A stretch of 64,000 nucleotides of DNA, taken from contig NZ_JAGPYQ010000002.1 of assembly GCF_018070025.1 (NCBI RefSeq), positions 744,001 to 808,000 on the forward strand. Reading direction: 5' to 3'. How positions within the stretch are numbered: the stretch's first letter is position 1; every line of letters begins with the position of its first letter. This document shows positions 1 through 64,000 of this stretch, piece by piece. The DNA comes from Streptomyces liliiviolaceus. GTDB lineage: Bacteria > Actinomycetota > Actinomycetes > Streptomycetales > Streptomycetaceae. Both the position numbers and the translations under genes were made by a program. Below the pieces are notes generated by a model. The model searched no databases. It saw only the letters and a list, made by a program, of their open reading frames with translations, and was not told the origin of the DNA.

Positions 1-1601
1 CCGCCCTTCGCGGTGATCTCAATCCGGTGACCGCCGGGGGTGAGGTCGAGCGTCTTGCGCCGTACCGCCATGCCGTCGGGGGCGGCCGACACGAGGCCGC
101 CGGCGAACTGCTCGGCGAGCCCGGCCACCACGGGGAAGAGTTCCGTGCCGTCCAGGAGCACCTTGGGCCGCGTACCGGAGTAGTGGATGACGAAGGTCCA
201 CTCGTCGGTGTCCTCGACGGTGAGGGTGCCGTCGTAAGTCCAGGTCTTCCCCGCGGCGACGCGCTGTGCCTCGGGGGTGATGCCTGCCGAGAGGGCGTTC
301 GTCGGGAGAGGCTTGCCGTACAGGTCCTCGCCGAGTGCGTACGCGACCCGGGCGTCCTCGCCCGCGCGGGATCTGATGGCTTTCAGGGGGCTGTCGGCGT
401 GGTCGGGGACGACGTGGGCGCTGCCGCCGCCGCTGACGAACGGGAGGGAGCCGGTGGGGCCGATGACGGCGATGCTGCGGGCGGCCTCGCCGGTGAGGGG
501 CAGTGCGGCGTTCTTGTTGTGCAGGAGGGTGGCGCCCGCCTTGGCGACCTCCAGGGCGACGGCGGCGCCCGCCGCGGGATCCCGGCGCGGGCGGGGCGGG
601 GCGCTGCCGTCGAGGAGGCCGAAGTCGTCCATCGCGGTGAGGACGCGGCGTACGGACCGGTCGACGTACTCCTCGGAGACGCCGCCGTCGTGGACCGCGG
701 TCTTCAGCGCGGCCCCGAAGTACCTGCTGTTCGGCATCTCCATGTCGAGGCCCGCGGTGAGCGAGGCGACGGTGCTGTGGGCGGCGTACCAGTCGGTCAT
801 CACCCAGCCCTCGAAGCCCCAGCGGTCGCGCAGGATGTCGGTGAGGAGTTCCTTGTTCTCGCAGGCGTAGACGCCGTTGACCTTGTTGTAGGCGCCCATG
901 GCCGCGCGGGCTCCGGCGCCGACGGCGGCCTCGAAGCCGCGTAGTTCGACCTCGTTGAGGGTCTGCTCGTCAACCCGGACGTCGACGGTCTCGCGGTCCT
1001 TCTCCTGGTTGTTCATCGCGTAGTGCTTGACGGTCGCGATGAGTCCTTCGCCCTGGATGCCCTTGATCTCCTCGGCGACGAGGTCGGCGGAGAGCAGCGG
1101 GTCCTCGCTGAAGGTCTCGAAGTTGCGGCCCGCGTACGGGGTGCGGACGAGGTTGACCATCGGGGAGAGCAGCACGTCCTGGCCCAGCGCGCGGCCCTCG
1201 TGGCCGATGACCCGGCCGTAGCGGCGGGCGAGGTCCGGGTCGAAGGCGGAGGCGAGCAGGACGGGTGCGGGCAGGGCGGTGGCACGCCGCTTGACGCGGA
1301 CTCCGGCGGGGCCGTCGGCGAGGCGCAGGGGCGGGATGCCGAGCCGTGGCACGCCGGGGACGTAACCGGCCTGGCCGAGGGCCTTCGGGTCGGTGGCGCC
1401 GTGCAGCAGGGAGATCTTCTCGTCCAGGGTGAGCCGGGCGAGCAGGCTCTCGACGCGGGGGCCCGCGGCCGGTTCCCGTACGGCCGCACGGGCGGACGCG
1501 GGAGTGCCGGTGGTCGCGGCGAGGGCCACGGCGGTCGCGCCGCCCAGCAGGCGCAGGACGGACCGGCGGGACACGGGCCGCCGGGAGACGGGGTCGGACA
1601 T
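1..1601 (-). CDS. Secreted glycoside hydrolase family 3 beta-glucosidase (3' end missing)
   Basis: Predicted exported beta-glucosidase that removes terminal beta-linked sugars from oligosaccharides outside the cell. The stop codon lies beyond the left edge; 533 codons are visible. Residues 1-40 look like a Tat signal (SRRSVLRLLGG, then an Ala-rich hydrophobic run). The GH3 N-domain (about 50-290) contains WVMTDWYAAH, in which Asp270 fits the family nucleophile. The GH3 C-domain follows, and a PA14-like insert near residue 470 contains DTDEWTFVIHYSG. The ATG is preceded by GAGGAG at 9 nt. The substrate (cellobiose, xylo- or other beta-glycoside) cannot be told from sequence alone. No sugar transporter lies beside it. 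Confidence 0.93.
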   Translation of the reverse strand, partial: MSDPVSRRPVSRRSVLRLLGGATAVALAATTGTPASARAAVREPAAGPRVESLLARLTLDEKISLLHGATDPKALGQAGYVPGVPRLGIPPLRLADGPAGVRVKRRATALPAPVLLASAFDPDLARRYGRVIGHEGRALGQDVLLSPMVNLVRTPYAGRNFETFSEDPLLSADLVAEEIKGIQGEGLIATVKHYAMNNQEKDRETVDVRVDEQTLNEVELRGFEAAVGAGARAAMGAYNKVNGVYACENKELLTDILRDRWGFEGWVMTDWYAAHSTVASLTAGLDMEMPNSRYFGAALKTAVHDGGVSEEYVDRSVRRVLTAMDDFGLLDGSAPPRPRRDPAAGAAVALEVAKAGATLLHNKNAALPLTGEAARSIAVIGPTGSLPFVSGGGSAHVVPDHADSPLKAIRSRAGEDARVAYALGEDLYGKPLPTNALSAGITPEAQRVAAGKTWTYDGTLTVEDTDEWTFVIHYSGTRPKVLLDGTELFPVVAGLAEQFAGGLVSAAPDGMAVRRKTLDLTPGGHRIEITAKG

Positions 1602-1760
1602 GAGGCGTCACTCCTCGTTGGGTGCGGGCACGAGGAGGTGAACCGCGGGGCGCGCGGGCGGCCGTGCTGGTTCGCCCTCCGGACGCACTATGCGACAAAA
1701 GGGACTTTCCACAGTGTTAGGCGCCACCGTCACAGCAGAAAATATGACCGCACCGGTCGG

Positions 1761-4274
1761 TCAGAACGTCGGGCCGGCCAGGGACTGTTCCGTCCAGATG
1801 ATCTTGCCGTCCTGGGTGTAGCGGGTCCCCCAGCGCTGTGTGCACCGGGAGACCAGGAAGAGACCCCGGCCGCCCTCGTCGGTCGTCTTCGGATGGCGCA
1901 GGTGCGGGGCCGTCGGGCTGGCGTCCCACACCTCGCAGAACAGGGTCCTCGACATGATCAGCCGCAGCCTGATGGGGCCGTCCGCATGCCGGATCGCGTT
2001 GGTGAACAGCTCGCTGACGACGAGTTCGGTCGTGAAGGTCAGCTCGTCGAGACCCCATTCGCACAGCTGCCGCGAGGTGCGCTTGCGGACCTCGGCGACC
2101 GAGGCCGGGTCAGCGGGCAGCTCCCAGGACACCGTCCGGTCCGCCGGCAGGCGGCGGGCGCGGGCCATCAGCAGCACCACGTCGTCCGGCGGACGCGCGG
2201 GGACCAGGGCGTCGACGACGGCACGGCAGCGGTCGTCCAGTCCGGAGGTCTGCCGTTCGAGTACGCCGCGCAGCCGTTCCCGGTCGGCGGCGGCGTCCCG
2301 GCGGTCCGCGGGCCCCTCGGCGGCGAGCAGGCCGTCGGTGCCCAGGGTGAGCACGCTGTCTTCCGCCAGCCGCAGCTCGACGGACTCGAAGGGCGGTCCG
2401 CCGACGCCCAGTTCGGGCCCCTGCGGGAGGTCGGGGAAGTCCACCGAGCCGTCCGGGGCGACGACGGCGGGCAGGCCGTGGCCCGCCGCGGCCATCGACA
2501 GCCGGCCGCCGACCGGGTCGTACACGGCGTAGAGGCAGCTGGCGCCCTTCGCGCGGACGCCGTCGGCGCGGGGTGCCGTCCCGGGGGCGGCCTCCTGTCC
2601 GGCCCGGTCGACCAGGTCGTCGAGGTGGGCCAGCACCTCCTCGGGCGGCAGGTCCAGGTCGGCGAGGGTCTGCACGGCGGCGCGCAGCCGGCCCATGGCG
2701 GCGGCGGCCTCGATGCCGTGCCCGACGACGTCGCCCACCACGAGCGCGACCCGGGCGCCCGACAGCGGGATGACGTCGAACCAGTCCCCGCCGAGGCCCG
2801 TCAGCTCGTCGGCCGGCCGGTAGCAGGCGGCGACCTCCATCGCGTCCTGTTCGGGCAGCCGGTGCGGCAGCAGATGGCGTTGCAGGACCAGCGCCGCGTC
2901 GCGTTCGCGGGTGTAGCGGCGGGCGTTGTCGAGACACAGGGCGGCGCGGGCCACGAACTCCTCGGCGAGGCCCAGGTCGTCGTGGTCGAAGGGTTCCTTG
3001 CGGCGGCTGCGGAAGAACGTGGTGATGCCGAGCGTGGTGCCGCGGGCCCGGACGGGCACGATCATCGCGGTGTGCGGTCCGGGGCCGGGGAGGGCGGCGG
3101 GCCCGCCCCGGGACGGGTCCGCGGTCCACGCCCCGGCCGGTGGGTCGAGGCGCTCCCCGATCCAGGAGCCGCCGCCGGTCAGGGCGGCGATCGGGGGTGA
3201 GTCGGCGCGGTACCGGGCCACCTGCCCGATCCCGGCGGACCCGGGCTCCTGCGCGTCGACCGACCGGTGGCCGGCCCGGCGCAGCGGTACGGCGTCCGGC
3301 CCGCCGAGGGGTCCGTCCGCCGGTCCGTCCGCCGGTCCGTCCGCCGGTCCGGGCGCCGGTCCGGGCGTCGGCTCACCGCCTTCGAGGACGGTCTCCAGCA
3401 GGTCGACGGTGACCAGGTCGGCGAGTCCCGGCACCGCGAGGTCGGCCAGTTCCTGGGCGGTGCGGGCCACGTCCAGGGTGCGGCCGAGGCTCTTGCCCGC
3501 CCGGTCCAGGAGGGTGAGGCGTTCCCGGGCCCGGTAGCGCTCGGTGACGTCCACGACGGTGTAGTACACGCCGAGCGGGGTGCCCTGGTCGTCGTCGAGC
3601 CGGGTGAAGGACATGGCGTGGGCGGTCTCCCGGTGCGGTGCCGAGCGGACCGTGCCGACGTGTTCGTAGCCCGCGACGGTCTCGCCGCTCTCCAGGACCT
3701 GGCGCATCACCCCCTCCAGGGCGGCGGCGTCCAGTCCCGGCTGTATGTCCCCGAGCCGTTTGCCGATGCGCTCGTGGCCGGGTCCGCCGCCGAACTGTTC
3801 CAGGGCGGCGTTCGACCAGACGAAGCGCAGGTCGGTGTCGACGATGGCGATGCCGATCGGCGAGTGGGCGGCCATCCGCTCCAGCACCCCGCGGCTCATG
3901 CCCCAGCCGGGGGTGCCCGCGGTGTCGGCGGCCAGGGCCACCCAGCGGGGCGGGCCGTCCGCGGCCTCCACGGCGGGCAGGACCCGTACGGTGGCGACGA
4001 CCGGGTGGCCGTCCCGGTGGCGCACCGCGAGGAGCCCGGTCCAGCGACCGTCCCGTACGCACCGGCGGGCCAGGCCGGGCAGGCGCGCGGCGTCCTCGGG
4101 CATCAGCAGGTCCGCGACGGGACGGCCCACGGCTTCGGCGCTGCGGTGGCCGAACAGCCGTTCGGCGTCGGCGGTCCAGCCGGACACCGCCGCGTGGGCG
4201 TCCAGCAGCACCACCGCGGCGTCCGCCACGTCGAACCGGCGCGGCGGCACGCCGTTCTCCTCGCTCGTCGACAC
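1761..4274 (-). CDS. PAS/PAS/GAF PP2C-type (SpoIIE) phosphatase with C-terminal HATPase
   Basis: Cytoplasmic 837-residue signalling protein of the Streptomyces multidomain SpoIIE group, expected to dephosphorylate anti-anti-sigma partners. Two PAS domains (about 15-120 and 130-245) precede a GAF domain (about 265-450), a PP2C core (about 475-690, with GGDWFDV and VGDVVGHG metal-site motifs) and an RsbW-like HATPase (about 705-830, N-box ELVVSELFTNAIRHA). So one chain carries both a phosphatase and an anti-sigma-like kinase fold. I start it at GTG 4274 because GAGAGG lies just upstream; an in-frame start 21 codons earlier has no ribosome site. A Pro-Ala-Asp-Gly repeat linker inside the GAF region is encoded by 12-bp tandem repeats near 3305-3365. 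Confidence 0.92.
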   Translation of the reverse strand: MSTSEENGVPPRRFDVADAAVVLLDAHAAVSGWTADAERLFGHRSAEAVGRPVADLLMPEDAARLPGLARRCVRDGRWTGLLAVRHRDGHPVVATVRVLPAVEAADGPPRWVALAADTAGTPGWGMSRGVLERMAAHSPIGIAIVDTDLRFVWSNAALEQFGGGPGHERIGKRLGDIQPGLDAAALEGVMRQVLESGETVAGYEHVGTVRSAPHRETAHAMSFTRLDDDQGTPLGVYYTVVDVTERYRARERLTLLDRAGKSLGRTLDVARTAQELADLAVPGLADLVTVDLLETVLEGGEPTPGPAPGPADGPADGPADGPLGGPDAVPLRRAGHRSVDAQEPGSAGIGQVARYRADSPPIAALTGGGSWIGERLDPPAGAWTADPSRGGPAALPGPGPHTAMIVPVRARGTTLGITTFFRSRRKEPFDHDDLGLAEEFVARAALCLDNARRYTRERDAALVLQRHLLPHRLPEQDAMEVAACYRPADELTGLGGDWFDVIPLSGARVALVVGDVVGHGIEAAAAMGRLRAAVQTLADLDLPPEEVLAHLDDLVDRAGQEAAPGTAPRADGVRAKGASCLYAVYDPVGGRLSMAAAGHGLPAVVAPDGSVDFPDLPQGPELGVGGPPFESVELRLAEDSVLTLGTDGLLAAEGPADRRDAAADRERLRGVLERQTSGLDDRCRAVVDALVPARPPDDVVLLMARARRLPADRTVSWELPADPASVAEVRKRTSRQLCEWGLDELTFTTELVVSELFTNAIRHADGPIRLRLIMSRTLFCEVWDASPTAPHLRHPKTTDEGGRGLFLVSRCTQRWGTRYTQDGKIIWTEQSLAGPTF

Positions 4275-4388
4275 CCTGACCCTCTCCGTCGCTGGGAGTG
4301 GTCTTCCCGCGTGGCGCGCCCGGTGCACGCGCCGCACGGGCCCAACGTACCGCCGCGGTGGGCCGGTGAGCCCGGCGGACGCACCCGA

Positions 4389-5171
4389 TCAGGGGCGGAC
4401 GAGCAGCTGGAAGTCGAAGGTGTAGCGGGCCGCCCGGTAGACGTGGGTCCCGTACTCCACGGCCCGTCCGGTGTCGTCGTAGGCCGTGCGCCGCATGGTG
4501 AGCAGCGCGGCTCCGGCCGGTTCGTGGAGCAGTGTGCCCTCCTCCGCGGTGGCGCTCCGGGCGCCCACGGTCTGGTGGGCGCTGTGCAGGGTGATGCCGG
4601 CGGACTTCATCAGCCGGTAGAGGCCGGTCGCCTCCAGTCTCGCGGTGTCCAGGTCGAGGAGGGTGGCGGGCAGATGGTTGCGCAGGTGGGCGACGGGTTC
4701 GCCGTGGGTGGTGCGCAGCCGCTCCAGCACGATGACGTCCCGGCCCTCGGGGATGCCGAGGGCCGCGGCGACCTCCGCCGAGGCCGACTCGATCTCGTTG
4801 CGCAGCACCCGGGTGCCGGGGCTCTGTCCGGCGGTGGCCAGGTCGTCGTACAGGCTGCTCAGTTCGAGGGAGCGTCTGACCTGGCTGTGCACCACCTGGG
4901 TGCCGATGCCCCGGCGGCGTACCAGCAGGCCCTTGTCCACCAGGGACTGGATCGCCTGGCGGACGGTGGGCCGGGACAGGCCGAGGCGGGCGGCGATGTC
5001 CACCTCGTTGCCCAGCAGGTCGCCCGGGGCGAGCGCCCCGTGCTCGATCGCGGACTCCAGTTGCTGGGCGAGCTGGTAGTAGAGCGGGATCGGGCTGCCC
5101 CGGTCCAGGGCGACCTCCAGCCGGTCGAAGGCCCCGGCGGTGGCCGGACGTGTGGTTCCGGTCTCTGCCAC
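4389..5171 (-). CDS. GntR/HutC-family repressor of the inositol locus
   Basis: Cytoplasmic DNA-binding regulator of 260 residues. The N-terminal winged helix contains LGLSRPTVRQAIQSLVDKG (about 55-75). The C-terminal UTRA ligand-binding domain (about 95-255) contains LERLRTTHGEPVAHLRN. It is the last gene of the minus-strand inositol operon, 50 nt after mmsA. Inference: it senses an inositol intermediate and represses the divergent promoters at 11549-11659. The GTG start has GAAGGGG upstream; a much longer open frame runs back into mmsA but is its shadow. Family assignment is firm; the target is inferred from position. Confidence 0.92.
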   Translation of the reverse strand: MAETGTTRPATAGAFDRLEVALDRGSPIPLYYQLAQQLESAIEHGALAPGDLLGNEVDIAARLGLSRPTVRQAIQSLVDKGLLVRRRGIGTQVVHSQVRRSLELSSLYDDLATAGQSPGTRVLRNEIESASAEVAAALGIPEGRDVIVLERLRTTHGEPVAHLRNHLPATLLDLDTARLEATGLYRLMKSAGITLHSAHQTVGARSATAEEGTLLHEPAGAALLTMRRTAYDDTGRAVEYGTHVYRAARYTFDFQLLVRP

Positions 5172-5221
5172 TCGTGCCCCTTCCTTCGGACTGTACGTGC
5201 GCGGGTGGCTCCGTCGGAGCG

Positions 5222-6718
<1,497 letters not shown>

Positions 6719-6776
6719 GCGGTGCCGGTCCTTAATCGTGAGCTGAGCGGGGCGAGCCGGGGGGGGACGGTCGGGG

Positions 6777-8651
6777 TCAGAGGTGGCGGCGGCGGTCGGC
6801 GACCTGCCGCTCGTACGTCGTACGGGCACTGGTCGCGGCCTCGCGGGAGGCGACCTCGGCGACGGGGACGTCCCACCAGGCCTCGGCGCCGGGCGAGGTG
6901 GGCGTCGGGTCGGTCTCGACGTACACGCAGGTCGGGCGGTCGGACGCGCGGGCGGTGGCCAGCGCCTCCCGCAGTTCGCCCACCGTCTTGGCGCGCAGCA
7001 CGTCCATGCCGAGGCTGGCGGCGTTGGCGGCCAGGTCGACCGGCAGCGGGTCGCCGGTGAAGGTGCCGTCCGGGGCGCGGTAGCGGTAGGCGGTGCCGAA
7101 CCGCTCGGCGCCCACCGCCTCGGAGAGGCCGCCGATGGACGCGTACCCGTGGTTCTGGATGAGCACCAGGTTGACGGGCAGCCCCTCCTGGACGGCCGTG
7201 ACGATCTCGGTCGGCATCATGAGGTACGTGCCGTCGCCGACCAGGGACCAGACGGGGGTGCCGGGGGCGGCCTGCTGGACGCCGATGCCGGCCGGGATCT
7301 CGTAGCCCATGCAGGAGTAGCCGTACTCCAGGTGGTACTGGCGCCGGCTGCGGGCGCGCCAGAGTTTGTGCAGGTCGCCGGGGAGCGAGCCGGCCGCGTT
7401 GATCACCACGTCGTCGTCGCCGACCACGGCGTCCAGGGCGCCGAGGACCTGCGTCTGGGTGGGGACCGCGTGCTCGTCGTCGGCCCGGTAGACGGAGTCG
7501 ACGACCTGCTCCCAGCGCTCCTTGCCCGCGCGGTACTCGGCCTCGTACGCCTCGTCCACGCGGTGTCCGGCGAGCGCCTCGGTGAGGGCTTCCAGACCGG
7601 CGCGGGCGTCGGCCACCAGGGTGCGCGCGCTCAGCTTGTGGGCGTCGAAGGCGGCCACGTTGAGGTTGACGAACCGCACGTCCGGCTCCTGGAAGAGCGT
7701 GGCGGAGGCGGTGGTGAAGTCCGAGTAGCGGGTGCCGACGCCGATGACCAGGTCGGCGGTGCGGGCCAGGTCGTCGGCGACGGCGGTGCCGGTGTGGCCG
7801 ATGCCGCCGACGTCCGCCGGGTGGTCGTACCGCAGCGAGCCCTTGCCGGCCTGGGTGGAGGCGACCGGGATGCCGGTGGCCTCGACGAACGCCTTCAGTG
7901 CCTGCTCGGCCTCGCTGTGGTGGACGCCGCCGCCCGCGACGAGCAGAGGGCGCCGGGAGCCGCGTACGGCCTGCGCCGCGGCGGCCAGTTCGGCCGGTTC
8001 GGGCGCCGGGCGGCGCACGTGCCAGACCCGGTCGGCGAAGAACTCCTCGGGCCAGTCGTACGCCTCGGCCTGCACATCCTGCGGCAGGGCGAGGGTGACG
8101 GCGCCGGTGTCGACGGGGTCGGCGAGCACCCGCATCGCGTTGAGGGCGGAGGGGATCAGCGCCTCGGGGCGGTGGACGCGGTCGAAGTAGCGGGAGACCG
8201 GGCGCAGGGTGTCGTTGACCGACAGATCGGCCTCGACGGGGTGTTCCAGCTGCTGGAGCAGCGGATCGGCGGCGCGGGTCGCGAAGTAGTCGCCGGGCAG
8301 GAGCAGCACGGGCAGGCGGTTGATCGTGGCGAGGGCCGCGCCGGTGACGAGGTTGGTGGCGCCGGGGCCGATGGAGGTGGTGACGGCCTGCGCGGAGAGC
8401 CGGTCGAGCTGGCGGGCGTGACCGACGGCGGCGTGCACCATGGCCTGTTCGTTGCGGCCCTGGTGGAAGGGCATGGTGTCCTCGCCGGCCTCCAGGAGCG
8501 CCTGGCCGAGGCCTGCCACGTTGCCGTGGCCGAAGATCCCCCAGGTGCCGGCGATCAGCCGGTGCCGTCGGCCGTCGCGTTCGGTGTACTGCGCGGCCAG
8601 GAAACGCACCAGTGCCTGGGCGACGGTCAGACGGAGGGTGGAGCGGCTCAT
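6777..8651 (-). CDS. iolD: 3D-(3,5/4)-trihydroxycyclohexane-1,2-dione acylhydrolase
   Basis: Thiamin-diphosphate enzyme that hydrolyses the diketo ring of trihydroxycyclohexane-1,2-dione to 5-deoxy-D-glucuronate, the ring-opening step of myo-inositol catabolism. It has 624 residues. The N-terminal Pyr domain contains AGTWGIFGHGNVAGLGQ and, further on, SIGPGATNLVTGAA. The C-terminal PP domain has the ThDP motif beginning GDGTYLMMPTEI and ending LIQNHGYASIGG. It lies 35 nt after iolB in the same operon. The start ATG is followed by SRSTLRLTVAQALVRFL, typical of the family. Confidence 0.96.
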   Translation of the reverse strand: MSRSTLRLTVAQALVRFLAAQYTERDGRRHRLIAGTWGIFGHGNVAGLGQALLEAGEDTMPFHQGRNEQAMVHAAVGHARQLDRLSAQAVTTSIGPGATNLVTGAALATINRLPVLLLPGDYFATRAADPLLQQLEHPVEADLSVNDTLRPVSRYFDRVHRPEALIPSALNAMRVLADPVDTGAVTLALPQDVQAEAYDWPEEFFADRVWHVRRPAPEPAELAAAAQAVRGSRRPLLVAGGGVHHSEAEQALKAFVEATGIPVASTQAGKGSLRYDHPADVGGIGHTGTAVADDLARTADLVIGVGTRYSDFTTASATLFQEPDVRFVNLNVAAFDAHKLSARTLVADARAGLEALTEALAGHRVDEAYEAEYRAGKERWEQVVDSVYRADDEHAVPTQTQVLGALDAVVGDDDVVINAAGSLPGDLHKLWRARSRRQYHLEYGYSCMGYEIPAGIGVQQAAPGTPVWSLVGDGTYLMMPTEIVTAVQEGLPVNLVLIQNHGYASIGGLSEAVGAERFGTAYRYRAPDGTFTGDPLPVDLAANAASLGMDVLRAKTVGELREALATARASDRPTCVYVETDPTPTSPGAEAWWDVPVAEVASREAATSARTTYERQVADRRRHL

Positions 8652-8686
8652 CGGGTCCTCACTGGTTCGCGGAGGGGTGGAGAGGG

Positions 8687-9562
8687 TCAGGGGGTCAGCC
8701 GGGGGTCGACCGGCTGATCCGGCCAGGTGTCGCGGATCCAGGCGTGGTCGGGGTGGTCGCAGATCAGCCAGGCCCGGTCGGCGCCGGGGCCCGCCATGAC
8801 GTTGAGGTAGTACATGTCGTGGCCGGGCGAGGCGATCGAGGGGCCGTGCCAGCCGTCCGGGATCAGGACGACGTCGCCGCCGCGCACCTCGGCGAGCACG
8901 TCCGTGCCGCTGCCGTGGCCGGAGGGCGTCACGCGCTGGTAGCCGAGGCCGGGGGTGCCCTCGTGGTCGGCGATCTCGAAGTAGTAGATCTCCTCCAGCT
9001 CGGACTCCTCGCCCGGCCGGTTCTCGTCGTGCTTGTGCGGCGGGTACGAGGACCAGTTGCCGCCCGGGGTGATCACCTCGACCGCGATGAGCTTGTCGCA
9101 CTCGAAGACCCCGGCCGCGCCGAAGTTGTGGACCCTGCGGGAGCAGGTGCCGCTGCCGCGCAGCTCGACGGGCACGGACTCGGCGGGTCCGTAGCGGGCC
9201 GGCAGGCGGCGCTCGCAGCGGGCCCCGGTGAGCGCGAACCGGCCACCCTCGTCGGAGGTGAGGGCGGCGGTCGCGTCCCTGGGCACGTACACGAAGTCGC
9301 TGACGCCGCTGAACACGTCCGCGCGGCCCCGTACTTCGAACTCGTCCTGGCCGAAGTCGTCGGTGACGGCGACCGTGCAGCCGCCGCCCAGCGAGGTGAC
9401 GATCCACTCGCTGTCCCCCGCGGTGAACAAGTGCGTTCCGCCGGGCGGCAGTTCGAGGACCCGGAGACCGGAATGGTCCCAGCCCGCGCTCTCGGGCGTC
9501 ACGTCCACGGCGTACGGCCCGCTCGCGGCCTTGCCCGCGGGCAGGTGGTGTGCGCTGGTCAT
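8687..9562 (-). CDS. iolB: 5-deoxy-glucuronate isomerase
   Basis: Isomerises 5-deoxy-D-glucuronate to 5-dehydro-2-deoxy-D-gluconate (DKG), the substrate of IolC. The 291-residue protein is a bicupin of the KduI/IolB family. The metal-binding cupin motif is visible as NWSSYPPHKHDENRPGEESE followed by LEEIYYFEI, and later PDGWHGPSIASPGHDMYYLN. It is placed between the aldolase gene and iolD. The ATG start follows a short GGAAGGAT-like ribosome site. Confidence 0.96.
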   Translation of the reverse strand: MTSAHHLPAGKAASGPYAVDVTPESAGWDHSGLRVLELPPGGTHLFTAGDSEWIVTSLGGGCTVAVTDDFGQDEFEVRGRADVFSGVSDFVYVPRDATAALTSDEGGRFALTGARCERRLPARYGPAESVPVELRGSGTCSRRVHNFGAAGVFECDKLIAVEVITPGGNWSSYPPHKHDENRPGEESELEEIYYFEIADHEGTPGLGYQRVTPSGHGSGTDVLAEVRGGDVVLIPDGWHGPSIASPGHDMYYLNVMAGPGADRAWLICDHPDHAWIRDTWPDQPVDPRLTP

Positions 9563-9608
9563 GAGGTGTGATCCTTCCGGTGTCCGGTCAGAGCGGGTTG
9601 GTCTCCGG

Positions 9609-10487
9609 TCAGAGCAGGCCGACCGCGGTGTCCACCGCGGTCTCCACGTCGCCCTCGGCGGGATAGAGCAGGGAGCGGCCGACGACCAGACCCTGGACGG
9701 TGGGCAGCCGCAGGCACTTGCGCCATTTCTCGTACGCGCCCTCCTGGTCCCCGCCGACCTCGCCGCCGAGCAGGACGGCGGGCAGGGTGGACGTCTCCAG
9801 GGCCCCGGCCATGTCGTCCGGGTCACTGGTGACGGGCAGTTTCAGCCAGGTGTAGGCGGAGGTGCCGCCGAGGCCGGAGGCGATGGCGATGGAGCGGGTG
9901 ACGGCCTCGGCGGAGAGGTCGTTGCGGACCCTTCCGTCGACGCGGTGGGAGAGGAACGGCTCGACGAACACGGGCAGTCGGCGTGCGGCCATGTCGTCGA
10001 TCGCCCGCGCGGTGGACTCCAGCGTGGTCAGCGAGCCGGGGTCGTCGTAGTCGATGCGCAGCAGCAGCTTGCCCGCGTCGAAGTTCAGCCGCTCGATGTC
10101 CTCGGCGCGGTGGCCGGTGAAGCGGTCGTCCATCTCGAAGGCGGATCCGGCCAGGCCGCCGCGGTTCATGGAGCCCATGACGACCTTGTCCTCCAGCGCG
10201 CCGAGCAGCAGGAGGTCGTCGAGGATGTCGGCGGTGGCGAGCACCCCGTCCACGCCCGGCCGGGACAGCGCGGCGCACAGGCGCTCCAGCAGGTCGGCGC
10301 GGTTGGCCATGGCCAGCTTGCGGTCGCCGACTCCGAGCGCACCGCGGGCCGGGTGGTCGGCGGCCACGATCATGAGGCGGCCGCTGTCGCCGACGAGGGG
10401 TCGCCTGCTGCGGCGGGCGGCCGCTTCGGCCACGGCCTCGGGGTGCTGGACACGCACCCTGACGAGGTCGGGGATGGTGATGCTCAA
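9609..10487 (-). CDS. DeoC/LacD-family aldolase, likely acting on 2-deoxy-5-keto-gluconate 6-phosphate
   Basis: Class I aldolase fold (DeoC/LacD superfamily), 292 residues. Visible elements include RLMIVAADHPARGALG, KVVMGSMNRGGLAGS, LLRIDYDDPGS, YTWLKLPVTSD with the likely Schiff-base Lys, and AVLLGGEVGGDQE. It lies between iolC and iolB, 43 nt after iolC. In the usual pathway, IolJ (class II aldolase) splits the IolC product into malonate semialdehyde and DHAP. No IolJ-like gene is in the locus, so I infer that this protein does that step. TTG 10487 is the start, with GGAG 7 nt upstream; the next in-frame starts would cut conserved sequence. Confidence 0.85.
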   Translation of the reverse strand: MSITIPDLVRVRVQHPEAVAEAAARRSRRPLVGDSGRLMIVAADHPARGALGVGDRKLAMANRADLLERLCAALSRPGVDGVLATADILDDLLLLGALEDKVVMGSMNRGGLAGSAFEMDDRFTGHRAEDIERLNFDAGKLLLRIDYDDPGSLTTLESTARAIDDMAARRLPVFVEPFLSHRVDGRVRNDLSAEAVTRSIAIASGLGGTSAYTWLKLPVTSDPDDMAGALETSTLPAVLLGGEVGGDQEGAYEKWRKCLRLPTVQGLVVGRSLLYPAEGDVETAVDTAVGLL

Positions 10488-10530
10488 GGTCTGGCTCCGT
10501 TCGGGGTGGTGCGGGGTCGGCCGCGGCTTC

Positions 10531-11481
10531 TCAGCCGCGGGCGGTGACGAGTTCCTCGACCTCGGCGGCGGTCGGCATCGCGGAGGAGCAGGCGAGGCGG
10601 GAGGCGACGAGGGCGCCGGCCGCGTTGGCGTACCGCATCGTCCTCTCCAGTTCCCAGCCGGCCAGCAGGCCGTGGCAGAGCGAGCCGCCGAACGCGTCGC
10701 CCGCGCCGAGGCCGTTGACCACCTCGACGGGTACGGGCGGCACTTCGGCGGTGGTGCCGTCGCGGTGGACGGCGAGGACGCCCTTGGGGCCCTGCTTGAC
10801 GACGGCCAACTCCACACCGGCTTCGAGGAGGGCGTCGGCGCAGGCCCGCGGTTCGCGGACGCCGGTGGCGATCTCGCACTCGTCGAGGTTGCCGACGGCG
10901 ACCGTGGCGTGCCGCAGGGCCTCGGTGTAGTACGGGCGGGCCTCGTCAGGGTCCTTCCAGAACATGGGGCGCCAGTCGAGGTCGAAGACGGTGGTGCCGG
11001 CCTTGTCGCGGGCCTTGAGGGCGGCGAGGGTGGCCGAGCGGCTGGGCTCCTCGCTCAGCCCGGTGCCGGTGATCCAGAAGATCTTCGCCGCCCGCAGCGC
11101 GAAGAAGTCGAGTTCGTCGGTGTGGATCACCAGGTCCGGTGCCTTGGGCTGCCGGTAGAAGTACAGCGGGAAGTCGTCGGGCGGGAAGATCTCACAGAAC
11201 GTGACCGGTGTCGGGTACTCCTCGACGGGAGTGACCCAGCGGTCGTCGACCCCGAATTCCTTGAGAGCCTGGTGGAGATAGGCTCCGAAGGGATCATCGC
11301 CGGTTCGGCTGACGATCGCTGTGGCGCGCCCCAAACGTGCCGCGGCGACCGCCACGTTGGCCGCCGAACCGCCGAGGAACTTGCCGAAGGTCTCGACGCG
11401 GGCGAGCGGTACGCCGGTCTGCAGGGGGTAGAGGTCGACCCCGATGCGACCCATGGTGATCAGGTCGAAGGACTCGCTCAT
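10531..11481 (-). CDS. iolC: 5-dehydro-2-deoxygluconokinase
   Basis: PfkB/ribokinase-family kinase that phosphorylates DKG to DKG 6-phosphate. It has 316 residues. PfkB signature 1 is GGSAANVAVAAARLG near residue 38, and signature 2 with the catalytic base is VEVVNGLGAGDAFGGSL near residue 260. It is not fused to the C-terminal DUF2090 domain seen in many proteobacterial IolC proteins; the aldolase is a separate gene directly downstream. It is the first gene of the minus-strand operon. Its promoter is the mirrored TTGACA/TTACAC pair at 11549-11577. Confidence 0.94.
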   Translation of the reverse strand: MSESFDLITMGRIGVDLYPLQTGVPLARVETFGKFLGGSAANVAVAAARLGRATAIVSRTGDDPFGAYLHQALKEFGVDDRWVTPVEEYPTPVTFCEIFPPDDFPLYFYRQPKAPDLVIHTDELDFFALRAAKIFWITGTGLSEEPSRSATLAALKARDKAGTTVFDLDWRPMFWKDPDEARPYYTEALRHATVAVGNLDECEIATGVREPRACADALLEAGVELAVVKQGPKGVLAVHRDGTTAEVPPVPVEVVNGLGAGDAFGGSLCHGLLAGWELERTMRYANAAGALVASRLACSSAMPTAAEVEELVTARG

Positions 11482-11548
11482 ACGCGTCGCTCCTCGTGTG
11501 GATGCGGTCTTGTGGGGGTGCGGGATACGGGGGACCGGTGTGTCCTAG

Positions 11549-11577
11549 GTGTAAGACCGGGGGCCGAGCCATGTCAA
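11549..11577 (-). promoter_or_regulatory. Promoter of the iolC operon
   Basis: On the minus strand a perfect -35 box TTGACA (11577-11572) is followed by a 17-nt spacer and a -10-like TTACAC (11554-11549). That leaves a leader of roughly 60 nt before the iolC ATG. The -35 hexamer is part of the left arm of the dyad at 11572-11635. Confidence 0.7.
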
Positions 11578-11635
11578 GACTTTGTACTTACATTCTCACG
11601 TCACCGTGAAATGATGTCTTAACAAAGTATTGACA
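11572..11635. promoter_or_regulatory. 64-bp dyad operator between the divergent inositol operons
   Basis: Outer arms TGTCAAGACTTTGT (11572-11585) and ACAAAGTATTGACA (11622-11635) are inverted copies matching at 13 of 14 positions. They share nearly the same centre as an inner dyad, TCACG-TCAC-CGTGA (11596-11609). Weaker symmetry (ACAT/ATGT) continues between them. Both -35 boxes lie inside the outer arms, so a protein bound here would block both operons at once. The GntR-family protein at 4389-5171 is the obvious candidate ligand. Confidence 0.65.
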
Positions 11636-11659
11636 GCGGGGCATATGAGGGACTTACAT
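11630..11659 (+). promoter_or_regulatory. Promoter of the inositol ABC transporter operon
   Basis: A perfect -35 box TTGACA (11630-11635) is followed after 18 nt by TTACAT (11654-11659), mirroring the iolC promoter. The leader before the lipoprotein ATG at 11726 is about 60 nt. The -35 box overlaps the right arm of the shared dyad. Confidence 0.68.
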
Positions 11660-11725
11660 CCCCTCCCAACAGAACTGCCGAGTTTTAGCTCCCTCTCCCC
11701 TGTCGCACAGTGAGGTGCCGGAAAG

Positions 11726-12742
11726 ATGGACCGCACGTCTCGCCCCCGTTCCCGCAGAATCGCCCTCGTCGCCGCGGCCGCCGCGGCGGCCCTGATGGTC
11801 ACCGGTTGCTCCAGCGACTCGGGTGGCAAGAAGGCCGAGGAGGACTCGGGCAACGCGTCGGCCGGCAAGGCCGACACCCCCCGTATGAAGATCGCGATGA
11901 TCACGCACGCAGCAGCGGGTGACACCTTCTGGGACCTCGTCCGCAAGGGAGCGGAGACCGCCGCCGCCAAGGACAACGTCGAGCTGGTCTACTCGAACAA
12001 CCCGGACTCGGCCAAGCAGGCCAACCTCGTCCAGAACGCGATCGACCAGAAGGTCGACGGCATCGCGGTCACCCTCTCCAAGCCCGACGCCATGAAGGAC
12101 GTCGTGGCCAAGGCCGAGAAGGCCGGCATCCCCGTCGTCGGCCTCAACGGAGGCATCGACGACTGGAAGGAGCAGGGGCTCCTGTCCTACTTCGGCCAGG
12201 ACGAGTTCGTCGCCGGTGAGGCCTTCGGCGAGAAGCTCAACGCACTCGGCGCCAAGAACAACATCTGCGTCATCCACGAGCAGGGCAGCGTCTCCCTGGA
12301 GGCCCGCTGCGCCGGTGTGAAGAAGACGTTCAAGGGCAAGACCACGACCCTCAACGTGAACGGCACGAACATGCCGTCCGTGAAGTCGACGATCAACGCG
12401 AAGCTCAAGCAGGACACGTCGATCGACTACGTGGTCACGCTCGGCGCCCCGTTCGCCCTGACCGCCGTGCAGTCCGTGGACGACGCGGGCAGCAAGGCGA
12501 AGGTGGCGACCTTCGACCTGAACAAGGAGATGGTCGACGCCGTCAAGGGCGGCGACATCGAGTTCGCGGTCGACCAGCAGCCGTATCTGCAGGGCTACCT
12601 GTCGGTGGACTCCCTGTGGCTCTACAAGACCAACGGCAACTTCAGCGGAGGCGGCCAGGAGCCCGTGCTCACCGGCCCGGCGTTCGTCGACAAGGACAAC
12701 GTGGACGACATAGCCAAGTTCGCCTCGAAGGGTACTCGGTGA
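11726..12742 (+). CDS. Sugar (myo-inositol) ABC transporter substrate-binding lipoprotein
   Basis: Periplasmic-binding-protein family 1 (RbsB-like) lipoprotein of 338 residues that should capture the sugar outside the membrane. A signal peptide ends in the lipobox VTGC (Cys about 29), followed by a Ser/Gly/Lys linker. The binding domain begins at MKIAMITHAAAGDTFWDLV and includes VDGIAVTLSKPDAM and IPVVGLNGGIDDW. It is first in a four-gene plus-strand operon with permease, ATPase and inositol dehydrogenase, divergent from iolC. The ligand myo-inositol is inferred from context. Confidence 0.92.
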   Translation: MDRTSRPRSRRIALVAAAAAAALMVTGCSSDSGGKKAEEDSGNASAGKADTPRMKIAMITHAAAGDTFWDLVRKGAETAAAKDNVELVYSNNPDSAKQANLVQNAIDQKVDGIAVTLSKPDAMKDVVAKAEKAGIPVVGLNGGIDDWKEQGLLSYFGQDEFVAGEAFGEKLNALGAKNNICVIHEQGSVSLEARCAGVKKTFKGKTTTLNVNGTNMPSVKSTINAKLKQDTSIDYVVTLGAPFALTAVQSVDDAGSKAKVATFDLNKEMVDAVKGGDIEFAVDQQPYLQGYLSVDSLWLYKTNGNFSGGGQEPVLTGPAFVDKDNVDDIAKFASKGTR

Positions 12743-13821
12743 CACCCATGACCCAGGCAACGGCACCGGCGGCGAGCTCCTCGCCGCCGGCTTCGCCGGC
12801 CGCCCCCAAGGACGGCCGGACCTCGGAACGGTCCCTGGCCCGCCGCCTGGCGGCCCGCCCGGAGATCGGCGCACTCATCGCGGCGATCATCGTCTACATC
12901 TTCTTCTTCGCGGTCGCCTCCCCCTTCCGTGAGGCGAGCTCGCTGGCCAACGTGCTCTACGAGGCCTCCGTGATGGGCATCATGGCCCTGCCGGTGGCCC
13001 TGCTGATGATCGGCGGCGAGTTCGACCTCTCCGCCGGTGTGGCCGTGACCACCGCCGCGCTCACGGCGAGCATGTGGAGCTTCCAGCTCTCCATGAACGT
13101 GTGGACCGGCGTCATCGTCGCCCTGGTGGTGGCGCTGGCGATCGGCGCGTTCAACGGCTACATGCTGGTACGCACCGGACTGCCGTCGTTCCTCATCACA
13201 CTCGGCTCGTTCCTGATCCTCCAGGGCGCCAACCTCGCCATCACGAAGCTCTTCACCGGCAACGTCGCCACCGACTCCATCAGCGACATGGACGGCTTCG
13301 ACCAGGCCAAGAGCATCTTCGCCTCGGAGATAGGCATCGGCGGGGTCGACGTCAAGATCACCGTCTTCTACTGGCTGGTCCTCGCCGCCCTCGCGACCTG
13401 GCTGCTGCTGCGCACCAAGTTCGGCAACTGGATCTTCGCCACCGGCGGCAGCCAGGAGAGCGCCCGCGCGGTCGGCGTGCCCGTCACCTTCACCAAGATC
13501 GCCCTGTTCATGGGCGTCGGCGCCGGTGCCTGGTTCGTCGGCATGCACATCCTGTTCTCGTTCAACACCGTCCAGTCCGGCGAGGGCGTGGGCAACGAGT
13601 TCCTGTACATCATCGCCGCGGTCATCGGCGGCTGCCTGCTCACCGGCGGCTACGGCTCCGCGATCGGCGCCGTCATCGGCGCGTTCATCTTCGGCATGGT
13701 CTCCCAGGGCATCGTCTACGCCAACTGGAACCCCGACTGGTTCAAGGCCTTCCTCGGCGTCATGCTCCTGCTCGCCGCCCTCGTCAATCTGTGGGTCCGC
13801 CGCCAGGCAACCCGGAGGTAA
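12739..13821 (+). CDS. Sugar ABC transporter permease (RbsC family)
   Basis: Inner-membrane channel subunit of the inositol importer, 360 residues with about nine or ten hydrophobic segments. It carries the family stretch [17 protein letters not shown] and the loop [20 protein letters not shown] that contacts the ATPase. I place the start at GTG 12739, which overlaps the lipoprotein stop (GTGA) and has GAAGGG 6 nt upstream; ATG 12748 lies too far from that site. The overlap suggests translational coupling. The ATPase gene begins 3 nt after its stop. Confidence 0.93.
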
Positions 13822-13824
13822 CCC

Positions 13825-14744
<920 letters not shown>

Positions 14745-14745
<1 letters not shown>

Positions 14746-15758
14746 TGGCGGGCACGCTCGGGGTGGCCGTCATCGGCACCGGCAGGATGGGGGCCGACCA
14801 TGTGCGCCGGCTCCACGAGGTGACCAGCGGGGCCCGCGTGGCCGCCGTCGTGGACGTCGACGCGGAACGGGTCAAGCGGATCGCGGACGGCATCGAGGGC
14901 TGCTCCGCGCACACCGACCCGGCCGCGGCGATGGCCGCGGACGGCGTCGACGCCGTGCTGATCGCCTCCCCCGGCCCCGCCCACGAGGCGGCCCTGCTCG
15001 CCGCGTTCGAGCACGACCTGCCGGTCCTGTGCGAGAAGCCCCTCACGCCGGGCTCCGCCTCGGCGCTGCGCGTCCTGGAGGCCGAGCAGCGGCTCGGGCA
15101 CCGCAGGGTGCAGGTGGGCTTCATGCGCCGATACGACGCCGAGTACGTGAAGCTCAAGTCGCTGCTGGACACCGGCCAGTTGGGGCGGCCGCTGATGCTG
15201 CACAACCGGCACCGCAATGTGGCGACCCCGCCCGGCTTCAGCACCGAGATGCTCATCAACGACTCCGTCGTGCACGAGATGGACATCACCCGCTGGCTGC
15301 TCGGCCACGAGATCACCGCGGTCACCGTGCTGAAGCCGACGCCGTCGGGCAACGCGCCCGAGGGGTTGCAGGACCCGCAGCTGGTCCTCTTCGAGACCGC
15401 CGGCGGCGCGATCGTGGACGTCGAGATCAACGTCAACTGCGGCTTCGGCTACCAGGTGCAGGCCGAGGTGGTCTGCGAGCGCGGCACGGCCCGGATCGGT
15501 GACGGGCACTCCCTGGTCACCAACATGGCGGGCCGCTGGGGCGGCACCATCGCCCAGGACTTCACGGAGCGCTTCGAGGACGCGTACGACCGCCAGATGC
15601 AGGCCTGGGTGGACGCCACCCGCCGCGGCGAGATCACCGGGCCCACGGCGTGGGACGGCTACGCCACGGCGGCGGTCTGCGAGGCGGGGGTGCGTGCGCA
15701 GCGGGAGGGCGGCCGGGTGGAGGTAGAACTGACGGAACGCCCGTCGTTCTACGCCTGA
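14745..15758 (+). CDS. iolG: Inositol 2-dehydrogenase (Gfo/Idh/MocA family)
   Basis: NAD-dependent enzyme expected to oxidise myo-inositol to 2-keto-myo-inositol, the first catabolic step. It has 337 residues. The Rossmann motif is [13 protein letters not shown] at the N-terminus; the family signature [11 protein letters not shown] holds the Lys, and [12 protein letters not shown] holds the catalytic His/Asp pair. Its ATG overlaps the ATPase stop, with AAGGGGAAG just upstream, so uptake and the first oxidation are co-expressed. Substrate is inferred from the locus; related family members use other polyols. Confidence 0.9.
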
Positions 15759-16129
15759 CCCCGAAGGGGGCCGGCCCGAAGGGTTCGGCCCGAAGGGTTC
15801 GGCTGCGGGCCGGTGGGGGTGGGCCGCGCAGTTCCCCGCGCCCCTGAACGTGCGGGTCCGGTGGGGGTTGCCCGCGCAGTTCCCCGCGCCCCTCGGGGAG
15901 GGGCTGCGCCCCGTCCCACCCAGGGGCCGTCCCACCCAGGGGCGCGGGGAACGGCGCAGGCTTTTGTCTTTTGCTTTTAGGGGCGCGGGGAACTGCGCAA
16001 TCTTTTGGCTTTGAGCCGCACGGGGAACGCGGCGCTCAGCCCCGCTCCTTCAGGGGCGCGGGGAACTGCGCGGCCAGCCACAGCGCGCCCGCACCCGACG
16101 AATCACCCCAACCACCCGCCCCCACCCCG
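15759..16129. repeat. Gene-free repeat cluster of GC-rich inverted repeats
   Basis: No gene is seen in these 371 nt. The 20-mer GCGCAGTTCCCCGCGCCCCT occurs forward at 15826 and 15874 and inverted at 15938 (one change), 15979 and 16052. Forward and inverted copies can pair into large hairpins, probably ending iolG and PhyH transcripts that converge here. A right-hand end CCCGCACCCGACG (16088-16100) is shared with the element at 24559-24691. Tandem CCGAAGGGTTCGG runs occur at 15770-15802. Confidence 0.8.
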
Positions 16130-17308
16130 TCAGCTGGCGCGGCGCGCTGCCGCCTCGCGCAGGACCTCCCGCAACCGCCCCGCCTCCCACCCTTCACTCA
16201 GCGCGAGACGGACAAGGTCCGCCTGGGACGCCGGGGCCAGCCCGCCGACCGGCGGGTCGGAGTCCAGATTGGTCGGAAAGGGATACCCCTCCGCACTGGC
16301 CGCCACGACGGCGTCGAGGAACTCCCGCCCGACCCCCGCCGCGGCCCGAGCGAGCAGCACGGGATAGACCGCGTTCGCCAGAGCCTCCCGGTCGACGCTC
16401 TCCATCGCCCGCCCGAACGCGGAGGACACCTGCAGCAGATTGGCCATCCGCCGGATGTCCGCCGACGTGTTGTGCCCGGCGGCATGGAAGAGCGCGGGGT
16501 TGAAGAACACCGCGTCCCCCGCGGCGAGCGGCAGTTGCACGTGGTGCGCCTCGAAGTACTCGTGGAACTGAGGCAGCCGCCAGGCCAGATACCCGGGCTC
16601 GTACTTCTGCGAGTGCGGCAGATACATCGTCGGACCGGACTCGACGGGCATGTCGCAGTGGGCGACCGCCCCTTGCAGCGTCAGCACCGGCGACAGGCGG
16701 TGCACGTGCGCCGGATACTCGGCGGCGACCTCGTTGCTCAGGAACCCGAGGTGGTAGTCGCGGTGCACGGTCTGCGCCGCGCCGCCCGGGTTCACGACGT
16801 TGACCTGTGAGGTGACCTGGTAGCCGGGGCCGAGCCAGGCCAGGGAGACCAGGGCGAGGATGTCGTTGGCGTAGTAGTCGACGAACGCCTCGGGGTCCAG
16901 CAGGGCCGCCTTCTCCAGCGCGTTCCAGACCCGGTCGTTCGCGCCCGGCTTCGCGAAGTGGTCGCCCGCGACGGCCCCCGAGGCGCGCTGTTCGGCGATC
17001 AGCGCGTCGAAGGCCCCGGTCGCCCGGTCGAGGACCCCGCGGTCGGGGAAGGCGCCCTTGAACACCGCGATGCCGGGCCCGTCGGCGAGCGCCCGGACCA
17101 GCTCCGCCTGTACGTTCCGCCGGCCCTCGGGTGTCCGCACCTCGGCGCGCAGGCTCTCGCTGTCGTACAGCAGGACGTTCCGCTCGACGGTGTCGGCGTA
17201 CGGGTAGTCGGCCGGGTCGGTGTCCCGTTCGACCAGTTCACGGAATCCGTCGAGGTCGCAGTCGTCCACGGACAGCCAGGTACGGGGTCCTGAAAGGGTG
17301 CTGGACAT
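16130..17308 (-). CDS. PhyH-family Fe(II)/2-oxoglutarate dioxygenase
   Basis: Phytanoyl-CoA-dioxygenase-like protein of 392 residues, predicted to hydroxylate an unknown small molecule using Fe(II) and 2-oxoglutarate. The iron ligands are visible as VHRDYHLGF (H-x-D) and FFNPALFHAAGHN (distal His), with an Arg-containing stretch IRRMANLLQ after it. It stands alone downstream of the thioesterase gene, 140 nt away, so no pathway can be read from neighbours. I use ATG 17308 (GAAAGGA upstream) rather than an Arg-rich extension of 30 residues. The substrate is unknown. Confidence 0.85.
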   Translation of the reverse strand: MSSTLSGPRTWLSVDDCDLDGFRELVERDTDPADYPYADTVERNVLLYDSESLRAEVRTPEGRRNVQAELVRALADGPGIAVFKGAFPDRGVLDRATGAFDALIAEQRASGAVAGDHFAKPGANDRVWNALEKAALLDPEAFVDYYANDILALVSLAWLGPGYQVTSQVNVVNPGGAAQTVHRDYHLGFLSNEVAAEYPAHVHRLSPVLTLQGAVAHCDMPVESGPTMYLPHSQKYEPGYLAWRLPQFHEYFEAHHVQLPLAAGDAVFFNPALFHAAGHNTSADIRRMANLLQVSSAFGRAMESVDREALANAVYPVLLARAAAGVGREFLDAVVAASAEGYPFPTNLDSDPPVGGLAPASQADLVRLALSEGWEAGRLREVLREAAARRAS

Positions 17309-17448
17309 CGTCGTCCTTTCGGGGTGGTCCTTGCGGAGATCGCGGCGAACCGTTCGGTGTCGCGGCGACGCTTCGAAGTCATTCTCACGACGCCGCACCC
17401 CTCAAGCAATCGTCACCGAGCCATCAAAAACCCCTCAGCGAAACGTCG

Positions 17449-17901
17449 TCAGCCGTTGGGGCGCAGCGTCCAAACGACGGTCATCTCGCCGGTGACGGCG
17501 CCGTCCTCGCGCCGGATGGCGACGGCGACCGGGAACTCCGGGCGCAAGCCGGCGTCGAGTTCGGCGACGACGTCGGCGGCGGGCCGCCCCAGGGTGGCGG
17601 TGGCCGTGACCGGGCCCCTGGCCAGCTTCTTGAACGCGATCTCGGCGGTCACGGGCAGCGGCACGGCCCGCGCGAGCTGGTCCCCGAAGGCGGCCAGCAC
17701 GACCGCCCCGCTCGCCGACTCCCCCAGGGTGAACATCGCGCCGGCATGGGGTCCGCCCACGTGATTGTGGTACTCGCTCTGGTCGGGCAGCGCGAGCACG
17801 GCCCGGTCGGCAGTGGTTTCGAGGTACTCCAGTTTCAGGGTCCGGACCATCGGCACGGTGGCGGCGAGCATCTCGCCGATAGACATCTGATCTGCGCTCA
17901 T
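17449..17901 (-). CDS. PaaI/DUF4442-like hotdog-fold thioesterase
   Basis: Small (150 residues) single hotdog domain resembling acyl-CoA thioesterases of the DUF4442/PaaI group. The active-site-like stretch is YHNHVGGPHAGAMFTLGESA near residues 43-62, followed by strands typical of the fold (VPLPVTAEIAFKKLARGPV). Such proteins hydrolyse acyl-CoA or aryl-CoA thioesters; the substrate here is not evident. It is upstream of the PhyH gene on the same strand, which may be coincidental. Confidence 0.8.
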   Translation of the reverse strand: MSADQMSIGEMLAATVPMVRTLKLEYLETTADRAVLALPDQSEYHNHVGGPHAGAMFTLGESASGAVVLAAFGDQLARAVPLPVTAEIAFKKLARGPVTATATLGRPAADVVAELDAGLRPEFPVAVAIRREDGAVTGEMTVVWTLRPNG

Positions 17902-18053
17902 GGCCGCACGTTACCCGTGAGTAGAGAATCTTGAACAGGCTCCCGGACGGGATCTCGAACACACCGCGCCCCCACCCTCACGGATGATCCGGTACGAGCC
18001 TGATGAGGGGCAGTGACCCAACCGTGTCCGGTGCGGCACTAGGGTTACTGGCC

Positions 18054-19091
18054 ATGTGGCCAGGAAATCAGCCGCCCGGGGGCGAGCAGAACCCGCAGGA
18101 CCAGAACCAGAACCCGTACCAGCAGCCGGGGTACCAGCAGCCGAATCCGTATCAGCAGCCCGGATATCAGCAGCCCGGTTACCAGACCGGACCCCAGCCG
18201 CAGAACCCGTACACGCAGCCGGGGCAGCCCGGCTGGACCGCGCCCGGCGCGCCGCAGCCCCCCGAGGGCGGCGGTAAGAACCGGACGAAGATCGTCGCGA
18301 TCGTGGCCGCCGCGGCCGTCGTCGTCGCGGCCGGTGTCACGGGCGTGCTGGTCCTGGGCGGCGACAAGGACGACGAGGCCGGTGGCGACAAGGACGGCAA
18401 GGCGAAGCCGCCGTCGTCGAGCGCGGCCAAGGACCCGAGCGGGTCCCCGTCCGCCGAGGAGGACAACCCGCGCGGCACGGACGCCGAGAAGCCGACGGTC
18501 GCGGGTTGGAAGGTCGTCATCAACCCGCGCTTCGGCACGATGTTCGACGTGCCCGCCGAGTGGGAGATCGAGAGCACCGACACGAGCGTCGGCTTCGAGT
18601 GGGAGGAGAAGGGCAAGACCGACCGCACCACGGTCACCGCCCCCGCCTACCTCAAGTCCAAGTGGTGCACCAGCGACAGCGACAAGGACGGCCGCGAGGA
18701 GGACACGGCGCTGGTCACCGCCGGAACGCGCGGCGAGAACGGCGCCAAGGACTCGGCCGAGGCGGCCGAGACCCGCGTACCGTGGTGGATCTTCGGTGGC
18801 TACACGCAGCCCGACAAGAAGAGCGTGAAGTGGGACAAGGCGAAGGACTACACGACGAAGTCGGGTCTCAAGGGCAGCGTCGCCAACGCGCACTCCAGCA
18901 ACACCCCGCAGAACGGGAAGTGTGACAGCGAGGGCAAGGCCATCACCTTCGCGTTCAAGAACGGCGCGGGCGACTACGTCACCTGGAACCTGTTCGGCGC
19001 CCAGGGTGTCGACGACGAGATCCCCGACGCGACCGTCCAGAAGATCCTGAGCACGGTCCGGCTGACCAAGGACGCCCCGACGGACGGCTGA
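18054..19091 (+). CDS. Single-pass membrane protein with Pro/Gln/Tyr repeat tail
   Basis: Protein of 345 residues of unknown function, of a type common in Streptomyces. The N-terminal 70 residues are a cytoplasmic repeat of YQQPG/NPYQQPG units. One transmembrane helix (IVAIVAAAAVVVAAGVTGVL, about residues 82-101) is followed by a charged linker and an external domain of about 180 residues with two Cys-containing segments (KSKWCTSDSD and NGKCDSEGK) that could form a disulfide. A -10-like TAGGGT lies 8 nt before the ATG, so the mRNA may be leaderless. Other starts 17 codons upstream lack support. Confidence 0.8.
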   Translation: MWPGNQPPGGEQNPQDQNQNPYQQPGYQQPNPYQQPGYQQPGYQTGPQPQNPYTQPGQPGWTAPGAPQPPEGGGKNRTKIVAIVAAAAVVVAAGVTGVLVLGGDKDDEAGGDKDGKAKPPSSSAAKDPSGSPSAEEDNPRGTDAEKPTVAGWKVVINPRFGTMFDVPAEWEIESTDTSVGFEWEEKGKTDRTTVTAPAYLKSKWCTSDSDKDGREEDTALVTAGTRGENGAKDSAEAAETRVPWWIFGGYTQPDKKSVKWDKAKDYTTKSGLKGSVANAHSSNTPQNGKCDSEGKAITFAFKNGAGDYVTWNLFGAQGVDDEIPDATVQKILSTVRLTKDAPTDG

Positions 19092-19188
19092 GGCCCCGGC
19101 GGGGCGAAGCGTAACGCGGCGCGAACCGGCACGGATCAGGCCGACAATCAGTTTGGCAAGTCGGCCCGTCGGCGGAGATAGTCGCCAG

Positions 19189-20487
19189 GTGAAGCCCGCC
19201 GCCGACTCCTCCGCCAGACTGCACCGCCCGTCCTGGGCGGGCCGCAACTACACCCTGCTGACCGCCGCCGCGGTCGTGACGAACCTGGGCAGCCAGGGTG
19301 CGTTGATCGCGGCGGCGTTCGCCGTCCTGGACGAGGGCGGCGACGGCGGCGACGTGGGTCTGGTGGCGGCGGCCCGCACCCTGCCCCTCGTCCTGTTCCT
19401 GCTGATCGGCGGCGCCGTCGCGGACCGGCTGCCCCGGCACCGCGTGATGGTCGCGGCCAACACCCTCAACTGCCTCTCCCAGGCCGCCTTCGCGGCCCTC
19501 GTGCTCGCCGGTGAGCCGCAGCTGTGGCAGATGATGCTCCTCACCGCGCTCGGCGGCACTGGCCAGGCGTTCTTCGCGCCGGCCGCCGAGGGCATGCTGC
19601 TCTCCTCCGTCAGCGGCAAGCAGGCCAACCGCGCCTTCGCCGTGTTCCGCCTCGCGATGCACGGGGCCGGTCTCGGCGGGGCCGCGCTCGGCGGTGTGAT
19701 GGTCGCGCTGGTCGGACCGGGTTGGGTGCTCGCCGTGGACGCGCTGGCCTTCGCGGTCGCGGGCGCCCTGCGGGCCTTCCTCGACGTCGGCCACATACCG
19801 CCCCGGGTGCCGGGCACCGGTCTGCTCACCGACCTCCGCGACGGCTGGCGGGAGGTCGTCGGACGGCCCTGGCTGTGGGCGATCGTCGCGCAGTTCTCGG
19901 TCGTGGTCGCCGTCGTCGGCGCCGCCGAGGCGGTGTACGGCCCCCTGGTCGCCCGGGACAGCCTCGGGGGCGCGGGGCCCTGGGGCCTGGCCCTCGCCGC
20001 GTTCGGCGCGGGCACGGTCGGGGGCGCGCTGCTGATGATGCGCTGGAAACCCCGCAGGCTGCTCCTGGCCGGCACGCTGTGCGTGTTCCCGCTCGCCCTG
20101 CCGTCCGCCGCGCTCGCCGTCCCGGCCCCGGTCGGCGTCCTGTGCGCGGTGATGTTCGTGACCGGTGTCGCCATCGAGGTGTTCGGCGTCTCCTGGATGA
20201 CCGCGCTGCACCAGGAGATCCCGGAGGACAAGCTCTCCCGCGTCTCGGCGTACGACTGGTTCGGCTCGATCGCCATGGTCCCGCTCGCCACCGCCCTCGC
20301 GGGCCCGGCCGAGTCGCTCTTCGGACGTCCGGCGGCCCTGTGGGGCTGCGCGGCCCTGGTCGTCGTGGTGACGGCGGCGGTCCTGTTCGTACCCGACGTA
20401 CGCAATCTGACGCGGCGCACGAAGGAAGTGACGCAGGGCATGCCGGCGAGGACCGAGCGGGCGAGCCCGGCGCACTCCGAGAACTGA
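19189..20487 (+). CDS. MFS transporter (enterobactin-exporter-like)
   Basis: Major facilitator protein of 432 residues with about 12 membrane segments, similar in layout to EntS-like exporters. The loop GGAVADRLPRHRVMVAAN after TM2 is the MFS motif A. The central loop contains GWREVVGRPWLWAIV. It may export a small molecule or drug; no biosynthetic genes are adjacent. I chose GTG 19189, after GGAG at about 11 nt; a TTG start 12 codons upstream is possible. The Ser/Arg-rich last 25 residues are probably cytoplasmic. Confidence 0.85.
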   Translation: MKPAADSSARLHRPSWAGRNYTLLTAAAVVTNLGSQGALIAAAFAVLDEGGDGGDVGLVAAARTLPLVLFLLIGGAVADRLPRHRVMVAANTLNCLSQAAFAALVLAGEPQLWQMMLLTALGGTGQAFFAPAAEGMLLSSVSGKQANRAFAVFRLAMHGAGLGGAALGGVMVALVGPGWVLAVDALAFAVAGALRAFLDVGHIPPRVPGTGLLTDLRDGWREVVGRPWLWAIVAQFSVVVAVVGAAEAVYGPLVARDSLGGAGPWGLALAAFGAGTVGGALLMMRWKPRRLLLAGTLCVFPLALPSAALAVPAPVGVLCAVMFVTGVAIEVFGVSWMTALHQEIPEDKLSRVSAYDWFGSIAMVPLATALAGPAESLFGRPAALWGCAALVVVVTAAVLFVPDVRNLTRRTKEVTQGMPARTERASPAHSEN

Positions 20488-20519
20488 GCGAGTCACGCCC
20501 CGTCCGCCGATGAGACCGC

Positions 20520-21365
20520 TCAGCCGATGCTGAACGCCCCGGACGGCGGCTCCGGCGACGGCACCGCGTCCTCGTCCCGTACGGGCTTCGCGTCCCCGAT
20601 GAAGACCCGCAGCGTGTCCCCGTGTTCGACGCGTGCCGGAAAGGCGTCGGAGGCCGTACGGCGCATGAGGGCGCCGGTGTCGAGCGGCCGGTGCGAGGCG
20701 ACGAGCACCGCGTTCCCGAAGCGCCGGCCGCGCAGCACTCCCGGCTCGGCGATCAGCGCCAGTTCCTCGAACACCGTGGAGAACGTGGCGAGCTGGGAGC
20801 GCAGGAAGGCGAAGGGCGAGGCGTCGGCGAGGTTGGCCAGGTACACGCCGTCGCCCCGCAGGACGCGTACCGTCTCCCGCGCGTACGCCACCGAGGTCAG
20901 GTGCGCCGGGACCCGGGAGCCGCCGAAGACGTCGGCGATCAGGACGTCGGCCGAGTCGGCCGGGGCGTTTTCGAGCCAGGCGCGGGCGTCCGCGCCGTGC
21001 AGGGCGATGCCGGCGTCCTCGGGGACGGGCAGTTGCTCGACGACGAGGTCCAGGAGCCCGCGGTCGGCCTCCACCACGTCCTGCCGGGACCCCGGCCGGG
21101 TCGCGGCGAGATAGCGGGGCAGGGTGAGCGCGCCGCCGCCGAGGTGCAGCGCGTCCAGCGGGAGACCCGGCCGCGCGACCGTGTCGAGGACGTGCCCGAG
21201 CCGTCGCGCGTACTCGAACTCCAGATAGGTCGGCTCGTCGAGGTCGACGTACGACTGGGGCGCCCCGTCGACCGTCAGCAGCCAGGCCCGCTCGCGGTCG
21301 ATGTCCGGCATCAGCTTGGCGGTCCCGTGATCCACGGTCCTGGTCACGGGTATCGGCTCGTCCAC
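20520..21365 (-). CDS. Spermidine-synthase-like (polyamine aminopropyltransferase family) methyltransferase fold
   Basis: Cytoplasmic 281-residue protein with the spermidine/spermine synthase fold. It shows SYVDLDEPTYLEFEYARRLG, the nucleotide-binding GGGALTLPRYLAA motif, DVVEADRGLLDLV and DVLIADVFGGSRVP. True spermidine synthases have a D-x-x-D/Y active site after the glycine loop; here the corresponding part is not clearly conserved, so a non-polyamine substrate is possible. It follows tuf3 on the same strand but is separated by the hairpin at 21398-21437, so it is probably transcribed on its own. Confidence 0.82.
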   Translation of the reverse strand: MDEPIPVTRTVDHGTAKLMPDIDRERAWLLTVDGAPQSYVDLDEPTYLEFEYARRLGHVLDTVARPGLPLDALHLGGGALTLPRYLAATRPGSRQDVVEADRGLLDLVVEQLPVPEDAGIALHGADARAWLENAPADSADVLIADVFGGSRVPAHLTSVAYARETVRVLRGDGVYLANLADASPFAFLRSQLATFSTVFEELALIAEPGVLRGRRFGNAVLVASHRPLDTGALMRRTASDAFPARVEHGDTLRVFIGDAKPVRDEDAVPSPEPPSGAFSIG

Positions 21366-21397
21366 GCCCCCATTGTGCCGGTGCCGCGCGGGTGCCC

Positions 21398-21437
21398 GCC
21401 CGCCTTCCGCACGGAAGGGTCCGTACGGAAGGCGGGC
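21398..21437 (-). terminator. Hairpin terminator after tuf3
   Basis: A 12-bp perfect stem (21398-21409 with 21426-21437, arm GCCCGCCTTCCG) closes a 16-nt loop that itself holds ACGG/CCGT. It lies 31 nt past the tuf3 stop and before the next gene on that strand. There is no T-run, which is usual for Streptomyces. Confidence 0.7.
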
Positions 21438-21468
21438 GCCTGCCCGGCCGCGAACCGGCGCCGCCGGT

Positions 21469-22638
21469 TCAGCCGACGGCGGTCACCGTGCCGGCGCCGA
21501 CCGTGCGGCCGCCCTCACGGATCGCGAAGCCGAGGCCCGGCTCCAACGGCACGTCACGCCCCAGCTCGACGGTCATGGTGACGGTGTCGCCGGGCCGCGC
21601 GACCGCGCCCGCACCGAGGTCGACGTCGCCGACGACGTCCGCGGTGCGGATGTAGAACTGCGGCCGGTAGCCGGTGGCCACCGGCGTCGTCCGCCCGCCC
21701 TCGCCCGCCGACAGGACGTACACCTGCGCGGAGAAGCGACGGCTGGGGACGACGCTGCCCGGCGCCGCGACGATGTGTCCGCGGCGCACGGCGTCGCGTG
21801 GGACGCCGCGCAGCAGCAACGCCACGCTGTCACCGGCCTGCGCCTCCTCCATGGGCTTGCCGAACGTCTCCAGGCCGGTGACCACCGTGTCCACGGCGGC
21901 GCCGAGCACTTCGACGCGGTCGCCCACCCGGATCGTGCCGCGCTCGACGGCCCCCGTGACGACCGTGCCGCGGCCGGTGATGGTGAGCACGTTCTCCACC
22001 GGCAACAGGAACGGCGCGTCCACGTACCGCTCGGGCATGGGCACGTACGTGTCCACGGCGTCCAGCAGCGCGCCGATCGCCTCGGTCCACCGGGGGTCGC
22101 CCTCCAGCGCCCGGAGTCCGGAGACCCGTACGACCGGTACGGAGTCGCCCCCGTAGCCGTGCGAGGTCAGCAGCTCGCGGACCTCCAGCTCCACGAGGTC
22201 GGTCAGCTCCTCGTCGCCCGCGTCCGCCTTGTTGAGGGCGACGACGATGTGGTCGACGCCCACCTGCCGGGCTAGCAGCACGTGTTCGGCGGTCTGGGGC
22301 ATGATCCCGTCGAGCGCGGAGACCACGAGGATCGCCCCGTCGAGCTGGGCGGCGCCCGTGACCATGTTCTTGACGTAGTCGGCGTGGCCCGGCATGTCCA
22401 CGTGCGCGTAGTGGCGGGTGTCGGTCTCGTACTCGACGTGCGCGATGTTGATGGTGATGCCGCGCGCGGCCTCCTCCGGCGCCCGGTCGATCCGGTCGAA
22501 CGGTACGTAGGTGCCGGAGCCGCGCTCGGCGAGGACCTTGGTGATGGCGGCGGTCAGGGTGGTCTTGCCGTGGTCGACATGACCCATGGTGCCGATGTTC
22601 AGATGCGGTTTGGTGCGCACGTAAGCCGTCTTGGGCAT
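21469..22638 (-). CDS. tuf3: Divergent second elongation factor Tu (Tuf3 type)
   Basis: GTPase that delivers aminoacyl-tRNA to the ribosome; 389 residues, slightly shorter than housekeeping EF-Tu. G1 is GHVDHGKTT; the G3 motif reads DMPGH instead of the near-universal DCPGH; G4 reads NKAD instead of NKCD; G5 is SGL. Domains 2 and 3 follow ([24 protein letters not shown]). Streptomyces Tuf3 proteins are known as accessory EF-Tu copies, tied to stringent conditions or elfamycin resistance in some species. It is alone, not in a ribosomal operon. ATG 22638 has GAGG at 7 nt. Confidence 0.93.
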
Positions 22639-22979
22639 GGCAGAACCTCGAAGCCTCTTCGGTGTCAGCTGAGCTGAGCGATGGCCCCGGCGTCGATACG
22701 GCCGGGACGGGGACCCCGAGGTCCTGCCGACCCTCCCCCTGCGGGGTCCGCCGGACAATCCGGGAAGGGTCAGCTTCGGGTGCCTGCTGCGGCGGCCACG
22801 GTGTTCGGGACGGCAGCCTTCAGAGCATCCGCGACCGCGGATGCTGTGTGAGGGAAGGCGTACCGGAACATGAGGCGATCATCGCCGACGGGGCGGGCCG
22901 CGTCGAATGGTTTTCCGTGCCCTCGATCGTGCCCTCCGGCCCGCCGTCCGATGCCCGTCGTCCGATGCCCGCCGTCCGG
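22639..22979. promoter_or_regulatory. Gene-free region upstream of tuf3 with a 22-bp palindrome
   Basis: I find no gene in these 341 nt, which should contain the tuf3 promoter; no convincing -35/-10 pair stands out. At 22824-22845 the arms AGCATCCGCG and CGCGGATGCT flank a 2-nt centre, giving an almost uninterrupted palindrome 186 nt before tuf3. It may be an operator or the terminator of the AlkD gene. CCGTCCGATGCCC occurs twice near 22940-22975. Confidence 0.5.
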
Positions 22980-23714
22980 TCAGGCGCCGATGTTCTTCAG
23001 CGCCTCGCGCACGGACAGCGGCGAGAGCCGGTCCCGCTCACGGGCGACGAAGTCCCGTACGGCGTCCGGATCCGTCTTGGCGTACTCGCGCAGACTCCAG
23101 CCGATCGCCTTGCGGATGAAGAAGTCGGGATGCCCGGAACGGCGGACGCAGTAGGAGAAGAGGCGTTCCGCGTCCGTGGACTCCTTGTACCGGAGCTGGT
23201 GGAGGAGAGCGGTACGGGCGACCCACAGGTCGTCGTCCCCGATCCACTCGTCCATGTCCGCCCGCAGCTTCGGGTCGGCCGCGACGAGACCGCCGACCAC
23301 ATGGGCGGCGAGCAGGTCGACGGTGTCCCACCAAGGGACCGTGGAGACGAGATGACGGGCCACGGGCAGGAATCCGGACGAGAGACGCCTCACATGCCGG
23401 CGCAGGTAGTCGACGGCGAAGTACTGGTACTCGCGCTCCGGCAGCCGCCAGCAGCGCAACGCCACCGCCGTGCAGTCGGCCTCGTCCGGCACGGGAGTTC
23501 CCCGCAGCACCGTGCGGGAGAGCGCGCGGCGATCAGGCGTGGTCAGACCGAGGAAAGGGGCGATGTCCTTCATGTACGCGCCCGCCGTGACGGCCCGTTC
23601 CGGATCGGCCGCGGCGGGGTAGGAGACGGTCAGCCGCGCCAGCAAGGTGTCCGCGAGGACGCTGTGCGGCGGCCCCGAACGGCCATCCGACGTTCCGGAA
23701 GCTGTGACGCCCAT
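22980..23714 (-). CDS. AlkD-family DNA alkylation repair enzyme
   Basis: HEAT-repeat DNA glycosylase predicted to excise N3- and N7-alkylpurines. It has about 244 residues of helical repeats. It contains the family motif STVPWWDTVDLLAAHVVGG, with the catalytic-type Asp after the Trp pair, and ends HPDFFIRKAIGWSLREYAK. Start uncertain: ATG 23714 or ATG 23726, neither with a good ribosome site. It is divergent from the VTT membrane protein gene. Confidence 0.85.
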   Translation of the reverse strand: MGVTASGTSDGRSGPPHSVLADTLLARLTVSYPAAADPERAVTAGAYMKDIAPFLGLTTPDRRALSRTVLRGTPVPDEADCTAVALRCWRLPEREYQYFAVDYLRRHVRRLSSGFLPVARHLVSTVPWWDTVDLLAAHVVGGLVAADPKLRADMDEWIGDDDLWVARTALLHQLRYKESTDAERLFSYCVRRSGHPDFFIRKAIGWSLREYAKTDPDAVRDFVARERDRLSPLSVREALKNIGA

Positions 23715-23763
23715 GAGACGAACCATACGGCGAACACACACATGGGTCGGTTAGTGTCACCGG

Positions 23764-24537
23764 ATGCTCGATGCCACCACCCGCTCTGGGGGCACCGCCA
23801 CGGTCAGTCCCCCGCTCCCCGCAACGGAACTCGTCCCCGTCGAGTTCACCGCCGCGCCGACAGGCCTGGCCGCCCGCGTCACGAGAGCCCTGTTCTCGCC
23901 GTGGGCCCGCCTCTCCCTGCTGGTCGCGCTGCTGCTGTCGGCCGCCGGGACGGTGCTGCTGTTCGAGCCACAGAGACTCCTCGCCGACGGCTGGCCGCCC
24001 CAGCTGACCGGCGCCGCCGCGGCCCTGGTCTTCGCGGTCGCGTACGGGCTGTGCACGGTGGCGTTCGTGCCCAGGCCGATCCTCAACCTCGGAGCGGGTG
24101 CCCTCTTCGGCTCCCAGCTGGGGCTCGGGGCCGCGCTCGCCGGTACGGTCCTGGGGGCCGGGATAGCCTTCGGACTCGGCCGGATGCTCGGGCAGGACGC
24201 GCTGCGGCCCCTGCTGCGCGGTCGCTGGCTGAAGGCCGCGGACGGGCAGCTCAGCCGGCACGGGTTCCGCTCGATGATGGCCGCGCGACTGTTCCCCGGG
24301 GTGCCGTTCTGGGCCGCGAACTACTGCGCGTCCGTGTCCCGGATGGGCTGGTTCCCCTTCCTCCTCGCGACGGGCCTGGGCTCGATCCCCAACACCGCGG
24401 CGTACGCGGTCGCGGGGGCGCGTGCCTCCGCGCCGACGTCCCCCGCGTTCCTGATCGCGATGGCCTTCATCGCGCTGCCGGCACTGGCGGGAGCGATTGT
24501 GGCCTGGCGCAAGCGGCATCATTTGCGGGCGCGCTGA
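23764..24537 (+). CDS. TVP38/TMEM64 (VTT-domain) membrane protein
   Basis: Integral membrane protein of 257 residues in the DedA/SNARE-associated superfamily, possibly involved in lipid scrambling or envelope homeostasis. Five or so hydrophobic segments start near residue 48. The VTT core is VPRPILNLGAGALFGSQLG, then GRMLGQD, and the conserved RLFPGVPFWAANYCASVSRM. A -10-like TAGTGT (23752-23757) is only 6 nt before the ATG and no ribosome site is visible, so the transcript is probably leaderless. No operon partner. Confidence 0.85.
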   Translation: MLDATTRSGGTATVSPPLPATELVPVEFTAAPTGLAARVTRALFSPWARLSLLVALLLSAAGTVLLFEPQRLLADGWPPQLTGAAAALVFAVAYGLCTVAFVPRPILNLGAGALFGSQLGLGAALAGTVLGAGIAFGLGRMLGQDALRPLLRGRWLKAADGQLSRHGFRSMMAARLFPGVPFWAANYCASVSRMGWFPFLLATGLGSIPNTAAYAVAGARASAPTSPAFLIAMAFIALPALAGAIVAWRKRHHLRAR

Positions 24538-24558
24538 ATCGGGGGGCCCGGGCGACGT

Positions 24559-24691
24559 CGTCGGGTGCGGGTTGTCTGTGGCTGGCCGCGCAGTTCCCCG
24601 CGCCCCCAAAAGATGAAAAGCAGGGGCGCAGCCCCGTTTTTCAGGGGCGCGGGGAACTGCGCGACAAGCCCCCACCGGCCCGCACCCGACG
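24559..24691. repeat. 133-bp palindromic repeat element (REP/MITE-like)
   Basis: Perfect 13-bp terminal inverted repeats, CGTCGGGTGCGGG (24559-24571) and its complement (24679-24691), enclose internal inverted copies of GCGCAGTTCCCCGCGCCCC (24588 on; 24643-24662) and a small GGGGC/GCCCC hairpin. It sits between the convergent VTT and thiolase genes and reaches within 3 nt of the thiolase stop, so it probably terminates both. It shares ends and core with the cluster at 15826-16100. It encodes nothing. Confidence 0.72.
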
Positions 24692-24693
24692 TG

Positions 24694-25866
24694 TCACCCC
24701 AACCCCTCCAACACCATCGCGTTGGCGAGGCCACCCGCCTCGCACATGGTCTGGAGCGCGAACCGAGCCCCCCGCTCCCGCATCGCATGCACGAGCGTGG
24801 TCGTCAACCGCGTCCCGCTCGCCCCGAGCGGATGTCCGATCGCGATCGCCCCGCCATGGACGTTGACCTTGGAGAGGTCGGCCCCCGTCTCCTGCCGCCA
24901 GGCGAGGACGACACTGGAGAAGGCCTCGTTGACCTCGAAGAGGTCGATGTCGTCCAGGGCCAGTGAGGCCTTGCGCAGCACCTTCTCGGTGGCGGGCACC
25001 ACCCCCGTGAGCATCAGCAGCGGATCGGACCCCGTGACCGCGAAGCTGTGCAGCCTGGCCAGCGGCCGGAGGCCGAGGCGGGCCGCGGTCTCGCTGGACG
25101 TGATGAGCACCGCCGAGGCCCCGTCGTTGACCGGGCTGGCGTTGCCCGCGGTGACGTTCCAGTCGATCTGCGGGAACCGCTCCCCGAAGGCCGGGTCGTA
25201 GTAGGCCGGCTTGAGCCCGGCGAGCACCTCCACCGAGCTGCCGGGCCGTACGCACTCGTCGCGCGTCACCCCGTCCAGGGGCGCGACCTCGGCGTCGAAC
25301 AGCCCGCCCTCCCACGCCGCCGCGGCCCTGCGGTGCGACTCCACCGCGAAGGCGTCCATCTGCTCGCGGGAGAGCGACCACTTGGCCGCGATCAGCTCGG
25401 CGCTGATGCCCTGCGGGACGAGGCCCTCGGGATACCGCGCGGCGACCCCGGGGCCGAAGGGGTCCTTGCCCTCCGGCACGTTCGACCACATCGACACCCG
25501 GCTCATCGACTCCACCCCGCAGGCCACGACGAGGTCGTACGCCCCGGAGATGACGCCCTGAGCCGCGAAGTGCACGGCCTGCTGGGAGGAGCCGCACTGG
25601 CGGTCCACGGTCGTGGCGGGCACCGACTCGGGGAAGCCTGCGGACAGGGCGGCGTACCGGGTGGTGTTCATGGCCTGCTCACCGACCTGGTCGACGGTTC
25701 CGCCGATCACGTCGTCGATGAGGGCGGGGTCGACACCGGACCGTTCGACGAGCGTACGGAGGGTGTGGGCGAGGAGTTCGACGGGATGGACGTGGGCGAG
25801 CGAACCGTTCGGCCTGCCCTTGCCGATCGGGGTGCGTACGGCTTCGACGACGACTGCGTCACGCAT
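24694..25866 (-). CDS. Acetyl-CoA acetyltransferase / 3-ketoacyl-CoA thiolase
   Basis: Thiolase of 390 residues that either condenses two acetyl-CoA or cleaves 3-ketoacyl-CoA. The acyl-accepting Cys is in VDRQCGSSQQAVH (about residue 87), the His in GGAIAIGHPLGASG and the second Cys in LQTMCEAGGLANA (near the C-terminus). It is divergent from an HxlR regulator and shares its operators. The promoter (TTGGTT 25965-25960, 17 nt, TACTGT 25942-25937) lies between them. Degradative versus biosynthetic use cannot be decided here. Confidence 0.93.
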   Translation of the reverse strand: MRDAVVVEAVRTPIGKGRPNGSLAHVHPVELLAHTLRTLVERSGVDPALIDDVIGGTVDQVGEQAMNTTRYAALSAGFPESVPATTVDRQCGSSQQAVHFAAQGVISGAYDLVVACGVESMSRVSMWSNVPEGKDPFGPGVAARYPEGLVPQGISAELIAAKWSLSREQMDAFAVESHRRAAAAWEGGLFDAEVAPLDGVTRDECVRPGSSVEVLAGLKPAYYDPAFGERFPQIDWNVTAGNASPVNDGASAVLITSSETAARLGLRPLARLHSFAVTGSDPLLMLTGVVPATEKVLRKASLALDDIDLFEVNEAFSSVVLAWRQETGADLSKVNVHGGAIAIGHPLGASGTRLTTTLVHAMRERGARFALQTMCEAGGLANAMVLEGLG

Positions 25867-25902
25867 GGTCTGGCCCCCTGGGAGAAGACGACTCCGAAGA
25901 AG

Positions 25903-25980
25903 GTGGGTTTGGATTCCCAACCCACTAAGTGACTCCACAGTAACCGAGTAAGTTGGAAGAACCAACCCACCCCGTAGACT
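25903..25980. promoter_or_regulatory. Overlapping divergent promoters and twin operators of thiolase and HxlR genes
   Basis: Two dyads are seen: GTGGGTT-N9-AACCCAC (25903-25925) and GTTGG-N5-CCAAC (25952-25966). CCAACCCAC is directly repeated 45 bp apart (25917, 25962). The second dyad covers the -35 boxes of both genes: TTGGAA for HxlR (25953-25958; -10 TAGACT 25975-25980) and TTGGTT for the thiolase (25965-25960). The first lies just past the thiolase start point. Autoregulation by the HxlR protein is inferred. Confidence 0.65.
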
Positions 25981-25987
25981 GGACCGC

Positions 25988-26476
25988 ATGAAGGACGCCC
26001 GCCCCTGTTCGATCGCCGGCACGCTCGCCCTCGTCGGCGAGAAGTACTCCCTGCTCGTGCTGCGCGAGGTCTCGCTGGGCGCCACCCGGTTCGACCAGCT
26101 GGTCCGCAACATCGGCGCTCCGCGCGATGTGCTGACGACCCGGCTGAAGCGGCTCGTCGACGCGGGGCTGCTGGAGAAGGTCGCCTACAGCGAGAAGCCG
26201 CCGCGCTTCGAGTACCGGCCCACCCGGGCCGGTCTGGAGCTGGAGCCGGTGCTGCTCACGCTCATGGCGTGGGGCGACCGCCATCTCAACGACGGCGATC
26301 GCCCCATGGTGCTGGAACACTTCGGCGGCCGGGAACACACCGGCGGACAGGTCACCGGCCACGAGCTGGTGCCGGTCGTCACCTGCGCGGAGTGCGGCGA
26401 GGAGGTCCGCCACGACGACCTGACGGCCCACCCGCAGGCCCCGGGCTGGACGGTCACGGGGCCCGCGGCGGTCTGA
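25988..26476 (+). CDS. HxlR-family transcriptional regulator with C-terminal CxxC
   Basis: Winged-helix regulator of 162 residues. The HxlR core is CSIAGTLALVGEKYSLLVLR, with the family's redox-relevant Cys7, then DVLTTRLKRLVDAGLLEKV. Unlike minimal HxlR proteins (about 110 residues) it has an extra tail with VTCAECGEEVRHDD, a CxxC that could bind zinc or sense redox. Its ATG is 7 nt after TAGACT, so it is probably leaderless. It diverges from the thiolase gene, its likely target. Confidence 0.88.
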   Translation: MKDARPCSIAGTLALVGEKYSLLVLREVSLGATRFDQLVRNIGAPRDVLTTRLKRLVDAGLLEKVAYSEKPPRFEYRPTRAGLELEPVLLTLMAWGDRHLNDGDRPMVLEHFGGREHTGGQVTGHELVPVVTCAECGEEVRHDDLTAHPQAPGWTVTGPAAV

Positions 26477-26497
26477 GCGCGCGGTGGACCGGGGCGC

Positions 26498-27238
26498 CTA
26501 CTCCCCCGGGTACACGTCCAGCCGCCCGCACATCCCGAACTTCCCGTACGCCGACGGCTGCTCGGCCCTCACCGCCGCGTCGGCCAGGTGGGACACGTCC
26601 CCGCGCTCCAGCCGTTCGAGCTGGTCGCCCGTCGCCGCGGCGGCCGCCTCGGCACCGCGCCGCCACCGCTCGCGCCACTCGGCGAGCCGGGGCCGTACGA
26701 GGGCAGCGGCGGCCCGGTGGAACGCGGCGAGGGGCTCGGGCCCGTCCGCCTCGCGCAGCGCGCGGTAGCCCTTGAGGGCCAGGTCGCGCCGGGCCCGGGC
26801 GATCCGCTCCTTCTCCGCCTCGGGCGCGTCCGCCGGGATCACGGTCGCGGCGGCGTACGTCTTCGGGTCGGTCAGGTACTCCGGCGGCAGCGTGAGCACC
26901 GCGTCGCCCGCCTCCGGGAGCCCGCTGTTCTGCATGAGGACGGTGATGCGCAGGTCGTCCTCGTTGACGAGCCGGTGGATCGTGCCGGGCGTGAACCAGG
27001 CCACCGTGCCCGGCGCGAGCGGCGTCACCTCGTACCCGGAGGTCGTCAGGGTCTGCACCGCGCCCCGCCCGCCGGTGACGACGTACGCCTCCGAACAGGT
27101 CAGATGAAGGTGGGGAGTTCCGCCGCACACCCCGTCGTCGGCGGGCCAGTCGTAGACCGACAGATGCGAGACGGCGACCCCGCCGGGCAGCCCCCCGAAG
27201 CCTCCCGACGGCCTCTCGGAGCCCTCGGCCGCGCTCAC
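26498..27238 (-). CDS. Cupin-domain protein, third gene of a sugar operon
   Basis: Protein of 246 residues with an N-terminal cupin (about 35-115: CGGTPHLHLTCSEAYVVTGG, then PGTVAWFTPGTIHRLVNED), likely binding a metal and a sugar or sugar acid. The rest is a helical Ala/Arg/Glu-rich region of unknown role. The GTG start overlaps the stop of the DUF6807 gene (GTGA), indicating tight coupling. Function could be isomerase or sugar-binding; I cannot choose. Confidence 0.75.
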   Translation of the reverse strand: MSAAEGSERPSGGFGGLPGGVAVSHLSVYDWPADDGVCGGTPHLHLTCSEAYVVTGGRGAVQTLTTSGYEVTPLAPGTVAWFTPGTIHRLVNEDDLRITVLMQNSGLPEAGDAVLTLPPEYLTDPKTYAAATVIPADAPEAEKERIARARRDLALKGYRALREADGPEPLAAFHRAAAALVRPRLAEWRERWRRGAEAAAAATGDQLERLERGDVSHLADAAVRAEQPSAYGKFGMCGRLDVYPGE

Positions 27239-28179
27239 CACGGGTGCTCCGCCAGGTACTTGGCGATCTCCTCGCGCTCCCGGACGCCGTCGGCGACGAC
27301 GACCCGGTAGCGGCGGGTGAGCGTGTCGCCCGGCGCGAGTTCCAGTTCGTCGAAGAAGGCGAAGGAGGGCGCGACGGCGGCGAAGGGTTCGTTGCGGACG
27401 AACCAGTGGGCGGGATGGGCACCGCCCTCGCCCGTGTGGTCGTTCTCCGGGGCGTGCGCGAAGACGAGGGTGGCGTGCCCGTCGGCGCCGTCGTGCTCGG
27501 CGGAGTACGCGAGCCACGGTGCCTGCTGCCCCATCAGGCCGGGGCCCTCCGCGTCGGGGCCGATGATCCGCCCGTCCCGGAAGCCGCGGGGACCGCGCCA
27601 GAACAGACCGGTGTAGCCGGCCATCTCCCGCCCGGCCGTCGTGGGACTGCCGAACCGCAGGGGTTCGTCCCGGCGGTTGGTGACGGAGGTCGTCCAGGTC
27701 AGCGCCCACGAGCCGGACGCCGGGTCCACGTCGTGCACCTCGATGCGGCGCTCCTCCTCCGCCCAGAGCGAGCCGTCGTACGGATGCCAGGTGAGCCGCT
27801 CGGCGATGACGGCGCCGCCGGAACCGGTGCTGTCCGCCTCGACCCGGTCGAAGGTGACGTGCGCCATCGACCCGACGCGCTCGGGGAGTTCGAGATACCC
27901 CTCCCCGTGAACGTATGTGTTGCCGCCCCACAGGTTCGCCCCCGACAGATGCGAGGCGGTCATCTGCAGGCCCTTGTGCCAGCGGTGGTCGTTGGGCCGG
28001 TAGTCCGTGACAACGTTGCCCGCGAGTGTCCTGAGCGGATGCAGATACGGCTTCGGGGCCTCCCAGGGCGCCTCCGGACCGTACACATAGCTGAACAGGT
28101 CCACGCCGGAGGTGGGTTCGGTGACCGTGATGCGGTCGCCGTGGGCGTGGACGACGCGCAGGCCGCCTCGTGCGGTCAT
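27235..28179 (-). CDS. DUF6807 (PmoA-like) protein, second gene of a sugar operon
   Basis: Protein of 314 residues matching the DUF6807/'PmoA-like' family that accompanies Gfo/Idh oxidoreductases in carbohydrate operons. Conserved features visible are PYLHPLRTLAGNVVT, DHRWHKGLQM, GNTYVHGEGY and AGYTGLFWRGPRGFRDG. The fold is probably a beta-sandwich like galactose-mutarotase proteins. The ATG has GAGGAGG upstream and overlaps the preceding stop (ATGA). No signal peptide. Enzyme activity unknown. Confidence 0.8.
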   Translation of the reverse strand: MTARGGLRVVHAHGDRITVTEPTSGVDLFSYVYGPEAPWEAPKPYLHPLRTLAGNVVTDYRPNDHRWHKGLQMTASHLSGANLWGGNTYVHGEGYLELPERVGSMAHVTFDRVEADSTGSGGAVIAERLTWHPYDGSLWAEEERRIEVHDVDPASGSWALTWTTSVTNRRDEPLRFGSPTTAGREMAGYTGLFWRGPRGFRDGRIIGPDAEGPGLMGQQAPWLAYSAEHDGADGHATLVFAHAPENDHTGEGGAHPAHWFVRNEPFAAVAPSFAFFDELELAPGDTLTRRYRVVVADGVREREEIAKYLAEHPW

Positions 28180-29480
28180 GCCGATGCCTCCTCGTGCGTG
28201 GCGTGCGCGGCAGGTGTCGCGGGTGTCGCGGGATCCCAGCCGGGCGCGCCCCCGTGCAGGGCCGTGTAGTAGGGGTCGCCGGGGCCGATCTCGCCGGCGC
28301 GGACGGTCGCGTCCGTGAACGCCGACTTGTAGAGCGCGGTGATCAGTTCGAGGCTGGTCCGCCCGTCGGCGCCGCTGCTGCGCGGACGCTCCCCCGCGCG
28401 CATGCTCGCGACGAGGTCGCACAGCTGGGCCAGGTGCGAACTGGGCACGTCCGCGCCAAAGTCCTGCCAGGCCGCCACGTCCTCGGCGGGCGCGTCCGGC
28501 GCCGGGGTGATCCGCCAGTTGTCGTTGCTGTGCCCGTAGAGGTGGGTCAGCTCGACCGTCGCGCGCTCGCAGTCGATCCGGATGCGGCTGACTTCGTCCG
28601 GGCTGAGGACGCTGTTCACCACGGTTGCGAGCGCACCGCTCTCGAAGCGCACGAGGGCGGTGGAGACGTCCTCCGTCTGCACGTCGTGCACCAGGCGTCC
28701 GGCCATGGCCCGCACCTCGCTCCACGGTCCGAGCAGGTCCAGCAGGAGGTCCATCTGGTGGATGCCGTGGCCCATGGCGGGGCCGCCGCCCTCGGTCTCC
28801 CACTTTCCGCGCCAGGGCACGGCGTAGTAGGCGGCGTCGCGGTACCAGGTGGTCTGGCAGTGGGCCACGAGAGGCCGTCCCATGGCCCGGTCGGCGATCA
28901 GACGGCGTACGTGCCGCGCGCCGGAGCCGAAGCGGTGCTGGAAGACGATGGAGGCGTAGGGGCCGCCGTCGGTGCCCTCCTGGGCCTCCACGGCGTCGAA
29001 GTCGGCGAGGGTCGGCACCGGCGGTTTCTCGCACCACACCCAGGCACCGGCGCGCAGCGCGGCGACGGTCTGCTCGCGGTGCAGGGTCGGCGGGGTGCAG
29101 ATGGAGACGAGGTCCGGGCGCTGTTCCGCCAGCATCCGGTCGAGATCGGTGTAGCCGTGCGGGACACCGCCGTCGGCGCAGAAGCGCTTGACCGCGGCGG
29201 CGTCGATGTCGACCGCGGCGACGATCTCCACCTCGCCCTCGGCGGCGAGGGCGGCGAGCGCGGGCAGATGGCTGCCGGAGGCGATGGCCCCGGTGCCGAT
29301 GACGGCGGCCCTGATGCGGCGGCCGTCGAGCGGGACCGCGGACCGCCGCTCGTGCGGGGCGCCGCGGTGCTCCGTGCTCTCGTGTGCGATGTCCTCGTGC
29401 TCGATGCTCTCGTGCTCGGTGTGCTCGTGCTCGGTGTGCTCGGTCGTCTTGCTGGTGGTGGCGTCGCGGGCAGTACGCAT
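28176..29480 (-). CDS. Gfo/Idh/MocA oxidoreductase with His/Glu repeat N-terminus
   Basis: NAD(P)-dependent sugar oxidoreductase, first gene of a three-gene operon. The Rossmann motif AAVIGTGAIASGSHLPAL begins only near residue 58; the lysine motif is CEKPPVPT and the active-site His lies in GHGIHQMDLLLDLLG. The first ~45 residues are a repeat of Thr/Glu/His (EHTEHEHTEHE...), encoded by tandem GAGCAC-type hexamers. No alternative start codon lies between the repeat and the Rossmann fold, so it must be translated if the fold is. Total 434 residues. Substrate unknown. Confidence 0.85.
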   Translation of the reverse strand: MRTARDATTSKTTEHTEHEHTEHESIEHEDIAHESTEHRGAPHERRSAVPLDGRRIRAAVIGTGAIASGSHLPALAALAAEGEVEIVAAVDIDAAAVKRFCADGGVPHGYTDLDRMLAEQRPDLVSICTPPTLHREQTVAALRAGAWVWCEKPPVPTLADFDAVEAQEGTDGGPYASIVFQHRFGSGARHVRRLIADRAMGRPLVAHCQTTWYRDAAYYAVPWRGKWETEGGGPAMGHGIHQMDLLLDLLGPWSEVRAMAGRLVHDVQTEDVSTALVRFESGALATVVNSVLSPDEVSRIRIDCERATVELTHLYGHSNDNWRITPAPDAPAEDVAAWQDFGADVPSSHLAQLCDLVASMRAGERPRSSGADGRTSLELITALYKSAFTDATVRAGEIGPGDPYYTALHGGAPGWDPATPATPAAHATHEEASA

Positions 29481-29788
29481 GGACGGGATCAGCACTCCAT
29501 CGGACGTGACAGCGGATCTGGCGGACGCCTGCCCGTCACGGCGGCCATGGGGCGGCCCCGCGACAGCAAGCGCTTTCACTCCTCGCGGAAACGTAAGCGG
29601 CTCATCGTCGCGGGTCAACACCCCCGCCACCTCGTACGACCGTCTCCGGGGAGGCCCTGTCGTCACGCTGTCACTTGGGGGCGCTACGCTGCCCCGAAGA
29701 CGCGCCTGATCACCGCAGACCACAACAGGGCACGTCCGTCCGCCCATTCGCTGCGCTCCCGCCATCAGCACTTGGATCACGTAACTTC
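29481..29788. promoter_or_regulatory. Divergent intergenic region with LacI-type operator
   Basis: This 308-nt gap holds the promoters of the sugar operon (minus) and uppP (plus). A LacI/GalR-type palindrome GCAAGCGCTTTC (29566-29577, core AAGCGCTT) is 86 nt before the oxidoreductase ATG, with no LacI-family gene in the window. For uppP, a -10-like TACGCT is at 29685-29690. No gene is seen within it. Confidence 0.6.
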
Positions 29789-30664
29789 ATGTCTTGGTTT
29801 GAATCCCTCATCCTCGGGCTCGTCCAGGGGCTGACCGAGTTCCTGCCCATCTCCTCCAGCGCGCACCTGCGGCTCACCGCGGCGTTCGCCGGCTGGGAGG
29901 ACCCGGGAGCGGCCTTCACGGCGATCACGCAGATCGGCACGGAGATCGCGGTGCTGATCTACTTCCGCAAGGACATCGCGCGGATCATCTCGGCCTGGTC
30001 CCGCTCGCTCGTGAACAAGTCGATGCGCAGCGACCACGACGCCCAGATGGGCTGGCTGGTGATCGTCGGCTCGATCCCGATCGGCGTGCTGGGCCTCACC
30101 CTCAAGGACCAGATCGAGGGGCCGTTCCGCGATCTGCGCGTCACCGCGACCATGCTGATCGTGATGGGCGTCATCCTGGGCGTCGCCGACCGGCTCGCGG
30201 CACGCGACGAGACCGGCGGGAAGCACCGGGCCGCGGTCGAGCGCAAGTCGCTCAAGGACCTGAGCGTGAAGGACGGCCTGATCTACGGCTTCTGCCAGGC
30301 GATGGCCCTCGTCCCGGGCGTGTCCCGCTCCGGCGCCACCATCAGCGGCGGCCTCCTCATGGGCTACACCCGTGAGGCCGCGGCCCGTTACTCGTTCCTG
30401 CTGGCCGTCCCGGCGGTGCTCGCGTCCGGCGCGTTCGAGCTGAAGGACGCCAGCGAGGGCGGCCATGTCTCGTGGGGCCCCACGATCTTCGCGACGGTCA
30501 TCGCCTTCGTGGTGGGTTACGCGGTCATCGCGTGGTTCATGAAGTTCATCACGACGAAGAGCTTCATGCCGTTCGTCTACTACCGCGTCCTGCTCGGCAT
30601 CGTGATCATCGTGCTGGTCGCCACCGGCGCACTGAGCCCGCACGCGGCGGAGTCGTCGGGCTGA
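29789..30664 (+). CDS. uppP: Undecaprenyl-diphosphatase
   Basis: Membrane phosphatase (BacA family) that recycles undecaprenyl diphosphate to the monophosphate carrier for peptidoglycan synthesis; can give bacitracin tolerance. It has 291 residues and about eight membrane helices. Family motif 1 is GLVQGLTEFLPISSSAHL (residues 9-26, with the Glu active-site residue), motif 2 is MALVPGVSRSGATISGGL. The start is an ATG without a strong ribosome site; a further 38 in-frame codons upstream lack membrane character. A strong hairpin follows at 30739. Confidence 0.95.
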   Translation: MSWFESLILGLVQGLTEFLPISSSAHLRLTAAFAGWEDPGAAFTAITQIGTEIAVLIYFRKDIARIISAWSRSLVNKSMRSDHDAQMGWLVIVGSIPIGVLGLTLKDQIEGPFRDLRVTATMLIVMGVILGVADRLAARDETGGKHRAAVERKSLKDLSVKDGLIYGFCQAMALVPGVSRSGATISGGLLMGYTREAAARYSFLLAVPAVLASGAFELKDASEGGHVSWGPTIFATVIAFVVGYAVIAWFMKFITTKSFMPFVYYRVLLGIVIIVLVATGALSPHAAESSG

Positions 30665-30738
30665 CGCCCACGGCCGCGCGCAGAGGCACGACAGAGGTAC
30701 AGACGTACAGAGGTATCGATTCGCAGGTTTCGCACAGA

Positions 30739-30780
30739 ACGAAGCCGCCCGCATGGTTCCCCCGTGGCGGGCGGCTTCGT
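30739..30780. terminator. Bidirectional terminator of uppP and the permuted tRNA
   Basis: A perfect 14-bp stem (30739-30752 with 30767-30780, arm ACGAAGCCGCCCGC) closes a 14-nt loop containing a smaller CATGG/CCGTG. It is 75 nt after the uppP stop. Read on the minus strand it lies directly after the RNA at 30788-30922. Confidence 0.85.
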
Positions 30781-30787
30781 GCTCGGT

Positions 30788-30922
30788 GTCCGGAGATCGG
30801 ACTCGGCGGCGGCGACGTAAGTGTCCTGGGCCGCTGGACGACACCGGCGCGAGCCGGTGACGGGATTCGAACCCGCGTTTCTCTCTTGAGAGGAGAAGTA
30901 GCCGCTGCCTTCGCACCCGGAC
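30788..30922 (-). ncRNA. Precursor transcript of the permuted tRNA, with pairing ends
   Basis: On the minus strand, the flanks of the two tRNA halves pair with each other. GTCCGG (30922-30917) matches CCGGAC (30793-30788), and GGCAGCGGC (30909-30901) matches GCCGCCGCC (30813-30805) with one A-C mismatch. This leaves TACT opposite a 7-nt loop next to the junction. A -10-like TACCGT (30935-30930) would start transcription near 30922, and the hairpin at 30780-30739 would end it. The limits are inferred from pairing, not from a known family. Confidence 0.6.
30821..30896 (-). tRNA. Circularly permuted tRNA-Glu (anticodon CUC)
   Basis: Read 5' to 3' on the minus strand, the 3' part comes first. 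It holds an anticodon strand TCTC (30896-30893), loop CTCTCAA with anticodon CTC (30890-30888), stem GAGAG, variable AAAC, T arm GCGGG-TTCGAAT-CCCGT and acceptor CACCGGC (30859-30853). After the linker TCGC comes the 5' part: acceptor GCCGGTG (30848-30842), T8, C9, D stem GTCC, loop AGCGGCCCA, stem GGAC, A26, C27 (30821). Rejoined, acceptor 7/7 and D 4/4 pairs form, with a 5/5 anticodon stem. U8, A14, GG18-19, A21, U33, G53-C61, TTC and A58 are all present. The D arm and the missing base 47 fit tRNA-Glu. No CCA is encoded. Confidence 0.75.
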
Positions 30923-30991
30923 GTGTACGACGGTAGCGGGTACGGCTCTGGCGGGCACCCGAATAAATTCCGGGCGGCCGGCACTCCCCGG

Positions 30992-31552
30992 TCACTCGGT
31001 CGGGAAGGCCTCGGCCCAGGGTTCGCGTTCGATCCGCAGCCCGTTGAGCACGTACGCGATGGTGCGGTACCAGCCCGCCAGGACGAGGAACTCCAGGGCT
31101 TCCTGTTCCCCGAGGTGGTCGCGGAGCGCGGTCCAGGCCTCGTCGGTGAGGCGGGCCGTGTCGTGGAGCTGGTCGACGGCCGCCAGGAGCGCGCTCTGAC
31201 GGGGCGTCCAGACCGGATCGTCCGGGGCGCCGGTCACCGTCAGGGGGATCTGCTCCGGAGTCAGGTCCGCGGCCTCGGCGTACGCCACCACGTGGGCGCC
31301 CCACTCGTAGGCGCAGTCGCAGCGTGCCGCCACCCGGAAGATGACCAGTTCGCGGTCGGCGTCGGGGAGCAGGCCGTGGACGAGCAGGCTCGCGCCGAGT
31401 TCCCGCATGCGGGAGGCGAGGTCGGGGTGGCGTTCCAGGACCTTGAAGAGCATCAGGGGTTCCTGGGTGACGCCCGGTGGCATCCAGCGGCGTAAGGCGC
31501 GTTCGGACTCGGGATCGTAGGGCGGCGTGATGCCGTCGATGCGTTGCTTCAT
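30992..31552 (-). CDS. Carboxymuconolactone decarboxylase (AhpD-like) family protein
   Basis: Helical protein of 186 residues of the CMD/AhpD superfamily. The active-site-like segment AARCDCAYEWGAHVVAYAEAA (about residues 77-97) has the Cys-x-Cys and downstream His typical of the YEWxxH subgroup. These proteins act as decarboxylases or peroxidase-like thiol enzymes; the exact reaction is unknown. It is divergent from a small HxlR-type regulator, which may control it. Confidence 0.82.
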   Translation of the reverse strand: MKQRIDGITPPYDPESERALRRWMPPGVTQEPLMLFKVLERHPDLASRMRELGASLLVHGLLPDADRELVIFRVAARCDCAYEWGAHVVAYAEAADLTPEQIPLTVTGAPDDPVWTPRQSALLAAVDQLHDTARLTDEAWTALRDHLGEQEALEFLVLAGWYRTIAYVLNGLRIEREPWAEAFPTE

Positions 31553-31697
31553 GCCTGCCGACTCTTGCGCTTCTGTTTTAGAAGCGCAAGAGTCGGAACG
31601 CACAGGACGGCACGGCGAGTTGTTGGTTCGGTGAGTTGTCGGTTCGATGAGTCGACTTGTCGGTCCGGTGGGTCGACCGGCTCGGGGAGGAGAGGGT

Positions 31698-32033
31698 TTG
31701 GGCACGACACCCCGTCCCGGGCGGCCGGTGCGCGGTTCGGAGACCGGTCGTCCCGTGATGGCCGCGCTGGACCTGCTCGGCCGGCGCTGGACGCTCCGGG
31801 TGGTCTGGGAGCTCCACCGGGGCGGTGCGCCGGTCGGTTTCCGCGATCTGCAGCGGCGCTGCGACGCGATGTCCTCCAGCGTGCTGTCGGCCCGGCTCGC
31901 CGAACTCCGCGAGGCGGGGATCGCCACCCCCACGGACGGGGCGTCCTGGCGCCTCACCCCGCTGGGCGACGACCTGGTGACGGCTATGGGCCCTCTGCTC
32001 AACTGGTCCCGCACGTGGGCGGAGCGACGGTGA
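31698..32033 (+). CDS. Short HxlR-family transcriptional regulator
   Basis: Winged-helix protein of 111 residues with ALDLLGRRWTLRVVWELHRGG, FRDLQRRCDAMSSSVLSARL (recognition region) and a wing GASWRLTPLGDDL. I choose the TTG at 31698 because GGGGAGGAGAGGG precedes it directly; an ATG 17 codons earlier has no ribosome site. It lacks the usual HxlR N-terminal Cys. It diverges from the CMD-family gene, the likely target. Confidence 0.82.
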   Translation: MGTTPRPGRPVRGSETGRPVMAALDLLGRRWTLRVVWELHRGGAPVGFRDLQRRCDAMSSSVLSARLAELREAGIATPTDGASWRLTPLGDDLVTAMGPLLNWSRTWAERR

Positions 32034-32157
32034 GAGGCGTCCGACCTCCCGTTTCCCAACTCGGTGACGCTTAAACGTTTATGGCGTGACCAACCACATA
32101 CGTCATGGGTAGTCATCTGGTAGCGGTCCGTCAGTCCTTGGCCTTACGCTGATGCGC

Positions 32158-32337
32158 ATGTCCACCAATTCTCCGACCCCTGGTTCCGTGCGGTCAGCGG
32201 CCGCACTGAATGAGCAGATCCGAGCGTTATGGATACGCTCGGGCGGTTATCTCTCGGCCCAGGAGCGCATCGAGTACGAGCTGCTGGTCGTGCAGTGGGC
32301 CGCTGCGGTACAGGAAGAAATAGTCGAAGCGGCGTGA
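32158..32337 (+). CDS. Small hypothetical protein (59 residues)
   Basis: Short acidic, helical protein with a Ser/Pro-rich start, then LNEQIRALWIRSGGYLSAQE and a second helix. Function unknown; it looks like a conserved Streptomyces small protein. The second of two close ATGs is 7 nt after TACGCT (32145-32150), so a leaderless mRNA starting at 32158 is likely. A 10-bp palindrome TAAACGTTTA lies at 32072-32081 upstream. Confidence 0.65.
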   Translation: MSTNSPTPGSVRSAAALNEQIRALWIRSGGYLSAQERIEYELLVVQWAAAVQEEIVEAA

Positions 32338-32407
32338 ACTCCGGGGCGCGCGGCGCCCGTTGAGCCGCTCCCGCGTGACGCCCGGACATGACGCTGACGC
32401 CCGGGCG

Positions 32408-33289
32408 TCACGCCACAGGCGCCGGTGGCGCCACCCCCGTACCGCCGATCGCGGCGAGTGCGTGGGCGCGGAAGGTGCGTGGTTCGCGGCCGGTGAGGCG
32501 GCGGACCGTGTCCGTGGTGCGGTCCTCGGCACCCTCCGCGTTCGCCCGGTCCATGCCGGCGAGCATCGCGGCGTACTCCAGCGGCATCGAGGCGGCCAGA
32601 CGGTCCCTCATCCCCTCGTACGTCAGCGGTCGGTGAGCGACCGTTCGCCCGGTCACCTCGGTGAGGACGGTCGCGACCTCGGTGTGACTCAGCGCCTGCG
32701 GACCGGTGATGACCAGATCGGTGCCGGGGGCCCGCACATCGGTCAGCGCGTGCACGGCGACGGCCGCGATGTCGTCGGCGTCGACGAAGGCCACCCGCCC
32801 CTCGCCCGCCGCGGTCACGATGACCCCCTCTTCGCGGACGCTCCGCGCATGCATGTGATCGCCCGTGAAGTTCTGCATGAACCAGGAAGGCCGCAGCACC
32901 GCCCACTCGTCGAACAGACCGGGCAGAGCCTGGTGCACCTGCCCGACGGCCGGGCCGCCCTCGGGAATCGCGGAGGAGCCGAGGAGCACCGCCCGGCGCA
33001 CTCCGGACGCGCGCGCCTGCCGCAGGAAGGGCAGCATGACGTCGGCAGGGGTGGCGGAGTCCAGGGGCGCGACCAGGTACACACGGTCCGCGCCGTCCAG
33101 CGCCCCTGCGTACGTCGCCGGGTCGTACCAGTCGAAGCGCACGGCCTCGGCGCCGTCGACCGGAGTGGCCCGGCGCCCGGCCGCCTTGACCCGGCGACCC
33201 TCCCCCGCGAGGCGGGAGACCACGCGGCCGCCGGTCGTGCCGGTGGCCCCGAGGACGAGGACGCTTCCGGGTGGGGTGGCCGCGCTCAT
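32408..33289 (-). CDS. NmrA/SDR-a5-like NAD(P)-binding protein
   Basis: Atypical short-chain dehydrogenase of 293 residues with the N-terminal Rossmann motif VLVLGATGTTGGRVVSRL, followed by a strand/helix pattern like NAD(P)H:quinone-reductase sensors (YLVAPLDS, LLGSSAIPEGG, LRPSWFMQNF). May act as a redox sensor or quinone reductase. Its ATG overlaps the stop of the SnoaL-like gene (ATGA), so the two form a TetR-controlled operon. Confidence 0.85.
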   Translation of the reverse strand: MSAATPPGSVLVLGATGTTGGRVVSRLAGEGRRVKAAGRRATPVDGAEAVRFDWYDPATYAGALDGADRVYLVAPLDSATPADVMLPFLRQARASGVRRAVLLGSSAIPEGGPAVGQVHQALPGLFDEWAVLRPSWFMQNFTGDHMHARSVREEGVIVTAAGEGRVAFVDADDIAAVAVHALTDVRAPGTDLVITGPQALSHTEVATVLTEVTGRTVAHRPLTYEGMRDRLAASMPLEYAAMLAGMDRANAEGAEDRTTDTVRRLTGREPRTFRAHALAAIGGTGVAPPAPVA

Positions 33290-33768
33290 CGGTCGCCCCG
33301 CGTGAAGTCGGTCGCGCCACCCGGGGAGACGGCCAGGGGGTTCCAGTAGTCGCGGTAGTGCGTGATGAGTCCGTCGGCGACCGTCACCACGGCGATGTAG
33401 GTCATGTCGAACGGCTTCCCGGTCTCCACCACCCGCCCGACCCCGCGCATCTCCACCACGATCGTCCCGGAGTCGCCGGTCTCGTGGATCTTCACGTCGG
33501 GGAAGTCGTGCAGGTCGATGTGGTCGGGATAGTGACGCATGTAGTCGGCGACGGCGGCCTTGCCCTCCAGCCGCTCCGGCCACCCGTCGGGCGCGAAGGG
33601 GAACTCAAGGACACCCCGGTCGTCCCAGAGACCGACCCAGGCCGCGATGTCCTTGTCGATCAGCATCCGCAGGCCCCGGCGGAACAGGTCCGACGGTCGC
33701 GCGACCGCAGCCGCGCCCGTGCTCGTGCTCGTGCTCGTGCCGGTGCTCGTGCTCGTGCTCGTGGTCAT
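33286..33768 (-). CDS. SnoaL/NTF2-like protein with Thr/Ser repeat N-terminus
   Basis: NTF2-fold protein of 160 residues (core about 25-150: LFRRGLRMLIDKDIAAWVGL; FPFAPDGWPERLEGKAAV; YRDYWNPLAV). This is similar to ketosteroid-isomerase-like or SnoaL proteins that act on small ligands. The first 17 residues are Thr-Ser repeats from a GTGCTC-type hexamer tract (33719-33762 on the plus strand). GGAGGAAACCCC precedes the ATG. It is first in the operon repressed by the divergent TetR. Confidence 0.82.
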   Translation of the reverse strand: MTTSTSTSTGTSTSTSTGAAAVARPSDLFRRGLRMLIDKDIAAWVGLWDDRGVLEFPFAPDGWPERLEGKAAVADYMRHYPDHIDLHDFPDVKIHETGDSGTIVVEMRGVGRVVETGKPFDMTYIAVVTVADGLITHYRDYWNPLAVSPGGATDFTRGDR

Positions 33769-33788
33769 GGGGTTTCCTCCGATACGAT

Positions 33789-33844
33789 GCGGACCAGCGG
33801 TCCGCTTGAATTCGACTATACGGACCCGCGGTCCGCTTAAGCAA
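33789..33844. promoter_or_regulatory. Promoter of the SnoaL-NmrA operon with two TetR operators
   Basis: On the minus strand, TTGCTT (33844-33839), an 18-nt spacer and TATAGT (33820-33815) form a good promoter. Operator 2, CGGACC-CGC-GGTCCG (33821-33835), fills the spacer. Operator 1, GCGGACC-AGC-GGTCCGC (33789-33805), lies just after the start point. Centres are 31 bp apart, three helical turns. The adjacent TetR is the likely ligand. Confidence 0.8.
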
Positions 33845-33888
33845 CCCGTCCGTGGCTCCCACGCGCCCCACGGCCCCCGGAGGAACCC

Positions 33889-34500
33889 GTGCCCGAACGC
33901 AAGCCCCGTGCGGACGCCGTACGCAACAGGGAATCCGTACTCGCCGCGGCCGACCGGCTCTTCGCCCGCAGCGACAGCCCCGAGCACGTGTCCATGGCCG
34001 ACATCGCGGCCGAGGCGGGCGTCGGCAAAGGCACGCTCTTCCGCGGCTTCGGCGACCGCACCGGTCTGATCCGGGCGCTCCACGAGACCCGGCTGGAACC
34101 GATCCGCCGGGCCGTCACGGACGGCCCGCGCCCCCTCGGGCCCGGCACCCCGCCGGCCGAGCGCGCGCCCGCGCTGCTGGACGCCCTCCTGTGCTTCAAG
34201 CTCGACCACCGCCACCTCTCCCTGGCCCTGGAGGAGGCGGGCAGCGGCAGCCCGTACGGCGCCGGGCACTACGACTGGTGGCACGGCACCCTGCGGGGCG
34301 TCCTGGAGGACCTTCCCGGGTTCGGCGACGGGAACTTCGCCGCCCACGCCCTGCTCGCCGCGGTCCGCGCCGACCTCGTCGACCATCTGGTGGACCGTCA
34401 CGACGCCTCCCGTGAACGGCTCCGGGCGGAGCTGGCCGCCTTCACCGCGAAGGTCCTGAACGGCCCGTACCAGGACGTCCGTGCCGCGCACGCCGGGTGA
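33889..34500 (+). CDS. TetR-family transcriptional repressor
   Basis: Regulator of 203 residues. The N-terminal HTH is visible as SMADIAAEAGVGKGTLFRGF (about 36-55) after VRNRESVLAAADRLFARSD. The C-terminal ligand domain has His/Asp-rich stretches (HYDWWHGTLRG). The GTG start has GGAGGAACCC just upstream. It diverges from the SnoaL-NmrA operon, whose promoter carries two matching palindromes. The inducer is unknown. Confidence 0.9.
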   Translation: MPERKPRADAVRNRESVLAAADRLFARSDSPEHVSMADIAAEAGVGKGTLFRGFGDRTGLIRALHETRLEPIRRAVTDGPRPLGPGTPPAERAPALLDALLCFKLDHRHLSLALEEAGSGSPYGAGHYDWWHGTLRGVLEDLPGFGDGNFAAHALLAAVRADLVDHLVDRHDASRERLRAELAAFTAKVLNGPYQDVRAAHAG

Positions 34501-34552
34501 ATATCCCTGCACGCCCCTTGGCGCGCTCCTCCCCGTGGCCAACACTGAGCCG

Positions 34553-35038
34553 ATGACGCAGCGCGTGGAACTGGCGACGGTGATGGACCGGCTCGCGGTC
34601 GACGAGGTGGTCACCGAGTACGCGGTGGTGGTCGACGACGGGGACTGGGAGGCGTACCGGCGGCTGTTCACACCGGACGGGCGGGCGGACTACCGGTCGG
34701 CCGGTGGTGTCGAGGGGGACGCCGGGGAGATCGCCGCCTGGCTCTCGCGGACCATGGAACTGTTCCCGATGCGACAGCATCTGATCGTCAACCGGCGGGT
34801 GCGCTTCGGCCTGCTGGAGCAGGACAGCGGTGACACCGCCCGCGTCCAGGCCGACTACGTCAACCCGATGCGCTTCGCGGGGCAGGACGGCGGATCCACC
34901 GAGCCCGACTTCGTGTGCGGCGGCCGGTACGACTTCGGGCTGCTGCGGACGGCCGAGGGCTGGCGGGTGCGTGAGGTGGTCGTGCACGAGAAGTGGCGCC
35001 GGGTCCCGCAGCGCCGTCAGGAACCGGCCGTTCCCTGA
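34553..35038 (+). CDS. SnoaL-like (NTF2 fold) protein
   Basis: Protein of 161 residues with the SnoaL_4-type fold: ATVMDRLAVDEVVTEYAVVV, DDGDWEAYRRLFTPDGRADY (Asp-Tyr active-site-like pair), HLIVNRRVRFG and GRYDFGLLRTAEGWRVRE. Typical of small dehydratases or isomerases in aromatic or polyketide metabolism; no pathway context here. The ATG is 6 nt after AACACT, suggesting a leaderless mRNA. A 12-bp palindrome GGACGGCCGTCC follows the stop. Confidence 0.82.
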   Translation: MTQRVELATVMDRLAVDEVVTEYAVVVDDGDWEAYRRLFTPDGRADYRSAGGVEGDAGEIAAWLSRTMELFPMRQHLIVNRRVRFGLLEQDSGDTARVQADYVNPMRFAGQDGGSTEPDFVCGGRYDFGLLRTAEGWRVREVVVHEKWRRVPQRRQEPAVP

Positions 35039-35171
35039 TACGGGACGGCCGTCCGGGCGTGACCGGTGTGTTGATCGTTTCGGTGCCCGCACACTGGACA
35101 CACTGGAGTCACTGAAGCCGTCGGCTCACCGAGTCGGGCACCGTACGTCGAGGGGCCGCGGGAGGCGCTGG

Positions 35172-36803
35172 ATGAACCTGTCCGCCACTGACTGGCGCCG
35201 AGGTCTCGGCTCGCGGACCGGCCCGCGCCTCGACTCCCCGTGGTGGCGCGGCGCGACGGCCGCGCTCGCCGGCGCGCTGCCGATGCTGAGCTTCCCCGCG
35301 CCGTCCCTGTGGTGGTTCGCGTACGTGGCGCTGGTGCCGTGGATCCTGCTGGTGCGCTCGGCTCCGACGGGGCGGCGCGCGGCGTACGACGGCTGGCTCG
35401 GCGGGCTCGGCTTCATGCTGGCCGTGCACCACTGGCTGCTGCCGAGCCTGCATGTCTTCACCGTCGTGATAGCGGCACTGCTGGGCGCGCTGTGGGCCCC
35501 GTGGGGCTGGCTGGTGCGCCGGTTCCTGGCCGGTGCGCCCTCGCCGGGCCGCGTGCTGGCCGCCCTGTTCGTGCTGCCCTCCGGCTGGCTGATGGTCGAA
35601 CTCGTCCGCTCCTGGGAGGGGTTGGGCGGTCCCTGGGGGCTGCTCGGGTCGAGCCAGTGGGACGTGGCGCCCGCGCTGCGGCTCGCCTCGGTCGGCGGGG
35701 TGTGGCTGCTGAGCTTCCTGCTCGTCGCCGTGAACGTGGCGGTCGCCGTTCTCGTCGCCGTGCGGTCCTCCCGTGTCCCGGCGGTCGCCGGGCTCGTCGC
35801 GACGGCCGCGGCCACGTCGGCGGTCTGGGTCTGGTCGCCCCGGCCCGAGGAGGACGGCGAACGGGCCCGGATCGCCGTCGTGCAGCCCGGCGTGATCGAC
35901 GGCATCGGGGGCCCGGAGAAGCGGTTCGCGCGCGAGGAGGCGCTCACCCGCAAGCTGGCCGGGCAGGACGTCGACCTGGTCGTGTGGGGCGAGAGCAGTG
36001 TCGGTTTCGACCTCGCCGACCGTCCCGACCTGGCGGACCGGCTCGCCGCGCTCTCCCGCGAGGTCGACGCCGACATCATGGTCAACGTCGACGCGCGCCG
36101 CTCGGACCGGCCGGGCATCTACAAGAGTTCCGTGCTCGTGGGTCCGCAGGGCCCGACCGGTGACCGCTACGACAAGATGCGGCTCGTGCCCTTCGGCGAG
36201 TACGTCCCGGCGCGCTCGCTCCTCGGCTGGGCGACCTCCGTGGGCAAGGCGGCGGGCGAGGACCGGATGCGCGGCACCGGGCAGGTCGTGATGACCGTCG
36301 GCGACGGACTGAAGGTGGGCCCGATGGTCTGCTTCGAGTCGGCGTTCCCCGACATCAGCCGGCATCTCGCGCGTGACGGCGCCGACGTGCTGCTCGCCCA
36401 GTCGTCGACCTCGTCGTTCCAGAGCAGCTGGGCCCCCGAGCAGCACGCCTCGCTCGCGGCGCTGCGGGCCGCCGAGACGGGCCGGCCGATGGTCCACGCG
36501 ACGCTCACCGGCGTCTCGGCGGTCTATGGTCCGGACGGTGGGCGCGTCGGCTCCTGGCTCGGCACCGACGCGAGCTCGTCCGCGGTGTACGAGGTACCGC
36601 TGGCGCACGGCGTCACCCCGTACGCGCGCTTCGGCGAGTGGCCGGTGTATCTGGCCCTGCTGATCCTGGCGTCGCTGGGCGCCACCGAGGGCGTACGGGC
36701 GCTGCGGGTCAGGCGGTCGGGGCGTCCCGGGGCGGGCGCTCCGTCACCGCACGCACCACACGCTCGCACAGTTCGTGAGTCTCCAGCGCGTCCCGGGCGC
36801 TGA
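35172..36803 (+). CDS. lnt: Apolipoprotein N-acyltransferase
   Basis: Membrane enzyme that adds the third acyl chain to the N-terminal Cys of lipoproteins. It has 543 residues: about six to seven helices (25-230), then a nitrilase-like domain (about 240-500). The catalytic triad is visible as Glu274 (VVWGESSVGF), Lys335 (DKMRLVPFGEY) and Cys387 (GPMVCFESAFPD). Streptomyces often has two Lnt copies; this resembles Lnt2 by my recall. The ATG has GGAGG at 6 nt. The last 95 nt overlap the convergent oxidoreductase gene; the Pro/His/Arg-rich tail from that overlap is outside the conserved domain. Confidence 0.93.
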   Translation: MNLSATDWRRGLGSRTGPRLDSPWWRGATAALAGALPMLSFPAPSLWWFAYVALVPWILLVRSAPTGRRAAYDGWLGGLGFMLAVHHWLLPSLHVFTVVIAALLGALWAPWGWLVRRFLAGAPSPGRVLAALFVLPSGWLMVELVRSWEGLGGPWGLLGSSQWDVAPALRLASVGGVWLLSFLLVAVNVAVAVLVAVRSSRVPAVAGLVATAAATSAVWVWSPRPEEDGERARIAVVQPGVIDGIGGPEKRFAREEALTRKLAGQDVDLVVWGESSVGFDLADRPDLADRLAALSREVDADIMVNVDARRSDRPGIYKSSVLVGPQGPTGDRYDKMRLVPFGEYVPARSLLGWATSVGKAAGEDRMRGTGQVVMTVGDGLKVGPMVCFESAFPDISRHLARDGADVLLAQSSTSSFQSSWAPEQHASLAALRAAETGRPMVHATLTGVSAVYGPDGGRVGSWLGTDASSSAVYEVPLAHGVTPYARFGEWPVYLALLILASLGATEGVRALRVRRSGRPGAGAPSPHAPHARTVRESPARPGR

Positions 36804-37632
36804 GGACCTTGCCCGCGCGCACGGCGTCGAGGAAGGCGAGCACGGCCTGCTCGATGCCGCGCTGGCGGGCCACCGGGACCCAGTCGCCGCGCCGCCGGAC
36901 CGTCGGCTGCCCCTTGTGGTCGACGATCTCGGAGAGGTTGACCACCTGACGCTTGGTGTCCTGCCCGGACACCTCCAGGATCTCCTCGGCGGAACCGCTC
37001 AGCCGGTTCATCACGCCGAGTGCCGTGAACCCGTCCCCGGCCAGTTGCAGGACGACGTGGTGCAGCAGCCCGTCCTCGACACGGGCCCGCACGGTCACGT
37101 CGTCGACCGGCCCCGGTACCAGGAACCGCAGGGTGTCCACGACGTGGATGAAGTCGTCGAGGATCATCGTGCGGGGCTGTTCCGGCAGGCCGACGCGGTT
37201 CTTCTGCATCACGATCAGCTCACGCGGGTGCTCGACGCACTGCGCGTACCCGGGTGCGTACCGCCGGTTGAAACCGACGGCCAGGCCGGTGTTCCGCTCC
37301 TCGGCGAGCCGCACCAGGCGCTCGGAGTCGGCGAGTTCGTACGCGATCGGCTTGTCGACGTACGTGGGGACGCCCGCTTCGAGCAGCGCGCCCACGATCT
37401 CGGGGTGGGCGTGCGTGGGCGCGTGCACGAACGCCGCGTCGAGGTCCTGCGCGAGCAGTCCGGCGAGGTCCGTGTGGCGCCGCCCGGCCGGCACGTGCAG
37501 GCTGTCGGCGACCCTGGTGAGGGTCGCGGGCGTCCGCGTGTGCAGATGCAGTTCGAGTCCCGGGCGGGTGGCGAGCACCGGCAGATACGCCTTCAGCGCG
37601 ATGTCGCCGAGTCCGATGCAACCGACCTTCAC
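36709..37632 (-). CDS. Gfo/Idh/MocA-family oxidoreductase
   Basis: NAD(P)-dependent dehydrogenase of 307 residues. The Rossmann motif is VGCIGLGDIALKAYLPVL, the lysine motif VDKPIAYELADS and the C-domain stretch DDFIHVVDTLRFLVPG. It resembles virulence-factor MviM-like members. GTG 37632 is the start, with GGAGGAG 7 nt upstream; ATG further upstream ignores that site. Its 3' end runs 95 nt into lnt on the other strand. Substrate unknown; no operon partners. Confidence 0.85.
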   Translation of the reverse strand: MKVGCIGLGDIALKAYLPVLATRPGLELHLHTRTPATLTRVADSLHVPAGRRHTDLAGLLAQDLDAAFVHAPTHAHPEIVGALLEAGVPTYVDKPIAYELADSERLVRLAEERNTGLAVGFNRRYAPGYAQCVEHPRELIVMQKNRVGLPEQPRTMILDDFIHVVDTLRFLVPGPVDDVTVRARVEDGLLHHVVLQLAGDGFTALGVMNRLSGSAEEILEVSGQDTKRQVVNLSEIVDHKGQPTVRRRGDWVPVARQRGIEQAVLAFLDAVRAGKVLSARDALETHELCERVVRAVTERPPRDAPTA

Positions 37633-37728
37633 GGGGATCTCCTCCGGGGAAAACACGGGTCCGGGGCGCGCTCACGCCCAGGTCGTCGGAAGCATACGGC
37701 GGCTGCGGCGGCCCCATGGCCGGGACGT

Positions 37729-38256
37729 TCACACGAGGGGCAGCTCGGCGAGCATCACCGCGTACAGCGGGGAGTCCGCGAAGGGCCGGCGCTCCCCCAC
37801 CTTCCGGAAGCCCCAGTCCTCGTACAGGGCCTGTACGCGGGGGTGCTCGACGTCCACCAGGAGGACGGCGAGGTCCTCGGGCCGCTCCTCCAGGAGGGCG
37901 CGGGACAATTTGTCCGCCACCCCCTGCTTCCGCCATTTCGGATGAACGGCCAACTCGGAGTAGGAGAAGGTCACCGCCTTCTTGGGGGCCTCGTCGAGAT
38001 GCTCGCGCCACCACTCCCGGCCCTCGACCGCCGGGGCGCCGTACGCGAAGCCCATGGCCTCGTCCCCCTCGTACGCGATGACGCAGGCGAACGCCGGGTT
38101 GCCGCCCCAGTGGTCCACGAACCAGGGGAACTTCTTCTTGAAGTCGTCGTCCCGGTCGGGGCCCGCCGCCGCGGCGTGCAGGTCGATGATCGTCTGCCGG
38201 ATCCGCGGCAGGTCGTCGTGCCCGAAGCGGCGGATGTCCAGGCCATCGGCGCTCAC
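37729..38256 (-). CDS. GNAT-family N-acetyltransferase
   Basis: Acetyl-CoA-dependent acetyltransferase of 175 residues. Motif A is ELAVHPKWRKQGVADKLSRA (R/Q-x-x-G-x-A pattern), then VEHPRVQALYEDWGFRKVGE. It acts on an unknown amine. I choose GTG 38256 because it overlaps the regulator stop (GTGA) and has GGAG at 6 nt; ATG 38268 has no ribosome site. Coupling to the XRE regulator suggests joint function. Confidence 0.85.
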   Translation of the reverse strand: MSADGLDIRRFGHDDLPRIRQTIIDLHAAAAGPDRDDDFKKKFPWFVDHWGGNPAFACVIAYEGDEAMGFAYGAPAVEGREWWREHLDEAPKKAVTFSYSELAVHPKWRKQGVADKLSRALLEERPEDLAVLLVDVEHPRVQALYEDWGFRKVGERRPFADSPLYAVMLAELPLV

Positions 38257-39512
38257 AGTCGGCTCCATTCGGATCGGTAGCGGTCTCCCCACTCTCGGGC
38301 GATCCCGGCGTCCGGCGCAAGAGTGATCAGGTCCCGGTAGTAGTCGCCGAGCAGGGAGCGCATCCTGCCCGGGATCGGATGGCCCGACATCAGGGGGAAG
38401 ACCGAGGCGGCCGTCGCGCACGCCTGCTCCACGTCGCGCTGGTGGAGCTGGGCCAGCGCGAGCCGCCCGGTGGCCAGGGCCCTGTTCCTGCGGAACTCCG
38501 CCGGGATCGTCCGCAGGGCCTGGTGGGAGGCTGCCTCGGACTCGGCGAAGCGCCCGTTCCGGTCCTGCACGATGGCGGTCATGGCGAGCAGTTCGGCGGG
38601 GCCGTAGAAGGCGATCCACGACGGCCGGGGCTCGTCCGGCCGCGCCTTGCCGAGAGCGTCACGGGCGTGCCCCAGCGAGCGCAGGGCGGCCTGTCGGTCA
38701 CCGAGGTTCGCATGGCCGATGGCCGTCCTGGCATGGGCCAGGGAGCTGTAGAGGGGCAGCCGTCTGGCGACGGCCGTTCCCTGGGCGGCGTAACCGGCGT
38801 CGACGGCCTCGGCGTACTCGTCCCGGTGGTGCGCGAGGATCGCGTACGCGTTCCAGACCCGCATCTCCGCCACGGGGTCCTTGGCCATTCCCGCCAAGTA
38901 GAGCGCGCGGCCGAGGAGTTGGGAGGCGCGGTCCATCCGCCGGGCGTCGATCGCGCTCCAGGCGGCCGTGGCGGTGTAGTCGGCGGCCACGGAGAAGAGT
39001 CTGCGGCGGATGCGCTGGGTGGCCCCGAGCCGCTGTTTCTCCAGTGCCTCGGCGGCGCCGGCCAACGCGGCGCGCTCCAGGCCGTCGTGGCCGCCTCTGC
39101 TTCGGTCGAGCCCCATCAGGGTGTCCAGGCCGGAGCGCAGCCGGATGACGTCGGAGGTGCCCACCTGGGGCGGCGCACCGACGAACGGCGTGACGACGGC
39201 GGCTGTTCCGGTGGTGGCGGTGAGGAAGTTCCTGCGGTCCACAGGGGCCTCCGGTTCGGTGGCGGGACGGTTGCGGGCCGGAGGACTGAAGCCCAGTTCC
39301 TCGGCCGTACATCCGAATACTGCCTCCAGCGCGGCTCGTTGACGGGGGTGCGGCCATCTCGTTCTTCCGGTCCGCCAGTAGCGGACGGTCCGGTCGCTGA
39401 CCGTTCCCTCCTGTCCGGCGCGGGCCAGACGGGCGTTGACCGCGTCGACCAGTTCGGCCTGGGTCATGCACCGCGCGCTCATCGCGCTCATGAAGCGCTC
39501 GTTGCCGTCCAC
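38253..39512 (-). CDS. XRE-family regulator with TPR-like C-terminal domain
   Basis: Transcription factor of the large Streptomyces XRE/TPR class, about 419 residues. The HTH is MTQAELVDAVNARLARAGQE and TVRYWRTGRTRWPHPRQRAA (first 75 residues). An RRNFLTATTGTAAVV segment near 105, resembling a Tat signal, is common in this class but internal. TPR-like helices follow (LLGRALYLAGMAKD; AIGHANLGDRQAALRSLGHA). Start uncertain: GTG 39512 or ATG 39491. It is divergent from an orphan HATPase, the usual arrangement for this family. Confidence 0.8.
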   Translation of the reverse strand: MDGNERFMSAMSARCMTQAELVDAVNARLARAGQEGTVSDRTVRYWRTGRTRWPHPRQRAALEAVFGCTAEELGFSPPARNRPATEPEAPVDRRNFLTATTGTAAVVTPFVGAPPQVGTSDVIRLRSGLDTLMGLDRSRGGHDGLERAALAGAAEALEKQRLGATQRIRRRLFSVAADYTATAAWSAIDARRMDRASQLLGRALYLAGMAKDPVAEMRVWNAYAILAHHRDEYAEAVDAGYAAQGTAVARRLPLYSSLAHARTAIGHANLGDRQAALRSLGHARDALGKARPDEPRPSWIAFYGPAELLAMTAIVQDRNGRFAESEAASHQALRTIPAEFRRNRALATGRLALAQLHQRDVEQACATAASVFPLMSGHPIPGRMRSLLGDYYRDLITLAPDAGIAREWGDRYRSEWSRL

Positions 39513-39668
39513 ATAGGCACGGTAGGCAGTGATTCCTGGCCATGAGTGCAGATCGCGGAGAAATATCCGGTTGAGGCGAATCCATGGCCGGGGGATTTTT
39601 CCTGCCTCCCCGCCTCCTGAGGCCGTTGACTCGTTCAAGGCCCATCGCACCCGCACCCCGAGGTCCTG

Positions 39669-40097
39669 ATGACTGTGACGGCAACACCACGTCCCACCGG
39701 GCATCCCGGATACTCGCAGACGCTCGAACGCGTACCGGAGAGCGCGGGTGCGGCGCGCAGCCTGGTGCGTACGGCCCTCGCGGCCTGGCAGCAGGACGGG
39801 CTGATCGAGGACGCCCTGTGCGTCATCACCGAGCTGGTCTCCAACGCCGTCGACCACGCGTGCTGCTCCGTGATCCGGGTCGTCGTCACGCGCCCCGCCG
39901 ACGACCGCGTCCTCCTCGCGGTCGTCGACCGCTCCCGCGACCTCCCGAGGACGGGGACCGACCGCGACGCGGAGCGGCTCCGGGGCCGCGGCCTCGTCCT
40001 GGTCGACGCCCTCTCCGACCGGTGGGGCACCGAACCCCACCGCTGGGGCAAGACCGTCTGGGCCGAGCTGAGCGGTGAAGCGGCGGCCGGCGGCTGA
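39669..40097 (+). CDS. RsbW-like orphan HATPase (anti-sigma-type ATP-binding protein)
   Basis: Single GHKL ATPase domain of 142 residues. The N-box is ITELVSNAVDHA, G1-like VVDRSRDLP and G2 GRGLVLVDALSDRWG. Proteins of this kind in Streptomyces often pair with an adjacent XRE regulator, as here (divergent, 156 nt apart), and may bind or phosphorylate it. Partner unknown. No membrane anchor. Confidence 0.85.
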   Translation: MTVTATPRPTGHPGYSQTLERVPESAGAARSLVRTALAAWQQDGLIEDALCVITELVSNAVDHACCSVIRVVVTRPADDRVLLAVVDRSRDLPRTGTDRDAERLRGRGLVLVDALSDRWGTEPHRWGKTVWAELSGEAAAGG

Positions 40098-40189
40098 GGA
40101 CCGGGGCGGGGCAGCACGGGGTGCGGGGCGCTGGGCGCGGGCGGGAAATCGGGTGGGCCGGGGAGGCGGTCGTCGGCGATGATGCGGTC

Positions 40190-40702
40190 ATGACGATGGA
40201 ACGCAGGGGACCCGCGACGGACGCCGGTGAGCGAGCCATGCTGGAGGGCTGGCTGGACTACCACCGCCAGACCCTGGCCTGGAAGTGCGAGGGTCTGGAC
40301 GACTCCCAGCTCAGGACGGCCGCGGTGCCGCCCTCCGAGCTGTCCCTGCTCGGTCTCGTCCGGCACATGGCGGACGTGGAGCGCAGCTGGTTCCGCAAGG
40401 TCCTCGTGGGCGACGACCCCGGGCCGCTCTACTACAGCGACGAGGACCGGGACGGCGAGTTCCACCTCACCGAGGCGGACACCTGGAAGGAGGCGTACGC
40501 CACCTGGCAGGGCGAGATCGCGATCGCCCGCCGCAACGCGGCACCCCTCGGCCTGGACGACCTGTCCGAGGGCCGGAGCAGGTTCACCGACAAGCCCTTC
40601 AACCTGCGGTGGATCTACACGCACATGATCGAGGAGTACGCGCGCCACAACGGCCACGCCGATCTGATCCGCGAGCGCGTCGACGGGGCGACCGGCGACT
40701 GA
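40190..40702 (+). CDS. DinB/DUF664-family protein
   Basis: Four-helix bundle protein of 170 residues related to DinB metal-dependent thiol transferases. It contains LSLLGLVRHMADVERSWFRK (metal-type His) and the C-terminal NLRWIYTHMIEEYARHNGHA with further His ligands. Such proteins may conjugate mycothiol or bacillithiol to toxins in actinobacteria. Substrate unknown. Two ATGs lie 6 nt apart; the upstream one is used. Confidence 0.85.
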   Translation: MTMERRGPATDAGERAMLEGWLDYHRQTLAWKCEGLDDSQLRTAAVPPSELSLLGLVRHMADVERSWFRKVLVGDDPGPLYYSDEDRDGEFHLTEADTWKEAYATWQGEIAIARRNAAPLGLDDLSEGRSRFTDKPFNLRWIYTHMIEEYARHNGHADLIRERVDGATGD

Positions 40703-40803
40703 GCAGCCACCGCGGCGGCATCGGCCGCCGGGCTTTCACCCGTGCGGGGCACACTCCGCTTGTCAGCTCCCCAATGCGCGGCGGAACCAGCAGAGTTGCG
40801 CGG

Positions 40804-41277
40804 GTGCATCGAACCGCGACCACCGCAACGCTTCTGGTCACCGTGGCCGTCTCGGCGGTCTCAGCCGTCTCGGGCTGTGTGACCGTCCAGCGAACGCCCT
40901 CGCCCACCCGGCCGTCCGTCCCGGTCCCGGTGTCGGAGCCGCGCCCGGACGGCAGGGCCGAGCAACGGGTCGTCCAGGCCCCGGCCCGCGAGGCCCTGGA
41001 ACTCATCGGCCCGTCCCGCCGCCCTTCGGCGCCCGCGTCCGCACCGGCCCGTACGCCTCCCGCGGGTCCCGCCGCCCCGGCGGACCGCCCTCGGCACGCC
41101 CCCGCCGAACCGCCGCGGCACCCGGAGCCACGGCGGCCCGAACACCGGGCCGTGCCGCGACTGCCCGCGTCCGTGCCGTCGACGGGCACGGACGTGTGCG
41201 CGCTGGGCCGGACGTACGGCGGCTGGCGGGCGGACAGCCCACAGGCGGCCATCTGCCAGGACATGTACGGCCGTTGA
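40804..41277 (+). CDS. Small Pro/Arg-rich lipoprotein
   Basis: Exported lipoprotein of about 157 residues. The signal peptide ends in VSGC (Cys at about 25), followed by a long Pro/Arg/Ala-rich linker and a short C-terminal domain TDVCALGRTYGGWRADSPQAAICQ holding two Cys. That end resembles small 'GRxYGGW' modules on Streptomyces surface proteins. Function unknown. GTG 40804 gives a standard 25-residue signal; ATG 40774 would add ten residues. Confidence 0.72.
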   Translation: MHRTATTATLLVTVAVSAVSAVSGCVTVQRTPSPTRPSVPVPVSEPRPDGRAEQRVVQAPAREALELIGPSRRPSAPASAPARTPPAGPAAPADRPRHAPAEPPRHPEPRRPEHRAVPRLPASVPSTGTDVCALGRTYGGWRADSPQAAICQDMYGR

Positions 41278-41315
41278 CGTCTCGGCCGATGCCTGGAGGG
41301 GTGTCCGGAGGCGTC

Positions 41316-41945
41316 CTAGGGCTCCCGACGCGGTGGTCCCAGCGTCTCGCCTCCGGGCCCTCCCGTCCCTCCCGGGCCTCTCCCCTGCCCCGGCCGTCTC
41401 GGCGTGGGTTCGGGTGCGCCGTCCGGGCCCTCGCGGTCCAGCCTCGACTCCAGGCGGCCGATGCCGGCCCGGACGCCGTCTCCGTAGGCGTCGTCGCCAA
41501 GGACGCTGATGCCCGCCCGCGCGGCTCCCAGATGGCCCCGGGCCGCCTCGGAGCGGCCGAGCTTCACATAGTCGGCGGCGAGGTTCAGATGCAGGGACGG
41601 GTAGAAGGCGCGTACCGCGAGGGATTGGTGATGCTCCGGGTGCTCCGCGACGCGGTCGTGCGCGAGCTCGTCCGCCGCCGACAAGGCTCGTAGGTCCCAG
41701 GCGAGTTCGTCCGAGGGATCGTCCTGTGTGTCGGCCATAAAGTGCGCGAGTGTGCAGCGGTGGAGCGCGTCGCCGTCCTCGCCGATCTCCGCCCACAGGT
41801 CCAGGAAGCGGCTCCGGGCCTCCTCACGGTCGCCGCCGTGCAGAAGCATGACGGCCTGTCCGATCCTGGTCGTCATCGCGTCCGCCGCCGCCTGTTCCTG
41901 CTGCTCCGCCACCGTGTCGCCCTCCGCCCGCTCGTCCGTCGCCAC
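41316..41945 (-). CDS. Tetratricopeptide-like hypothetical protein
   Basis: Helical protein of 209 residues without clear enzyme motifs. Paired helices (MLLHGGDREEARSRFLDLWA; LHLNLAADYVKLGRSEAARG) suggest two to three TPR-like units. The C-terminal 45 residues are Gly/Pro/Arg-rich and disordered. GTG 41945 follows TAGCGT by 9 nt and GGGGAGAG. Function unknown; no operon partners. Confidence 0.7.
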   Translation of the reverse strand: MATDERAEGDTVAEQQEQAAADAMTTRIGQAVMLLHGGDREEARSRFLDLWAEIGEDGDALHRCTLAHFMADTQDDPSDELAWDLRALSAADELAHDRVAEHPEHHQSLAVRAFYPSLHLNLAADYVKLGRSEAARGHLGAARAGISVLGDDAYGDGVRAGIGRLESRLDREGPDGAPEPTPRRPGQGRGPGGTGGPGGETLGPPRREP

Positions 41946-42083
41946 CTCTCCCCGACGCTAACGGCAGGAGCCGACGATCGAGCTGAGGCGGCCCCGTACG
42001 CGGCTGGGCCGACGTGGTGACGCCTGCACCGAACCGGACGCGAGGCGCTCCAGCCGGGCCCGCCCCCACGGGCCGGCCCGCCC

Positions 42084-42122
42084 GGTCAGGACTGCCCCAC
42101 CCCCGTGGAGGCAGTCCTGACC
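42084..42122. terminator. Hairpin terminator after ung
   Basis: A 13-bp perfect stem (42084-42096 with 42110-42122, arm GGTCAGGACTGCC), extended by CCAC/GTGG in the loop, lies downstream of ung on the minus strand. More GC-rich inverted sequence (CGCCCGG/CCGGGCG) continues at 42136-42180. Confidence 0.7.
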
Positions 42123-42182
42123 CTGGGCCGCCCCGACCCGCCCGGCCCAGGTCGAAGCGGACCGGGCAGACCGGGCGGGGCG

Positions 42183-42866
42183 TCAGCCGAGGTTCGGGAT
42201 GCGCCAGTCGATCGGCTCGTGGCCCTGCTTCGCGATCGCCTCGTCGATCTGGGTGAAGGGGCGCGAGCCGAAGAACTTCTTCGCGGACAGCGGCGAGGGA
42301 TGCGCGCCCTTGACGACGATGTGCCGCTCCTCGTCGATGAGCGGCAGCTTCTTCTGCGCGTAGTTGCCCCACAGGACGAACACCGCCGGGTCGGGCCGCT
42401 CGGCCACGGCCCGGATCACCGCGTCCGTGAACTTCTCCCAGCCCTTGCCCTTGTGCGAGTTCGCCTCTCCGGAGCGGACCGTCAGCACCGCGTTGAGCAG
42501 CAGGACGCCCTGCTCGGCCCACGGCATCAGATAGCCGTTGTCCGGCACCGGGTGGCCCAGCTCCTCCTTCATCTCCTTGTAGATGTTGCGCAAGGAGGGC
42601 GGCGTCTTCACACCGGGCCGGACCGAGAAGCACAGGCCGTGGCCCTGACCCTCGCCGTGGTACGGGTCCTGGCCGAGGACGAGCACCTTCACGCGCTCGT
42701 ACGGAGTCGCGTCGAGCGCGGCGAAGACCTCGTCGCGCGGCGGATAGACGGGCCCCTTCTCGCGCTCCTCCTCGACGAACTCGGTCAGCTCCTTGAAGTA
42801 GGGCTTCTGCAGCTCTTCGCCCAGGACGCCGCGCCAGGACTCGGGCAGCATGGCGGTGTCGGTCAC
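42183..42866 (-). CDS. ung: Uracil-DNA glycosylase
   Basis: Family 1 UDG that removes uracil from DNA; 227 residues, normal length. The water-activating loop is VLVLGQDPYHGEGQ with catalytic Asp67, the Phe-binding part is HGLCFSVRPGVKTPPSLRNI, and the minor-groove loop is HPSPLSAKKFFGSRPF. GTG start. Streptomyces may carry more than one ung. A strong hairpin follows. Confidence 0.97.
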   Translation of the reverse strand: MTDTAMLPESWRGVLGEELQKPYFKELTEFVEEEREKGPVYPPRDEVFAALDATPYERVKVLVLGQDPYHGEGQGHGLCFSVRPGVKTPPSLRNIYKEMKEELGHPVPDNGYLMPWAEQGVLLLNAVLTVRSGEANSHKGKGWEKFTDAVIRAVAERPDPAVFVLWGNYAQKKLPLIDEERHIVVKGAHPSPLSAKKFFGSRPFTQIDEAIAKQGHEPIDWRIPNLG

Positions 42867-42956
42867 GTGAACTTCCTTACGGGTGCGGTTGTTTCCGGTC
42901 CTCAGAACCTACCGCCGCCCACTGACAATCGGCCGGGCTCCCGGCCGGCTCCCCCG

Positions 42957-44546
42957 CTACCAGCTGGGCTTGCGGGACAGCTCCCACACCATCATGATCG
43001 TCGACGGGTCGATGGACCGCTCGACGCCGGAGATCTCCTCACTGGCGGCGATGTACTGCTTGCCCTGCCAGAGAGGGAGCAGCCGCGCGTCGTCCACGAG
43101 GATGTTCTGCGCCTTCTCGAACTGCTCGACGACGTCCCCGCGGTCGGTCCGCCGGCGCGACTCCGGCAGCAGGACGTCGGTGATCTCGGGCGACTTGTAG
43201 GGCGTACCGAGCGCGTTCTGCTCGCCGACGAACGGGGCGATGAAGTTCTCGGCGTCGGGGAAGTCGGGGAACCAGCCACGGCCGAACACGGGGTACTCGC
43301 CCTTGCGGTAACCGGCCTCGTACGTCTTCCAGGGGCGGCCCTTGACGGTGACGCTGAACAGGCCGGTCTCGTTGAGCTGCCGCCTCAGCTCCTCGAACTC
43401 GGGCTTGGTCATGGAGCCGTACCGGTCCGTCGTGTACCAGAGGGTGAGCGGTACGCGCTCGGAGATGCCCGCCTCCAGGAGGATCTGCCGGGCCTTGGAG
43501 GTACTGGGGCTGCCGTAGTCGTCGAAGAATCCGGTGGTGTGGCCGGCCAGTCCGCTCGGGACCATGGAGTACAGCGGCTCGACGGTGTCCTTGTAGATGC
43601 TGTGGGCGATGGCCGGCCGGTCGACGACCTGTGCGACGGCCTTGCGGACCGCCGCCTTCCTGGCCCACGGGTCCTTGGGGTTGAACACCAGGTAGCGGAT
43701 CTCGGTGCCCGCGCCCTCCACCAGCTGGATGTCGTCCTTGCCGCGCCGGTCCTCCAGGGCGACGACGTCCTTGGCGGCGAGTCCGCGGAGGGTGACGTCG
43801 ATCTTCCGGTCCTTCAGGGCGCCCACCATCTCGTCCGAGTCCTGGAAGTACCGGATGGTGACGGCGCTGTTCTGGCGGTCGGCGGAGCCCTTGTAGTTGC
43901 CGTTGCGGACGAGCCGGGCCTCCTGCCCCTCCTCGTACGACTCCAGGCTGTACGGTCCCGACCCCGTGACCTCGCTGTCCTCGCGCAGGGCGTCGGCCGG
44001 GTACTCCTCGGGGTCGACGATCGACATGGCGGGTGTGGCGAGCACGAACGGGAAGGTGGCGTCCGGCTTGTTGAGGCGGAAGACGACCTCGTCCGTCCCC
44101 TTCGTCTCGACCCGTGCCAGGCTGCCGAGCAGGCCCGCGGGGCCGCCGTCCACGGCGATCTTGCGGATGCGGTCGATGGAGTGCTTCACGGCCTCGGCGT
44201 CGAGCGCGTGCCCGTCGGAGAAGGACAGCCCCTCCCGCAGCTTGCAGCTGTACGTGCGGTTCGAGTTGTCGGTGAAGCGGCAGCTCTCGGCGGCGTCCGG
44301 CTCGGGCGCGGACGCGCCGGCCGGGTAGCTGAGGAGGGTCTGGTAGATGTTGCGGAACAGCTCCCACGACCCGTCCCAGGACGCGGCGGGGTCGAGGGTG
44401 CTGGGTGCGCTGGTCGTGCCCACGATGATCGGACCCTCGCCCTCGGCCGAGTCCGAGGAGAACACTCCGCACCCCGTGACCAGGGATATGGAGGTGATGG
44501 ACGCGATCACCGACAAGTGCCGCAGAGACCGGTTCCGCTTCAACAC
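42957..44546 (-). CDS. Peptide/nickel ABC transporter substrate-binding lipoprotein (orphan)
   Basis: Family 5 extracellular solute-binding lipoprotein of 529 residues. Signal peptide with lipobox VTGC (Cys about 26). The body matches OppA/DppA-type proteins: STLDPAASWDGSWELFRNIY, YSCKLREGLSFSDGHALDAE and GSGPYSLESYEEGQEARLVR. No permease or ATPase genes are beside it. I chose GTG 44546, which has GAGGAG at 7 nt; an in-frame GTG two codons earlier is too close to it. Ligand unknown. Confidence 0.9.
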   Translation of the reverse strand: MLKRNRSLRHLSVIASITSISLVTGCGVFSSDSAEGEGPIIVGTTSAPSTLDPAASWDGSWELFRNIYQTLLSYPAGASAPEPDAAESCRFTDNSNRTYSCKLREGLSFSDGHALDAEAVKHSIDRIRKIAVDGGPAGLLGSLARVETKGTDEVVFRLNKPDATFPFVLATPAMSIVDPEEYPADALREDSEVTGSGPYSLESYEEGQEARLVRNGNYKGSADRQNSAVTIRYFQDSDEMVGALKDRKIDVTLRGLAAKDVVALEDRRGKDDIQLVEGAGTEIRYLVFNPKDPWARKAAVRKAVAQVVDRPAIAHSIYKDTVEPLYSMVPSGLAGHTTGFFDDYGSPSTSKARQILLEAGISERVPLTLWYTTDRYGSMTKPEFEELRRQLNETGLFSVTVKGRPWKTYEAGYRKGEYPVFGRGWFPDFPDAENFIAPFVGEQNALGTPYKSPEITDVLLPESRRRTDRGDVVEQFEKAQNILVDDARLLPLWQGKQYIAASEEISGVERSIDPSTIMMVWELSRKPSW

Positions 44547-44594
44547 GCGCACGCTCCTCGATGAGCCCCGCCAAAGTGGGCAGGACCATATCGC

Positions 44595-44633
44595 AGTGCC
44601 CCGCCCGTCAAACGGCTCTGACGGCGGGGCACT
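44595..44633. terminator. Strong hairpin between SDR and lipoprotein genes
   Basis: Arms AGTGCCCCGCC...GTCA and TGACGGCGGGGCACT pair over about 15 bp with one bulged C around an 8-nt loop. It can end the SDR operon (minus strand). TTGACG inside it and TATGGT downstream could also be part of the lipoprotein promoter. Confidence 0.6.
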
Positions 44634-44642
44634 TGACGTGCA

Positions 44643-44788
44643 CGAACATCATTTGTTCGATTTTTTTCGGCTCTGCGACTCTTGTTTGGAATCTGTGCGG
44701 AACATATCCGCTTTCCGCATGAATTTTCCGTGTGGAAAACCCGTGTACGACGCAGGGTTTAAAACGCCGAATTTATTGTCGTCACCGG
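44643..44788. other. AT-rich island with hairpin and T-run
   Basis: This stretch is about half A+T, far above its surroundings, and holds no gene. CGAACA-TCATT-TGTTCG (44643-44659) is followed by A and seven T, a textbook intrinsic terminator on the plus strand. A perfect TTTTCC-GTGT-GGAAAA dyad is at 44724-44739. Runs such as TTTAAAA and TTTATT follow. Confidence 0.55.
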
Positions 44789-45547
44789 TCAGGACACTCC
44801 CGCGTTGAGGAAGATCCCGCCGTCGACCACGAGCGTCTGCCCGGTGATCCAGTCCGACTGCTCCGAGGTGAGGAACGCCGCGGCGCCCCCGATGTCGGAG
44901 GGGACCCCCAGCCGGCCGAGCGGGTACGCCGAGGCGACCTCCTCCTCGCGGCCCTCGTACAGGGCCTGCGCGAACTTGGTCTTGACCACGGCGGGCGCGA
45001 TCGAGTTGACGCGCACCAGCGGCGCGAACTCGTGCGCCAGCTGCAGGGACAGGTTGATCATCGCGGCCTTGCTCATGCCGTACGCGCCGATGAACGGCGA
45101 GGCCGAGACGCCCGCGAGCGAGGCGATGTTGACGATCGCGCCGCCGTTCGCGCTCTGCCACGCCTTCCACGTCTGCTGGGCGAAGCCGAGCGCGGAGACG
45201 ACGTTGGTCTCGAACACCTTCCGCGCCACATTGAGGTCGAGGTCGGCGATCGGCCCGAACACCGGGTTCGTACCGGCGTTGTTGACCAGGAAGTCGACGC
45301 GGCCGAACGCCTCCATGGTGCGCTCGACGGCGACGGCCTGGTGGGCCTCGTCGTGGGCCTTGCCCGCGACGCCGATGACACGGTCGGCGCCGAGCTGCTC
45401 GACGGCCTCCTTGAGGGCGTCCTCGTTGCGGCCGGTGATGCACACCCGGTCGCCACGGGCGAGCAGCGCCTGCGCGACGCCGTAGCCGATGCCGCGGCTG
45501 GCGCCGGTGACGAGGGCGACCTTGCCCGAGAGTTCCACAGTGGTCAT
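44789..45547 (-). CDS. Short-chain dehydrogenase/reductase
   Basis: Classical SDR of 252 residues: cofactor motif VTGASRGIGYG, NNAG motif, active-site Ser/Tyr/Lys as NIASLAGVSASPFIGAYGMSK. The C-terminal TGQTLVVDGG is typical. It follows the FabG-like gene by 16 nt in one operon. It may reduce 3-oxoacyl or similar carbonyls; the substrate is unknown. Confidence 0.9.
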   Translation of the reverse strand: MTTVELSGKVALVTGASRGIGYGVAQALLARGDRVCITGRNEDALKEAVEQLGADRVIGVAGKAHDEAHQAVAVERTMEAFGRVDFLVNNAGTNPVFGPIADLDLNVARKVFETNVVSALGFAQQTWKAWQSANGGAIVNIASLAGVSASPFIGAYGMSKAAMINLSLQLAHEFAPLVRVNSIAPAVVKTKFAQALYEGREEEVASAYPLGRLGVPSDIGGAAAFLTSEQSDWITGQTLVVDGGIFLNAGVS

Positions 45548-45563
45548 GTCCCTGTCCCCAGTC

Positions 45564-46325
45564 CTAGTTGAGCGGTCCGCCGGCGACGTACAGCACCTGG
45601 CCGGAGACGAATCCGGCGGCGTCGCCCGTGAAGAAGGCGATCGCGTTGGCGATGTCGTCCGGGTTGCCCACGCGCTGGACCGGGATCTGGGTGGCGGCCG
45701 CGGCCTGGAACTCCTCGAAGCCCATGCCGACGCGCTCGGCGGTCGCGGCGGTCATGTCCGTCACGATGAAGCCGGGCGCCACGGCGTTCGCGGTGACGCC
45801 GAACTTGCCGAGCTCGAAGGCGAGGGTCTTGGTGAAGCCCTGCAGACCGGCCTTGGCGGCGGAGTAGTTGACCTGGCCGCGGTTGCCGAGCGCCGAGGAC
45901 GAGGAGAGGTTGACGACCCGGCCGAACTTGGCCTCCACCATGTACTTCTGGACGGCCCGCGTCATCAGGAAGGAGCCGCGCAGGTGCACGTTCAGGACCG
46001 TGTCCCAGTCGGACACGCTCATCTTGAACAGCAGGTTGTCGCGGAGCACGCCCGCGTTGTTCACCAGGATCGTCGGCGCCCCGAGCTCCTGGGCGACCCG
46101 CGCCACGGCGGCCTCGACCTGCGCCTCGTCGGAGACGTCGGCGCCCACCGCGATCGCCCTGCCGCCGGCGGCGGTGATCTTCTCGACGGTGTCCTTGCAC
46201 GCGGCCTCGTCGAGGTCGATCACCGCGACGGCACGGCCCTCGGCGGCCAGTCGTACGGCGGTCGCGGCGCCGATGCCGCGCGCGGCACCGGTGACTACGG
46301 CGACGCGCTGCTCAGTGGTGGACAT
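45564..46325 (-). CDS. FabG-like 3-oxoacyl-ACP reductase (SDR)
   Basis: SDR of 253 residues with VTGAARGIGAATAVRL, VNNAGVLRDN, and the catalytic SSSSALGNRGQVNYSAAKAG. This is close to FabG in length and motifs; it may supply fatty acid or secondary reductions. First gene of a two-SDR operon with an upstream promoter and a palindrome. GAGGAG precedes the ATG. Confidence 0.9.
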   Translation of the reverse strand: MSTTEQRVAVVTGAARGIGAATAVRLAAEGRAVAVIDLDEAACKDTVEKITAAGGRAIAVGADVSDEAQVEAAVARVAQELGAPTILVNNAGVLRDNLLFKMSVSDWDTVLNVHLRGSFLMTRAVQKYMVEAKFGRVVNLSSSSALGNRGQVNYSAAKAGLQGFTKTLAFELGKFGVTANAVAPGFIVTDMTAATAERVGMGFEEFQAAAATQIPVQRVGNPDDIANAIAFFTGDAAGFVSGQVLYVAGGPLN

Positions 46326-46378
46326 TGCTGGTTCTCCTCGCCCTTGGGGAAGCCCTTGAACGGTACACCCCACTGGTG

Positions 46379-46437
46379 AGCGACCGCTTAGTACCTTCAA
46401 CGGACGAGACGCTAGAAGCCTTGGCACCCAGTGTCAA
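46379..46437 (-). promoter_or_regulatory. Promoter and operator of the two-SDR operon
   Basis: On the minus strand, a perfect TTGACA (46437-46432), a 17-nt spacer and TAGCGT (46414-46409) form a consensus promoter. Just after the start point, AGCGACCGCT (46379-46388) is a palindrome of AGCG/CGCT halves, a plausible TetR-type operator. No regulator gene is next to it. Confidence 0.7.
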
Positions 46438-46507
46438 CGGCACACCGCGCCCATGTGATCCATTACCTGGCCCGGAGGTGGCCCGTCCCCGGCGGAAAGG
46501 TGATGCC

Positions 46508-46939
46508 TCACCTGACGAGCAGGTCGAGCAGGCGTGCCGTCTCGGCCTCGGGATCGGCGGTGAGTCCGGTGTGGACGGGCCCCGGCTGCACGACCGTGGA
46601 GCGGGGCGCGATCAGCCAGCGGAAGCGGCGTCCGGCGTCGTCGCCCGCGGCCTGCCCGGCCGCCGCGCCCCCGGCGCAGACCCCCTCGACGGCCCGCAGC
46701 GCGGCCCGTACGCCGGGCGCGTCCGCCGCCGGGTCGAGCGCGAGCAGCTTGGTCTCGTCGAGATGGGTGCGGGCGGCCACGAAGGAGTGCGCGCGGCAGT
46801 ACACGAGCACGCCCGCGTTGAAGTACTCCCCCCGCTCGACGCGCGGCACGACGCGCAGCACCGCGTACTCGTAGACGACCCGGTCGGCGGCGTCCACGAC
46901 GTCGCCCCCACGGCTTTCCCGGCCGTCGCGCTCGCTCAC
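46508..46939 (-). CDS. DUF3037 protein
   Basis: Protein of 143 residues with YEYAVLRVVPRVERGEYFNAG and VLVYCRAHSFVAARTHLDET, matching DUF3037. Its start overlaps the stop of the HipA-like gene by 4 nt. The two families are often adjacent in bacteria. Function unknown. Confidence 0.82.
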   Translation of the reverse strand: MSERDGRESRGGDVVDAADRVVYEYAVLRVVPRVERGEYFNAGVLVYCRAHSFVAARTHLDETKLLALDPAADAPGVRAALRAVEGVCAGGAAAGQAAGDDAGRRFRWLIAPRSTVVQPGPVHTGLTADPEAETARLLDLLVR

Positions 46940-47763
46940 TTCGTGCCCTTCCGGATGCCGATGCCACTGACGTTACTGGTACCGCTGGTACCACTGGTTC
47001 CGCTGGTTCCGCCCTGGAGGCGGATGCGCTCGTGGATGGTGGCGGCGCGGGCGAGGAGCGGCCGCGCATACGCCTGCCGGAGCGCGTCGGCCGAGTCGAA
47101 GCCGGGCTCGTCCTTCAGCCACTCCTCGGGGATCGCGGCGGTCACCTCGGCGAGCAGGTCCTCCGTGACGCGCGGCCCCAACTCCGCGGCGGCGGCCGGG
47201 ATGTCGGGCCCGAAGGGGGCGAGGGCGTGGTCGGTGGCGTCGTACGGCTTGGCCGCCGAGGCCTGTGTGCCCGGCCAGTTGTGGTGCCAGATCATGGTGG
47301 CGCCGTGGTCGATGAGCCACAGATCGCCGTCCCGGAACAGCATGTTGGGGTTGCGCCACGACCGGTCGACGTTGTTGACCAGCGCGTCGAACCAGACGAC
47401 CTTCCCGGCTTCCTCCGGGCTCACCTCGTGGACGAGGGAGTCGAAGCCGATCGCTCGGGAGAGGAAGTCCATCCCGAGGTTCAGTCCGCCGCTCGACTTG
47501 AGCAACTCCTGCACCTGCGTGTCGGGTTCGCCGAGTCCGATGACCGGATCGAGCCCGATCGTGACGAGCCCCGGTACGCGCAGCCCCAGGCGCCGGGCGA
47601 GCTCACCGCAGACGACCTCCGCGACGAGGGTCTTGCGCCCCTGTCCGGCGCCGGTGAACTTCATGACGTACGTACCGAGGTCGTCGGCCTCGACGAGCCC
47701 CGGCAGCGAGCCGCCCTCACGCAGGGGCGTGATGTAGCGGGTCGCGGTGACTTCTGTCAGCAT
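46936..47763 (-). CDS. HipA-like kinase-family protein
   Basis: Protein of 275 residues of the HipA-like group often paired with DUF3037. It has YVMKFTGAGQGRKTLVAEVVC (ATP-binding-like Lys), GLRVPGLVTIGLD, WFDALVNNVDRSWRNPNM (catalytic-loop Asp/Asn) and LWLIDHGATM (metal Asp). Ser-Thr-Gly repeats near the C-terminus come from 9-bp tandem repeats at 46979-47012. A target protein is unknown; there is no HipB-like partner. Confidence 0.85.
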   Translation of the reverse strand: MLTEVTATRYITPLREGGSLPGLVEADDLGTYVMKFTGAGQGRKTLVAEVVCGELARRLGLRVPGLVTIGLDPVIGLGEPDTQVQELLKSSGGLNLGMDFLSRAIGFDSLVHEVSPEEAGKVVWFDALVNNVDRSWRNPNMLFRDGDLWLIDHGATMIWHHNWPGTQASAAKPYDATDHALAPFGPDIPAAAAELGPRVTEDLLAEVTAAIPEEWLKDEPGFDSADALRQAYARPLLARAATIHERIRLQGGTSGTSGTSGTSNVSGIGIRKGTK

Positions 47764-47817
47764 TTCCCCAGGTTATAGGGGCTGCGGCAGCCGCCCTCCG
47801 GAGGCTCCCCGATCCCG

Positions 47818-48081
47818 GTGGCCGGAGCCCCGCGCGTAGCTGCGGTCAAAATAGCCGACGGTATCGGGGTGTTCGACAACTATCATGCCTTCGGCGGAGA
47901 CCCCGGTCAGACCTTCCTGGACCTCCGGTCCGACCGCGCACGCGAGTACGAGAACTTCGCGGGGACGCACGGCTGGAAGACCGCCGACGTGAGCGCCGCC
48001 TCGGAGTCGGTGACGGCTTCCGCTTCCGCTTCCGCTTCCGAGAAGGTGACACACGCTCTCCTCGCCGCGGCGGCGCGATGA
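47818..48081 (+). CDS. Possible small protein or gene remnant
   Basis: An 87-codon frame whose central 50 codons show strong Streptomyces third-position G/C bias (VFDNYHAFGGDPGQTFLDL onward), but with no good ribosome site. Ala-Ser repeats come from four GCTTCC hexamers near 48010. I do not recognise a family. It fills most of the 453-nt gap between the HipA-like and S9 peptidase genes; it may be the tail of a decayed gene. Confidence 0.3.
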   Translation: MAGAPRVAAVKIADGIGVFDNYHAFGGDPGQTFLDLRSDRAREYENFAGTHGWKTADVSAASESVTASASASASEKVTHALLAAAAR

Positions 48082-48216
48082 CGCGGCCGTAGGGAACTCA
48101 CTCCCGGGCGACCGGGACAGCTCTCCCGGTGAGCCCTGAGCGCTGAGCGACGGGACCGGCCGGGGTCGAGCCGGCGCCCGGCCGCGTATGAATCCATCCT
48201 CCCGAAGGGAACCCCT

Positions 48217-50415
48217 GTGCCCGTGACCGCCGAAGACCTGCCCCTGCAGTTCGCCCGGACGAAGCGTTTCTCCCTCGGTGTGCCGCGCGGTTTCACCGTC
48301 TCGCCCGACGGCGAGCGTGTGCTCTTCGTGCGTACCGCGAGCGGCCGCTCCACGACGAGCCTGCTCTGGCTGTACGAGACCGGCGGGGAACGGACGCTCG
48401 CCGACCCGCTCGCCCTCGGCGACAGCAGCGACGCCGGCGAGGTCCCGGAGGCCGAACGGATCCGCCGCGAACGGGCCCGCGAGACCAGCGCCGGAATCGT
48501 CTCGTACGCCACCGACGCGGCCGTCCGCCTGGTCGCGTTCGCCCTCGCGGGCGCCCTGTGGACCGTACGCACCGACGAGGGCGTCCCCCGCCGGATCCCC
48601 ACGGCGGGCCCGGTCGTCACCCCGCGCCCCAGCCCCGACGGCACACACATCGCGTACGTGAGCGGGGGCACCCTGCGTGTCGTACGCGCCGACGGCACCG
48701 GTGACCGCGCACTGGCCGGGCCGGAGGACCCGGAGGTCACCTACGGGCTCTCCGACCACGTGTCGGCCGAGTCGCTGGACCGCGCACGGTCCTTCTGGTG
48801 GTCGCCGGACGGGGACGCGCTGCTGGTGGTGCGGGTCGACAACTCGCCCGTACAGCAGTGGTACATCGGCGATCCGGCGCACCCCGGGCGTCCCCCGCGC
48901 GCGATCCGGTACCCGGCCGCGGGCACCGCCAACGCACGACTGTCCCTGCACGTCGTGGGCCTCGACGGCGGTCGCGTCGACGTGGACCTTCCCAAGGAGG
49001 CCGTGTCGCATCCGGGCGGGGAGTGGACCGACCCGGCCTTCGAGTACCTCGCGCAGGCGGACTGGGGCGCGGCCGGGCCCCTCGCCGTCGTACAGACCCG
49101 CGACCAGCGTTCGGCGTACGTGCTGAGCATCGATCCGGCGACCGGAGCGACCACGACGCTGCACCACCTGACGGACGCCGCCTGGCTGGAGTTCGTCCCC
49201 GGAACTCCCGCCTCCACCGCGGCCACCGGTCTCGTCCTCACCACCCAGGAGGGGACCCGCGGACTGCGGATGACCGGAACCGGGGTCCGTACACCGCAGG
49301 GCATGTACGTCCACGAACTGCTCGGTGCGGCGGGCGGGCGGCTCTACTTCATGGCCGCCGAGGAGCCGACCGAGGCGCACGTGTGGTCGTACGACCCGGA
49401 GAACGGCTTCGCCCGGCTGACCGACGAGCCGGGCGTGCACCACGCCGCCGTCGGAGGCGGCACCGTCGTGCTGGACAGTTCGACGCTCGACGGGCAGACG
49501 GTGACCGTGCTGCGGGACGGCGTCCCGGCCGGGCGGATCGAAGTACTGGCCGAACGCCCCGTGACCCGGCCGCGCCCCCGCTTCCTGACGCTCGGCGCAC
49601 GCGCACTGCGCGCGGCACTGTATCTGCCGACGTCGTACGAGCCCGGGGCATCGGAGCCGGAGTCGGAGCGGGAGTCGCAGCTGGACCCGGAGATGGACTC
49701 GGACCGGGCCGCGGACCGTCGGGGCCGTCTCCCGGTGATCGTGCACTCCTACTCCGGGCCGGGAATGCAGACGGTCGTGAAGGCGACCAGGTGGCACCAC
49801 GCCGTGAACCAGTGGTTCGCCGATCAGGGGTTCGCGGTGCTGTCGGTCGACGGGCGCGGCACTCCGGGGCGCGACCGGGCCTGGGAGACGGCCATCCACG
49901 GCGACCAGCTGATGCCGGTCGTCGAGGACCAGGCCGACGCCGTACGCGCCGCCGCGGAGCTCTTCCCGGAACTGGACACGGGCCGGGTGGCCATCCGCGG
50001 CTGGTCCTTCGGCGGCTATCTCGCGGCGGGAGCCGTACTGCACCGGCCCGATGTGTTCCACGCCGCCGTCGCGGGCGCTGCGCCGACCGATCTGCGGCTG
50101 TACGACACGCACTGGAAGGAGCGCTACCTGGGGCATCCGGACGTACAACCGGACCACTACGACCGGTGCTCACTGGTGGCGCACGCCCATAAACTCACGC
50201 GCCCCTTGAAGCTCGTCCATGGGATGGCCGACGACAATGTGTTCCCGGCACATATGTTGCGGTTCTCGGCGGCCCTGCTGGCGGCCGGTCGGCCCCACAG
50301 CGTGCTCCCATTGGCAGGCGCGACTCATCTGGTGGCACAGGAAGGCGTGATAGACACCCTGCTCCGAATGGATCTCGATTTCATCAAGAAGTCGCTCGAT
50401 CTCCGGACCGCCTGA
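48217..50415 (+). CDS. S9 family prolyl oligopeptidase (DPP-IV-like)
   Basis: Serine peptidase of 732 residues, predicted to release dipeptides after Pro or Ala. An N-terminal beta-propeller (about 30-470) precedes the alpha/beta-hydrolase domain. The catalytic triad is Ser597 (GWSFGG), Asp672 (HGMADDNV) and His704 (GATHLV). No signal peptide is evident, so it is probably cytoplasmic. An acidic Glu/Ser/Asp stretch near 485-505 interrupts the start of the hydrolase domain. Confidence 0.94.
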   Translation: MPVTAEDLPLQFARTKRFSLGVPRGFTVSPDGERVLFVRTASGRSTTSLLWLYETGGERTLADPLALGDSSDAGEVPEAERIRRERARETSAGIVSYATDAAVRLVAFALAGALWTVRTDEGVPRRIPTAGPVVTPRPSPDGTHIAYVSGGTLRVVRADGTGDRALAGPEDPEVTYGLSDHVSAESLDRARSFWWSPDGDALLVVRVDNSPVQQWYIGDPAHPGRPPRAIRYPAAGTANARLSLHVVGLDGGRVDVDLPKEAVSHPGGEWTDPAFEYLAQADWGAAGPLAVVQTRDQRSAYVLSIDPATGATTTLHHLTDAAWLEFVPGTPASTAATGLVLTTQEGTRGLRMTGTGVRTPQGMYVHELLGAAGGRLYFMAAEEPTEAHVWSYDPENGFARLTDEPGVHHAAVGGGTVVLDSSTLDGQTVTVLRDGVPAGRIEVLAERPVTRPRPRFLTLGARALRAALYLPTSYEPGASEPESERESQLDPEMDSDRAADRRGRLPVIVHSYSGPGMQTVVKATRWHHAVNQWFADQGFAVLSVDGRGTPGRDRAWETAIHGDQLMPVVEDQADAVRAAAELFPELDTGRVAIRGWSFGGYLAAGAVLHRPDVFHAAVAGAAPTDLRLYDTHWKERYLGHPDVQPDHYDRCSLVAHAHKLTRPLKLVHGMADDNVFPAHMLRFSAALLAAGRPHSVLPLAGATHLVAQEGVIDTLLRMDLDFIKKSLDLRTA

Positions 50416-50537
50416 ACCATGCGGGTGACGTGCCCGTACACCTAGTCGGATCGACGCACATCCACGCAAACGCACAACCTTGCATTTGCACACTTGTACC
50501 TCTGCACACCTGCACATCTGTGGAAGGGACCGCCACT

Positions 50538-50996
50538 ATGTCCAGCGAATCGCTTCAGCCTGCTCCGGCACTCTGTCGTCGCACCGTCCTGGCAGCGTTG
50601 GGCGGGGCCGGGCTGGCCGCCGCACTGACCGCCTGCGGGGGCTCCGACGACTCGTCGTCCGGCACCTCCTCGAACTCCTCCTCCGACGCGTCGACCGGAT
50701 CCGCCGGCGGTACGGCACTCGCCAAGACCACCGACATCCCGGAGGGCGGCGGGAAGGTCTTCGCCGACCAGTCCGTGGTGGTCACCCAGCCGACGGCAGG
50801 CGAGTTCAAGGCCTTCTCCACGGTGTGCCCGCACCAGCAGCAGCGCGTGAACAGCGTGGACAACGGCCTCATCACCTGCCCCGCCCACGGCAGCCAGTTC
50901 AGCGTCGCGGACGGCGCCGTCAAGAAGGGGCCCGCGACCAGCGGCCTGACCGCCGCCAACATCAAGGTGAGCGGGGACTCGATCACGCTCGCCTGA
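50538..50996 (+). CDS. Rieske [2Fe-2S] lipoprotein
   Basis: Exported iron-sulfur protein of 152 residues. Tat-type signal RRTVLAALGG ending in lipobox LTAC, a Ser-rich linker, then the Rieske cluster ligands CPHQQQRV and CPAHGSQF. It probably transfers electrons at the outer face of the membrane; partner unknown. It ends 14 nt inside the convergent gene. Upstream, 50455-50530 is a CA-rich low-complexity run with repeated GCACAYYTG-like units. Confidence 0.9.
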   Translation: MSSESLQPAPALCRRTVLAALGGAGLAAALTACGGSDDSSSGTSSNSSSDASTGSAGGTALAKTTDIPEGGGKVFADQSVVVTQPTAGEFKAFSTVCPHQQQRVNSVDNGLITCPAHGSQFSVADGAVKKGPATSGLTAANIKVSGDSITLA

Positions 50997-51633
50997 CCCG
51001 GCGGGGCCGTTTGAAGCAGGTCAGCACGTCGTCCGTGGTGGTGATGGTGGCCACCAGGGCGAGCGTGTTGCGGATCATCGCGGGGGTGTAGTCCGAGGGC
51101 ACACCCGCGATGGCGTCCCCCGGGACCACGGCGGTGTAGCCGCGGTTCACGGCGTCGAACACCGTGTTGGGCACGGCCACATTGGCGGAGACACCGGTCA
51201 CGACGAGCGTGCGGCAGCCCAGATTGCGCAGCAGCGCGTCGACGTCGGTGCCCGCGAGGGGCGACAGACCGTGCAGGCGGCGTACGACGAGGTCCTCCGC
51301 GGCGACCTCCACGGGCGGCGCGACCCGGACCGCCGTACTGCCGGCCAGTTGCTGCACCGGGAGCCGTTCGGCCGCGCGGAACAGCCGGGCGTTGTGGTTG
51401 GCGCCGCGGCCGTCCGGGCGGCGCTCGGCGACCGCGTGCATCACCTGTACGCCGCTCTCGTGGGCCGCGGCCACCAGGCGTGCGATCCGGTCCAGCACTC
51501 CCGACGAACGGGCCTCCCTGGCGAGTTCCGGCAGCGCGCTGTCCGGGCCGACGACACCCTGCTGGCACTCGACGGTCAGCAGCACCGTGGTCGCGGGATC
51601 GAGGAGTTCGCTGAGCGCTTCGTACGACGGCAT
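50983..51633 (-). CDS. Isochorismatase-like protein lacking the catalytic Cys
   Basis: Protein of 216 residues with the isochorismatase/cysteine-hydrolase fold. The usual catalytic Asp position reads LLTVECQQGVVG (Glu for Asp). The segment that normally holds the nucleophile Cys reads VVTGVSANVAVPNTVFDA, with Ala where Cys is expected. Its real reaction is therefore doubtful: an altered chemistry or a binding role. Its stop overlaps the convergent Rieske gene by 14 nt. Confidence 0.82.
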   Translation of the reverse strand: MPSYEALSELLDPATTVLLTVECQQGVVGPDSALPELAREARSSGVLDRIARLVAAAHESGVQVMHAVAERRPDGRGANHNARLFRAAERLPVQQLAGSTAVRVAPPVEVAAEDLVVRRLHGLSPLAGTDVDALLRNLGCRTLVVTGVSANVAVPNTVFDAVNRGYTAVVPGDAIAGVPSDYTPAMIRNTLALVATITTTDDVLTCFKRPRRVRRA

Positions 51634-51808
51634 GGCTTCCCCTGTCGCGAACGGTCTTCCCGGTCCGCCCGAACCAGGTCGGTACGACCGGCGGTGGCGG
51701 GCGAGCGTAACCACCATTGCGTACGGACGGAAGACGACCCATGCTTTCCTGACGCGGCATCAGACACCGCGCAGGAGTAGTCGTCACCGTCGGAGAAGAG
51801 GGAACTGC

Positions 51809-52276
51809 ATGGCCGCCACTCAGCGCCGGGGACGAAGAATCATGATGACGCCCGAGGAGCTGGACGAGTTCCTGACCACCCAGCGCACATGCCGCGTCGC
51901 GACCGTCTCCGCGGACGGCGCCCCGCATGTCAGCACGCTCTGGTTCGTCTGGGACGGCAAGTCGCTCTGGCTGTACTCGATCACGCGCAGCAAGCGATGG
52001 GCCGACCTGCGCCGCGATCCGCGGGTGGCCGTGGTCGTGGACACCGGCGAGGAGTACGACCAGTTGCGGGGCGTGGAGCTGTCGGGCTCGGTCGAGTTCG
52101 TCGGCGAGGTGCCGCGCACGGGTGAACCCTGCCCCGAACTCGATTCCGTGGAGCGGCTGTTCGCCCGCAAGAACTTCGGTGTGGACGAGCTGCCGCACGA
52201 CGGCAGACATGCCTGGATGCGCCTGACGCCCGAGGCGACGGCCTCCTGGGACTTCCGCAAGATCGCCGACCTGTGA
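51809..52276 (+). CDS. Pyridoxamine 5'-phosphate oxidase-fold (F420/FMN) protein
   Basis: Split-barrel flavoprotein of 155 residues. RTCRVATVSADGAPHVSTLW and FVWDGKSLWLYSITRSKRWA are typical of actinobacterial F420- or FMN-binding PNPOx-like proteins. It may reduce an aromatic or other small molecule. GAGGGAACTGC precedes the ATG. It is divergent from the isochorismatase-like gene and convergent with LysR. Confidence 0.85.
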   Translation: MAATQRRGRRIMMTPEELDEFLTTQRTCRVATVSADGAPHVSTLWFVWDGKSLWLYSITRSKRWADLRRDPRVAVVVDTGEEYDQLRGVELSGSVEFVGEVPRTGEPCPELDSVERLFARKNFGVDELPHDGRHAWMRLTPEATASWDFRKIADL

Positions 52277-52395
52277 CAGGGGGAGGGTCTTGGCGGACCG
52301 GTGACAGCCTGTGACATTGGAGGCGGCGCGGGAGCCGACAGGGCCGGTGAGGGCGGACCCTGTCGTCGTCCGTGGCATGCCACCCGTACGCCGCC

Positions 52396-53298
52396 TCACC
52401 CGTACGCCGCCCCCGCCGTCCGCAGCGCGTCCGCCACCGCTCTGATCGAGGGGCGACGGTCGGCGTCCGCCCGCCACACCGCGTACACGTGTCTGGTGAC
52501 CCGGTGCCGCACCGGGACCGTCCGCACCCCCGCCGGCACCGGACCGCGCCCGAGTCTGGGCGCGACACACACACCCAGCCCCGCCGCGACCAGGGCGAGC
52601 TGGGTGTGATGCTCCTCCGCGCGGTGGGCGATCACCGGCTCGATCCCCTTGCCCCGCAGGGTGAAGAGCAGCCACTCATGACAGAACTCGCCCTCCTCCC
52701 AGGCGATCCACTCGTCCTCTGCGAAGTCCTCCAGATCCACCTCCGGGCGATCGGCGAGGCGGTGATCCGCGGGCATCGCCACATCGGCGGGGTCGTCGAG
52801 GAGCGAGGCCTTGACCAGTCCCTCGGTCAGGGGCAGCGGCCTGTTGTACCAGTCGAGCACCACCGCCAGATCGATGTCGCCGCGCAGCACCCCGGCCACC
52901 CCGTCCTCCGGCTCCAGCTCGCGTGAGCGGACACGCAGTCCGGGATGCTCGGCGCGCAGCGTGGCCAGGGCCGCGGGGAACAGCCCGCGCGCGGCCGTGG
53001 GGAACGCGGACAGCCGCAGCTCCCCCACCACCTGCCCGCGCTGTGCCTCCAGATCGGACTGGGCGAGCTCGACCTGGGACAGGATCCGGGCGGCATGGTC
53101 GGCGAGCAACCGCCCGGCGTCGGTCAGGCGCACCCCCCGCCCGTTCTTCGCGAGCAGCTGCTGCCCCACTTCGCGCTCCAGCTTGGACATCTGCTGGGAG
53201 ACCGCCGAGGTCGTCACATGCAGCCCGTCGGCCGCGCCGCCGACCGAGCCGTGGCGGGCGAGGGCGTCGAGAGTACGCAGCCGCTCCAGATTCAACAT
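52396..53298 (-). CDS. LysR-family transcriptional regulator
   Basis: Regulator of 300 residues with a standard N-terminal LysR HTH (LDALARHGSVGGAADGLHVT; QMSKLEREVGQQLLAKNGRG) and a type 2 periplasmic-binding-like effector domain. Its ATG follows TAGCAT (53311-53306) by 7 nt, so the mRNA is probably leaderless. It is divergent from the adjacent EamA transporter and probably activates it. Confidence 0.93.
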   Translation of the reverse strand: MLNLERLRTLDALARHGSVGGAADGLHVTTSAVSQQMSKLEREVGQQLLAKNGRGVRLTDAGRLLADHAARILSQVELAQSDLEAQRGQVVGELRLSAFPTAARGLFPAALATLRAEHPGLRVRSRELEPEDGVAGVLRGDIDLAVVLDWYNRPLPLTEGLVKASLLDDPADVAMPADHRLADRPEVDLEDFAEDEWIAWEEGEFCHEWLLFTLRGKGIEPVIAHRAEEHHTQLALVAAGLGVCVAPRLGRGPVPAGVRTVPVRHRVTRHVYAVWRADADRRPSIRAVADALRTAGAAYG

Positions 53299-53372
53299 GT
53301 AAGCGATGCTACGCGATACCGGACCAAAAGTCTCGCTTGTTCTAATAGATTGCTTCAGCCAGGGTGAGACGC

Positions 53373-54320
53373 ATGAGCGCCCCGACCGAGCCCCGCACGC
53401 CCCTCCTCGCCGCACCCATCACCCCCTCGCCCCCGCCCCGCCCGGCTCTCGGCTGGCGTCTGCGTTTCGGCGCCCTCTCCCTCGTCTGGGGTTTCAGCTT
53501 CCTTCTGATCAAGGTGGGCACGGACGGCTACGCCCCGTTCCAGGTGACGTTCGGCCGACTGTTCTTCGGCACGCTGGTACTCGCCGCGGCGATGGCCTGG
53601 AAGCGTGAGCGGCTGCCGCGCGGGCTGCGCACCTGGGGACACCTCGCGGTGGGAGCCCTGCTCCTCAACGCCCTGCCGTTCTCGCTGTTCGCGTACTCCG
53701 AGCTGACGATCCCGTCCACCCTGGCGGGCATCTGCAACGCGACCTCACCCCTGTGGGGCATGGCGCTGTCGATGGTGGCCCTCTCCGAGGACCGGCCGAC
53801 CCGCCGTCGGGTGGCGGGCCTCGGCATCGGATTCCTCGGCGTGCTGACGGTGCTCGGCGCCTGGCAGGGCTTCCACGGCCTGGACGCCGCGGGCACCACG
53901 ATGGCGCTGCTGGCCTCGCTCAGTTACCCGATCGGCTGGATCTACGTCCGGCGTACGCTGGCCGGCTCCAGCCACTCGAACCTGTCACTGACCGGCGCTC
54001 AACTGCTCCTCGCGACGGCGCAACTGGCCGTCGTGACCCCGCTGTTCACGACCACCCCGACGCACTTCACGCTCGTCCCGCTCATCGCGGTGATCGCCCT
54101 GGGCACCCTCGGCACGGGCTTCGCCTTCCTCGTCCAGTACGGCCTGGTCTCCGAGGTCGGCCCGACCACGGCCCAGATGGTCACGTACTTCATCCCGGTC
54201 ATCGCCACCGCCGCGGGCGTCGCGATCCTCGGCGAGCCCCTGACATGGTCGACACCGGTGGGCGCCGCGATCGTCCTGACGGGCGCGGCACTGACCCAGC
54301 CCCGGCGGACCCGACCGTGA
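53373..54320 (+). CDS. EamA/RhaT-family (DMT) transporter
   Basis: Drug/metabolite transporter of 315 residues with about ten helices and two EamA repeats (SLVWGFSFLLIKVGTDGYAP; SYPIGWIYVRRTLAG). Exports a small metabolite of unknown nature. Divergent from a LysR gene. ATG 53373 has GGTGAG upstream; a strong hairpin terminator follows. Confidence 0.9.
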   Translation: MSAPTEPRTPLLAAPITPSPPPRPALGWRLRFGALSLVWGFSFLLIKVGTDGYAPFQVTFGRLFFGTLVLAAAMAWKRERLPRGLRTWGHLAVGALLLNALPFSLFAYSELTIPSTLAGICNATSPLWGMALSMVALSEDRPTRRRVAGLGIGFLGVLTVLGAWQGFHGLDAAGTTMALLASLSYPIGWIYVRRTLAGSSHSNLSLTGAQLLLATAQLAVVTPLFTTTPTHFTLVPLIAVIALGTLGTGFAFLVQYGLVSEVGPTTAQMVTYFIPVIATAAGVAILGEPLTWSTPVGAAIVLTGAALTQPRRTRP

Positions 54321-54405
54321 AACCGACCTCGCCCCCGCCGCCCCTACCCTTCCCGTCACTGCATGAGGGCTGCGCCCCCTCGCCCCCCTGTCGCGCTTCG
54401 CGCTC

Positions 54406-54460
54406 GTCCTCAAACGCCGGACGGGCTGAAACGTATTCAGCCCGTCCGGCGTTTGAGGAC
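54406..54460. terminator. Long perfect hairpin between EamA and MocR genes
   Basis: A 25-bp perfect stem (54406-54430 with 54436-54460) and 5-nt loop ACGTA, arm beginning GTCCTCAAACGCC. It lies between convergent genes, so it should terminate both. Similar hairpins occur between convergent Streptomyces genes (my recall). Confidence 0.85.
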
Positions 54461-54558
54461 CGGGGGTTCGGGGACAGCGCCCCCGAGTCGTTGACGGGAA
54501 CGGGTAGGGGCGGCGGGGGCGAAAACCCGACGTGACCCCCACCGGCCGGCACACCCCC

Positions 54559-55890
54559 TCAGACATACCGCCGCCCCGGCCCCACCCCCACCGCCCCAGC
54601 AACCGCATCCGCCAAAACCCCCACCTCACCCGGCGCAAGCGTGGAAACGGTGATCCGCAACCCAGGAGGCGCGTCCGTACGAAAGCGCGCCCCAGCAGCC
54701 ACCGCCCACCCCGAGTGCAGCAGCCGTGCAACCGCCCCGGTCTCGTCCGGAACGGGCACCCACACGTTCATCCCGCTGCACCCCTGCGCCCCGACCCCCC
54801 GCTCGGCGAGCGCACCTATCAGCGCGTCGCGCCGGAGCCGGTAGGCCGACGCCACGACCGCCGTGTCCACGGCACCGCTCGACCACAGCCGCACCACGGC
54901 CCGCTGAAGCAACCGGCTGACCCACCCCGGCCCCAGCCGCTGCCGCCCCTGCACCCGGTCCATGGTGACCGGATCTCCGGTCAGCACGGCCAGCCGCAGA
55001 TCGGGCCCGTAGGCCTTGGCGACCGAGCGGGTGAAGGCCCAGTGCCGGGTCGCTCCGGCCAGCGGATGCAGGGGCAGATCGACGATCCGGTGCCCGTGGT
55101 CGTCCTCGACGAGCAGGGTCTCCGGGTACCGCTCCAGCACGGCCCGCAGCGCACGCGCGCGCGTGGCGCTCACCGCGGCGCCGGTCGGGTTCTGCGCGCG
55201 GTCGGTGACGATCAGCGCCCGCGCACCGCCCTCCAGGGCGGCCCGTACGGCGTCGGGCAGCGGCCCCTCGCCGTCGACCCGGACGGGCACGGCCCGCAGC
55301 CCGAGCGCGGGGACGAGGTCGAGCACGCTGTGCCAGCCGGGATCCTCCACCGCGACCGCGTCCCCCGGCCTGAGGTGCGCGACCAGTACCCGCTCGATGC
55401 CGTCGAGCGACCCCGAGGCGACCACGACCGGCCCGTCCGGCACTCCGTCCGTGTCCAGGTCGGCGCGGGCGAGCCGGGCCAGTTCCGGGTCCACGGAGGC
55501 CTCTCCGTAGAGCGTCGGTTCACGGTCCGCGTACTCCGCCGCCGCCGCGAACGCCTCACGGAGGGAGGGCAGCAGGGCCGGGTCCGGATTGCCGTCCGAC
55601 AGATTCCGTACGCCGGGCGGGACGTCCAGCCGGGACAGTTCCCGCGCGGTCGTCACCGGCTTGGAGCGCACACGGCTGCCGCGCCGGCCCGCGGTCTCGA
55701 TGACTCCGCGTTCACGCAGGGTGCGGTAGGCGGCCGCGACGGTATTCGGATTCACCTCCAGCCGGGACGCCAACTCCCGCATCGGCGGCAGCAGTTGCCC
55801 CGGCTCCAGCTCCCCCGACCCCACCGCACGCTCGACACTGGCCGCAATCTCGGCTGCGCGCCTGCCTTCGATCCGATACTCTCCTAGCAC
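54559..55890 (-). CDS. MocR-family regulator (GntR HTH plus aminotransferase domain)
   Basis: Transcription factor of 443 residues. N-terminal GntR-type winged helix (MRELASRLEVNPNTVAAAYR; LRERGVIETAGRRGSRVRS), then a fold type I PLP domain with FTRSVAKAYGPDLRLAVL (PLP-Lys region) and TDRAQNPTGAAVS. MocR proteins often regulate vitamin B6 or GABA genes; here divergent to two PNPOx-like genes. Leaderless: GTG is 5 nt after TACTCT. Confidence 0.9.
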   Translation of the reverse strand: MLGEYRIEGRRAAEIAASVERAVGSGELEPGQLLPPMRELASRLEVNPNTVAAAYRTLRERGVIETAGRRGSRVRSKPVTTARELSRLDVPPGVRNLSDGNPDPALLPSLREAFAAAAEYADREPTLYGEASVDPELARLARADLDTDGVPDGPVVVASGSLDGIERVLVAHLRPGDAVAVEDPGWHSVLDLVPALGLRAVPVRVDGEGPLPDAVRAALEGGARALIVTDRAQNPTGAAVSATRARALRAVLERYPETLLVEDDHGHRIVDLPLHPLAGATRHWAFTRSVAKAYGPDLRLAVLTGDPVTMDRVQGRQRLGPGWVSRLLQRAVVRLWSSGAVDTAVVASAYRLRRDALIGALAERGVGAQGCSGMNVWVPVPDETGAVARLLHSGWAVAAGARFRTDAPPGLRITVSTLAPGEVGVLADAVAGAVGVGPGRRYV

Positions 55891-55895
55891 AAAGC

Positions 55896-55913
55896 AGAGT
55901 ATGCACTAGTGCA
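55896..55913. promoter_or_regulatory. MocR operator region
   Basis: Palindrome TGCACTAGTGCA (55902-55913) and a direct-repeat half CTAGCACAAAG / CTAGTGCAAAAAG overlap the MocR -10 (TACTCT, 55901-55896). Site for MocR autoregulation, inferred. Confidence 0.6.
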
Positions 55914-56007
55914 AAAAGCGACGCAAGCCGAACGCACCCGCCCCGGCGGACCGCCCCGCACCCGGCGCACACCTGCGAGCACCGACGACGCCGACCTGGA
56001 GAACCCC

Positions 56008-56685
56008 ATGACGGAGACGGCCACCCCGCGCCCCGCCACCTACACCCCGACCGACCGCACGGTCCCCACCCGCTCCCGGGAGCGCGCCGCGTACGACCAC
56101 GAGATGGTGCACGCGATCCTCGACGAGGGGTACGTCTGCCATCTCGGGTTCGTCCGCGACGGGGCGCCCGTCGTGCTGCCCACGCTGTACGGGCGGGTCG
56201 GCGAGCGGCTCTACGTGCACGGCTCGACCGGTTCGCGCCCGCTGCGCATGGCGGGGCAGAGCGACCCGGGTCTGCAGGTCTGCCTCACGGTCACCCATGT
56301 GGACGGGCTCGTGCTGGCCCGCTCGGCCTTCCACCACTCGATCAACTACCGCTCCGTCGTGGTGCACGGCGTGGCCCACCAGGTGACGGACCCGCAGGAG
56401 AAGCGGCAGGCCCTGGACGCACTGGTCGACCACGTGGTGCCCGGCCGCTCGTCCGACTCACGGGCCGCCAACGCCAAGGAGCTGGCCGCGACCTCCGTAC
56501 TGCGGCTCGACCTCGACGAGGTGTCGGCGAAGCTGCGCACCGGCGGCCCGAACGACGAGCCCGAGGACCTCGGCCTGCCTCACTGGACCGGAGTCCTCCC
56601 CGTCCGCACGACCTACGGAGCCCCCGTACCGGCCGACGACCTGGCTCCGGGCATCGGGGTCCCGGACTACCTGACGACCCTCTGA
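56008..56685 (+). CDS. FMN-binding PNPOx-like protein
   Basis: Split-barrel protein of 225 residues (Pyridox_ox_2 type): GYVCHLGFVRDGAPVVLPTL, YVHGSTGSRPLRM and FHHSINYRSVVVHG. Binds FMN or heme-like ligands; substrate unknown. ATG 56008 with GGAG at 7 nt. Divergent from MocR, which probably regulates it. Coupled (TGATG) to the next gene. Confidence 0.85.
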   Translation: MTETATPRPATYTPTDRTVPTRSRERAAYDHEMVHAILDEGYVCHLGFVRDGAPVVLPTLYGRVGERLYVHGSTGSRPLRMAGQSDPGLQVCLTVTHVDGLVLARSAFHHSINYRSVVVHGVAHQVTDPQEKRQALDALVDHVVPGRSSDSRAANAKELAATSVLRLDLDEVSAKLRTGGPNDEPEDLGLPHWTGVLPVRTTYGAPVPADDLAPGIGVPDYLTTL

Positions 56686-57317
56686 TGCTCATACATCCCT
56701 GGGACGCGCCCCACGACGACTGCGAGTGGCAGCGGTGGCTGGCCGTCCACGACTTCGGACAGCTCGCGGTGAACGGCCTGCCCGGCGAGCCACCGCACGT
56801 CCAGCCGCTCCACTTCGTCCACGACCCCGACCGCGGCGAGGTGCTCGCCCATCTGGCCCGGCCGAACCCGCTGTGGCCCGCCCTCCTGGCCGATCCGGTC
56901 GTGACCCTGAGCGTGGTCGACGACTACGTGTACGTCCCCGGTCCCTGGCAGGCACCGCCCGGCACCCCCTCCGAGCACGGCACCCCGACGAGTTTCTACG
57001 CGGCGGTGCAACTCCGCTGCACCGCGCACGTGGTGGACGACCCCGCCGAGAAGGCCGAACTGCTGAACCGCCAGGTCGGTCACTTCCAGCCGGAGGGCGG
57101 TTCCGCCGAAGCCGCCGTCGGGGAGGCCCCGTACGGCCGCCTCCTGCCCGGGATCCGCGGCCTCCGGCTCGAAGTGACCGGCGTACGGGCGAAATTCAAG
57201 TACGCGAATCACCGTACGGAGGAAGTCCAGAACCGTGTCGCCGCCGAACTGTCCGCGAGGGGTGGCCCCCGGGACGCGGCGGCGCGAGAGCAACTGATGA
57301 GGCGCCGCCGGGCCTGA
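56685..57317 (+). CDS. PaiB-like FMN-binding protein
   Basis: Protein of 210 residues with a split-barrel of the PaiB/FMN-binding group: FGQLAVNGLPGEPPHVQPLH, HLARPNPLWPALLADPV and SFYAAVQLRCTAHVV. PaiB proteins are sometimes annotated as negative regulators; this may be a flavin enzyme. ATG overlaps the previous stop by one base. Confidence 0.82.
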   Translation: MLIHPWDAPHDDCEWQRWLAVHDFGQLAVNGLPGEPPHVQPLHFVHDPDRGEVLAHLARPNPLWPALLADPVVTLSVVDDYVYVPGPWQAPPGTPSEHGTPTSFYAAVQLRCTAHVVDDPAEKAELLNRQVGHFQPEGGSAEAAVGEAPYGRLLPGIRGLRLEVTGVRAKFKYANHRTEEVQNRVAAELSARGGPRDAAAREQLMRRRRA

Positions 57318-57345
57318 CACCGGCTCCGGCACCGGACCTCCCTCG

Positions 57346-57402
57346 TGTCCGACCGTGCCGTACGGGCCCTACAGGGGTGGGCCCGCACAGCACGGTCGGA
57401 CA
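57346..57402. terminator. Bidirectional hairpin after PaiB-like and EamA genes
   Basis: A 13-bp outer stem (57346-57358 with 57390-57402, arm TGTCCGACCGTGC) encloses a second CGGGCCC/GGGCCCG stem. It sits between convergent genes. Confidence 0.75.
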
Positions 57403-57473
57403 TACCGAGGCGGGCCGACAGGGCAGGTCACGGCGCCTTCGGACGGCCCGGCCGGGACCACCTGCGCACAGCC

Positions 57474-58526
57474 CTAACCGGCGATGCCCCGCCCGGACAG
57501 CCGCTCCCTCGCGACGCCGTCCACGCCGTCCGCACCCTCCGCGCCGTCCGAACCGTCCGCGCCGCCCACGCCGTGCGCCACCGGAGCCTGCGACCCCTTG
57601 GTCGGCGCGGACGTCTGCGCGATGAAGGCACCGCACAGCACCACCGCCCCGCCGACGATCTGCGGCGCCGAGAGATGCTCCCCGAGCAGGACCCAGGCGA
57701 GCACGGTCGCGATGACCGCCTCCAGACACGCCACGACTCCGGCCACCTGCGGCGAGAGCCTGCGCACCGCGAGCACGCCGGTCACGTAGGCGACGACCGT
57801 CGCGATCAGCACGATCCACCCCAGGAGCAGCGAGGCGGCCACGGTCGTCCCGTCCATCTCCGCACCGCCCCCGAGGACCGACCAGTCCATGCCCCACGGC
57901 CGCGCCACGAGCGTCAGGACGAGCGCGCCGACGAGCAGTCCGTACGCGATGACGCCGAGCGGGGCCGGTGCCTCCTCCCCCGCGTCACCGCCCTGGTCGG
58001 ACAGGACGAAGTAGCCGACCTGGCAGCACGCGGCGCCGAGCGCCAGCAGCAGCCCGAGGACGTCGAAACTCAGCCCGGCCCACACTTCGACGACACAGGC
58101 GAGACCGCCGACGGCCAGGACGACGCCGAGGGCCGCGGCACGGGTGACGGGCCGGCGCTGCACGAACCGCACCCACCCGAGGACCAGCGCGGGCGCGAGG
58201 TACTCCACGAGCAGTGCGACGCCGACGGGGATCCGGGAGATGGAGGCGAAGTAGAAGGCCTGGACACCGGCGACGGCCAGCAGTCCGAACCCGGCGAGCA
58301 GCGCGGGGCGCTCGCGCACGAGATTCCGGTGGCGTACGGCCAGCGGCAGCATGACCAGTGCGGCGCCCGCGACGCGCAGCCAGACGACGTGCAGGGGATC
58401 CAGGCCCGCCTCGATCAGCGGCTTGGCGGCGACACCGGAGCCGCCGAAGGCGACCGCCGACCCGAGCGCGAGTCCCAGCCCGACGCCTCTGCCACGGTTG
58501 ACCCGGCTGATCTCTGACGTATGCAC
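57474..58526 (-). CDS. EamA-family (DMT) transporter
   Basis: Membrane transporter of about 350 residues with ten helices (two EamA domains: GLGLALGSAVAFGGSGVAAK; VGYFVLSDQGG and QVAGVVACLEAVIATVLAWV). The C-terminal 35 residues are Gly/Asp/Ala repeats from GC-rich hexamers. Substrate unknown. GTG 58526 is tentative; nearby in-frame GTG exists. Confidence 0.85.
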   Translation of the reverse strand: MHTSEISRVNRGRGVGLGLALGSAVAFGGSGVAAKPLIEAGLDPLHVVWLRVAGAALVMLPLAVRHRNLVRERPALLAGFGLLAVAGVQAFYFASISRIPVGVALLVEYLAPALVLGWVRFVQRRPVTRAAALGVVLAVGGLACVVEVWAGLSFDVLGLLLALGAACCQVGYFVLSDQGGDAGEEAPAPLGVIAYGLLVGALVLTLVARPWGMDWSVLGGGAEMDGTTVAASLLLGWIVLIATVVAYVTGVLAVRRLSPQVAGVVACLEAVIATVLAWVLLGEHLSAPQIVGGAVVLCGAFIAQTSAPTKGSQAPVAHGVGGADGSDGAEGADGVDGVARERLSGRGIAG

Positions 58527-58647
58527 CGGCACATGATGACAGGCGAGGACATGAGCGTCACCCCCGTTGACACCTGTCTCAACGACTGGACGCGCGCACG
58601 CCCGTACCCGCCGGGCCCACCGGCGACTCGGACTCGGTACTCGGGCT

Positions 58648-59196
58648 TCAGGCTTCGAGACCCCGGCGCCGCTCCGCCACGCCGTCGAGGCGCACCAGCA
58701 GCTCCCGCACGTCGACCCCCGCGCGTCCCAGCACTTCCACGGCGCGCGACTCGGGTTCGGCGACGAGCGCGGCGAGCAGGTCGACACCGTCCGCGAACGG
58801 GTCGCCCCGCCGCACGGCACGTCCGTACGCGGCCGCCATGACGCCGGCCGCGACCGGCGACCACCCGTCGCCGGTCACCGTCGGCACCGCGCCGGAGTCC
58901 TCGACGGAACTCTGCCAGCGGAGCCCGTAGCCGATGCTGCGCTGGACGAGGTAGCCGAGCAGCCGGGCGACCTGCGGGCCACTCTCGAAGGCCTCGCGCA
59001 CCTCGGGGTCCGACTCCAGGAGCGTGTGCAGCAGGTGAGCCGTGTCGATCTGCCGGTCACCGTCCCGCAACGCCCTTCTGCGCGCGCTCGCGACCATCGC
59101 CGCCAGCTCGGCACTGAGGCGGGCCTCGACATCGGGGCCCACCGGGCCGCGCTCGGCGGCCTGCTGGTGGGGACTGTGGGGAAGACGGTGTTGCAC
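58648..59196 (-). CDS. Clp N-terminal-domain protein
   Basis: Protein of 182 residues made of Clp_N repeats without AAA+ domains (LSAELAAMVASARRRALRDG; DTAHLLHTLLES; LLAALVAEPESRAVEVLGRA). Such stand-alone Clp_N proteins occur in actinobacteria and may act as adaptors or stress proteins. Start uncertain (GTG 59196 or 59205). Confidence 0.8.
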   Translation of the reverse strand: MQHRLPHSPHQQAAERGPVGPDVEARLSAELAAMVASARRRALRDGDRQIDTAHLLHTLLESDPEVREAFESGPQVARLLGYLVQRSIGYGLRWQSSVEDSGAVPTVTGDGWSPVAAGVMAAAYGRAVRRGDPFADGVDLLAALVAEPESRAVEVLGRAGVDVRELLVRLDGVAERRRGLEA

Positions 59197-59276
59197 GACT
59201 CCCACCTCATCAGCCCGGCGGCATCCGGTCATCCTCGTGGGGAAGCATTTCCGCGTCCGACACAGGGTGGGCACCG

Positions 59277-59582
59277 GTGTCCGGCTCCTCCTCCTTACGG
59301 ATGACATCACGCTGTTTTCCCCTGAGCAGCGCGCGCCGCTTTGCTCCGCGCCCCTTGCGCAACCGTCTCGCTCCGGCGCTCGTCCACACGGGCATGGAGA
59401 GCGGGTGCTGGCTGGTGGCCCTGCCGTCGGTGGACGGCAGACAGTACGTGTACCGGGTCTACGCACCCGAGGACGCGCTGCTCGCCGACCTGTTCTGGGA
59501 GGCGTGGCACTGCCACGACGAAGGCCCCTTCCCGCGCGCGTGGGACGTGTTCGACGCGGCGGTGATACGACGGATGCACTGA
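59277..59582 (+). CDS. Hypothetical protein (101 residues)
   Basis: Unknown function. Basic N-terminus (SSARRFAPRPLRNRLAPAL) then a Trp-rich segment GRQYVYRVYAPEDALLADLF and WEAWHCHDEGPFPRAW. AGGGTGG precedes GTG 59277; ATG 59394 is an alternative start. Confidence 0.55.
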   Translation: MSGSSSLRMTSRCFPLSSARRFAPRPLRNRLAPALVHTGMESGCWLVALPSVDGRQYVYRVYAPEDALLADLFWEAWHCHDEGPFPRAWDVFDAAVIRRMH

Positions 59583-59710
59583 GCCCGCGGCGGCACCTCC
59601 ACATTCTCTGACGGTTCATCAGTATTGAATGTTCAGGGTTCTACGGCTACGTTCCGCGACACCGTAGCCAGCTGCGCCCGGCGCAGCGCCCGAGACAAAG
59701 GGGTGGCCGC

Positions 59711-60139
59711 ATGGCCGAAGTCAGCGCGGAAGCACGGATCGAGGCGCCCGCGGAGAAGGTCTGGGCGCAGCTCACGGACTTCTCCTCGTACGGCGAGTGG
59801 AACTCCACCCACACCAGCTTCCCCAAGGGCGGCCCCGAGACCCTCGCGGTCGGCGGCACCTTCGAGGAGAACATGAAGCTCATGGGCTTTCCCGCCGAGG
59901 TCAACTGGACCATCGAGGAACTGGAGACGGCCCGTACGCTCGCGATCCGCGGCAAGGGGCCCATGTCCGTGACGGTCGCCACGCGCTACACCCTGATCCC
60001 GGACGGGGACGCCACCACGGTCCGCATCGACGGCGAGTTCACCGGCGCCGCCGTCTCACTGATGGCGGGCAAGCTCAAGGACTCGGCGACGGCGGCCCTC
60101 GACGAGTCCCTGCGCAAACTGAGCGGGCTCGTCTCCTGA
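59711..60139 (+). CDS. SRPBCC-family (START-like) protein
   Basis: Lipid- or ligand-binding protein of 142 residues: AEARIEAPAEKVWAQLTDFS, SSYGEWNSTHTSFPKGGPE and LKDSATAALDESLRKLSG are typical of polyketide-cyclase/START proteins. Ligand unknown. A hairpin GGCTACG/CGTAGCC (59645-59669) lies in the leader. Confidence 0.85.
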   Translation: MAEVSAEARIEAPAEKVWAQLTDFSSYGEWNSTHTSFPKGGPETLAVGGTFEENMKLMGFPAEVNWTIEELETARTLAIRGKGPMSVTVATRYTLIPDGDATTVRIDGEFTGAAVSLMAGKLKDSATAALDESLRKLSGLVS

Positions 60140-60208
60140 AGGATCCCCCGCCACCCCCACAGACATTTCCACACGCACGCAGCCCCCACTCCGTCCCCCA
60201 GCCACACA

Positions 60209-60236
60209 GGGGGTACCTCGCGGTCGAGGTACCCCC
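60209..60236. terminator. Bidirectional terminator between SRPBCC and PadR genes
   Basis: 12-bp perfect stem GGGGGTACCTCG / CGAGGTACCCCC with a 4-nt loop CGGT, followed by CTTG. Located between convergent genes. Confidence 0.85.
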
Positions 60237-60267
60237 CTTGCCACGGCCTGTTCGGCCGGGTGCCCCA

Positions 60268-60924
60268 TCAGTCCTCGTCGGCGAGGATCAGATACAGCTT
60301 CTTGCGTGATTCGTTGATGACGGCCAGCGCCTTCTCGCGCTGCTCCTTGCTGCCGGTCTTCCAGACCTGCCCGAACGCCTCCATCAGACCGAAGCCGGCC
60401 TGCCGGATGTCGCTCAGCGCCTCCCAGTCGACCCCGCGCCCCGCGTCCTCCCAGGGTGCGTCCGCACCCTCGTCGGCCGCGGCGCGACCTTCCTCGGTCA
60501 GCGAGAACAGCTTCTTGCCGCCCTCGGTCGCGCTGCTGATCAGACCTTCGTCCTCCAGCAGCTGAAGAGTGGGGTACACCGAGCCGGGACTGGGCTTCCA
60601 CGCCCCGCCGCTGCGCTCGGCGATCTCCTGGATCATCTCGTAGCCGTGCATGGGCCGGTCCTTGAGCAGGGCCAGGATCGACGCGCGTACGTCACCGCGC
60701 CGCGCCCTGCCGCGCGGTCCGCCCCGGCCTCCGCGCCCGCCCCAGGGGCCCGGGCCGAAGCCGGGACCACCGAAGCCGGGTCCGAAGGGACCGAAAGCCC
60801 CACGCCGGCCTTCGAAGCCGCCCTCACCGGGACCGCCGGGGCCACCCCGGCCGCGTCCACGGCCGTGTCCATGCCCATGACCGGGGCCGAAGCCCGGTCC
60901 GTATTCCTCTCCATGGGAACGCAT
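60268..60924 (-). CDS. PadR-family regulator with Gly-rich N-terminus
   Basis: Regulator of 218 residues. The first ~80 residues are Gly/Phe/Pro/Arg-rich and probably flexible. PadR core: ASILALLKDRPMHGYEMIQE, GAWKPSPGSVYPTLQLLEDE, GLISSATEGGKKLFSLTEEG. C-terminal helix with DWEALSDIRQAGFGLMEAF. A dyad operator lies upstream (60942-60977). Confidence 0.92.
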   Translation of the reverse strand: MRSHGEEYGPGFGPGHGHGHGRGRGRGGPGGPGEGGFEGRRGAFGPFGPGFGGPGFGPGPWGGRGGRGGPRGRARRGDVRASILALLKDRPMHGYEMIQEIAERSGGAWKPSPGSVYPTLQLLEDEGLISSATEGGKKLFSLTEEGRAAADEGADAPWEDAGRGVDWEALSDIRQAGFGLMEAFGQVWKTGSKEQREKALAVINESRKKLYLILADED

Positions 60925-60941
60925 CGCAATCACTCCATTCC

Positions 60942-60977
60942 ATCGTTGATCTGTCGCGATGCGTCAACGATATATCG
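60942..60977. promoter_or_regulatory. PadR operator region
   Basis: ATCGTTGA (60942-60949) and TCAACGAT (60964-60971) form a dyad, overlapped by a 10-bp palindrome CGATATATCG (60968-60977). A TTGACG-like -35 on the minus strand lies within it. Autoregulation by PadR is inferred. Confidence 0.6.
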
Positions 60978-61138
60978 GAATAGCTCGCCCGGCAAGCCCC
61001 TCCCGACAGACGGCACGCTGAAGGCGCGCCGAAGAGGCACAGAAGGCGTCAGAAGGCAGCCGAGAGAGGGGCAGAAGGGGCCGCCCGCCCCGGATTGGCC
61101 TTGGCCCGCGCCCGTGAGCGGCGTCTAGCGTCGGGCGC

Positions 61139-61957
61139 ATGCGGATTCGTATCGTCGACGCCTTCACCGACCGCCCCTTCGCCGGGAACCCGGCCGGGGT
61201 CCTCCTCTTCGACGCCTCGGCGTCCTTCCCGGACGACGCGTGGCTCCAGAACGTGGCCCTGGAGGTCAACCACGCCGAGACGGCGTTCGCCCGTCCCCTC
61301 CCCGAGGGGGGCGAGGCCGACTGGGCGCTGCGCTGGTTCACCCCCGCGGCCGAGGTCGCGATGTGCGGCCACGCGACCCTCGCCACCGCCCATGCGCTGG
61401 TCACCACGGGAGCCGTACAGGGGCCCGTACGGTTCGCGACGAGAAGCGGTGTGCTCGTCGCGACCCCGGGGGACGACGGCTCCCTCACGCTGGACTTCCC
61501 GACCGCCCCGCTCACCGCGGTCGAGGTCCCGGCGGGTGTGGCCGAGGCCCTGGGCGCCGAGCCCCTCACCACCCATGACACCGGCCCGAACGTCGGCGAC
61601 CTGCTCGTCGAACTCGCCGACGAGAAGACGGTCCTGGGCCTGAAGCCGGACATCGCGTCCCTGGGGCGCTACTCAGAGCGCGGCATCATCGCCACGGCCC
61701 GCGCCGAAGACCCCTCCCGGGGCTACGACTTCGTGTCCCGCTGCTTCTTCCCGAACTTCGGCATCGACGAGGACCCGGTCACCGGCAGCGCCCACACGGC
61801 CCTCGCCCCGTTCTGGTCCGAGCGCCTGGGCCGGACCGAACTCACCGGCCTCCAGGCCTCGGCCCGCTCCGGGCGCGTCCGTACGGAACTCCGGGGCGAC
61901 CGCACCCTGCTCTCGGGCCGCGCGGTCACCGTGATCGAGGGCGACCTGCTCGTCTGA
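61139..61957 (+). CDS. PhzF-family isomerase/epimerase
   Basis: PhzF/DapF-like protein of 272 residues: DAFTDRPFAGNPAGVLLFDA, MCGHATLATAHALVTTGAV and FGIDEDPVTGSAHTALAPFW (second active-site Gly-Ser region). Catalyses an isomerisation of an unknown ring or keto acid; no phenazine genes nearby. Leaderless: ATG 7 nt after TAGCGT. A strong hairpin follows. Confidence 0.92.
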   Translation: MRIRIVDAFTDRPFAGNPAGVLLFDASASFPDDAWLQNVALEVNHAETAFARPLPEGGEADWALRWFTPAAEVAMCGHATLATAHALVTTGAVQGPVRFATRSGVLVATPGDDGSLTLDFPTAPLTAVEVPAGVAEALGAEPLTTHDTGPNVGDLLVELADEKTVLGLKPDIASLGRYSERGIIATARAEDPSRGYDFVSRCFFPNFGIDEDPVTGSAHTALAPFWSERLGRTELTGLQASARSGRVRTELRGDRTLLSGRAVTVIEGDLLV

Positions 61958-61985
61958 GCCGCGCGGACCGGCCCCAGAACGGACA

Positions 61986-62016
61986 AAGGGGCGTACGGCT
62001 CACCCGTACGCCCCTT
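61986..62016. terminator. Bidirectional terminator after PhzF and CPBP genes
   Basis: 13-bp perfect stem AAGGGGCGTACGG with its complement and 5-nt loop CTCAC, between convergent genes. Confidence 0.85.
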
Positions 62017-62044
62017 CACGTGCCCCACACCGGCCGCGCGCCCC

Positions 62045-62845
62045 TCAAGCGGTGGGCAGCCAGTCGACCTTGCCCGCCAGCAGCGCGTATCCCACGAACG
62101 CCCCGATGTCGAGGAGCGAGTGGGCGACCACCAGCGGCCCGATCCGCCCCCACCGGCGGTAGAGATAGACGAAGACCACGCCCATCACCATGTTGCCGAT
62201 GAACCCGCCGATGCCCTGGTAGAGGTGGTACGAGCCGCGCAGCACCGAGCTGGCCACCAGCGCGGTGAGCGGGGTCCAGCCCAGCTGGCCGAGGCGGCGC
62301 AGCAGATACCCGACGACGATGACCTCCTCCAGGATCGAGTTCTGGAGCGCGGAGAGGATCAGCACCGGGTACTTCCACCACACCTCGGGCAGCGCCTCCG
62401 GGACCACGGTGAGGTTGAACCCGAGTCCGCGGGCCGCCAGATAGAAGGCGATCCCCGTACTGCCGATGACGGCGGCGATCCCCGCTCCGCGGGCGAGGTC
62501 GAACCACGGGCGCGTGCGGTCGAACCCGAGGGTGCGCAGCCCCTTGCCCTCACGGATCAGGAAGTGCGCGACCAGGGCGACCGGCACCAGCGCGGACGCG
62601 ATCCCGAACAGCTGCCAGGCCAGATCGAGCCAGGGACGGCCCGGGGCGGCCGAGGCGTTGAGCGTGGCCGCCTGGTCCTTCAGGCCTCCCGGTCTGGTGA
62701 CCGAGCCCACGAAGCTGATCAGCGCGGAGACCCCGCTGGCCCCGAGCGAGACCCCCAGTACGAGCAGCGTCTCGTCGCGGAGGATCCGCCGCCCGGGCTG
62801 TCCCTCGCCAAAGGAATCAGCCACCGGCTCCTGCCCCACCTGCAC
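62045..62845 (-). CDS. CPBP-family intramembrane metalloprotease-like protein
   Basis: Membrane protein of 266 residues with about seven helices. Motif 1 reads ILEEVIVVGYLLRRLGQLGW (EE present, but the usual F-R is V-V), motif 2 SYHLYQG, motif 3 AHSLLDIGAF. Role in maturation or bacteriocin immunity is known for some relatives; here unknown. GGAGG at 5 nt before GTG. Confidence 0.85.
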   Translation of the reverse strand: MQVGQEPVADSFGEGQPGRRILRDETLLVLGVSLGASGVSALISFVGSVTRPGGLKDQAATLNASAAPGRPWLDLAWQLFGIASALVPVALVAHFLIREGKGLRTLGFDRTRPWFDLARGAGIAAVIGSTGIAFYLAARGLGFNLTVVPEALPEVWWKYPVLILSALQNSILEEVIVVGYLLRRLGQLGWTPLTALVASSVLRGSYHLYQGIGGFIGNMVMGVVFVYLYRRWGRIGPLVVAHSLLDIGAFVGYALLAGKVDWLPTA

Positions 62846-63041
62846 TCATGCCTCCAGTTGCGTAATCCCGTCTCATCCCCATCTTCGCCCCGCTAGGGTC
62901 TCGAAAGAAGTTGCGAAGATCGTGCGTGACAGGCCGTCAAGGGACGGACGCCATGTGGGGTGCACATCCTGTGTGCCATACCATTCGGCCATTTCACCGT
63001 TTCAACGGCTCCGGGCTCGATCAGGGAGGGGCACCACCGCC

Positions 63042-64000
63042 ATGGGACGTCACAGCTTGCCCGACGGGTTGCGCAGGGGCGGCACCGCCCCCCGGTCACG
63101 GACGCGGCACCGTAATGTGGCGCTCGCGACCGCCCTGGTGACGATCCTCGCCGGCGGTACCGTCGCCGCGATCGACAGCGGCCTGCTCTCCTTCGGCTCG
63201 TCCTGCTGGGACGACACCGTACGGCTGAGGATCGCCGCGGCTCCCGGTATCGCGCCCGCGCTCAAGGAGGCGGCCGAGTACGCCCGGGACAACGACGTGA
63301 CGTCCGACGGCAGCTGCCTCGACGTCAGTGTGACCGCCCAGGACACCTACAAGGTCGCCGACGCCCTCCGGTCGAAGCGCAGGAGCGCGACCGAGTTCGA
63401 GGCGTGGGTGCCGGACTCGGGCGTGTGGGTGGACAGGGTCATGGCCGACAACCAGTCGATCTCGGTGACACCGGCGGGCAATGTCGCCTCCTCACCGATC
63501 GGTGTCGCCATGGTCCCGTCGGCCGCGAAGTCCCTCGGCTGGCCCAAGAAGACGTACTCCTGGACCGAGCTGGCCGGGGTCACCATGACGAGCGACCGGC
63601 TCAAGCTCGGCGGAGGCGACCCCTCGCGCAGCGCCACGGGTCTGCTCGCGCTGACCCAGCTGGCGCAGACGGCCGGGAAGTCGAAGGGCGGCGACACCTT
63701 GGCGGCGGCCACCGCCAAGGCCCTCTCGCAGCGCACCTCCGACAGCGACGGCCAGGTCCTGGACACCCTGCCGCGCGACCTCTCCGGCACCGAGCAGGGC
63801 AATCCGAAGCGCAACCAGGCGCTGATCCTCTCCGAGCAGGCGGCGTTCGCGTACAACGAGTCGGCGGACAGCGGCGACGATCTCGACCTCTTCTACCCGA
63901 AGGACGGCGCGCCCCGGCTCGACCATCCGTTCGCGCTGGTCGACGAGCCCAACCTGACCACGGACGAGAGCCGGGCCGCGCTGCGGTTCATGACGCTCCT
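63042..64000 (+). CDS. Secreted substrate-binding-like protein (3' end missing)
   Basis: First 319 codons of a gene running off the right edge. N-terminal signal region with a membrane helix (ATALVTILAGGTVAAIDSG), then an extracellular substrate-binding-like domain (RLRIAAAPGIAPALKEAAEY; LDVSVTAQDTYKVADALRS; IGVAMVPSAAKSLGWPKKTY). In Streptomyces such proteins often end in a von Willebrand A domain; that part is outside. GGGAGGGG precedes the ATG. Confidence 0.8.
   Translation, partial: MGRHSLPDGLRRGGTAPRSRTRHRNVALATALVTILAGGTVAAIDSGLLSFGSSCWDDTVRLRIAAAPGIAPALKEAAEYARDNDVTSDGSCLDVSVTAQDTYKVADALRSKRRSATEFEAWVPDSGVWVDRVMADNQSISVTPAGNVASSPIGVAMVPSAAKSLGWPKKTYSWTELAGVTMTSDRLKLGGGDPSRSATGLLALTQLAQTAGKSKGGDTLAAATAKALSQRTSDSDGQVLDTLPRDLSGTEQGNPKRNQALILSEQAAFAYNESADSGDDLDLFYPKDGAPRLDHPFALVDEPNLTTDESRAALRFMTL

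Follow-up and report, generated by a model that had tools for sequence, protein, structure and literature searches.

A predicted Y RNA with a permuted tRNA-like body and an anticodon arm in Streptomyces liliiviolaceus

Results

Organization of the locus

The window is the whole 64,000-nt stretch of S. liliiviolaceus DNA analyzed here. Its minus strand carries an RNA unit at 30922–30788, located between the convergent gene uppP (BacA family) and a gene whose end lies at 30992. Direct reading of this strand places an anticodon arm, variable loop, T arm, and 3′ acceptor strand at 30897–30853, followed by the 5′ acceptor strand, U8, D arm, and position 26 at 30848–30822. Read circularly, the unit corresponds to a tRNA-Glu(CUC) whose opening falls between positions 26 and 27. 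A previous sequence-only reading had proposed permuted halves at 30896–30853 and 30848–30821, which is correct to within one base, and the 4-nt linker that it placed between them was confirmed as TCGC (30852–30849). Six helices are present in 30922–30788, namely the outer helices P1 and P2, the anticodon arm, the T arm, the acceptor hairpin, and the D arm. P1 comprises 6 bp (GTCCGG/CCGGAC) and P2 pairs GGCAGCGGC with GCCGCCGCC at eight of nine positions, just as had been claimed for the flanks, and both flank helices covary. The features of the locus are as follows:

30788–30922, minus strand: full predicted Y RNA, bounded by the two strands of the outer stem (supported by homologues, covariation, and relatives linked to Ro60)
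30930–30935, minus strand: predicted promoter-like −10 box TACCGT (TANNNT at −18 or −17 from GGTGCG in relatives)
30917–30922, minus strand: 5′ strand GTCCGG of outer helix P1, partner 30793–30788 (both-side changes in 4 of 6 pairs; 100% of cells paired)
30788–30793, minus strand: 3′ strand CCGGAC of P1 (covariation)
30910–30916, minus strand: 5′ side GTGCGAA of the internal loop, facing 30804–30794, within the near-invariant GGTGCGnAGG; putative Ro60-binding site
30901–30909, minus strand: 5′ strand GGCAGCGGC of helix P2, pairing with 30813–30805 (both-side changes in 5 of 8 counted pairs; 97.1% of cells paired)
30805–30813, minus strand: 3′ strand GCCGCCGCC of P2 (covariation)
30881–30897, minus strand: anticodon arm TTCTC-CTCTCAA-GAGAG, triplet CTC at 30890–30888 (both-side changes in 2 of 5 pairs; 100% paired)
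30877–30880, minus strand: variable loop AAAC, whose C48 would make a Levitt pair with G15 (15–48 covariation in homologues)
30860–30876, minus strand: T arm GCGGG-TTCGAAT-CCCGT (direct reading, Rfam match, and covariation)
30853–30859, minus strand: 3′ strand CACCGGC of the acceptor stem (both-side changes in 6 of 7 pairs among homologues)
30849–30852, minus strand: acceptor-closing loop TCGC, the linker of the sequence-only reading (variable in homologues)
30842–30848, minus strand: 5′ strand GCCGGTG of the acceptor stem (covariation)
30823–30839, minus strand: D arm GTCC-AGCGGCCCA-GGAC (both-side changes in 2 of 4 pairs)
30740–30779, minus strand: 13-bp hairpin CGAAGCCGCCCGC ... GCGGGCGGCTTCG (direct reading; predicted termination)

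The 13-bp hairpin at 30740–30779 is likely a terminator, perhaps one common to uppP on the opposite strand. On the plus strand, 30726–30782 forms a hairpin with a C-rich loop that gave a sub-threshold match to 6C RNA (25.2 bits, gathering score 47). This opposite-strand match and a match to tRNA (19.1 bits) were discarded as below threshold. The best Rfam match on the minus strand was to YrlA; it was weak (19.5 bits, E 0.35) and missed the gathering score of 69.

ARAGORN classified the rejoined halves, provided with filler flanks, as tRNA-Glu(CUC), in agreement with the complete cloverleaf of the sequence-only reading. On the linear window, it called a tRNA-Glu at 30851–30922. We read this call as a misreading of the permuted RNA, in which the 5′ strand of the outer stem was evidently taken for an acceptor stem and D arm. 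Besides this call, no tRNA gene was found in the window.

Conservation and covariation of the fold

The folding energy of the unit was not distinct from that of shuffled sequences (z = −1.19; an equal or better fold was reached by 25 of 200 shuffles). Since energy alone does not separate the RNA from shuffles, the case for the structure rests on covariation among full-length relatives, which were obtained by homology search of 100 genomes. In a plain MAFFT alignment of 26 homologues, 98.2% of pair cells were standard pairs and 21 of 35 pairs had changed on both sides, compared to 4–6 pairs and 36–49% paired cells in slid-partner controls. RNAalifold recovered the identical six helices unprompted from the same alignment, with P2 one pair shorter and three additional pairs in the internal loop. 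Covariation in the stems and flank helices, which the sequence-only reading had named as a check, is hence present in all six helices.

The window copy belongs to a subfamily of 23 copies with the D stem GTCC/GTCT, in which 99.4% of cells are paired and 12 pairs have changed on both sides, against 0–3 in slid controls. Upstream of the RNA, a TANNNT box at −18 or −17 from GGTGCG is conserved in 22 of the 23 subfamily members and in 59 of 65 other type-1 copies, which bears out the promoter-like TACCGT reported earlier. The outer-stem motif GGTGCGnAGG is near-invariant in the homologue alignment. The acceptor-closing loop varies and is 3–11 nt long across 248 homologues (the viral and genome-pattern ones being among the matches listed).

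Positions 15 and 48, which form the Levitt pair of tRNAs, showed a consistent pattern of exchange. Homology-search copies have G-C in 117 cases, A-U in 11, and one other combination; viral copies, among the matches listed, have G-C in 30, A-U in 15, and four other combinations; and genome-pattern copies, likewise among the matches listed, have G-C in 56 and A-U in 14. Neither G-U nor A-C occurs in any of the three sets. This switching between G-C and A-U without G-U or A-C makes it very likely that the predicted fold is a tRNA-like L-shape.

Relatives are associated with Ro60 (Rsr) genes

Matches to Rsr lay approximately 90–1,720 nt from relatives and, where found, were invariably on the same strand. 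In the genus of the window, most relatives on long enough loci are situated about 115–450 nt upstream of an Rsr-like gene. A same-strand Rsr/Ro60 gene accompanies 73 of the 129 homology-search copies, with 31 of the other 56 on loci of 2.5 kb or shorter. The corresponding counts are 57 of 70 for genome-pattern copies and 43 of 49 for viral-contig copies (34 with Rsr downstream, 9 with Rsr upstream), both among the matches listed. The query Rsr gave a TROVE match above the Pfam cut-off and a VWA match below it.

Several rsr loci (L038, L040, and L046) hold three Y RNAs in a row: type 1, which has the anticodon arm, a short stem, and type 2. The type-2 RNAs of Streptomyces rsr loci share with type 1 the outer-stem motif, TACTTC, and the permuted T-acceptor-D body, and stand as its tandem neighbours. 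They differ in that the second copies of L006, L008, L010, and L017 have no CUNNNAA 7-nt loop, and they are nearer to the Rfam YrlA model (58.4 bits for L017, 41.2 bits for L008). Overall, YrlA scores were 31.5–43 bits for type-1 relatives and 41–58 bits for type-2 neighbours, and none of the 18 loci tested (Streptomyces, other phyla, and viral contigs) held a match at the YrlA gathering score. The short Y RNA-like stem between types 1 and 2 in L038, L040, and L046, CCTCCCGGTGCG ... GATCTCGGGAGG, has no tRNA domain.

A pattern scan of named genomes detected the permuted body with an anticodon arm, among the matches listed, in Acidobacteriaceae, Bradyrhizobium, Hyphomonadaceae, Ruminococcus, Desulfosporosinus, Akkermansiaceae, Opitutaceae, and Actinomadura, among others. 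The permuted body was present in 46 of the first 80 named-genome records, several of the records being metagenome bins. Dozens of IMG/VR contigs (L318–L437, among the matches listed) also carry Y RNAs near Rsr genes, some with Pro, Gln, Leu, or Arg triplets together with G37.

Several characteristics of a Y RNA are found together in this family, namely permuted T, acceptor, and D arms, paired ends with a conserved internal loop, and Rsr beside relatives. Since most checkable relatives in bacteria and viral contigs adjoin a Ro60 gene, a Y RNA imitating a tRNA is most likely, rather than a working tRNA. From these sequence comparisons, we consider it highly probable that the product of the locus is a YrlA-like Y RNA, that its effector domain is a complete permuted tRNA mimic with an anticodon arm, and that it works uncut as a linear RNA.

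The anticodon arm follows tRNA-like loop rules

Among homologues, the anticodon loop keeps C32, U33, A37, and A38, and the triplet is variable. In the homology-search and viral sets combined (viral copies among the matches listed), U33, A38, and a purine at position 37 are mostly retained and the triplet is free, with 39 kinds observed. No stop anticodon occurs among the 173 copies with U33 in these sets (viral copies among the matches listed). Ser, Leu, or Tyr triplets are found on bodies with short variable loops in 22 of these 173 (viral copies again among the matches listed), given a descriptor that detects variable loops of 3–6 nt and would miss copies with long ones. Bacterial Ser, Leu, and Tyr tRNAs are not known to have short variable loops.

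Both the homology-search and the genome-pattern sets favour a CU...AA loop by construction, and the genome pattern demanded CU and AA. The viral scan left the loop unspecified and is free of this bias. It returned 114 distinct matches among the matches listed, 47 of which contain the permuted body. Both free stem positions are paired in 45 of these 47 copies (among the matches listed), compared to a mean of 11.0 and a maximum of 20 in 1,000 shuffles. The same 47 copies, among the matches listed, have U33 in 45 cases, A38 in 43, and A or G at position 37 in 35 and 11 cases, respectively. The other 67 of the 114 matches listed, in which the descriptor detected no permuted body, were excluded from the loop counts; both free positions are likewise paired in 45 of them, and ordinary tRNAs probably account for many.

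Unanchored hairpin scoring gave spurious loops, four of 95 appearing unreal (L049, the second in L082, L099, and L125), and viral loop counts were therefore anchored on TAC. The anchored set required TAC, at least four of five stem pairs, and a variable loop of 3–6 nt; it comprises 49 viral copies among the matches listed and may still contain a few type-2 RNAs (e.g., L024 with TCTCTCA). Within it, G37 accompanies G36 in 13 of 15 copies compared to one of 34 others (Fisher p = 5e-9, with related copies treated as independent), and A37 accompanies U36 in 31 of 31, again among the matches listed. This trend mirrors tRNA rules associated with TrmD (G36-G37) and t6A (U36-A37). It was weaker in the homology-search set (U36-A37 in 76 of 87 copies, G36-G37 in three of six), which counts against the reading of a tRNA-mimic Y RNA.

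An N-CCA sequence is found at the start of the closing loop in 19 of 129 homology-search copies and, among the matches listed, in 10 of 70 genome-pattern copies and none of 49 viral copies. In a group of Streptomyces copies (L006, L010, L172, and others), the loop begins with ACCA, like an encoded tRNA 3′ end.

The window copy and its genome

The window copy is an orphan that neighbours uppP and has no Rsr alongside, which counts against the Y RNA reading. The sole Rsr match in this genome is a gene on another contig that has been cut to residues 1–217 of 527. At this locus (contig 1, L038:5713–6420), the Rsr match stops at about residue 217 of 527 and gives way to an unrelated open tail. No Pfam match was found in the cut protein, and it resembles solved TROVE proteins (E 4e-13). 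Because its frame has no internal stops, the loss looks recent. By eye, the type-1 Y RNA two places upstream of the cut gene (L038, about 5375–5420) has lost its tRNA-like body and retained its stem, and a further two Y RNAs at the former rsr locus appear intact, one of them also matched by the homology search.

Other subfamily members differ in their surroundings. The subfamily lies mostly away from rsr, with uppP adjoining four of the 23 copies (L001, L002, L092, and L105) and one copy (L117) adjoining an rsr; loci L166 and L169 were too short to tell their neighbours. We discarded the notion of a common neighbourhood, as, in a comparison of 25 orphan loci, no gene recurred in more than four. 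Of the 22 genomes with the subfamily, 19 encode a full-length Rsr, one an interrupted Rsr, one none, and the genome of the window the cut gene. Eight hand-picked genomes without a strong match among the matches listed contained two full-length Rsr genes, one fragment, and five cases of none, and a TROVE match was present in 38 of 61 members of the genus sample. The window copy likely served Rsr in trans and recently lost its partner; in this genome it likely either functions independently of Rsr or is being lost.

Discussion

Relationship to known permuted RNAs

A permuted tRNA-like RNA is already known from bacteria, given that the crystal structure of the Y RNA YrlA (6CU1) superposes on tRNA by circular permutation, as stated in an excerpt of PMC11472068. 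Excerpts of a second source name the D, T, and acceptor arms as the tRNA-like parts of YrlA and describe its modification by the tRNA enzymes DusA and TruB (PMC8394870). Excerpts of PMC7790460 describe a Y RNA of Deinococcus as the tether that holds Rsr and PNPase together when structured RNA is degraded. They leave the purpose of Y RNAs open and mention, as one possibility, that Salmonella YrlA might competitively inhibit an anticodon nuclease.

The RNA described here resembles YrlA (RF02553; Salmonella, 6CU1) in the permuted order of T arm, acceptor hairpin, and D arm, in an outer stem built from both ends, and in the Rsr gene beside relatives. It differs in the position of the window copy away from Rsr and in the addition of a full anticodon arm. 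The Rfam YrlA model has a stem running into the outer helix in place of this arm, and the Rfam alignment of the L017 type-1 RNA inserts 15 nt there. In excerpts of the open-licence literature, no description of an anticodon arm in any Y RNA was found; an earlier mention in primary papers or reviews is possible. Compared with the Y RNAs described in those excerpts, the full anticodon arm appears to be the unexpected helix.

Alternative explanations

The sequence-only reading had inferred either a permuted tRNA matured through cleavage by RNase P and joining by a ligase such as RtcB, or the relic of such a tRNA. As a true permuted tRNA gene, the locus would yield tRNA-Glu(CUC) after a cut in the acceptor loop and rejoining in the anticodon region. 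ARAGORN does regard the rejoined sequence as a sound tRNA-Glu(CUC), the genome encodes an RtcB ligase and so has a gene content compatible with ligation, and N-CCA follows the acceptor in the homology-search and genome-pattern copies counted above (the latter among the matches listed), though in none of the 49 viral copies listed. The layout also recalls the permuted tRNA genes of algae and archaea, with the 3′ half before the 5′ half, a short intervening loop, and a complete rejoined cloverleaf. According to an excerpt of PMC3978253, such transcripts are presumably circularized by the tRNA splicing machinery, which would act at a bulge-helix-bulge junction. Judged by eye, the junction here consists of a 9-position stem with 3-nt and 8-nt linkers, and a strict bulge-helix-bulge motif was not seen. 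The flanks here form a conserved Y RNA stem and rank among the most strongly covarying parts, even though processing would discard them and a mature tRNA would have no use for them. Moreover, the 'anticodon' differs between species on near-identical bodies and mismatches tRNA identity in a share of relatives, including the 22 of 173 U33 copies with Ser, Tyr, or Leu triplets and a short variable loop (viral copies among the matches listed; 3–6 nt descriptor). The genome already has three ordinary tRNA-Glu(CUC) genes, a check that the sequence-only reading had proposed, and the relatives sit with Ro60. With homologues that are Ro60-linked Y RNAs, the processing proposal is unsupported, and we consider a permuted tRNA gene very improbable. 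An origin as a chance by-product of a tandem tRNA array or as an integration scar, in which the 3′ half of a tRNA would simply precede the 5′ half of its neighbour, is hardly credible for this locus. Permuted bodies can arise in this way, as the model also matches tandem tRNA genes, such as G000:C1:3092524–3092602, which spans two tRNA genes when checked against the tRNA coordinates of the window's genome, and matches with an identical score and model range are found in many genomes (among the matches listed). However, the window holds no other tRNA gene, covariation extends to the outer helices, and the unit is found repeatedly, with a promoter-like box of its own, at different places.

A different question is whether, in this genome, the window copy is what remains of a decaying Y RNA system, which is compatible with the Y RNA explanation for the family. 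The truncation of Rsr at 217 of 527 residues, the reduction by eye of the Y RNA two places upstream to its stem, and the absence of Rsr beside the window copy would all fit such decay. Against this, every helix of the window copy is intact, the subfamily keeps its pairing by compensatory change, the truncated frame lacks internal stops such that the loss looks recent, and two other Y RNAs at the old locus look intact by eye. We therefore remain doubtful of decay while granting it a real chance.

Tandem tRNAs read across their spacer match the permuted model with E near 1e-9; they may be the source of the permuted Y RNA body, and they can mislead searches.

Proposed function and implications

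By analogy with studied Y RNAs, a mechanism can be proposed for the YrlA-like Y RNA that we favour. On the basis of excerpts of PMC8394870 and PMC4726728, Rsr is predicted to bind the outer stem that carries GGUGCGnAGG. The tRNA-like end may engage the exoribonuclease PNPase and tRNA-handling enzymes, and the resulting link between Rsr and PNPase would feed structured RNAs to the nuclease. The anticodon arm could complete the mimic for factors that read positions 32–38, such as modification enzymes and anticodon nucleases. The triplet would be free if such factors read the loop frame and the 36–37 pair, not the codon.

More tentatively, and at somewhat less than even chances, we propose that the widespread Ro60-linked class, present in several phyla and on viral contigs, is an inside-out tRNA. 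In this proposal, the acceptor is sealed by a loop, the molecule is opened at 26/27 by the Ro60-binding stem, and the anticodon loop has a working shape that obeys the 36–37 and 15–48 rules; the RNA would then serve as a universal bait that ties Ro60/PNPase to anticodon-loop enzymes.

In terms of what is added, a permuted tRNA-like Y RNA with three described arms was known from the excerpted literature, and the anticodon arm appears to be the new part. At a practical level, a linear tRNA finder can mislabel a permuted Y RNA gene as a tRNA, as ARAGORN did at 30851–30922. The bait proposal, if true, would connect Y RNAs with tRNA damage. Should the fourth arm indeed be retained, with U33, A38, the 36–37 rule, and a freely varying triplet, a factor that touches the anticodon loop probably reads the mimicry, and this would provide a direct handle on the function of bacterial Y RNAs.
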